Below, piece after piece: positions 1 through 32,500 of a stretch of DNA of 32,500 nucleotides (its first letter is position 1; each line of letters opens with the position of its first letter). Under the pieces are notes generated by a model. The model did not search any database. It worked only from the letters and a program-made list of their open reading frames with translations, and was not told the DNA's origin. This DNA is from Pelagibacteraceae bacterium AG-410-N23 (lineage in GTDB: Bacteria > Pseudomonadota > Alphaproteobacteria > Pelagibacterales > Pelagibacteraceae), in contig QCKW01000002.1 in assembly GCA_003215055.1 (NCBI GenBank), positions 1 through 32,500 on the forward strand, given 5' to 3'. The position numbers and the translations under genes are program-made.

Positions 1-442
1 TAAGAAGGCTATGATCAAAACCAATAGATTTTTCATAGCCTTTACCATCAAATAATATAATTTCAGAAATATTTATGTAGTTTTTATATTTGTTGACATC
101 TTTTTTTTCATTTATTGTTATAGCAGAAATAATTTTAACTGGTTTCATTTTTTTTATAGTTTTTATTCTCTCAGGACTTACATCATAAAGCTGATAATAA
201 TCAAAATTTAAATCTTGAATTTTTTTTAAAAATTCATTGCTAGGTTTGACCATAACTGAAACGAAGTTAATATTTTGTCTTTTAATTTTTAACAATTCTT
301 TTAGCTTTTTATAATCAACAAATCTCTTACTTTTTTCATAATTTGTAATAAAGCCAATGTAATTAGGAGGATAGGGATGATTAACAATAAACTTTAATGT
401 TTTAAAATCAGACACTCCACATATTTTAATGCCTTTGATCAT
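1..442 (-). CDS. trpF: Phosphoribosylanthranilate isomerase, N-terminal part (runs off window)
   Basis: TrpF catalyses the Amadori rearrangement of phosphoribosylanthranilate to the carboxyphenylamino-deoxyribulose phosphate in tryptophan synthesis; it is a cytosolic TIM barrel. The frame opens with ATG at 442 (MIKGIKICGVSD), which contains the family's KICG strand with its catalytic cysteine. Later I read GFIT, YYQLYD and ILFDGKGYEKS, which match the barrel strands of the family. About 147 codons are present with no stop, so the last third lies beyond base 1. The start codon overlaps the pyrF stop as TAATG, which indicates translational coupling at the end of an rpsA-ihfB-pyrF-trpF run. In alphaproteobacteria trpB and trpA usually follow, so they may lie just outside. 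The identification rests on motifs read by eye from the reverse strand. Confidence 0.87.
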   Translation of the reverse strand, partial: MIKGIKICGVSDFKTLKFIVNHPYPPNYIGFITNYEKSKRFVDYKKLKELLKIKRQNINFVSVMVKPSNEFLKKIQDLNFDYYQLYDVSPERIKTIKKMKPVKIISAITINEKKDVNKYKNYINISEIILFDGKGYEKSIGFDHSLL

Positions 443-1125
443 TAATTTAAATGATCTATTAATTTTTTAATATTATGTTTTATGTTTCCAGAATGGATAG
501 ATCTTCCTAGAACTATAGCAGAGGCACCAGCCTGAATAGCTGCATTTGGTGTAAGAACACGAGATTGATCATTAGACTTATCACCAGGTAATCTTATCCC
601 AGGAGTGAGAATGAAAAAGTTTTTGAATTTTTTTCTAATGATTTTCGCCTCAGATCCTGATGCCACAATACCTTTTAGACCAGCTTTTTTTATAAGGGCT
701 GCTTGTTTTAAAACCAATTGTTCAACTTTATCTCTATAACCAATCTCTCTTAAAGATTTATTATCAAGACTAGTAAGGATAGTCACTCCACATACAATTA
801 TAGATTTATTAATTTTAAGTGCCTGTTTTTGAAAGGCTTTTAATCCTTTAAAACCCACACTAGCCATAACCGTTATATATTTAATTTTTTTTAGATCTTT
901 TATTGAATTAAGTGCTGATGAAATAGTCTGTGGAATGTCCGAAGCCTTAATGTCGAGCATGAACTCAGATTTATAATTCTCAAGAAATTTTCTACCATTT
1001 TTTGAGTAAAAAAACTGTAATCCAAATTTAGGTATTAAATTATATGGTTTTGTATATTTGATAATTTTTTTAATTTTACCAATATTTGAACTATCACAAG
1101 CAACAAATATTTTATTTTTTTTCAT
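442..1125 (-). CDS. pyrF: Orotidine 5'-phosphate decarboxylase
   Basis: PyrF decarboxylates OMP to UMP, the last step of de novo pyrimidine synthesis, in the cytosol. The 227-residue protein has the usual length of the bacterial family. The catalytic Lys-Asp-Lys-Asp tetrad is visible as K33 (IPKFGLQF) and D58-x-K60-x-x-D63 within LDIKASDIPQT. The C-terminal phosphate-binding segments TPGIRLPGD and AIVLGRSI are intact. The gene starts with ATG and its first 14 bases overlap the 3' end of ihfB, while its stop overlaps the trpF start. It is therefore almost certainly co-transcribed with both. No promoter of its own is apparent. Confidence 0.95.
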   Translation of the reverse strand: MKKNKIFVACDSSNIGKIKKIIKYTKPYNLIPKFGLQFFYSKNGRKFLENYKSEFMLDIKASDIPQTISSALNSIKDLKKIKYITVMASVGFKGLKAFQKQALKINKSIIVCGVTILTSLDNKSLREIGYRDKVEQLVLKQAALIKKAGLKGIVASGSEAKIIRKKFKNFFILTPGIRLPGDKSNDQSRVLTPNAAIQAGASAIVLGRSIHSGNIKHNIKKLIDHLN

Positions 1126-1405
1126 TATTTAATTTTTTAAACAAATCTTTAGACATTTTGAAGTGAATTGTTTTTTTTTCAGGAGTGTTGACTTTTTCAC
1201 CAGTTTTTGGGTTTCTTGAAATTCTTGCTTTTTGTACATGGGTTGAAAAAATGCCAAAACCTCTTAATTCTACTCTTTCACCTTTTTTAAGAGAAAACTT
1301 CATCTCATTTGTTATGATTGATACAAGTTTTTCTAAATCACGAGTAAGAAAATTAGGATAAGATTTTTTTAATTGTTTTATAAGCTTTGATTTTACAATA
1401 GCCAA
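1112..1405 (-). CDS. ihfB: Integration host factor beta subunit (HU/IHF family), TTG start
   Basis: This 97-residue protein belongs to the HU/IHF family of DNA-bending proteins. The DNA-binding arm carries RNPKTGEKV, and the body has ELRGFGIFS, both typical. Position directly downstream of rpsA is the classical ihfB location, which favours IHF-beta over HU. The start codon is TTG at 1403-1405. An in-frame TAA lies three codons upstream, and the next in-frame ATG would remove about 34 residues of the conserved N-terminus, so TTG (or a start very near it) is forced. It lies 12 bases downstream of rpsA and overlaps pyrF by 14 bases. IHF normally works as an alpha/beta heterodimer; the partner ihfA is not in this window. 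Confidence 0.9.
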   Translation of the reverse strand: MAIVKSKLIKQLKKSYPNFLTRDLEKLVSIITNEMKFSLKKGERVELRGFGIFSTHVQKARISRNPKTGEKVNTPEKKTIHFKMSKDLFKKLNNEKK

Positions 1406-1417
1406 TTTTTTTTAGTA

Positions 1418-3145
1418 TTATTTGTTTTTTTCTTTCTTTTTTAAATCATCTGATAGCGAAGAAAAAGGTAAATTTTTTCCTGAACCTTCTTCTACCCCAT
1501 ATTTTTCAAGTGCTTCTTTTTTTAAATTTTCCTCTAATAGCTTAATACTTAAACTTACTTTTCTTTTTTCAAAATCTAAACTTTCAATTGCACAGTCTAT
1601 TCTTTCATTACCAGTAAATCTCGAGGGTCTAGCATCTGCTGCATTTATAGCAATCTGAGACTTTTTTATTTGAAAATCTAGATCACAACCTTCTGGCTTA
1701 ACAATTAACCCTTTATTATCTGTAGAAACAATTTTAACTGTGATTGTTTGGTTTACTTTTTTATCTTTGAACCAATCAAAAGGATCTGGTTTAGTTTGTC
1801 GGTGCCCTACTCTAACTTTTTGTTCATCAATTTTAATATCTAGAATTTTGACTTGGATCTTGTCTCCTTTTTTGAAATTTTCTAACTCTTTTTCTCCATC
1901 ACTTGAATAAGTAAGATCATTACAATGACAGAAACAATCAATTTCAGACTCGCCAATTTTTATGAACAAAGAATATTCGTTTTTACTAACCACGATCCCT
2001 TCACAAATAGTGTCTAAAGGATATTTTTTCGAAAATGAAGTAAAAGGATTTTCTTGAGTAAGCTTAAAGCTTATTGCAATTCTTCTAGACTCTTTATTTA
2101 TATCAGTTATGACACAAGAGATTTCTTGACCTACTTTAAGCATCTTTTTTGCTGAAGCGTTTTTTTTTGTATAACTCAATTCTGAATTATGTAATAGAGT
2201 TGTTAAACCTGGTTCTAGAGAACAGAAAGCACCAAAATCTGTTATTTTATCCACTTTAACCTTATAAACTTTATTAACTTCATAATTTCCAATTTTCTCG
2301 AATGGATCTGGCCCCATTTGTTTTAGACTTACCCCTATTTGAAGCTTTTCAAGATTTACCTCAATTACTTTAACATCATATTTTTTTCCTATTTCAAAAA
2401 CTTCATCACAATGAGTTATTCTTGAATAACTAGCCTCTTGTAAATGACACAAAACATCAAGCTCACCATTGACAGTTAGAAAACAACCAAAATTTGAGTA
2501 GGATTTTACTTCAGCACCTTTAATAACATCACCAACTTTATATTTTGAAATTAATTTTTCTTTACTCTCTTTATTAAAAGAAGAAATAATTTCTCTTCTA
2601 GATACACACGCGTTACCTCTTAATTTATCTAATTTAATTAATGCAAATTTTTGAGGTTCATTCATTAAGTGGCTGAAATCTTTAAGTGGTTTATCACTTA
2701 TTTGGGATCCTGGTAAAAACATTAAAGAGCCAGTATCAATATGCTCTACAATTGCACCACCTTTACATTTAGATACAATTTTTCCCATCACTGGTTCATT
2801 TTTTTCGTAACATTCAACTAATTTTTCCCATCCAGCAATTTTACGAGCTTTACTAGCTGATACTATTACGTCACCATTTTTGTCTTCAATCTTTTCCAAT
2901 AGAACAGGAATTTTTTCACCAATTTTTAATTTTTCCCCAAGACCCATTGTTTTTAACTCATTCACATCAAGAACTGGTTCTGATTTTAAGCCATCGCAAA
3001 ACAAAAAAACATATTTTTCAGTTATTTTATTTATTTTGCCCTCTATTATTTTTCCTTCTTCAATATTAATTTTGGAAAGCTGGGTGTTTAGAAGTTGTTC
3101 AAACTCTTTTGTTTTAGGGTTATTTTTTTCTTTATAAATTTCCAT
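1418..3145 (-). CDS. rpsA: 30S ribosomal protein S1
   Basis: S1 binds mRNA on the 30S subunit and helps initiate translation, especially on leaders with weak Shine-Dalgarno sequences. The 575-residue product is close to the six-domain proteobacterial form (about 557 in E. coli). I can follow six successive S1 OB-fold repeats: two divergent N-terminal ones, then clearer repeats at about 205-275 (SNFGCFL), 290-360 (TDFGAFC), 375-450 and 465-545. Each repeat ends in a segment of the type VGVSLKQ, IAISFKL, VRVGHRQ or VSLSIKL. The C-terminal tail is lysine-rich. Upstream is aroA after a 98-base gap that holds a candidate promoter; downstream is ihfB. The cmk gene that normally precedes rpsA is not here. 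Confidence 0.95.
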   Translation of the reverse strand: MEIYKEKNNPKTKEFEQLLNTQLSKINIEEGKIIEGKINKITEKYVFLFCDGLKSEPVLDVNELKTMGLGEKLKIGEKIPVLLEKIEDKNGDVIVSASKARKIAGWEKLVECYEKNEPVMGKIVSKCKGGAIVEHIDTGSLMFLPGSQISDKPLKDFSHLMNEPQKFALIKLDKLRGNACVSRREIISSFNKESKEKLISKYKVGDVIKGAEVKSYSNFGCFLTVNGELDVLCHLQEASYSRITHCDEVFEIGKKYDVKVIEVNLEKLQIGVSLKQMGPDPFEKIGNYEVNKVYKVKVDKITDFGAFCSLEPGLTTLLHNSELSYTKKNASAKKMLKVGQEISCVITDINKESRRIAISFKLTQENPFTSFSKKYPLDTICEGIVVSKNEYSLFIKIGESEIDCFCHCNDLTYSSDGEKELENFKKGDKIQVKILDIKIDEQKVRVGHRQTKPDPFDWFKDKKVNQTITVKIVSTDNKGLIVKPEGCDLDFQIKKSQIAINAADARPSRFTGNERIDCAIESLDFEKRKVSLSIKLLEENLKKEALEKYGVEEGSGKNLPFSSLSDDLKKKEKNK

Positions 3146-3174
3146 AGTTTAGTTGCTTTATTTAAAAGCATGCC

Positions 3175-3203
3175 CTTCTACTTAAATTTGGTCAATTTAT
3201 CAA
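3175..3203 (-). promoter_or_regulatory. Candidate sigma70 promoter for rpsA-ihfB-pyrF-trpF
   Basis: On the minus strand, TTGATA (3203-3198, one mismatch to TTGACA) is followed after 17 bases by TAGAAG (3180-3175, two mismatches to TATAAT). Transcription would start near 3168 and leave a leader of about 23 bases before the rpsA ATG. It sits in the 98-base aroA-rpsA gap, the only break of that size in the minus-strand run. The background is AT-rich, so matches of this quality also arise by chance. Confidence 0.35.
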
Positions 3204-3243
3204 CACTAAATAACGAGAAATTTAAAAAAAAAGTACTAAAATC

Positions 3244-4554
3244 TTAATAAATTTTTCTTAAAATTTTTAAAAAAGAGGGAAAAGAAGTTTTAATGGAGTC
3301 TTTGTCATTAATTTTCCAGTATCCCCCACATGTGAGACCGGCAATCACGCTCATCATAAATATTCTATGATCTTTCAAATAATTTTTTATGTGAATTTTA
3401 TTGTTAATTTTTAGATTTGGATTTCCGTAAATTTTTATGGAATCGTTAGTTACAATGTTTTTGACACCCATTAAATTAAGTATTTTAGAGCTCCAATTAA
3501 GTCTTGGACTTTCTTTGTGGTTAAGTTCAGATAAGTTTTTAAAATATGAAATTCCTTTAGATTTAGCTGCCACTAAGAATATAACTAAGAATTCATCTAT
3601 AGCACTACTATTAAATTTTGTTGGACAATTAATACTTTTTAAATTTTTTGAACTTTTCACTAAGATATCTCCAACACATTCACCTTTATAAATTTTTTTA
3701 TTTATTATTTTTATATTAGCCCCCATCTTTTTTAGTATTTTTATAATTCCAGTTCTTGAAGGATTAATATTAATATTTTGGATTAAAAGTTCAGAATTTT
3801 TAGATAAAATAGTTAACACTAAAAAAAAAGCGGATGAACTTATATCTCCAGGAATATTATAATGAAGTGGGCTAATTTTGTTTACTCCTTTAATTTGTAT
3901 GTAATCAAAATTTTTAGTTTTTTTTATCTTCATGGGAACTTTTAAATTTTTAAGCATTATTTCTGTATGAGTTCTTGATTTTTTAGCTTTTATTTTACTT
4001 AACCCTTTAGTTTTTAAAGCAGCTATTATTAAGCTCGTTTTAACTTGGGCTGAACCTTTATTTTCAAAATAATTTATTGGTTTTGGATTTTTTAAGCCTT
4101 TAATATATAGAGGTAATTTATTATTAGATGAAAACCTTGCTCCAAATTTTTTTAAAGGAATGGTAACTCTAGAAAAATCTCTTTTTGACAAACTTTTATC
4201 ACCAATTAATTTAATTTTTTTTTCTGAATTTATTAATAATCCAAGCAGTAATCTGCCTAATGTTCCCGAATTACCTGCATTTAAAATTAGATTATTTTTA
4301 ATATTATAATTTAAACCGTTACCGATAATTTCGCATTTGTTATTATAAAATTTTACTTTAGAACCAAGTTTTTTTATACAATCGATTGTACTTAAAACAT
4401 CCTCTGATTTTAAAAGATTTAAAGCAACAGATTTTTTTGATGACATAGATGAAAATAAGACCCATCTTATTGAAAGACTTTTATCGCTTTCAACAAAAAT
4501 TTTTTTTTTAAAAGGTTTAATTTTTTTACTTATTTTGAATATTTTTTTATTCAT
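3244..4554 (-). CDS. aroA: 3-phosphoshikimate 1-carboxyvinyltransferase (EPSP synthase)
   Basis: AroA transfers the enolpyruvyl group of PEP to shikimate 3-phosphate in aromatic amino acid synthesis. The 436-residue protein has the family landmarks in order: SDKSLSIR (Lys-Ser and Arg of the substrate site), AGNSGTLGRLL (PEP loop with its glycine retained), GSAQVKTS, SRTHTEIML, PGDISSSAF, AIDEF (catalytic Asp), HKESPRL (Glu and Arg) and DHRIFM. The C-terminal TSFPSF segment resembles the Agrobacterium-like class. It lies 31 bases after lptB and 98 before rpsA. In most alphaproteobacteria cmk sits between aroA and rpsA; here the gap is too short for it and AroA is not extended by a fusion. Confidence 0.94.
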   Translation of the reverse strand: MNKKIFKISKKIKPFKKKIFVESDKSLSIRWVLFSSMSSKKSVALNLLKSEDVLSTIDCIKKLGSKVKFYNNKCEIIGNGLNYNIKNNLILNAGNSGTLGRLLLGLLINSEKKIKLIGDKSLSKRDFSRVTIPLKKFGARFSSNNKLPLYIKGLKNPKPINYFENKGSAQVKTSLIIAALKTKGLSKIKAKKSRTHTEIMLKNLKVPMKIKKTKNFDYIQIKGVNKISPLHYNIPGDISSSAFFLVLTILSKNSELLIQNININPSRTGIIKILKKMGANIKIINKKIYKGECVGDILVKSSKNLKSINCPTKFNSSAIDEFLVIFLVAAKSKGISYFKNLSELNHKESPRLNWSSKILNLMGVKNIVTNDSIKIYGNPNLKINNKIHIKNYLKDHRIFMMSVIAGLTCGGYWKINDKDSIKTSFPSFLKILRKIY

Positions 4555-4585
4555 ATTTTAATTTAATTTAAACTATGATTATAAA

Positions 4586-5356
4586 TCAAAAAAAATTTCC
4601 AAAGTATTGAGACTTGGCTTGTTCATCTTTTAAAACACTACGTGGAGATCCCTCAGCAATTATTTTACAATTTGAAAGAATAAGAGCTCTATCAACAATT
4701 GAAAGAAGTTCTCTTGCTTGGTGCTCACAAATTATTATACACATTTCTGGTTTTTCTTTTTGTAAATTTACAATTATTTCTTTTAACATTTGAATAGTTA
4801 AAACATCTAAAGCAGCAAAAATTTCGTCACATAATAAAATTTTAGGTTCACTCAAAAGAGCCATGCATATCACCAATTTTCTTTTTTGGCCTCCTGATAA
4901 AAATTTAGCTTTAATTTCCTGAACATTGTCGAGGGCAAATTTTGAAATTAAGTTATGTATTTTTGAAAATCTTTCTCTTTCATCTTTAATTAGAATTTCG
5001 CCCACTGCTTTTAAATTTTCGATTAGGCTTAAATCATGAAAAAAACCTCCATATTGAGGAACGTATCCAATTTTAAACTTGTGAGCTCTATGATAAATTG
5101 GGTATTCAGTGGCATCAGTATTTTCAATGATAATTTTTCCAAAATTAGGTTTTATTAAACCAATTATAATATGAAAAAGAGTACTTTTTCCCGCTCCATT
5201 AGGACCTAAAAGACCAACTATTTCACCTGGATTTAAATTAAAATTAATATTATCTAATATCTGTCTTTTATCATAAGAAAGAGAAATTTTTTCTACCTTT
5301 GCTAGTGGTATTTTATTCTTAAAATTTTTAATTCTAAATTTTTTAATTAAGGCCAT
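4586..5356 (-). CDS. lptB: Lipopolysaccharide export ABC transporter ATP-binding protein
   Basis: LptB is the cytoplasmic ATPase that drives LptFG to extract lipopolysaccharide from the inner membrane into the Lpt bridge. The 256-residue protein has Walker A GPNGAGKST, a Q-loop in IGYVPQYGG, signature LSGGQKRKL, Walker B ILLCDE, a D-loop AALD and the H-loop histidine in ICEHQA. The IGYVPQ context and the closing RALILSNCKIIAEG resemble LptB more than other ABC ATPases. Two segments depart from the usual LptB text: LSGGQKRKL instead of LSGGERRR, and DEIFAALDV instead of DEPFAGVDP. An N-terminal extension of about 18 residues precedes the first strand. The start overlaps lptC by 14 bases. Normally lptA lies between them, and it is absent here. 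Confidence 0.83.
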   Translation of the reverse strand: MALIKKFRIKNFKNKIPLAKVEKISLSYDKRQILDNINFNLNPGEIVGLLGPNGAGKSTLFHIIIGLIKPNFGKIIIENTDATEYPIYHRAHKFKIGYVPQYGGFFHDLSLIENLKAVGEILIKDERERFSKIHNLISKFALDNVQEIKAKFLSGGQKRKLVICMALLSEPKILLCDEIFAALDVLTIQMLKEIIVNLQKEKPEMCIIICEHQARELLSIVDRALILSNCKIIAEGSPRSVLKDEQAKSQYFGNFF

Positions 5357-5921
5357 CGTTTTTATGTTTTATTTTTACTTTATTATTTGCATCATACATT
5401 GAAATTTTAGTTTTTCTACTAATCAGATCTATTTCTATTTGATCAGCTAAAAGTTTTGTAAAATTATTCATATATTTAACATTACCGAACAATTTAGCAT
5501 AGTTTTCTGAAAATATGAGATCAATATTATTACATTCTAAATTATGATAATTATGAGATAACTTAACATTCTCTGAAAACTTTGTGTCAAAATTATCATT
5601 GTTATATGTTGCCTTTATTGCAGTAATAAAAATCTTTTTGTTTACATCAAAATTAATCTCAGCTTTGACATTTTCAAGGTGTATTAAATCTTGGTTTTCT
5701 TCATCTATAATTCCGTTTTTAGCTTTAATGATATAAGTATTTCCATCATCATCTTTAGAAAGGTATTCGATGTCGGTGATAATATCTGTTTTAGTTTCTT
5801 TATTTATTTTTTCTATATCAACAATTTTTTCATCTTTTTTTATGTAAGTATAAAAAAAAATAAAAGTAAAAACTATTATTAATAAGAACAAAACTATCTG
5901 TAAAAAAGTTTTTTTTCTCAT
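5343..5921 (-). CDS. lptC: LptC-like lipopolysaccharide export protein
   Basis: LptC is a bitopic inner-membrane protein whose periplasmic beta-jellyroll passes lipopolysaccharide from LptBFG to LptA. The 192-residue product matches the family length. It has one N-terminal membrane helix (about residues 7-26) after a short basic start MRKK. A beta-rich periplasmic part follows, with repeating strands such as LIHLENVKAEI and AKLFGNVKYM and the closing LADQIEIDLISRKTKI typical of LptC/OstA domains. The sequence itself is weakly conserved, so the call leans on topology and on placement between kdsD and lptB. It starts two bases after kdsD ends and overlaps lptB by 14 bases. Confidence 0.78.
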   Translation of the reverse strand: MRKKTFLQIVLFLLIIVFTFIFFYTYIKKDEKIVDIEKINKETKTDIITDIEYLSKDDDGNTYIIKAKNGIIDEENQDLIHLENVKAEINFDVNKKIFITAIKATYNNDNFDTKFSENVKLSHNYHNLECNNIDLIFSENYAKLFGNVKYMNNFTKLLADQIEIDLISRKTKISMYDANNKVKIKHKNDGLN

Positions 5922-5923
5922 AA

Positions 5924-6892
5924 TTATGAGATGTTTGAAGCAAGTATATTATGAATATGTAATAGACCTATTGTTTTCTTTTTATTTTTTTTATCAAAAA
6001 CACACAAACATGTAATTTTTTTTTCATTCATAATACTTAACGCTTTTACAGCTAGAGTATCTTTTTCTATACTTATTGGATTTTTTGACATGAAGAATTT
6101 TATTTTTTTTTTATCAATATCAATATTTTTTTTGATAACTCTTTTAACATCACCATCAGTAAAAATACCAGAAGTTATATTTTTATTATTTAATGCTACT
6201 AAAACCCCTAATTTTTTTGAATTAATTATATTTAGTCCATTTCTAATAGTTTTATTCTCATTTATAAAAGGTATCTTTTTCTTTGTTACCATTAAGTCCT
6301 CAGCAGTTTTCAGTTTATGACCTAAACTTCCAGCAGGATGTAATTTTTTAAAATCTAATTTTCCAAATTTTCTTTGCTCCATAGATGCTATTGCTAATGC
6401 ATCACCCAGTGCTAGTGCAGCTGAAGTTGATGACGTTGGTACAATTCCATGGCCTGCTTCTTTAACTTCAGGTATATATAATTTAATATCTGCTGCTTTA
6501 TACAAAGTAGAATTTTTTTTTGATACTATTCCTATAAGTATTATTTTATTTCTTTTCGCATATTGAATTATATTTTTTAATTCATTTGTTTCACCTGAAT
6601 AACTCAGTAATATTAAAATATCTTTCTTTGAAATACTTCCTAAATCACCATGAGAAGCATCACTGGCAGACAATGTGAATGATGGACTTCCAATGGATGA
6701 AAAGGTTGAGCTAAGTTTTGCACTAATTTTAGATGACTTGCCAACCCCACAAAAAATTATTTTGGACTGACATTTTGCAATTATATTTACAGCTTGATTA
6801 AAAGAGTTATTAATTGAACCCTTAAGTTTTTTTAAAGCTTGTATTTCCAGTTCAATTACATTTTTTGCAATATCTTTAAAATTTTTTTTCAT
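5924..6892 (-). CDS. kdsD: D-arabinose 5-phosphate isomerase (KpsF/GutQ family)
   Basis: KdsD converts ribulose 5-phosphate to arabinose 5-phosphate, the first committed step of Kdo synthesis for lipopolysaccharide. The 322-residue protein has an N-terminal SIS sugar-phosphate isomerase domain (about 30-170) with GVGKSSKIS, the conserved SDASHGDLG and STSAALALGDALA, then the HPAGSLGHKL linker. A pair of CBS domains (about 200-322) follows. This is the canonical KdsD layout and length. It is flush against rnd upstream and two bases from lptC downstream. kdsB, the CMP-Kdo synthetase, is in the same window at 11914. Confidence 0.92.
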   Translation of the reverse strand: MKKNFKDIAKNVIELEIQALKKLKGSINNSFNQAVNIIAKCQSKIIFCGVGKSSKISAKLSSTFSSIGSPSFTLSASDASHGDLGSISKKDILILLSYSGETNELKNIIQYAKRNKIILIGIVSKKNSTLYKAADIKLYIPEVKEAGHGIVPTSSTSAALALGDALAIASMEQRKFGKLDFKKLHPAGSLGHKLKTAEDLMVTKKKIPFINENKTIRNGLNIINSKKLGVLVALNNKNITSGIFTDGDVKRVIKKNIDIDKKKIKFFMSKNPISIEKDTLAVKALSIMNEKKITCLCVFDKKNKKKTIGLLHIHNILASNIS

Positions 6893-7510
6893 TTAATGAG
6901 ACCATATATCATCTTTGAATTGGGCAAGATCAAGTTCAACTCTTGTTTTTAAAAACTTTAAACAATCATTATATAAATTTATTCTATTTTCTCTTGTCAA
7001 AATTTTTGTCAGCTCCTCATTTATTCTATGTAAATATATTACGTCGTTAGCACAATACTTGAGTTGATTTTGTGAAAGTTCACCACCAAAATCTGAACTT
7101 TGAAATTGTTTACTTACATCAACATTAGCAAATTCTTTAATCAAAGTTTTTAACGAATGGTTATCACTATAACTTCGAGAGATTTTACTTTGAATTTTTG
7201 TACATTGTATATTTTCTAAATTAACTTTAAGGTAATGTTTTAAATGAGCCATATCAGCTCTTGCATAGTGAAATATTTTTATAATATTTTTATCATTGAG
7301 AATTTTTTTTAAATTTGGTGCATCAAAAGTTTCTCTATCTAATTGAATTATATGAGCATCATTATTACCAGTCGATATTTGTACAAGGTACAAAGGGTCT
7401 CTTAAAACATTCAATCCAGCCATCTCACAATCAAAACTAAGCCTTTTATGTTTGCTTAGATCAATGTCAGCTGGTATATCTTTTTTGTGTAATTTTATAT
7501 CAATATTCAT
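6893..7510 (-). CDS. rnd: Ribonuclease D, short exonuclease-only form
   Basis: RNase D is a 3'-5' exoribonuclease that trims tRNA and other stable RNA precursors. All three DEDDy motifs are present: FDCEMAG (Asp-x-Glu), the aspartate in YARADMAHL, and YCANDV (Tyr-x3-Asp). At 205 residues it is exonuclease domain only and lacks the C-terminal HRDC domains of E. coli Rnd; short forms are common in alphaproteobacteria. The open frame reaches 7534, but that start would overlap the divergent gene at 7525. The ATG at 7510 gives MNIDIKLHKKD and is preferred. It ends flush against kdsD, so it probably leads the minus-strand run. Confidence 0.88.
   Translation of the reverse strand: MNIDIKLHKKDIPADIDLSKHKRLSFDCEMAGLNVLRDPLYLVQISTGNNDAHIIQLDRETFDAPNLKKILNDKNIIKIFHYARADMAHLKHYLKVNLENIQCTKIQSKISRSYSDNHSLKTLIKEFANVDVSKQFQSSDFGGELSQNQLKYCANDVIYLHRINEELTKILTRENRINLYNDCLKFLKTRVELDLAQFKDDIWSH
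7452..7480 (+). promoter_or_regulatory. Candidate extended -10 promoter for the NDUFA9-like gene, inside rnd
   Basis: TTGCTT (7452-7457), a 17-base spacer and TATATC (7475-7480) preceded by TGG, which gives an extended -10. The predicted start near 7487 would leave a leader of about 38 bases. Because only 14 bases separate the two divergent start codons, a promoter inside rnd coding sequence is required in some form. The exact match is not strong. Confidence 0.33.
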
Positions 7511-7524
7511 TGTAACATATATAT

Positions 7525-8484
7525 ATGAAAGCAAAAAATTGTCTAATTTTTGGCGGTAGTGGACAAATTGGAAGGCATCTTATTAGAAAGCTAACCAAAA
7601 ATGATTACAGGGTGACTGTAGTTACAAGAAATATTCATCAAAAAAGTTATATTATTAAAACGCAGGCTAATGCAGGTTATATTGACATAGTTGAGGCTAA
7701 TATTTTTGACGAAGAAAAAATCAGGGGTCTTTTTGAAAAAGCAGATATTTGCATAAATTTAATAGGCATTTTGTATGAACAAAAAAAAGGGAATACTTTT
7801 AAAAATATTCATTCTTTATTTCCATCTATCTTATCTAAACTTTGCAAACAGTATAATATTAAAAATTTTATTCACATATCAGCTTTAGGAATTAACGAAG
7901 CAACAGACTCTAACTATGCAAAAAGTAAATTAGAAGGTGAAAAGAATATACTGAACAATTTTCCACAAGCAACAATTTTGAGACCATCTATAGTTTATTC
8001 TATCGATGACAATTTTACTACAAACTTTATGACATTATTAAAGAATTTACCATTTTTCCCCTTATACTATTCTGGAAAGACGAAATTTATGCCAATTCAT
8101 TGTTCAGATATTACTGATATAATTTTTCAAGTAATTTCTAAAAACATCTCCTCCAATATAATTGAATGTGTTGGTCCCGAAACTTTGAGTTTTAAGGAAA
8201 TTTTAGAAAAATTACTTACTTTAATTGATAAAAAAAGATTTTTAATTCCTTTACCATTAATTATAGCAAATTTTTCAGCAAAAATTTTTCAATTATTACC
8301 AAATCCTTTATTAACAACAGATCAATTAAGGTTACTTAGATACAACAATGTTGTGACTGGCAAATATAAATCAAATTTTGATTTAGGCATACCAAGTACT
8401 AAATATTTTGAAAATGAGGTTAAAAAATACAGCTTTATGTGGAAAGATGGAGGTCAATTCTCAACTGATAAATATAAAATTTGA
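7525..8484 (+). CDS. Atypical short-chain dehydrogenase, complex I NDUFA9-like family
   Basis: This 319-residue protein has an N-terminal Rossmann dinucleotide site, FGGSGQIGRHLI (about residues 9-20). It continues in the pattern of atypical SDRs related to the NDUFA9 subunit of mitochondrial complex I: ICINLIGILYE, FIHISALGI, YAKSKLEGE (a Tyr-x3-Lys-like segment), ILRPSIVY and MPIHCSDI. Alphaproteobacterial genomes commonly carry one such protein. It may bind NAD(P)H and assist or accompany respiratory complex I or quinone metabolism, but the reaction is not known from sequence. The start places the glycine motif at the expected distance from the N-terminus. It is divergent from rnd and convergent with gcrA. 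Confidence 0.82.
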   Translation: MKAKNCLIFGGSGQIGRHLIRKLTKNDYRVTVVTRNIHQKSYIIKTQANAGYIDIVEANIFDEEKIRGLFEKADICINLIGILYEQKKGNTFKNIHSLFPSILSKLCKQYNIKNFIHISALGINEATDSNYAKSKLEGEKNILNNFPQATILRPSIVYSIDDNFTTNFMTLLKNLPFFPLYYSGKTKFMPIHCSDITDIIFQVISKNISSNIIECVGPETLSFKEILEKLLTLIDKKRFLIPLPLIIANFSAKIFQLLPNPLLTTDQLRLLRYNNVVTGKYKSNFDLGIPSTKYFENEVKKYSFMWKDGGQFSTDKYKI

Positions 8485-8499
8485 AAAATTTTTAACGTT

Positions 8500-8521
8500 A
8501 TTATTTCGAAATAATTTTTTT
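8500..8521 (+). terminator. Candidate intrinsic terminator of the NDUFA9-like gene
   Basis: A perfect 16-base palindrome ATTATTTCGAAATAAT (8500-8515) runs straight into a T tract ending at 8521. It can fold as a 6-bp stem with a UCGA loop. The position, 16 bases after the stop at 8484, is right for a terminator reading rightward. The stem is AT-rich and weak, and it lies within the last codons of the opposing gcrA. Confidence 0.4.
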
Positions 8522-8995
8522 CTCAATAAATTCAGGAACTTCATCATTAGCATTTACATCTTCTTTTTTACCTCGTGGTTGATAAGCATAAAGCAGATGT
8601 AACTTGCAATACGAAAAATCTTTAAGAGAAGATCTTCCACAAAAATAGAAATCTTTTTCATTAGGGTGACCAATAGGCCACTTACAGGTATTCTCGTCTA
8701 ATTCCTCAAGTTGTTTTGGATTTTCTGGTTCAAAGTCTTTATCAATAATAAGTGATTTAAATCGATTTCGACGACCTTTTTTTAATTGATTATTTTTATT
8801 AGAAATCGAATTTTCAAAACTTTGATTACTGATAGCAGTCCTCGTTTTAATTTTTGCGGATAAATTTAGCCTGTGTGCTTTTCCAATCACTGCATTTCTA
8901 CTGATTCCGCCTATTATTTCTGCTATTTGGCTAGCTGTATTACCTTTACCCCAGAGTTCTTTCAGCTTTGCAACTTTTTCATCAGTCCAGCTCAT
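8501..8995 (-). CDS. gcrA: GcrA cell cycle regulator
   Basis: GcrA is an alphaproteobacterial sigma70-associated transcription regulator that in Caulobacter acts at CcrM-methylated GANTC promoters to time cell-cycle genes. The N-terminus MSWTDEKVAKLKELWGKG followed by SASQIA-type text (here TASQIAEIIGG) and SRNAVIGKAHRL is the diagnostic GcrA helix-turn-helix. The C-terminal CKWPIGHP...FYFCG...YCKLH segment, with conserved Cys and His, also matches. The middle is a lysine- and asparagine-rich linker. The frame is open to 9004, but the family starts at MSW, so ATG at 8995 is chosen (164 residues). The end overlaps the candidate terminator of the facing gene. Confidence 0.93.
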   Translation of the reverse strand: MSWTDEKVAKLKELWGKGNTASQIAEIIGGISRNAVIGKAHRLNLSAKIKTRTAISNQSFENSISNKNNQLKKGRRNRFKSLIIDKDFEPENPKQLEELDENTCKWPIGHPNEKDFYFCGRSSLKDFSYCKLHLLYAYQPRGKKEDVNANDEVPEFIEKKIISK

Positions 8996-9171
8996 AATAA
9001 TCAATATAATGTGTTATTATTTTATATATACACAATATACTGATAAAAAATTAAATGTAACAAGTAATAAATGACAGTTATCAACAATGATGAAAAAATA
9101 GACTATATTCAGTTTCAATCCTCGCTTGTATTTAGGATTTAAATTTATACAAAGTTTTTTGAAATATTATT
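8996..9171. promoter_or_regulatory. Divergent gcrA/argD intergenic region with candidate gcrA promoter
   Basis: This 176-base AT-rich gap separates divergent gcrA and argD. For gcrA, TTGTTA (9063-9058, minus) with an 18-base spacer and TATATT (9039-9034) is a plausible promoter. For argD I find only partial -10-like text (TATACA, 9147-9152) without a well-spaced -35. I see no GANTC site in the gap, no tRNA and no riboswitch-like conserved core. Confidence 0.32.
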
Positions 9172-10338
9172 ATGAGCTTTTTAGTAAAAAATTATAATAG
9201 AAAAAAAATTGCATTTATAAAAGGCAAAGGAAGCTATTTATATACTGCGAATGGGAATAAATATTTAGATTTTGTACAAGGTATAGCAGTAAATTGCTTA
9301 GGCCATTCTCATCCGAAATTAATAAAAACAATTAAAGATCAATCAAAAAAGGTTTGGCATGTTTCAAATGCATTTATTATACCTGAAGGAGAAAGATTAG
9401 CAAAAAAGTTAGTAAAAAAAACATTTGCAGATTATGTAATGTTTCAAAATAGTGGTGCAGAAGCCACAGAGGCGGCCATTAAAGTTGCTAGACGATACTT
9501 TTATTCGATTGGAAAACCAAATAAAAATAGAATTTTATGTGTAAAGAATTCTTTTCATGGACGAACAATTGCAGCTATATTTGCTAGTGGTTCAAAAAAA
9601 ATGTCAGAAGGTTTTGGCCCAAAAGTTCCAGGATTTGATCATTTTGTTTTTGGAGATCATAAATCTTTAAAAAAAAAAATCACAAAAAATACAGCAGCAA
9701 TTATGGTTGAAAACATTATGGGCGAGGGGGGAATTAAAGTAATACCAGATTTTTGCTTAAGAGAATTGAGAAAACTTTGTAATAAAAAAAAAATATTATT
9801 AATAGCTGACTCTGTGCAGGATGGTGTTGGAAGATCAGGTGATTTTTTTGCTTTTGAACAGTCTAAAATTAAACCTGATATTGTGCCAATAGCAAAAGGA
9901 ATTGGAGGTGGATTTCCAATCGGAGCAGTTTTAATGAATAGAAAAGTTGCGGCAGGAATGATACCAGGAACTCACGGATCTACTTTTGGAGGCAATCCTT
10001 TAGCAATGGCAGTCGGAAATACAGTTATGGATATAGTTTCAAGTAGAAAGTTTCTTACTAATGTGAAAAAACTATCAAAATATTTTCTATCAAATTTAAA
10101 TCTTCTTAAAATAAAACATCCCAAAGTTATTAAGGAGATAAGAGGAAGAGGCCTGTTGATTGGAATTCAGCTTTTTAAAGATCAAACAAAATTTATTAAG
10201 AAATTGATGGATAATAAACTTTTGACAATTCGTGCTGCTGAGAATGTAATACGTATTTTACCGCCATTGAATGTAAAAAAATCTGAGATCAATCAAGCTT
10301 TAAAGATTATTGATAAAGTTTGCGCTAGCCTAAAATAA
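9172..10338 (+). CDS. argD: Acetylornithine aminotransferase
   Basis: ArgD transfers an amino group from glutamate to N-acetylglutamate semialdehyde in arginine synthesis. It is a PLP enzyme of the class III fold (388 residues, normal length). Visible landmarks are QNSGAEATEAAIK (phosphate-binding), NSFHGRT, VENIMGEGG, and PIAKGIGGGFPIGA with the PLP-binding lysine. The segment that usually reads DE(V/I)QTGxGRTG reads DSVQDGVGRSG. The PLP-pairing aspartate and the glutamine remain, but the glutamate is replaced by serine. argF begins two bases after argD ends, and argJ of the same pathway is at 22177. Succinyldiaminopimelate aminotransferase activity is also possible, as in other ArgD proteins. 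Confidence 0.9.
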   Translation: MSFLVKNYNRKKIAFIKGKGSYLYTANGNKYLDFVQGIAVNCLGHSHPKLIKTIKDQSKKVWHVSNAFIIPEGERLAKKLVKKTFADYVMFQNSGAEATEAAIKVARRYFYSIGKPNKNRILCVKNSFHGRTIAAIFASGSKKMSEGFGPKVPGFDHFVFGDHKSLKKKITKNTAAIMVENIMGEGGIKVIPDFCLRELRKLCNKKKILLIADSVQDGVGRSGDFFAFEQSKIKPDIVPIAKGIGGGFPIGAVLMNRKVAAGMIPGTHGSTFGGNPLAMAVGNTVMDIVSSRKFLTNVKKLSKYFLSNLNLLKIKHPKVIKEIRGRGLLIGIQLFKDQTKFIKKLMDNKLLTIRAAENVIRILPPLNVKKSEINQALKIIDKVCASLK

Positions 10339-10339
10339 A

Positions 10340-11269
10340 ATGAAACATTTTATCAATTTAAAAGATATTCCAGCAAATGATCTTAGAAATATTTTAATTG
10401 ATGCCAAAAAAAGAAAAATTGCCAGAAAAAAACTTGATAACCTTGAAATTGATAAAGGCGCACCTTTAAAAGGGAAATTGTTGATACAAATGTTTGAAAA
10501 ATCTAGTCTTAGAACTAGATTGAGTTTTTATTTAGCAATTAAACAATTAGGAGGTAGCACTCTAACACTTAGACCAGATGAGTTGCATTTATCAAAAGGG
10601 GGTGAAAGCATTGAAGACACTGCAAAAATATTATCTAATTTTGGAAATGCTTTTATGCTTAGAACAGATAGTGATCAAAAATTAGAAGAATTTAAAAAAT
10701 ACTTATCAATACCAATTATCAATGGATTGAGTCCTAGCTCACATGCTACGCAAGTATTATCTGATGTTTTTACTGTCGAGGAAATTAAAAAAAAACCAAT
10801 ATCCAAATTAAAAATTAGTTGGATTGGTGACTCTAACAATGTTTTAAATAGTTTAATTGCTGCTTCAATTAAATTTTCATTTGAACTTAACATAGGTTGT
10901 CCAAAAAAGTATCATCCTGATAAAAATATATTAAGCTATATAAAAAAAAATAGTAATAAAATTTTTTTACATGATGATGTAAAAAAAGCAGCTTTAGGAG
11001 CTGATGTAATTTTTTCAGATAAAGTAATATCGATGAACGACAAAGTTAATAAAACTAAAAAAATAAATCATTTTAAAAAATTTAGGATAAATAAAAAACT
11101 GATGAGCTTTGCAAAAAAAGACTGCATTTTTCTTCATTGTTTACCTAGAGGAAAAGAGGTAGATGAAGAAGTCTTTTCTAGCAAACAGTCAAAAGTCTGG
11201 CAACAAGCCCTAAATAGAGTTCATGTTCAAAAGAGTATTTTATTATATTGTTTTGGAAAATTAAGGTAA
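10340..11269 (+). CDS. argF: Ornithine carbamoyltransferase
   Basis: ArgF joins carbamoyl phosphate to ornithine to make citrulline. The 309-residue protein has FEKSSLRTRLSF at the carbamoyl-phosphate site, WIGDSNNVLNS in the second domain, an ornithine-side SDKVISMND, and HCLPRGKEV with the catalytic cysteine. Two positions depart from the usual text: SLRTR replaces STRTR, and HATQ replaces HPxQ. SLRTR- or SMRTR-type motifs are known in the N-acetyl- and N-succinylornithine carbamoyltransferases. The NNVxNS and D-x3-S-M segments argue for free ornithine as the substrate. It follows argD directly and overlaps the convergent cytochrome c gene by nine bases. Confidence 0.9.
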   Translation: MKHFINLKDIPANDLRNILIDAKKRKIARKKLDNLEIDKGAPLKGKLLIQMFEKSSLRTRLSFYLAIKQLGGSTLTLRPDELHLSKGGESIEDTAKILSNFGNAFMLRTDSDQKLEEFKKYLSIPIINGLSPSSHATQVLSDVFTVEEIKKKPISKLKISWIGDSNNVLNSLIAASIKFSFELNIGCPKKYHPDKNILSYIKKNSNKIFLHDDVKKAALGADVIFSDKVISMNDKVNKTKKINHFKKFRINKKLMSFAKKDCIFLHCLPRGKEVDEEVFSSKQSKVWQQALNRVHVQKSILLYCFGKLR

Positions 11270-11803
11270 AGGTTTAGGATTATCTGAATTTTGATTTAAG
11301 TACATAATCACTGAAGCTCTATCTTTTTCTTTTCTCAATCCAGCAAAAGCCATTTTAGTTCCTTTAATCCATTTTGCAGGTTTGATTAAATAACCATTTA
11401 ACTCTTCAAAGCTCCAATCATTATCATATTCAGAAAGTGCTTTTGAATATTTGTAATCACTTATAGAACCAACTTTTCTTCCAACAACATTGTACAAAGC
11501 AGGTCCAATATTATTTTTGCCACCTTTATTAATTGAATGGCAAGCTGCACATTTTTTAAAAACCTTCTCTCCATGTGCTAGATCTCCCATTGCCATTAAG
11601 GCAGATATATCAATTTTTTCTTCTGAAGCATCAGAGCTTGATTCTATACTAGTTGCAACTGTCTGCTCTACATCCACAGCGTAACCCGGTACCTCAGGTT
11701 TTTCTACATGGAATATTAAGTCAGATACTTTTCCAATTCCTATTACCACAAGTGCAACCATCAATACTGCTGCTATTATCTTATTTATTTCAAAAGAATC
11801 CAT
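11261..11803 (-). CDS. Membrane-anchored class I cytochrome c (CycM-like)
   Basis: The 180-residue protein has an N-terminal uncleaved membrane helix (about residues 8-30), a flexible acidic linker to about residue 70, and a class I cytochrome c domain. Haem attachment is CAACH, and the axial methionine lies in GTKMAFAGL. The intervening NIGPALYNVVGRKVG is typical of the mitochondrial-type family. Such anchored cytochromes (CycM in Bradyrhizobium) pass electrons from the bc1 complex to the aa3 oxidase at the periplasmic face. Order cytochrome c, kdsB, pheA is, as I recall, widespread in alphaproteobacteria. The gene is divergent from kdsB, and its stop lies within the end of argF. Confidence 0.88.
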   Translation of the reverse strand: MDSFEINKIIAAVLMVALVVIGIGKVSDLIFHVEKPEVPGYAVDVEQTVATSIESSSDASEEKIDISALMAMGDLAHGEKVFKKCAACHSINKGGKNNIGPALYNVVGRKVGSISDYKYSKALSEYDNDWSFEELNGYLIKPAKWIKGTKMAFAGLRKEKDRASVIMYLNQNSDNPKPLP

Positions 11804-11819
11804 TTTATTAAAAAATTAT

Positions 11820-11848
11820 TTGAACGTATAACACTATAAAATTAAAAT
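11820..11848 (+). promoter_or_regulatory. Candidate kdsB-pheA promoter
   Basis: TTGAAC (11820-11825), a 17-base spacer and TAAAAT (11843-11848) lie in the 110-base gap between the divergent cytochrome c gene and kdsB. Transcription would begin near 11855, giving a leader of about 59 bases. I found no well-spaced promoter for the opposite strand. Confidence 0.32.
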
Positions 11849-11913
11849 TGCTCACATATTTTAATGTACAATTTTGCCTCTGTTTATATTGTAGAGACAA
11901 ATAAAAAAGACCA

Positions 11914-12648
11914 ATGAAAACGATAATAATTATTCCATCAAGGCTATCAGCCTCAAGATTGCCAGGAAAACCATTATTAAAAATTAATGGTTTATCAATA
12001 ATTTCTCATGTTCTAAAAAAAGCTCAACAGGCTAATATTGGAGATGTTGTAGTGGCTACTGAAGATAAAGAAATATTAGAAGAAGTTAAAAAAAATGGAG
12101 GTCAAGCTATATTGACAGCTCAGTGGCATAAAACTGGAACAGATAGAATTTATGAAGCTTTAAAAAAAATTAATAATTCAAATATAGATCTGATCATGAA
12201 TCTCCAAGGAGATGAGCCTTTAATTAATATAGATGATATAAAAAATTTAAACAATCAGATGATTAAAAATGAAAGTCAACTAGGTACTTTGGCTTCAAGA
12301 ATAGTAAATAAAGAATTATATGAAAATGAAAATACAGTTAAAGTGACAACAAAAGAAAGTTTAAATAATTCAAATTTTCCTGAGGCGATTAATTTCATGA
12401 GAAGTAATTCAGATCAAACAAAAAATATTTATCAACATTTAGGTGTATATTGCTATAATTTAGAGACTTTAAAAAAATTTATTTCTTACAATCAATCCCC
12501 TAATGAAATTAAGTATAAATTAGAACAACTTAGAGCACTAGATAACGATATAAAAATCAATGTTGCTCTAGCGAAATCGACACCAATAGGGCTAGATACT
12601 GAGGAGGATTTTGTGGCTATAAAAAAAATTATGGAATATAAATCTTAA
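11914..12648 (+). CDS. kdsB: 3-deoxy-manno-octulosonate cytidylyltransferase (CMP-Kdo synthetase)
   Basis: KdsB activates Kdo with CTP to make CMP-Kdo for lipopolysaccharide inner core synthesis. The 244-residue protein shows the nucleotidyltransferase signature IPSRLSASRLPGKPLL at the N-terminus, then VVATEDKE, HKTGTDRIYEA and NLQGDEPLI, which carries the metal-binding aspartate. LGVYCYN and LEQLRALDNDIKI in the C-terminal half also match. With kdsD in the same window it supports a real Kdo pathway in this organism. The stop overlaps the pheA start (TAATG), so the two are translationally coupled. Confidence 0.94.
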   Translation: MKTIIIIPSRLSASRLPGKPLLKINGLSIISHVLKKAQQANIGDVVVATEDKEILEEVKKNGGQAILTAQWHKTGTDRIYEALKKINNSNIDLIMNLQGDEPLINIDDIKNLNNQMIKNESQLGTLASRIVNKELYENENTVKVTTKESLNNSNFPEAINFMRSNSDQTKNIYQHLGVYCYNLETLKKFISYNQSPNEIKYKLEQLRALDNDIKINVALAKSTPIGLDTEEDFVAIKKIMEYKS

Positions 12649-13478
12649 TGAGTAAAATTTATTTTCAAGGGACTTTTGGTGCATATTCGCATTTAGCTGC
12701 TTTATCAATTGATCCAAAAGCTGAAATTATCCCTTGCAAAACTTTTGATGAATGTTTTTTAAAAGCTACTAAGGATACAAATTGTAGAATTATCATTCCA
12801 GAGTCTAATAGAATTACAGGCAATATAGGTATAGAATATTTAATATTCAAATATCGATTAAATATTTATTCCGAGTATTTTCAAAGAGTTGAGCATAATC
12901 TTTTAGTAATTCCAGGAACAAAAATATCAGAGATAAAAGATGTTTATTCCCACTCACAAGCTTTATCTCAATGTTCTAGTTTTATAAAAGCTCATAGTTT
13001 AGTTGAACATGTGAGAGCTGATACAGCAGGATCAGCAGAGATGATAGCAAAGAGTAAACAAAAAAAAAATGCAGCAATTGCCTCAAGCTTAAGTGCTAAA
13101 ACTTATGGTTTAGAGATATTAAAAAAAAATATTGAAAATGAAAAAGGAAATTTAACAAGATTTTTAATAATGGGAAAAAATATTTCACAACCTGAATTTG
13201 AAAAAAAAAAATATATTACCTCTTTTTTATTCAAATTAAAAAGTAAGCCAGCTGCTTTATATCAATCTTTGAGTGGCTTTGCTATTCACGCAGTAAATTT
13301 AACCAAACTTCAAAGTTATCCTGAAAAAAACTCTTTTGACTCCTATTTTTTTTTATGTGATTTAGATGGACATATTGAGGATCCTAAAGTTCAAAAATCT
13401 CTAGAAGAACTTGGGTTACACTGTGAAGATTTTCACGTACTAGGTGTTTTTGAAGCAGACAAAATAAGACAAAAGTAA
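12648..13478 (+). CDS. pheA: Prephenate dehydratase
   Basis: PheA converts prephenate to phenylpyruvate for phenylalanine. The 276-residue protein begins with FQGTFGAYSHLAA. A TAGSAEMIA segment and GNLTRFLIMG carrying the catalytic Thr-Arg-Phe follow, and an ACT regulatory domain occupies about 190-276 (VNLTKLQSYP). There is no chorismate mutase domain. The segment that normally reads PIENSxxG reads PESNRITG: asparagine and glycine line up, but the usual glutamate and serine positions are changed. The catalytic TRF is intact, so the function call stands. It is coupled to kdsB upstream. The gap after it carries the SRP RNA promoter. Confidence 0.9.
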   Translation: MSKIYFQGTFGAYSHLAALSIDPKAEIIPCKTFDECFLKATKDTNCRIIIPESNRITGNIGIEYLIFKYRLNIYSEYFQRVEHNLLVIPGTKISEIKDVYSHSQALSQCSSFIKAHSLVEHVRADTAGSAEMIAKSKQKKNAAIASSLSAKTYGLEILKKNIENEKGNLTRFLIMGKNISQPEFEKKKYITSFLFKLKSKPAALYQSLSGFAIHAVNLTKLQSYPEKNSFDSYFFLCDLDGHIEDPKVQKSLEELGLHCEDFHVLGVFEADKIRQK

Positions 13479-13493
13479 TTTTTTAAACTTTTG

Positions 13494-13523
13494 TTGTAGA
13501 TAATAATTTATTACTGTTATAAT
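13494..13523 (+). promoter_or_regulatory. Strong promoter of the SRP RNA gene
   Basis: A perfect TATAAT (13518-13523) is preceded by TGT, giving an extended -10 (TGnTATAAT). TTGTAG (13494-13499) is a -35 match with an 18-base spacer. The predicted first base, 7 after the -10, is G13530, exactly where the SRP RNA closing helix begins. The agreement of promoter and RNA end is good evidence for both. Transcription probably continues into dnaX. Confidence 0.68.
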
Positions 13524-13529
13524 AGTTTT

Positions 13530-13612
13530 GGAGGCTAGGGCGTTTGCTGCATGAACCCGACCAGATCCTAACGGAAGCAATCGTAATGACAGTTTGACGG
13601 GTCTAGTCTCCT
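13530..13612 (+). ncRNA. ffs: 4.5S signal recognition particle RNA (small bacterial type)
   Basis: The roughly 83-nt RNA pairs with the Ffh protein to target nascent membrane proteins. The ends form a 9-bp helix, GGAGGCTAG (13530-13538) with CTAGTCTCC (13603-13611), containing one G-U pair. An inner ACCC/GGGT pairing (13555-13558 with 13599-13602) follows. The apical domain CCAGATCC...GGAAGCA matches the Ffh-binding core of bacterial SRP RNA (CAGGUCC...GGAAGCA). The apical loop is UAAC (13569-13572) where E. coli has GGAA. The base under the UCC/GGA stem is A rather than G, replacing the G-A pair by A-A. The ffs-dnaX-ebfC-recR order resembles that of Bacillus (scr-dnaX-yaaK-recR). No terminator is visible before dnaX, 18 bases downstream. 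Confidence 0.87.
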
Positions 13613-13629
13613 ACAGATTAATAAAAAAA

Positions 13630-15285
13630 ATGAATTATAATTCTAAAGTATTAGCTTTAAAATACAGACCACAAACTTTTGATGATCTTATAGGTCAAGA
13701 GGTTGTTGCAGAAACTATTACAAATTCGATCAAAGCTGACAAAATACCGAATGCATATTTATTCACTGGGATAAGGGGGGTTGGGAAAACTACAACAGCA
13801 CGAATTGTTGCAAAAGCACTTAATTGTTCAAATGGCATCGATAATTTATGTAAAGAAAAATTTTGTGAAAGCTGTAAAATGATAAGTGAGTCTAGTCATA
13901 TAGACGTGCTTGAAATGGATGCTGCAAGCAAAACTGGCGTAGATGATGTTAGAGATTTAATCGAATTTTCAAGGTATGGGCCGACTTCGGCGAAATATAA
14001 AATCTTTATTATCGATGAAGTTCATATGTTAAGTAAGCAAGCATTTAATGCTTTATTAAAAACTTTAGAAGAACCACCAGAATATTTAAAATTTATTTTT
14101 GCAACTACAGAAATAAAAAAAATTCCAATTACGGTAGTATCTAGATGTCAAAGATTTGATCTATCCAGAATTAAATCTTCAGAATTATTTGAATTTATTA
14201 AAAAAACTAAGGACAAGGAAAATGGAAAAATATGTGACGACGCTTTAAAGCTTATAGTAAAAATTTCAGAAGGCTCTGTTAGGGACGCTTTATCATTATT
14301 GGATAGAGCATTATTAAGTTTAGACAAAGGAAAAGAATTAGATTTAAATTCAGCACAGAAAATTTTTGGTTATTTTGATAAATCTCAATTAATTGAGTTA
14401 TTTGAACTAATTTTAAAAGGTGAAGAACGAAAAGTAATTAGTATTTATAGAAAAATCTATGATCAAGGTGTTGAGCCAAAAGTTTTTATTAATGATTTTC
14501 TAGAGTTGCTTTATTATTTTAAGAATATTAATTCATTATCTCTAGAAAGTACAAATTTTTCATTAAATGATGAAGAATTTTCTAAAATTAAAAATTTATC
14601 AAATCAAATAGACTCAGAAGTATTAATATTATTTTGGCAATTTGCTATCTCTTTTCTCGAAGAGATCGACATAGTTTCTAATCAACACCTTTCAATTGAA
14701 ATGTTTTTAATAAGGTTAATGCATTTAAGTTCTGTAAAATCTGAAAATAAAGTTGAAAAAGTTGAGCTAAATTTTAAAAATGAAAGTCTAGTTAAGAATA
14801 CAGAAGGTGAGTTAAGTTCTAAAACAATTAATCAAATTAAGAATATTGCACAAGAAGAAAAAATTAAACCAGAAGTTCAAACTGAAATAAAAGCAGAATA
14901 TAAAATTAAAATAAATGCATTTGAGGATTTAATTGAAATCTGCTCAAATAAAAAGGAAATCAAACTAAAATACGAACTAGAAAAAAATGTGAACCTTGTT
15001 AAATTTGAAAAAAATATAATTGAAATATCTTTTAATGAAAGTTTAGATAAAGATTTTGTAAAGGATTTATCATCAAAACTATATGAGTGGACCGGTGAAA
15101 GATGGATCATTACATTTAGTAAATTAAAAGGTCAAATGTCAGTAAAAGATAAACAAAAAAATGTTAAAAAACAATTAATAGATAAAATGAAAAACTCAGA
15201 AATATTTAAAAATGTAATGGATAGATTTCCTGATGCAGAATTAATAGATGTAATTTCAAATAAAGATGGAGTTGATAATGACTGA
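13630..15285 (+). CDS. dnaX: DNA polymerase III subunits gamma/tau
   Basis: DnaX is the clamp-loader ATPase that loads the beta sliding clamp and, as tau, couples polymerases at the fork. The 551-residue protein has Walker A GIRGVGKTT (about 47-55), a four-cysteine zinc module (NC...LC...FCESC), Walker B IIDEVH, and sensor 1 VVSRCQRF. Sensor 2 text EGSVRDALSLLD follows, then a long, lysine-rich C-terminal tau-like region. The open frame extends upstream to a TTG at 13594, but that part lies inside the SRP RNA; the ATG at 13630 (MNYNSKVLALKYRPQTF) fits the family start. The end overlaps ebfC by eight bases. I see no convincing frameshift signal for a separate gamma form. Confidence 0.94.
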   Translation: MNYNSKVLALKYRPQTFDDLIGQEVVAETITNSIKADKIPNAYLFTGIRGVGKTTTARIVAKALNCSNGIDNLCKEKFCESCKMISESSHIDVLEMDAASKTGVDDVRDLIEFSRYGPTSAKYKIFIIDEVHMLSKQAFNALLKTLEEPPEYLKFIFATTEIKKIPITVVSRCQRFDLSRIKSSELFEFIKKTKDKENGKICDDALKLIVKISEGSVRDALSLLDRALLSLDKGKELDLNSAQKIFGYFDKSQLIELFELILKGEERKVISIYRKIYDQGVEPKVFINDFLELLYYFKNINSLSLESTNFSLNDEEFSKIKNLSNQIDSEVLILFWQFAISFLEEIDIVSNQHLSIEMFLIRLMHLSSVKSENKVEKVELNFKNESLVKNTEGELSSKTINQIKNIAQEEKIKPEVQTEIKAEYKIKINAFEDLIEICSNKKEIKLKYELEKNVNLVKFEKNIIEISFNESLDKDFVKDLSSKLYEWTGERWIITFSKLKGQMSVKDKQKNVKKQLIDKMKNSEIFKNVMDRFPDAELIDVISNKDGVDND

Positions 15286-15595
15286 TTTCAGTAAAATATT
15301 AGATAAAGCAAAAGAACTTGAGGCAAAAATGAAAGAGAGTCAACAGAAAATCAAGGAAATTAGAGTTGAAGGAGTTTCGGGTTCAAATTCTGTAAAGATA
15401 ACTTTGGATGGAGAGGGAGAGATGCAAACAATAAAGCTGTCTGATGAAATTATGAAAGAAGATAAAACTATAATTGAAGATTTAATTGTTGCAGCTCATA
15501 ATAGTGCTAAATCTCAACTTAAATTAAAAACAACGGAGGAAATTTCAAAAGCAACAGGTGGCTTTGGAATTCCAGGATTCAAGTGGCCACTTTAA
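15278..15595 (+). CDS. ebfC: YbaB/EbfC family nucleoid-associated protein
   Basis: EbfC proteins are small dimeric DNA-binding proteins found between dnaX and recR in very many bacteria. The protein from ATG 15278 (MTDFSKILDKAKELE) is 105 residues, the usual size. It contains the family pattern: N-terminal amphipathic helix, GEGEMQTIKLSDEIM and the closing IPGFKWPL. An in-frame ATG exists at 15266, but GGAG at 15268-15271 is well placed as a ribosome binding site for 15278, and the family starts there. The start overlaps the dnaX stop, indicating coupling. Its cellular role is not settled; a link to recombination or nucleoid structure is inferred from location. Confidence 0.9.
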   Translation: MTDFSKILDKAKELEAKMKESQQKIKEIRVEGVSGSNSVKITLDGEGEMQTIKLSDEIMKEDKTIIEDLIVAAHNSAKSQLKLKTTEEISKATGGFGIPGFKWPL

Positions 15596-15599
15596 AAAA

Positions 15600-16211
15600 A
15601 TGCAAAATATAAATGAGATTGATGAATTAATTAAATTAATTTCAAAACTCCCTGGTTTAGGACCTAAATCAGCTAAACGAATTGTCTTAAAACTAATAAA
15701 TAATCAAGAGGAGCTTGTTAAACCTATGGCAAGTGCACTAGCTCAAGTTTATAAAAATATAATAAGATGTAAATTGTGTGGTTCTTTAAAATCAAATTCT
15801 CAAGCATGTCAAAATTGTGGGGCTCTTAAAGAAAAATTTAATAAAATATGTGTTGTAGAGGATATAGCTGATCAATGGTCAATCCAAAGTTCAAATATAT
15901 TTCAGGGATATTTTCACATTCTGGGTGGAACAATATCTTCTGTCGGTCAAAGAAAAGAGGACTTATTAATCAATTCTTTGGTAAATAGAGTGAATAAAGA
16001 GAAAATTGATGAAGTTATACTAGCTTGTAGCAACACCGTAGAAGGTCAAACAACTGCATATTACATTAAGGATAGTTTAAAAAATTCGAAAGTGCGTGTT
16101 ACAAAGCTGGCACAAGGATTACCAGTCGGTGGGGAAATAGAAAGCTTAGATGATGGAACTTTATTTTCAGCTTTTAAAAATAGATCGAAATTGAATTCTA
16201 ATTATGATTAG
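15600..16211 (+). CDS. recR: Recombination protein RecR
   Basis: RecR works with RecO (and RecF) to load RecA on gapped DNA. From ATG 15600 the protein is 203 residues, the standard length. It has the helix-hairpin-helix LPGLGPKSAKRI, a four-cysteine zinc finger CKLC...CQNC (about 57-72), and a Toprim domain starting ICVVED with YFHILGG. The C-terminal segment TKLAQGLPVGGEIE is also typical. The open frame extends to a GTG at 15558 inside ebfC, but the MQNINEIDELIKLISKLPG start is the family one. Five bases separate it from ebfC. Its last 14 bases overlap the convergent glcB end. Confidence 0.94.
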   Translation: MQNINEIDELIKLISKLPGLGPKSAKRIVLKLINNQEELVKPMASALAQVYKNIIRCKLCGSLKSNSQACQNCGALKEKFNKICVVEDIADQWSIQSSNIFQGYFHILGGTISSVGQRKEDLLINSLVNRVNKEKIDEVILACSNTVEGQTTAYYIKDSLKNSKVRVTKLAQGLPVGGEIESLDDGTLFSAFKNRSKLNSNYD

Positions 16212-18357
16212 CTTTTTTTTTCAGTCTATTTAAATGAAGAAGAGGTTCTGTATATCCTGAAGGTTGTTCTTTACCTTTAAAAATAAGATCACATGCAGCC
16301 TTAAAAGCTATGGAATTTTCAAAATCATCACTCATTTTAATATATTTTTGATCATCTTCATTTTGTTTATCAACGACTTTAGCCATTTCTTTCATTATTT
16401 CTTTAACTTGAATTTCGGTTGTAATCCCGTGATGTAACCAATTAGCAATATGTTGGGATGAGATTCTTAGTGTTGCTCTATCTTCCATTAATCCAATATT
16501 ATTTATATCTGGAACTTTTGAACACCCAATTCCTTGATCAATCCATCTAACCACATATCCTAATAAAGTTTGTGCAGAATTTGAAATTTCTGTATTTATT
16601 TCATCAACAGACCAATTAGGTCTATCTGCTATTGGGATTGTTAAAAGATCATTTAACTTAGATGGTGTTCTAGAGACTAGTTTTTTTTGAACATCAAAAA
16701 CATTTATTTCATGATAATGCAAAGCATGCAACGATGCTGCTGTTGGGGATGGAACCCAAGCACAATTAGCTCCTGCCTCAAGGTGTTGTATTTTTTCTTC
16801 TAACATTTTTTTCATTTCATCGGGAGCTGCCCACATTCCTTTACCGATTTGTGCTTTACCAGAAAAACCACATTTTAAACCTAAATCTACATTATTATTT
16901 TCATAAGCCTGTATCCATTTAGATGATTTCATATCACCCTTTTTAATCATTGGTCCAGCTTGCATTGATGTATGCATTTCATCACCAGTACGATCTAAAA
17001 AGCCTGTATTTTGAAAAACTATTCGTTTCGAAAGAGCTCTAATACACTCTTTAAGATTTGCTGAGGTTCTTCTTTCTTCATCCATTAATCCAACTTTTAT
17101 TGTGTTTGATTGGAGTTCAAGCACTTTCTCAACATTAGTAAAAATTAAATCTGTAAATTTACATTCATCTGGTCCGTGCATTTTGGGTTTAACAATATAA
17201 ATAGAACCACTTCTTGAATTTTTTTTCTTTTTTAAATCATGGAGTGCAGCTGCTGAGGTAATAAATGCATCCATAATTCCTTCAGGTACCTCGCTACCAT
17301 CTTTTAAGAGAATTGATGAATTAGTCATTAGATGTCCAACATTCCTAATTAATAGTAAGCTCCTTCCATGTAATTTTAAACCCTTTCCCTCTTTTGAAAT
17401 ATAACTTCTATCAGGATTAAGTTTTCTTTCTAAATTTTTACCATTTTTTTCGAATTGAATCTTTAAATCACCTTTCATTAAGCCCAACCAATTTCTATAA
17501 CATAGAATTTTATCTTCAGCATCGACAGCCGCAACACTATCTTCATTATCACAAATTGTTGAAACTGCAGACTCAGCTATGACATCACTAATCCCAGCAA
17601 TATCGTGAGCTGCACTAAATGCTCTTGGGTTAATAATGATTTCAAAATGAAGATTATTATTTTTTAATATGATAGCTTCTGGTTTGTTTGCATCACCTCT
17701 GTGACCTATAAATTTTTCAGGATGTTTAAGTTTATATTCATAATCATCCTTAAAAATTACCAAATCTTTATTTACAACTTTTAGGGCAGCTATATTTTTC
17801 CAACTCGTTCCATTAATTGGAATATACTTATCAAAAAATTCTCTAACATATTTGATTACTTCTTGTCCACGATTGGGATCATATCTTTCACTTCCTCCCT
17901 CTTCAGACTCAATTATATTTGTTCCATAAAGACTGTCATATAAACTTACCCATCTTGCATTAGCTGCATTTAAGGCATATCTTGCATTCATAATGGGTAC
18001 AACTAATTGAGGACCAGCTATTTTAGCTATTTCATCATCAACATTTTTGGTCTCAATTTTGAAGTCGGGTCCCTCATCTTTTAAATAGTTTATTTTTTTT
18101 AAAAAATTTTTGTATTCATCTATATTAATTTTATTGCCTTTATTCTTAATATGCCAATCGTCAATTTTTTTTTGTATATCTTCTCGTATTTTAATTAATT
18201 CTCTATTTTTTGGTGCAAGTTCGTGAACAACTTTATCAAATCCTGACCAAAATTTTTCAGAAGTTATTCCAGTGTCTTTTAGCAATTCATTGTTCACAAA
18301 AGAAAATAACTCTTTTGTTACTTTGAGATTATTAACATTTTCGTATAATATTTTCAT
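16198..18357 (-). CDS. glcB: Malate synthase G
   Basis: Malate synthase condenses glyoxylate with acetyl-CoA to form malate, completing the glyoxylate shunt or glycolate/glycine use. From ATG 18357 (MKILYENVNNLKV) the protein is 719 residues, the standard size for isoform G. Seen in order: VVPIMNARYALNAANARW, IYIVKPKMHGPDE, MDEERRTSANLKE, TGFLDRTGDEMHTSMQAGP and GANCAWVPSPTAASLHALHYH. The open frame extends 12 codons further to 18393, but MKILYEN fits the expected N-terminus. It converges on recR with a 14-base overlap and is divergent from accA. In Candidatus Pelagibacter ubique a glycine riboswitch has been described before malate synthase; none is recognisable here. Confidence 0.95.
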   Translation of the reverse strand: MKILYENVNNLKVTKELFSFVNNELLKDTGITSEKFWSGFDKVVHELAPKNRELIKIREDIQKKIDDWHIKNKGNKINIDEYKNFLKKINYLKDEGPDFKIETKNVDDEIAKIAGPQLVVPIMNARYALNAANARWVSLYDSLYGTNIIESEEGGSERYDPNRGQEVIKYVREFFDKYIPINGTSWKNIAALKVVNKDLVIFKDDYEYKLKHPEKFIGHRGDANKPEAIILKNNNLHFEIIINPRAFSAAHDIAGISDVIAESAVSTICDNEDSVAAVDAEDKILCYRNWLGLMKGDLKIQFEKNGKNLERKLNPDRSYISKEGKGLKLHGRSLLLIRNVGHLMTNSSILLKDGSEVPEGIMDAFITSAAALHDLKKKKNSRSGSIYIVKPKMHGPDECKFTDLIFTNVEKVLELQSNTIKVGLMDEERRTSANLKECIRALSKRIVFQNTGFLDRTGDEMHTSMQAGPMIKKGDMKSSKWIQAYENNNVDLGLKCGFSGKAQIGKGMWAAPDEMKKMLEEKIQHLEAGANCAWVPSPTAASLHALHYHEINVFDVQKKLVSRTPSKLNDLLTIPIADRPNWSVDEINTEISNSAQTLLGYVVRWIDQGIGCSKVPDINNIGLMEDRATLRISSQHIANWLHHGITTEIQVKEIMKEMAKVVDKQNEDDQKYIKMSDDFENSIAFKAACDLIFKGKEQPSGYTEPLLHLNRLKKKANHN

Positions 18358-18395
18358 AATATCTTTTCTAAAACTCAAGTAAAATGAAGTCAAAT

Positions 18396-18426
18396 ATTAT
18401 ATAGAAGCATTGACATTTTGTTGTCA
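18396..18426 (-). promoter_or_regulatory. Candidate glcB promoter (-10 TATAAT)
   Basis: On the minus strand a perfect TATAAT (18401-18396) lies 39 bases before the glcB ATG, putting the start near 18389 with a leader of about 32 bases. The -35 is weak: the best text is TGACAA (18426-18421) at 19 bases. It shares DNA with the accA -35 and the inverted repeat at 18411-18426, so the two divergent promoters may interfere or share control. Confidence 0.35.
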
Positions 18427-18437
18427 TTTTTCATAAT
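18410..18437 (+). promoter_or_regulatory. accA promoter with consensus -35
   Basis: A perfect TTGACA (18410-18415), a 16-base spacer and CATAAT (18432-18437, one mismatch) precede accA. Transcription would begin near 18444, only about 14 bases before the ATG, so the leader is very short. This is one of the two best promoter matches in the window. Confidence 0.58.
18411..18426. repeat. Inverted repeat between divergent glcB and accA promoters
   Basis: TGACA (18411-18415), a 6-base spacer and TGTCA (18422-18426) form a perfect 5+5 inverted repeat in the 100-base gap. It overlaps the accA -35 and the region where a glcB -35 would sit. The size and position would suit a dimeric regulator, but five-base arms are short and half of the repeat is the -35 itself. 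Confidence 0.4.
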
Positions 18438-18457
18438 TATTTACTTATATTTTTTAA

Positions 18458-19555
18458 ATGAAAAACTATCTAAATTTCGAAACAGATATTAAAGATCTAG
18501 AGTTAGAATTAGAAAAACTTAAAGACCCTTTTAATCAAAGTGGACTTTCTGAAGTTGATACGCAAAAAATTTCTCAAATTCAAAATGAATTAGACAATAA
18601 GTTGGATACAATTTATTCTAATTTAGACCCATGGCAAACAACTATGGTTGCAAGACATGAGGACAGACCAAAATCAAAATTTTTTATAGAAAATCTTTTT
18701 GATGATTTTATTTCACTGTCTGGAGATAGACATTATGGAGAAGACAAATCTGTATTGTGTGGTTTCGCAAAATTTAATGGACAATCAGTTTTAGTTATTG
18801 GCCAAGAAAAAGGAGAGGATCTTGATAGTAGAATTGAAAGAAACTTTGGAATGATGAGACCTGAAGGATACAGAAAAACAATTAGACTGATGAATTTAGC
18901 TAATAAATTTAATATTCCTGTAATTTCATTTATTGATACACCAGGTGCTTACCCAGGAGTGGGAGCCGAAGAGAGAGGTCAAGCAGAGGCTATTGCTAAA
19001 TCAATTGAATGTTCAATGAAATTAACCGTTCCAACTTTAGCAATTATTATTGGTGAAGGAGGATCGGGAGGAGCTATTGCTCTTGCATCCTCAAGTAAAG
19101 TTATAATGTTAGAAAATGCAATTTATTCAGTTATATCTCCGGAGGGATGTGCAACAATTTTATGGAGAGATCCAAAAAAAATGTTGGATGCAGCTAAAGC
19201 TATGAAACTAACTGCTAGTGATCTTTTAGAGTTGGATATAATTGATGAAATTGTGAAAGAGCCTACCGGTGGTGCTCATAGAGATAAAAATTTGGTGCTT
19301 CAAAATGTAAGAGAGTCAATTGAAAAAAATCTAAATTATTTTAACGAAATGTCGCCTGATGAAATTTTTACTGATAGAAAAAATAAATTTTTAAAAGTCG
19401 GGAGAGGAAAGGGATTTATAGCTAATTTAGATACTTTGAGTGATTTAAAATCAGAAAAAATTAATTTATTTTACTTATTTAAATCAAATAAAAAAATTTT
19501 TGGTGGAATATTTTTAGCTATTTCTATTTTTTTACTATTTTTTTTATTCTTATAG
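18458..19555 (+). CDS. accA: Acetyl-CoA carboxylase carboxyltransferase subunit alpha, with hydrophobic C-terminal tail
   Basis: AccA and AccD together move the carboxyl group from biotin to acetyl-CoA, making malonyl-CoA for fatty acid synthesis. The body is standard: N-terminal coil (LELELEKLKD), LSGDRHYGEDK, IGQEKG, FIDTPGAYPGVGAEERGQAEAIA, IGEGGSGGAIAL and ISPEGCATILWRD. The protein is 365 residues against 319 in E. coli. The extra segment starts after about residue 318 and ends in a strongly hydrophobic stretch, FGGIFLAISIFLLFFLFL (348-365), preceded by lysines. That has the form of a tail anchor. The stop codon lies inside the convergent secA end (six-base overlap). The enzyme call is secure; the meaning of the tail is not. 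Confidence 0.94.
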   Translation: MKNYLNFETDIKDLELELEKLKDPFNQSGLSEVDTQKISQIQNELDNKLDTIYSNLDPWQTTMVARHEDRPKSKFFIENLFDDFISLSGDRHYGEDKSVLCGFAKFNGQSVLVIGQEKGEDLDSRIERNFGMMRPEGYRKTIRLMNLANKFNIPVISFIDTPGAYPGVGAEERGQAEAIAKSIECSMKLTVPTLAIIIGEGGSGGAIALASSSKVIMLENAIYSVISPEGCATILWRDPKKMLDAAKAMKLTASDLLELDIIDEIVKEPTGGAHRDKNLVLQNVRESIEKNLNYFNEMSPDEIFTDRKNKFLKVGRGKGFIANLDTLSDLKSEKINLFYLFKSNKKIFGGIFLAISIFLLFFLFL

Positions 19556-22111
19556 AGCTCCACAACAGTTTTTAAACTTTTTACCTGTTGCTTCACATCT
19601 GTCATTTCTTGAAATTTTTTGATTTTTTTTGAAAATTAATAGACATTTTGGGTCATCAACAAGATTTTTTTTTGAAGTTAAATTTTCTTGTTTGGATTGA
19701 TCTACAATTTTCAAATTCATTAAAATTGTTATGTAATCTAATTTTAATTTTTCCAGTAAATTTTCAAAAAGACTAAAAGCTTCTTTTTTGTATTCGATCA
19801 ATGGGTCTCTTTGTCCATAAGATCTTAAACCTATTACTTGTCTAAGTTGCTCTAAATATTGTATGTGAGATTTCCAATTTAAGTCTATAGATTGTAAAAA
19901 AATTCTTTTTTCAATTTCTTTAGATTGATTTTCACCTAAAATTTTTATTCTCTCATCACGATTATAATAAAATTTATCAAATATTTTTTTCTTAAATTCT
20001 TCATTTTTTATTATAAGAAGTTCATCAAATTCACTTTTCTCAAAATTTTTGCCTAAAACTAACTTAAGTTTATTATCAAAACTATTATCTTTAGGGTTAA
20101 TATCTTTTTTTATTTTAAGTGATATCAGCTCATCAATTATCTCTTCTAAAAAATCATCAGAGTACTGAAAAATCTGATTACTATTCATTGCCTCTTTTCT
20201 TTGTGTGAAAATAACATTTCTTTGATCATTTAATACGTTGTCAAACTTAATCAAAGTTTTACGAATATCGAAATTTCTTGCTTCAACTTTTTGTTGTGCT
20301 CTTTCAAGCGCTTTATTAATCCAAGGGTGATCTATGCTTTCTCCATCTTTTAAACCTAATTTTTGTAAAATATTGTTCATAGATTCTGAGCCAAAAATTC
20401 TCATTAAGTCATCCTCTAAGCTGACATAAAAAATTGAATTACCTTCGTCACCTTGTCGTCCAGACCTTCCTCTTGCTTGATTGTCTACTCTTCTAGACTC
20501 CATTCTTTCAGTACCAATAACAAATAATCCACCAATTGATTTAATTTTTCTTTTATTTTCTGCAAGCTGTTCATCTGGTATTGATCCTTTTTTTCCACCA
20601 AGTTGAATATCAACTCCTCTTCCTGAGATGCTAGTAGTAATTATAACTGAATTTTCTTTTCCGGCATTAGCTATAATCTCAGCTTCATTTTCATGATTTT
20701 TGGCATTTAAAACTACATGATTAATATTTTTTTCCTTTAAGAGTTTTGAGTAAATTTCTGATTTATTTATACTTGATGTAAATACTAAGAGGGGCTGTCC
20801 TTTTTTATTACAATTAATTATTTTTTTTAATATTGCATCATTTTTTTCTTTCTCAGTTCTAAAAATTTGATCATTGAAATCTTTTCTAATCATCTCTTTA
20901 TTCGTTGGAATTACAACTACATTCAAATTATAAATTTCATAAAATTCTTCAGCTTCTGTAGCTGCAGTTCCAGTGCAACCAGAAATTTTTTCATAAAGTT
21001 TGAAATAGTTTTGATATGTTATTGATGCAAGTGTTTGATTTTCAACTTGAATTTCTATTTTTTCTTTTGCTTCTAATGCTTGATGTAAACCATCACCAAA
21101 TCTTCTTCCTTCTAAAATTCTACCTGTAAGTTCATCAATTATTTTTAATGAATTATCTTGAATGATATAATCTTTACCTTTTTCAAAAAGATGGTTTGCT
21201 CTAAGCGCCTGATTCACATGATGTACCAGACTTAAATTTTCAGGATCATAAAAATTATTATTTTTTAATATTCCTGCATTAGAAAAAATTTTTTCCACAT
21301 TGTTGATACCATTATCTGTCAAAAGAATATTTTTATCTTTTTCATCAATTTCATAATCATTTTTGTTTAAATTTTTTATTAATTTATCAATAGCCATGTA
21401 TTGGCTGGTCTTATCTTCTGCTGCTCCAGATATTACTAGCGGTGTCCTCGCCTCATCAATCAAACATGAGTCAATCTCATCGACAATTGAAAAAAAATGT
21501 TTTCTTTGTACCATTTCTTCTTCAGAGTATTTCATATTATCTCTAAGATAATCGAAACCAAGCTCACTATTTGTTGCATATGTAATGTCACAATTGTAAT
21601 TTTTTTTCCTTTCAAAATCATTTTGATCATTATTTATAAACCCAGATGTTAATCCTAAAAAATTATAAATTTTACCCATCTCAATTGAATCTCTTTTAGC
21701 CAAGTAGTCATTTACGGTTACAATGTGAACACCTTTTCCAAGTAAAGCATTTAAATATGCTGGGAGAGTTATAGATAAAGTTTTACCTTCACCAGTTTTC
21801 ATTTCTGCTATTTTAGATTCATTTAAAGCAATTCCCCCAATGAGCTGAACATCGTAATGACGCTCATTTCTTGATCTTTTTGCTGCTTCCCTAACTAAAG
21901 CAAAAGCCTCAGGTAAAATATTGTCTAAGGTTTTACCTTTTTTAATTTGATCTTTAAGTTCTGCAGTTTTTTTTGGAAAATCCTCATTTCTTAATTTTTG
22001 AATATTTTCCTCTAAACTATTAATTTTAGTAACGATTTTGCCAATTCTCTCCAATTCTCTTTGATTATTGGATTTGATAAACTTAGAAAGAAAATTGATA
22101 GGATTAAACAT
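19550..22111 (-). CDS. secA: Preprotein translocase ATPase SecA
   Basis: SecA is the ATPase that pushes unfolded preproteins through SecYEG. The 853-residue protein has Walker A KTGEGKT, TVNDYLAKRD, Walker B IVDEIDSCLIDEARTP, GTAATEAEEF, the helicase segment TTSISGRGVDIQLGG, and GTERMESRRVDNQARGRSGRQGD. The C-terminal scaffold QRDPLIEYKKEAF is also present. The C-terminal SEC-C tail normally reads CxCGSGKKxKxCH/C. Here it reads CEATGKKFKNCCGAL: the second cysteine is lost and the motif is one residue shorter, leaving three cysteines. I rechecked this on the DNA. It is divergent from argJ and ends within accA. Confidence 0.96.
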   Translation of the reverse strand: MFNPINFLSKFIKSNNQRELERIGKIVTKINSLEENIQKLRNEDFPKKTAELKDQIKKGKTLDNILPEAFALVREAAKRSRNERHYDVQLIGGIALNESKIAEMKTGEGKTLSITLPAYLNALLGKGVHIVTVNDYLAKRDSIEMGKIYNFLGLTSGFINNDQNDFERKKNYNCDITYATNSELGFDYLRDNMKYSEEEMVQRKHFFSIVDEIDSCLIDEARTPLVISGAAEDKTSQYMAIDKLIKNLNKNDYEIDEKDKNILLTDNGINNVEKIFSNAGILKNNNFYDPENLSLVHHVNQALRANHLFEKGKDYIIQDNSLKIIDELTGRILEGRRFGDGLHQALEAKEKIEIQVENQTLASITYQNYFKLYEKISGCTGTAATEAEEFYEIYNLNVVVIPTNKEMIRKDFNDQIFRTEKEKNDAILKKIINCNKKGQPLLVFTSSINKSEIYSKLLKEKNINHVVLNAKNHENEAEIIANAGKENSVIITTSISGRGVDIQLGGKKGSIPDEQLAENKRKIKSIGGLFVIGTERMESRRVDNQARGRSGRQGDEGNSIFYVSLEDDLMRIFGSESMNNILQKLGLKDGESIDHPWINKALERAQQKVEARNFDIRKTLIKFDNVLNDQRNVIFTQRKEAMNSNQIFQYSDDFLEEIIDELISLKIKKDINPKDNSFDNKLKLVLGKNFEKSEFDELLIIKNEEFKKKIFDKFYYNRDERIKILGENQSKEIEKRIFLQSIDLNWKSHIQYLEQLRQVIGLRSYGQRDPLIEYKKEAFSLFENLLEKLKLDYITILMNLKIVDQSKQENLTSKKNLVDDPKCLLIFKKNQKISRNDRCEATGKKFKNCCGAL

Positions 22112-22176
22112 TTGTTTTTGATTTATTATTTACTTATATCTTTTAATATAAATATTAAATAAATAATTTAAATAGC

Positions 22177-23478
22177 ATGGGTATAAATTTAACTAATTTT
22201 TTGTCATCTAAAAATAAAAACAAAAAAATGGGTGAATTTCAAGATCTTGACCACATTGATGGAGTGTCACTATCTATAACAAGTGCCAATTTATATAAAG
22301 ATAACAGAGATGATTTAGTAATGTTTTATTTTAGAGATGGAGCAAATTATGCTTCAACCTATACTCAATCAAAAATAATATCAGAAAATATTAGGTGGAA
22401 TCTAAATCAACGATCCCAAAAAATCTTTTCTTTAATAGTGAATACTAGAAATGCCAATTGTTTTACTGGGAAACAGGGCTATAAAAGTCTTGAGAGAATC
22501 GCAGAAATAGTAGCTCAAAAATTAACAGAAAGACAAAAAGAAGATGACGAGTCTCCACAAAAAATTAAAACTAAAGAAATAATTTTCGGGTGCACGGGAA
22601 CCATTGGAGAAACTTTTCCAGAAGATTTAATTAAAAACAAAATACCAGATTTAATAAATAATATTAAATATACCCAAAATAAATATATCTGGATGAAAGC
22701 TGCTCTGGGCATAATGACAACTGATACTCAACCTAAAATGGCAATGGAAGAATGTGAAATTGGTAATTCACGAATAAAAATTTATGGAGTGGCAAAAGGA
22801 TCTGGCATGATACAACCAAATATGGCAACCACATTAGCTTATATTTTTACTGATGCAGAAATTCCAAATGATCTATTAAAAAAACTTTTAAAAAAAAATA
22901 TTGAAACTACTTTCAATGCAATCACATGTGATGGGGACACCAGTACAAATGATATGGTAACAATTTTTTCAACAGGTAAAGCAAAACATCCAAAAATAAA
23001 TAATATTAATGATAAAAAATTACAGGAATTTGATTTGGCATTGAATAATATTTTATTAAATTTAGCTAAAAGAGTTGTTGCAGATGGTGAAGGAGCTTCA
23101 AAATTTATAACAATAAATGTTACAGATTGTAAAACAGAAAAAGACGCAAAAAAAATTGCATTTTCAATTGCAAATTCACCATTGGTTAAAACTGCAATAG
23201 CAGGAGAAGATCCCAACTGGGGTAGAATAATTATGGCAATCGGAAAATCTGGAATTATTTTTGATTTGGAAAAATTATCCATTAAGTTTGGTGAATTTAA
23301 TGTTATTCAAGGTGGCAAACTTCACCAAAATTTTAATGAAATGATAATATCAGATTATATGAAAAATTATAAAATTGATATAAATATAGATATATCGTCT
23401 GGATTAAAAAATTTTACTGCATACACGATGGATTTTACGAAAAAATATATTGAAATTAATGCAGATTATAGATCATAA
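22177..23478 (+). CDS. argJ: Bifunctional glutamate N-acetyltransferase / amino-acid acetyltransferase
   Basis: ArgJ transfers the acetyl group from acetylornithine to glutamate, recycling it in arginine synthesis, and often also uses acetyl-CoA. The precursor cleaves itself before a threonine nucleophile. That site is present as KGSGMIQPNMATTLAY (about residues 207-222). Other landmarks are DGDTSTNDMV, DGEGASKFI and GEDPNWGRIIMAIGKSG. At 433 residues it is slightly longer than many homologues. It has a lysine-rich start (SSKNKNKKMGEF) before the first conserved segment, and an internal ATG there is a possible alternative start. A 65-base AT-only-like gap separates it from divergent secA. The presence of ArgJ indicates a cyclic acetyl pathway feeding ArgD and ArgF. 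Confidence 0.93.
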   Translation: MGINLTNFLSSKNKNKKMGEFQDLDHIDGVSLSITSANLYKDNRDDLVMFYFRDGANYASTYTQSKIISENIRWNLNQRSQKIFSLIVNTRNANCFTGKQGYKSLERIAEIVAQKLTERQKEDDESPQKIKTKEIIFGCTGTIGETFPEDLIKNKIPDLINNIKYTQNKYIWMKAALGIMTTDTQPKMAMEECEIGNSRIKIYGVAKGSGMIQPNMATTLAYIFTDAEIPNDLLKKLLKKNIETTFNAITCDGDTSTNDMVTIFSTGKAKHPKINNINDKKLQEFDLALNNILLNLAKRVVADGEGASKFITINVTDCKTEKDAKKIAFSIANSPLVKTAIAGEDPNWGRIIMAIGKSGIIFDLEKLSIKFGEFNVIQGGKLHQNFNEMIISDYMKNYKIDINIDISSGLKNFTAYTMDFTKKYIEINADYRS

Positions 23479-23517
23479 GAGTATTGAATTTTTTAATTTA
23501 AGAATTATTTATAAAAT

Positions 23518-23943
23518 ATGATTAAGTACAAGTTAATATGTAAAGATTGTGACATATCATTTGATAGTTGGTTTTCCTCATCTGTAGAATTTGAAAAATT
23601 AAAGAAAAAAAAATATTTAAACTGTTATAGTTGTAGCTCTTATAATGTGGATAAAACTTTAATGGCACCTCAATTAATGAATAAATCCAAAGATGATAAA
23701 AAAGTAGAAAGTTTAAATTCAAAAAAACTGCGTAAAAAATTAATTGAATACCAAAAATTTATAAAAGATAATTTTGAAAATGTTGGGGATAATTTTGCAT
23801 ATGAAGCAAGATCAATTCATTATAAATCAAAAAAGATAAAAAAAGGGATTTATGGTACAGCATCAAATAATGAACTGAGAGAACTTAAAGAAGAAGGCAT
23901 ACAAACCGAAGAGATTCCTTGGATAGAAGATAAGAACAATTAA
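23518..23943 (+). CDS. DUF1178 family protein
   Basis: The 141-residue protein starts MIKYKLICKDCDISFDSWF, the characteristic opening of DUF1178. A second pair of cysteines follows in CYSCSSYNVDKTLMAPQLM, so a zinc-ribbon fold with two CxxC-like pairs is likely. The C-terminal half is charged and contains EARSIHYK and GIYGTAS...ELKEEGI. No biochemical function is established for the family. It follows argJ by 39 bases on the same strand and overlaps the stop of convergent ubiG by four bases. Confidence 0.85.
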   Translation: MIKYKLICKDCDISFDSWFSSSVEFEKLKKKKYLNCYSCSSYNVDKTLMAPQLMNKSKDDKKVESLNSKKLRKKLIEYQKFIKDNFENVGDNFAYEARSIHYKSKKIKKGIYGTASNNELRELKEEGIQTEEIPWIEDKNN

Positions 23944-24668
23944 TTTTTAATAAATTTTGCTATGTAATTAATTGATTTATCTGAACTTAAGTTCCATTTA
24001 TCCTTAATTAAATTAAACTTCATTCCATCTAACGAGTCTAATTCAAGATTGTAATTTTTAAGAATTTTTATTAAATCTTCTGGCTTTACAAATTTTTCCC
24101 ATTCATGTGTTCCAATTGGCAACCATCTAAGAATATATTCAGCACCTATAATTGCAAATAAATATGATTTTAATGTTTTATTAAGAGTAGCAACAAACAT
24201 AATGCCATTCTTTTTTAATAATTTTGAACATGATTTTAAAAAAAAACCTACATCCTCAACATGTTCAACAATTTCCATATTAAGTATAACATCGAATTTG
24301 GTTTCAGTTTTAAAATTTTCAGGGGATGTGCATTCATAATAAATTTTTAAATCATTTTTTTTTGCATGTATTTTAGCAATATTTATATTTTTTTCTGAGG
24401 CATCAATACCAAAAACTTGAGCACCCAATCTACACATTGGTTCTGACAATAATCCACCTCCACATCCAATATCTAAAATTTTAATATTATCTAGAGGCTT
24501 ATTTTTATTATTGAGCTTAAAGGAATTAATTATATTTTCTTTAATGTATGAAATTCTAATAGGATTAAATTTATGTAATGGTTTAAATTTCCCCTCTGGA
24601 TTCCACCATTCCTCAGCAATTTTAGAAAATTTTTCTATTTCTTTTTTGTTTATTGTGTTATTTTTCAT
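23940..24668 (-). CDS. ubiG: Ubiquinone biosynthesis O-methyltransferase
   Basis: UbiG performs the two O-methylations of ubiquinone synthesis using SAM. The 242-residue protein has the diagnostic EEWWNPEGKFKPLHKFNPIRI start and SAM motif I ILDIGCGGGLLSEPMCRLGA. FGIDASEKNI, the EIVEHVEDV segment and GTHEWEKFVKPEDL follow. It is divergent from lysC, an arrangement (ubiG-lysC) I recognise from other alphaproteobacteria. Confidence 0.94.
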   Translation of the reverse strand: MKNNTINKKEIEKFSKIAEEWWNPEGKFKPLHKFNPIRISYIKENIINSFKLNNKNKPLDNIKILDIGCGGGLLSEPMCRLGAQVFGIDASEKNINIAKIHAKKNDLKIYYECTSPENFKTETKFDVILNMEIVEHVEDVGFFLKSCSKLLKKNGIMFVATLNKTLKSYLFAIIGAEYILRWLPIGTHEWEKFVKPEDLIKILKNYNLELDSLDGMKFNLIKDKWNLSSDKSINYIAKFIKN

Positions 24669-24734
24669 TTGTAAGTTGACTTTATATTCAACATGTATTT
24701 ATTCAATATTTTTTAATTTTTGAGATAATTTAGC

Positions 24735-25961
24735 ATGAAAATTGTAGTTTTAAAATTTGGGGGCACTTCAGTAGGCACAATCAATAAAATCAAAAAAGTC
24801 GCTGAAATAATTGCTAGTTATAAAAAGAAAAATTATAAAGTAATTGTTGTCTCATCCGCTATGAGTGGTGTGACAAATGAGTTAATAAAAAAATCTTTTG
24901 AAATTAGCAAAAATTTTTCTGCTTCAGAACATGATGTTTTGGTTTCCTCAGGAGAACAAATGGCTTGCTCTTTAATAGCCGGAAGATTAATACACAGAGG
25001 TTTTAAATCTAGATCGTGGTTATCTTGGCAAATTCCTATTTTAACTAAAGGTGCTCATAAAAACTCAAGAATAAATCAAATTAATAAAAATAAAATAATT
25101 AAATATTTAAAGGAAGGTGGGATACCCATTATTACGGGATTTCAAGGTATAAGTGATGAAAATAGAATTACTACAATTGGAAGAGGTGGTTCTGATGCAA
25201 GCGCGATTATGATTGCAAAATTTTTTAAAGCTCAACGATGTATAATTTATACAGACGTTGAGGGCGTTTATACAACAGATCCAAATAAATTAAAAAAAGC
25301 AAAAAAATTAAAAATTATTTCATATGAGGAAATGTTGGAAATGGCTTCTCTAGGGGCGAAAGTAATGCAACCAGTTTCTATTCAGGATGCAAGACTAAAC
25401 AGAATAGATATTGAGGTAAAATCATCTTTCACAAAAAAATCAGGAACATTGATTACAAAGAGATCCAATATTATTAGTAACAAGATTATTACAGGCATCA
25501 CATCTACACAAAATGACTCCAAAGTTTCTTTGATTGGAGTGAGAGATAAACCTGGTGTTGCTGCATCAATTTTTAAACCACTCTCAAAAAATTTGATTAA
25601 TGTTGATATGGTTGTTCAAAATATTTCTGCCAATGGTAAAGAAACAGACTTAACATTTACAATTAAAACTGAGGATTTAAATAAAACAAAAAAAATAATC
25701 AAATCTAATAAAAATATTAAATTTCGAAAATTACTATTAAAAAAAGATGTTTCCAAAATTTCAGTCATTGGTGTTGGAATGATAACTACACCAGGTGTAA
25801 CTTTTAGAATGTTTCAATCATTAGCTAGTAAAAAAATTAACATCCAAGTAATTTCAACTTCTGAAATTAAAATTTCAGTTTTGATTGATAAAAGGAATAC
25901 TAAAAAAGCACTAATGGCTTTACATAAAGAATTTCACTTAGATAATAGAAATAGAAAATGA
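24735..25961 (+). CDS. lysC: Aspartate kinase
   Basis: Aspartokinase phosphorylates aspartate to start the lysine, threonine and methionine pathways. The 408-residue protein opens with [10 protein letters not shown], then [24 protein letters not shown], the nucleotide-binding [13 protein letters not shown] and [12 protein letters not shown], and [19 protein letters not shown]-terminal regulatory region (about 262-408) with two ACT domains follows, as in feedback-controlled lysine-sensitive enzymes. It overlaps ispG by four bases (ATGA) and begins a five-gene run. In the 66-base gap before it, TTGACT (24676-24681) could be a -35, but no good -10 is at the right distance. Confidence 0.95.
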
Positions 25962-27055
25962 GCATCAGACCATTTAGAGATATTAAAAGAAGAAAAACTA
26001 AAGAAATAAATGTAGGAAAAGTGAAGGTAGGAGGAAACAATCCTATTTCAGTTCAGTCAATGACAAATACTTTAACTACTGATATAAGTGCTACAATAAA
26101 ACAAATAAATGAAATTCATAGTGAAGGAGCGGACATAGTAAGAGTTTCTTGTCCTGACGAGGACTCATCAAAAGCTTTAAAAGAAATCACTAAACATATT
26201 GATGTTCCCATAGTTGCAGATATACATTTTCATTATAAAAGAGCAATTGAAGCCGCGGAGAATGGTGCAAGTTGTTTAAGAATTAATCCAGGAAATATTG
26301 GTGATACAAAAAAGATTAAAGAAGTTGTTAAAGCAGCAAAGAATAATAATTGTTCTATAAGAGTAGGTGTTAACGCTGGGTCATTAGAAAAAGATATATT
26401 AGAGAAATTTAAAGAGCCATGCCCGGAAGCATTAGTTCAAAGTGCATTAAGAAATATAAAAATTTTGGAAGATGAGAATTTTGATGACTTGAAAGTTAGT
26501 GTAAAATCCTCGGATATCTTTTTATCAATCGAGGCTTATCGTCAATTATCAAAGATTACAAACTATCCTTTACACTTGGGAATAACAGAAGCAGGAAGTT
26601 TCATTCCTGGTAGTATAAGATCTTCAATTGGATTGGGAACATTACTTCTTGAGGGTATAGGCGACACAATTAGAATTTCTTTATCAGATAATCCAGTGAA
26701 AGAAGTTAAAATTGGTAATGAAATATTAAAGTCACTAAATTTAAGAGAAAGAGGTGTCAGAATTATCTCATGCCCTTCATGTGCAAGACAAGGATTCCAA
26801 GTAATAGAAACTGTTAAAATTTTGGAGGAAAAGCTCTCACATATTAAAACTCCCATTACCTTATCCGTAATAGGGTGTGTGGTAAATGGTCCAGGAGAGG
26901 CAGCTCTGACAGATGTAGGAATAACAGGGGGTAAAAAAGGAAACAATATGCTCTACCTCTCAGGTGTTCAGTCAAAAAAAATTTCTACCAAGGAAATGAT
27001 TGAAAAAATTGTGAACGAGGTTGAAAAAAAAGCATCTGAGTTAGAAAATAATTGA
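25958..27055 (+). CDS. ispG: 4-hydroxy-3-methylbut-2-en-1-yl diphosphate synthase
   Basis: IspG (GcpE) is the 4Fe-4S enzyme that opens the cyclic diphosphate in the MEP isoprenoid pathway. The 365-residue protein has [31 protein letters not shown] and [10 protein letters not shown] in the TIM barrel. The cluster ligands are in [10 protein letters not shown] and [11 protein letters not shown], three cysteines as in E. coli. It is coupled to lysC and lies one base from prfA. In several alphaproteobacteria ptsP or hisS occupies this place in the run; neither is present here. Confidence 0.95.
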
Positions 27056-27056
27056 A

Positions 27057-28127
27057 ATGATACTCGAAAAAACTATTCAAGAATTGATAGAAAAACATAA
27101 ATTTTTAGAGAAAGATTTATCATCGGGAAATATAGACAAAAAAGAATTTGCTGAAAAATCAAAAGAATATTCGGATTTAAATGAAATTATAAGCGATGCA
27201 AAAAAATATATATCATTTGATAACGAAAAAAATGACTTAGAAAAAATTATGAATGATTCTGATGCTGATAAAGAGTTAAAAAAAATGGCAGAATTAGAAT
27301 TGAATAATCTTAAGTTGCAATTCGAGAAAAATGAAAAAAAATTAAAACTATTTTTATTACCAAAGGATGAGGCGGATAAAAAAAATGCAATTATTGAAAT
27401 TCGTGCAGGTACAGGCGGATTAGAAGCAAGTTTATTTGCTGCAGATTTATTTAAGATGTATGAAAAAGTAAGTAATAAAAAAAAATGGGTTTTAGAATTA
27501 ATTTCTATTTCAAGGAGTGAGGCGGGAGGATTAAAGGAAGTTATTGCATCAATAAAAGGTACAAATATCTATTCAACTTTAAAATATGAAAGTGGAGTAC
27601 ATAGAGTCCAAAGAGTTCCAGACACTGAAACTCAAGGAAGAGTTCACACATCTGCTGCTACTGTAGCGGTTTTACCTGAGGCAGAGGAAATAGATCTTAA
27701 AATAAATGATTCTGATTTAAGAATTGATGTTTTCAGAGCTGGTGGTCCTGGAGGTCAATCGGTAAACACCACAGACAGCGCAGTAAGAATTACTCATATT
27801 CCAACTGGACTTTCAGTTTCACAGCAGGATGAAAAATCACAACATAAAAATAAAGCGAAAGGTATGAAAATATTAAGATCTAGACTTTATGAGCTTGAAA
27901 GAAATAGAATTGATCAAGAAAGATCTAAGGACAGAAAAAGTAAAATTGGCACAGGTGATAGATCAGAAAGAATAAGAACATACAATTTCCCACAAGGAAG
28001 AGTTACTGATCATAGAATTAATTTAACATTACATAAACTAGACGAATTTCTAGAGGGAGAAGCTTTTGATGAAATGATTGAGTCTTTAACACTACAAGCT
28101 CAAGAAGATAGTTTAAGTAATCTTTAA
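27057..28127 (+). CDS. prfA: Peptide chain release factor 1
   Basis: RF1 reads UAA and UAG and triggers peptide release. The 356-residue protein has the codon-recognition P-x-T tripeptide in [20 protein letters not shown] and the catalytic GGQ in [16 protein letters not shown]. Its glutamine would be the substrate of PrmC, encoded five bases downstream. The SSGN...coil region at the N-terminus is lysine- and glutamate-rich. The x in PxT is Asp, where E. coli has Ala; acidic residues here occur in other alphaproteobacteria as far as I recall. Confidence 0.95.
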
Positions 28128-28131
28128 AATT

Positions 28132-28974
28132 ATGAATATAGAAAATGCAATAAAACAAGCATCAAAATTTTTAAAGAAAAATAATATTTATTCATTCAAT
28201 TTGGATAGTGAAATATTAATGTCAAAGGTGATTAAGAAAGACAGAAAATATTTAATTTTAAATCAAAAAAAACAAATTAAAAATTCAGAATTAGAGCAAT
28301 TTCAACAATTAATAAATAAAAGAGCAAAGGGCAAACCAATAGCTTATCTTACAGGTAAAAAAAACTTTTGGAAATATGATTTCAAAGTCAATGAAGATGT
28401 TTTAATTCCTCGACCAGAAACCGAATTAATTGTTGAGCAAGTTCTTAAATTGTATAAAAATAAGTTTAAGTTGAAAATACTTGATATTGGAGTTGGCTCA
28501 GGATGCATAATATTATCAATATTGAAAGAAAAAAAAGATTTTTTTGGAGTAGGAATAGACAAAAGTAAAAAATGTTTAGACGTTTGTAATATTAATGCTC
28601 TCAATCTAAATGTAAAAAATAGAGTAAAGTTATTTAATTTTAATATTGACAATTTTAATTATGGCAAATATGATATTATCTTATCTAATCCTCCATATAT
28701 TGAAAAATTAAAAATTAAATATTTGGATAAAGATGTTAGAAATTTTGAGCCTAAATTGGCTCTTAGCGGTGGATTAGATGGTATATCAGAAATCAGAAAA
28801 GTTGTAAGAAAGTCATCTGAGCTGATAAAGAGAAATGGTAAATTATTTTTAGAAATAGGTTTTGATCAAAAAAATAAAGTGAAAAAAATATTAAAAAAAA
28901 ATGGGTTTAAATTAAACAAAGTTTTAAAAGATCTTGCAAAAAATGATCGATGCATTGTTTGTACTAAAATTTAA
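28132..28974 (+). CDS. prmC: Release factor glutamine N5-methyltransferase
   Basis: PrmC (HemK) methylates the glutamine of the GGQ motif in RF1 and RF2. The 280-residue protein has an N-terminal helical domain ending in AYLTGKKNFW, then VLIPRPETELIVE. SAM motif I is LDIGVGSGCIILSIL and the catalytic motif is SNPPYIE. FEPKLALSGGLDG and LFLEIGFDQ are also typical. It follows prfA by four bases, a pairing conserved across most bacteria. Confidence 0.94.
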   Translation: MNIENAIKQASKFLKKNNIYSFNLDSEILMSKVIKKDRKYLILNQKKQIKNSELEQFQQLINKRAKGKPIAYLTGKKNFWKYDFKVNEDVLIPRPETELIVEQVLKLYKNKFKLKILDIGVGSGCIILSILKEKKDFFGVGIDKSKKCLDVCNINALNLNVKNRVKLFNFNIDNFNYGKYDIILSNPPYIEKLKIKYLDKDVRNFEPKLALSGGLDGISEIRKVVRKSSELIKRNGKLFLEIGFDQKNKVKKILKKNGFKLNKVLKDLAKNDRCIVCTKI

Positions 28975-28983
28975 TAAAAAAAA

Positions 28984-29388
28984 ATGGTAACTTTTAGAAA
29001 TAATATCAGAAGAAATAATTTTAGAAGAGGCGAACGAAACTATAAGTCAGGATCAGATAGATCTAAGTTTGGCTCTAATTTTTCGAATGGTGATAATTTT
29101 CAAAGAAAAGCTCCGGGAAGAAATAATCACAATGCTTCAAAGCTTATAGAAAAATATAATAATCTTGCTAGAGAAGCTTTATCAAATGGAGATAAAATTC
29201 TATCAGAAAATTATTTTCAACATGCAGATCATTTTACTAGAATTTTAAGTGAACAAGAGATTTTTAAAAAATCAAGATCAAGTGATAACGGATTAAATAG
29301 TAGTGAAAAGTCTGATATAAAAAACAATGATAAATCTCAAGAAACTGTCCAACATGACAAAGAGAAATTAGATAAGGTTCAATCTTAA
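28984..29388 (+). CDS. DUF4167 domain protein
   Basis: The 134-residue protein has a strongly basic, asparagine- and arginine-rich N-terminus (RNNIRRNNFRRGERNYKSG). A conserved helical core follows at about 48-90 (NASKLIEKYNNLAREALSNG...ENYFQHADHFTRIL). The C-terminal 40 residues are a low-complexity charged tail. This matches DUF4167, which in alphaproteobacteria sits directly after prmC as here. The arginine-rich part suggests nucleic acid or ribosome binding, but no function is established. It starts nine bases after prmC and ends three bases short of the convergent peptidase gene. Confidence 0.86.
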   Translation: MVTFRNNIRRNNFRRGERNYKSGSDRSKFGSNFSNGDNFQRKAPGRNNHNASKLIEKYNNLAREALSNGDKILSENYFQHADHFTRILSEQEIFKKSRSSDNGLNSSEKSDIKNNDKSQETVQHDKEKLDKVQS

Positions 29389-29391
29389 AAA

Positions 29392-30684
29392 TTAATTAAG
29401 TCCAATAATTTTTTCAGACTTTAAAACGTCTAATCTTATTTTTTTAGTTTCAAATAGTTTTCGATTTTCCCCTTTTAAAATTTTACCTGAAGGTAATTTG
29501 AGTGTTTGTGAATTAATTTTTTTTCCATTAAATATTACCTCGTAATGTAAATGAGGGCCTGTGGATTTACCAGTAGATCCAACATAACCAATAATTTGAG
29601 CTTGTTTAACTCTTACTCCACTCCTTATTCCCTTTGCAAATTCAGACATGTGTGCATAAACGGTTTGATAAGATGAATTATGTCTTATTACAACACAATT
29701 ACCTCCACCACCACACCATCCTGCTTTTTTTATGACACCATCTCCAGACGCCATTATAGGTGTTCCTAATGGAGCTGCAAAATCTGTGCCTTTGTGCATT
29801 TTATTGTATCCATCGATTGGATGTTTTCTCATTCCAAAAGGAGAGGACAGTCGTGCTCCATTAATTGGAGTTTTCATTAAAGCTTTTTTTACACTTTTAC
29901 CATTTTTATCATAATGTCCCTCATTATTTTTTTTATCAAAAAAATATAATTCATTATTCTCCCTACTTAATTTAAGATTTGCGTAAAGTATATTGCCTGT
30001 TTCAACAATCTTGTTGTTATCATCGATAAATACTTCGTACATAATTTGAAAGATATCTTTTTTTCTAATATCTCTTTGAAAATCTACCTGAAATCCATAA
30101 ATTCTTGCAAATTCTACAATTATGCTAGCAGGAACTTTTTTTTGTGTTGCAGACCTATATAGACTGTCTAATATAACATTTTCTTTATAGACAACACTTT
30201 TACTTAATCTTGTTAATAAAATTTTTTGGTTAAATTCCTTTGTCTCAGTATCTCTTGTTAAATGAATTTTTTCAGTTTTAGACATTTTAAAAATGAATTC
30301 TCTAATTACATTATTTTTTTGATCAATGGTAAACTCGATTTTTTGATTTGTGTTTAATTTATTCAAATTTACTTTCTTTATTAATTTTTTTTTTATTTCA
30401 TTGATTTCTTTTTTTTGGACAGAATACTTCTCAAGAATATTAGTGAATGTTTCACCAGACGATATATTATGAGTTATTTTTTTAAATTTTGGTTCTAAGT
30501 TATCAAAGAAATGATTAAATGTTTTTTTTAAGTAAACATTATCGATTGTATTTTTGTAATTAAAATAAATTTTTTTTTTACTGTAGTTGTAGTAAGTTGT
30601 TGAGATTATTGTAATAATAATCAACAGAAATAACGCAACAATTTCAGTATTCTTTTTTAAATGGAATTTAATTTTATTAATCAT
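29392..30684 (-). CDS. M23 family murein endopeptidase (MepM-like)
   Basis: M23 zinc peptidases cut peptide cross-links in peptidoglycan for growth and division. The 430-residue protein has an N-terminal membrane helix (about 15-32) after a basic start. An OapA/LysM-like segment follows (ISSGETFTNILEKYSV), then a middle domain and the LytM domain. The zinc site is seen as MHKGTDFAAP (His-x3-Asp) and GPHLHYE (His-x-His), with TVYAHMSE between, so it should be an active enzyme. Anchored and periplasmic, it would need no partner to reach the wall. Candidate substrates are D-Ala-mDAP cross-links, inferred from the family. Confidence 0.92.
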   Translation of the reverse strand: MINKIKFHLKKNTEIVALFLLIIITIISTTYYNYSKKKIYFNYKNTIDNVYLKKTFNHFFDNLEPKFKKITHNISSGETFTNILEKYSVQKKEINEIKKKLIKKVNLNKLNTNQKIEFTIDQKNNVIREFIFKMSKTEKIHLTRDTETKEFNQKILLTRLSKSVVYKENVILDSLYRSATQKKVPASIIVEFARIYGFQVDFQRDIRKKDIFQIMYEVFIDDNNKIVETGNILYANLKLSRENNELYFFDKKNNEGHYDKNGKSVKKALMKTPINGARLSSPFGMRKHPIDGYNKMHKGTDFAAPLGTPIMASGDGVIKKAGWCGGGGNCVVIRHNSSYQTVYAHMSEFAKGIRSGVRVKQAQIIGYVGSTGKSTGPHLHYEVIFNGKKINSQTLKLPSGKILKGENRKLFETKKIRLDVLKSEKIIGLN

Positions 30685-30701
30685 TGATTTTTAAAACTAC
30701 A

Positions 30702-30731
30702 ATTATTAGTTTAGGATTAACAAAAAATCAA
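30702..30731 (-). promoter_or_regulatory. Candidate promoter of the M23 peptidase gene
   Basis: On the minus strand TTGATT (30731-30726), an 18-base spacer and AATAAT (30707-30702) lie just before the ATG at 30684. Transcription would start near 30695 and leave a leader of about 11 bases. The region is A/T-only over long stretches, so the match is of modest weight. Confidence 0.3.
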
Positions 30732-30783
30732 AAAAAACCCTTTAAAAATGCGACTTTTATGATATTTTTTTATTCTTATATGC

Positions 30784-30811
30784 TTGATTTCCTATAATTT
30801 TAGCCTATAAG
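30784..30811 (+). promoter_or_regulatory. Candidate rRNA operon promoter
   Basis: TTGATT (30784-30789), a 16-base spacer and TATAAG (30806-30811) read toward 16S. Transcription would start near 30818 with a leader of about 200 bases, a normal size for pre-rRNA. A competing TATAAT at 30793-30798 has no -35 at a good distance (best TTATTC, 30770-30775). Confidence 0.4.
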
Positions 30812-30914
30812 CATCAAACTTTCTCAAAAAATTTATGTTTAAACATTAATTTGTGAGGGATATTATTGGGTTTTTTACCTAATTAGCTATTAAAATTGTA
30901 AATATTTAAGAAGA

Positions 30915-30959
30915 GAAGTGTGGACGGTTAAGGTTACCAAAATTTGTCGTACACACTTC
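30915..30959 (+). repeat. Pre-rRNA leader hairpin 1
   Basis: GAAGTGTG (30915-30922) pairs perfectly with CACACTTC (30952-30959). After a G-A mismatch the stem continues with three more pairs (ACG 30924-30926 with CGT 30948-30950). The loop holds GGTTAAGGTTACC. The GC content is higher than the surroundings. It is probably part of the folded pre-16S leader, where RNase III or antitermination factors act. Confidence 0.55.
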
Positions 30960-30964
30960 AACAT

Positions 30965-30994
30965 TATATAAATTTTATTCTTAGAATTTATATA
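30965..30994 (+). repeat. Pre-rRNA leader hairpin 2 (perfect 10-bp inverted repeat)
   Basis: TATATAAATT (30965-30974) and AATTTATATA (30985-30994) are perfect reverse complements around a 10-base loop TTATTCTTAG. It lies six bases after hairpin 1 and about 23 bases before the mature 16S 5' end. All ten pairs are A-T, so as RNA it is weak, but perfect length suggests it is kept. Confidence 0.5.
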
Positions 30995-31017
30995 GAAGCT
31001 AGTGTGCGCCGTTTTTA

Positions 31018-32492
<1,475 letters not shown>

Positions 32493-32500
32493 TAAGGATG

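Follow-up and report, generated by a model that had tools for sequence, protein, structure and literature searches.

Candidatus Pelagibacter glcB genes, which encode malate synthase, may be preceded by a tandem glycine riboswitch, as described in a metagenome report (PMC2211319) and as can be followed in the table of riboswitch loci available for strain HTCC1062 (PMC2704228). The DNA considered here is a stretch of 32,500 nucleotides from Pelagibacteraceae bacterium AG-410-N23 (contig QCKW01000002.1, positions 1 to 32,500), referred to throughout as the window. Its glcB gene had been noted, in a preliminary description, to be devoid of such an element. The locus raises the question of whether the riboswitch is truly missing, whether it was lost or never acquired, and what sets glcB expression in its place.

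The glcB-accA interval and the glycine riboswitches of the genome

The start codons of the divergent glcB and accA genes are separated by exactly 100 bp, the length given in the preliminary description, and the features of the interval are listed in Table 1. The glcB product scores 1061.2 bits against the curated equivalog model of malate synthase G (TIGR01345, cut-off 989.15), and most relatives have the glcB ATG at the same place. This ATG is preferred over the TTG at 18393, which would open a 731-aa ORF, because the TTG is the first triplet of the proposed -35 box.

Table 1. Features of the glcB-accA region (window coordinates)
Feature	Position	Strand	Basis or remark
glcB, malate synthase G, 719 aa, ATG at 18357	16198..18357	-	TIGR01345 and ATG of relatives
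accA, acetyl-CoA carboxylase carboxyltransferase subunit alpha, ATG at 18458	18458..19555	+	TIGR00513, 383.8 bits vs cut-off 319.3
Intergenic gap, 100 bp, divergent glcB/accA, without glycine riboswitch	18358..18457	.	
TTGACT, proposed glcB -35 box, 36 nt 5' of ATG	18388..18393	-	
TAGAAA, proposed glcB -10 box, weak (4/6 matches), spacer 17, 7 nt 5' of ATG	18365..18370	-	
Palindrome TGACA-N6-TGTCA	18411..18426	.	kept in most, not all, of the window clade
Promoter-like site for accA, TTGACA-16-CATAAT, 11/12 matches	18410..18437	+	simple promoter scan

With 100 bp shared by two divergent genes, a transcribed leader would hardly accommodate an aptamer, which measures about 75-95 nt, and none is present. 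At the gathering threshold, Rfam models run over the whole window identified no glycine aptamer, the sole listing being 16S rRNA (31017-32491). With permissive filters and E<=10, six weak matches were obtained between 17900 and 18800, none of them to a glycine aptamer; this range takes in 18300-18460, and the absence noted in the preliminary description is confirmed. A hidden or decayed aptamer in this leader is ruled out by the same search. Folding of the minus strand from 18340 to 18457 was not above that of shuffled sequences (z -0.49).

An aptamer of the RF00504 kind would have been detected, because the family was found elsewhere in the same genome. A tandem glycine riboswitch is located at C1:68145-68303, on the same strand as gcvT and just upstream of it, and both of its RF00504 aptamers are above the cut-off of 32 bits (63.3 and 45.2). 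The gcvP gene (C1:69829-72630) lies downstream. The missing copy is therefore the glcB one only, and the genome-wide RF00504 search proposed in the preliminary description gives a positive gcvT leader and a negative glcB leader. Among the RF00504 matches listed, a glycine riboswitch is found elsewhere in nine of the 15 window-clade genomes for which a glcB leader is available, and in none of the other six (G105, G149, G166, G209, G234, G242; G and L numbers denote genomes and loci, respectively). The best GcvT matches of those six do not exceed 30% identity, as for paralogs, and only G105 is more than 90% complete.

The survey was extended to 158 glcB loci, drawn from one family sample and one genus sample. 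Five of these (L046, L048, L111, L187, L188) have no accA in the stretch and no leader, and were excluded. In all the other 153 loci accA is divergent beside glcB, riboswitch present or absent; this is the outcome of the comparison of glcB neighbours in other SAR11 genomes that had been suggested earlier. Taken as counts and not as frequencies in the sea, since the samples are non-random by clade and some matches were left out, 42 of the 153 leaders carry a tandem riboswitch (a state assigned to leaders of at least 200 nt, alongside motif counts), one a single aptamer (L037), one a decayed tandem (L097), and 109 none. The idea that a riboswitch-less glcB is unusual finds no support in these counts: absence of the element is common among SAR11 relatives, and is not peculiar to the window genome.

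L111 breaks off within its leader, and the riboswitch match found there (G197) marks a carrier outside the counts. L172, L183 and L184, whose translation was disrupted by the estimated start, are outside the GlcB tree described below, and their leaders are counted as having none. The survey also leaves aside partial glcB matches (G175, G180, G186, G198, G200, G244), with riboswitch matches beside the glcB fragment in G175 and G198, as well as 48 of 79 full-length glcB matches lacking a locus in one search. RF00504 searches of more than 40 genomes were run with stricter filters, and their results hold among the matches listed. G026 presumably corresponds to HTCC1062, as its riboswitch matches are contained in intergenic regions listed in Table 1 of PMC2704228, and G035 to HTCC7211, its glcB ATG being at 62123, 162 bases above the 61961 tabulated in PMC5069720. 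A glcB riboswitch is present in both.

Proposed promoter placement and the glcB transcript

The transcription start site of HTCC7211 glcB has been mapped to the beginning of the riboswitch, 162 nt upstream of the start codon (PMC5069720). In L049 this site corresponds to the A in ATCGGGAGAG, which lies 35 nt past the first T of TTGACT. TTGAC is found 36-41 nt upstream of CGGGAGAGAC in 31 of the 42 tandem leaders, and is absent, as an exact match at that spacing, in the other 11. In three related leader types the box is followed at about the same distance by the gene itself: the ATG is 35-36 nt past the first T of TTGACT in 24/24 leaders (15 from the window clade, L035, and eight of the L038 type). 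As a measure of chance, TTGAC precedes only two of the 1041 ATGs on both strands of the window at -35/-36, and of these the one on the minus strand belongs to glcB. As the box-to-ATG distance nearly equals the 35 nt between box and mapped start in HTCC7211, the ATG falls at the expected transcription start. Several points, besides the 11 tandem leaders just mentioned, tell against this promoter. Matches to the -10 consensus in these leaders are 3 to 5 of 6, mostly 4. The TTGACT/TAGAAA promoter is not listed by the simple promoter scan, TAGAAA failing its last-base rule; the minus-strand sites listed instead are 18464-18436, 18383-18356, 18372-18345 and 18357-18328. TTGAC is not found at -35/-36 in L036, in the L044 and L052 types, or in L075, which is sister to the window clade. 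Since these other short riboswitch-less leaders are without it at that distance, a leaderless transcript is proposed only for the window clade, L035 and the L038 type.

On these grounds the window lineage probably lost the tandem riboswitch of glcB and kept the promoter, so that glcB would be transcribed as a leaderless, or nearly leaderless, glycine-blind mRNA, with sensing staying at gcvT. The ancestral leader would have borne a tandem glycine riboswitch, as in HTCC1062, HTCC7211 and relatives. A deletion would have removed the DNA from transcription start to start codon, sparing the TTGACT promoter and moving the start codon to about +1. Translation would then be leaderless, and glcB would no longer be switched by glycine at the RNA level; its expression, set by the promoter alone, might be constitutive, and glycine sensing would persist at gcvT. 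The leader of about 32 bases put forward in the preliminary description is one possible reading, and the comparison with the mapped start suggests about 0 nt instead. The same description supposed that glcB is regulated in a different way. This stands for the leader, which is unlike those of HTCC1062 and HTCC7211 and has no aptamer; that expression also differs is presumptive.

It is rather unlikely that the glcB promoter is located further upstream, at a TATAAT-like stretch near 18400 (minus strand), and gives an ordinary leader of about 30-40 nt. Such a stretch is present, its surroundings are conserved in the window clade, and the bases 5' of TTGACT are as conserved as those 3' of it, which makes room for a promoter there; a leader of this kind would likewise have no aptamer. 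The promoter scan does not list this site either, however, and the conserved TTGACT block and its fixed spacing from the ATG would be left unexplained.

Possible loss, gain and exchange of glcB leaders

Loss of the riboswitch, and not failure to gain it, is part of the favoured deletion scenario. A GlcB tree was built from 155 rows; over the 150 whose state is known, at least eight changes of riboswitch state are required. A crown group (98 rows) that started out with the riboswitch would have lost it five times, and the window clade is inside one of these losses. A history that starts without it at the crown base, and includes a few gains as well as some losses, is of comparable length according to our reading of the tree. 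Change counts cannot tell gain from loss, because the two histories are about equally short, and the gene-tree count is further weakened by the recombination that occurs at the locus (L035, see below).

In a tree of the riboswitch sequences the crown copies from glcB, 36 in number, group together to the exclusion of the gcvT type (support 91/89); this clade is recovered in 90% of 200 bootstrap trees, and a quick tree agrees. L037 is excluded from the riboswitch trees, and L097 and the gcvT copy of G010 also from the fuller one. When the deep glcB riboswitches (L146, L148, L160-L163) are included, a single clade of all 42 glcB rows is not rejected (p-AU 0.164), and neither is a tree in which the three glcB copies of g4 are each grouped with the gcvT copies of their own genomes (p-AU 0.326). 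A single origin of all glcB riboswitches of the family is thus neither shown nor rejected by the riboswitch tree.

Two leaders look like intermediates of riboswitch loss. The 258-nt leader of L097 (G173), which precedes an open glcB, hosts a decayed tandem riboswitch in which the aptamer core is altered; it scores 36.9 bits against RF03166, vs 59.8 to 84.9 for five intact tandem copies in the same search. G173 has three RF00504 matches at E<=0.001, with places known among the matches listed, and RF00504 may still recognize half of the copy at glcB. In L037 (G074) one aptamer is found before glcB (1420-1497, 55.5 bits with RF00504). It resembles a fusion of aptamer 1 (first half) and aptamer 2 (second half), such as recombination within the tandem pair would produce. 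Remnants were searched for in L075, L079, L098, L123, L137, L171, L172, L189, L126, L164, L064 and L180, and no glycine match was obtained at E<=10. On the sequence comparisons taken together, one old origin of the glcB riboswitch, followed by losses, fits best, and the window lineage is likely to have lost its copy.

The main alternative to loss is spread by recombination: the window lineage would never have had a glcB riboswitch, and other lineages would have gained a gcvT copy, disseminated by homologous recombination at accA-glcB. This appears unlikely. Riboswitch-less leaders are the majority (109/153), no remnant is found in L075, sister to the window clade, and one clear recombination at the locus is on record (L035), though in the riboswitch-losing direction. 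Yet crown glcB riboswitches are found on several branches around the window clade and still make up one sequence clade. The decayed and half-deleted copies suggest that loss is ongoing, and the TTGACT box is common to many riboswitch leaders and to the window clade.

The GlcB protein of L035 (G137) groups with those of riboswitch carriers, yet the leader is compact. This leader matches L063, a member of the window clade, at 88/95 positions, and L040, a riboswitch carrier, at 53/95. Codons 1-100 similarly match L063 (284/300) better than L040 (222/300), and the relation is inverted in codons 101-718 (1366/1854 vs 1644/1854), as is also seen in a sliding view. Judging from these identities, L035 acquired its compact leader, together with the beginning of glcB, by recombination. 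Tentatively, and with less than even chances, SAR11 could be regarded as having two control alleles of accA-glcB, one with the tandem riboswitch and the other compact, leaderless and glycine-blind, swapped by homologous recombination. If so, glycine control of the glyoxylate branch would toggle over evolution, leaving promoter box and enzyme untouched, and L035 would be one swap caught, its compact leader and first 100 codons coming from the window clade and the remainder from the riboswitch clade.

Replacement of the riboswitch by a transcription factor acting on the palindrome of Table 1 is very doubtful. The palindrome is located between both genes, without a mismatch in the window or in several relatives, but in L071 and L074 changes in one half-site are not mirrored in the other, and the wider accA-side sequence is also conserved, in a non-palindromic form, in riboswitch carriers. 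Besides, CATTTTRTTGYC is found three times in the genome vs one for the reversed control, and no regulon is indicated by these counts; a regulon built on the accA-side motif (the other two places are L231 and L232) was accordingly set aside as unsupported. A CATTTTATTGCC-like sequence before accA (18414-18425) is conserved in much of the genus, riboswitch or not. An assembly or binning error concealing a leader with a riboswitch has a negligible probability: the window genome is a 36-contig assembly, 79.8% complete, but 14 further window-clade genomes, whose compact leaders measure 92-101 bp and share the conserved blocks, already contradict this.

Glycine metabolism and relation to known systems

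Different SAR11 groups vary in glycine and serine prototrophy, and in LD12 malate synthase A takes the place of the G form, a change ascribed to homologous recombination (PMC10030771, PMC6018831). The suggestion, made in the preliminary description, that glycine/serine dependence may differ in the window lineage finds no support in the data: the gcvT riboswitch, gcvT and gcvP are all kept, and no serC is detected, as in neighbours. No serC (TIGR01365) was found in the window genome (79.8% complete) or in 13 other sampled window-clade genomes. In the genus sample a serC match was found in 10 of 121 genomes (none in 111), and in 0/19 of the high-quality ones. Phosphoglycerate dehydrogenase (PGDH) is above cut-off in 0/121 genus genomes, a poor test, as the model has 525 positions and serA-like proteins are short; the best serA-like match adjoins serC in nine of the 10 serC genomes. 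In this respect the window lineage shows no sign of being unlike its neighbours.

A gcvP match above 500 bits is found in 1/10 serC genomes vs 74/111 of the others (Fisher p 0.0007, kinship and incompleteness ignored), and in the genus sample there is a tendency towards mutual exclusion between serC and the glycine cleavage system. A tie between lack of gcvP and lack of the glcB riboswitch was also considered, and discarded as not significant (12/47 with gcvP vs 0/6 without, Fisher p 0.32; high-quality genomes, among the matches listed, the 12 being read off coordinates). Leaders of the L044 type correspond to a clade made of G127, G150, G151, G176, G189, G192, G193, G208, G230, G245 and G262. 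This clade has no RF00504 match and GcvT-like paralogs only; serC is not found, no substantial gcvP match is present in its ten genus-sample members, and no gcvP in G127.

A glcB riboswitch is present in G198, G211 and G228 despite a serC match (in G198 partial and below cut-off), and is therefore not restricted to serC-less genomes. In the window clade serC is undetected and the glcB riboswitch is absent as well. As mismatches of both types occur, the tie between glcB riboswitch and serC absence is not strict.

The literature, consulted in part, gave no description of a SAR11 glcB gene that is leaderless or devoid of a riboswitch, and Tripp et al. (2009) may mention such genes. At the accA-glcB locus nature provides similar promoters that either have or lack a riboswitch, by which the value of the switch to the cell becomes directly testable.

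Three known systems can be set beside the window locus. As in leaderless bacterial mRNAs, the start predicted from the placement of the proposed promoter box would be at the ATG; the window glcB is a candidate for that class, and its -10 box is weak. With the Ca. Pelagibacter loci in which glcB follows a tandem riboswitch (RF00504), the window has in common the gene and the divergent accA neighbour, and TTGAC lies at a similar upstream distance in 31/42 of their leaders; in contrast, the window has no RNA between the proposed transcription start and the ATG. The SAR11 tandem riboswitch of gcvT is present in the window's genome, above cut-off, before gcvT and gcvP, and controls, unlike the glcB riboswitch, the glycine cleavage genes.
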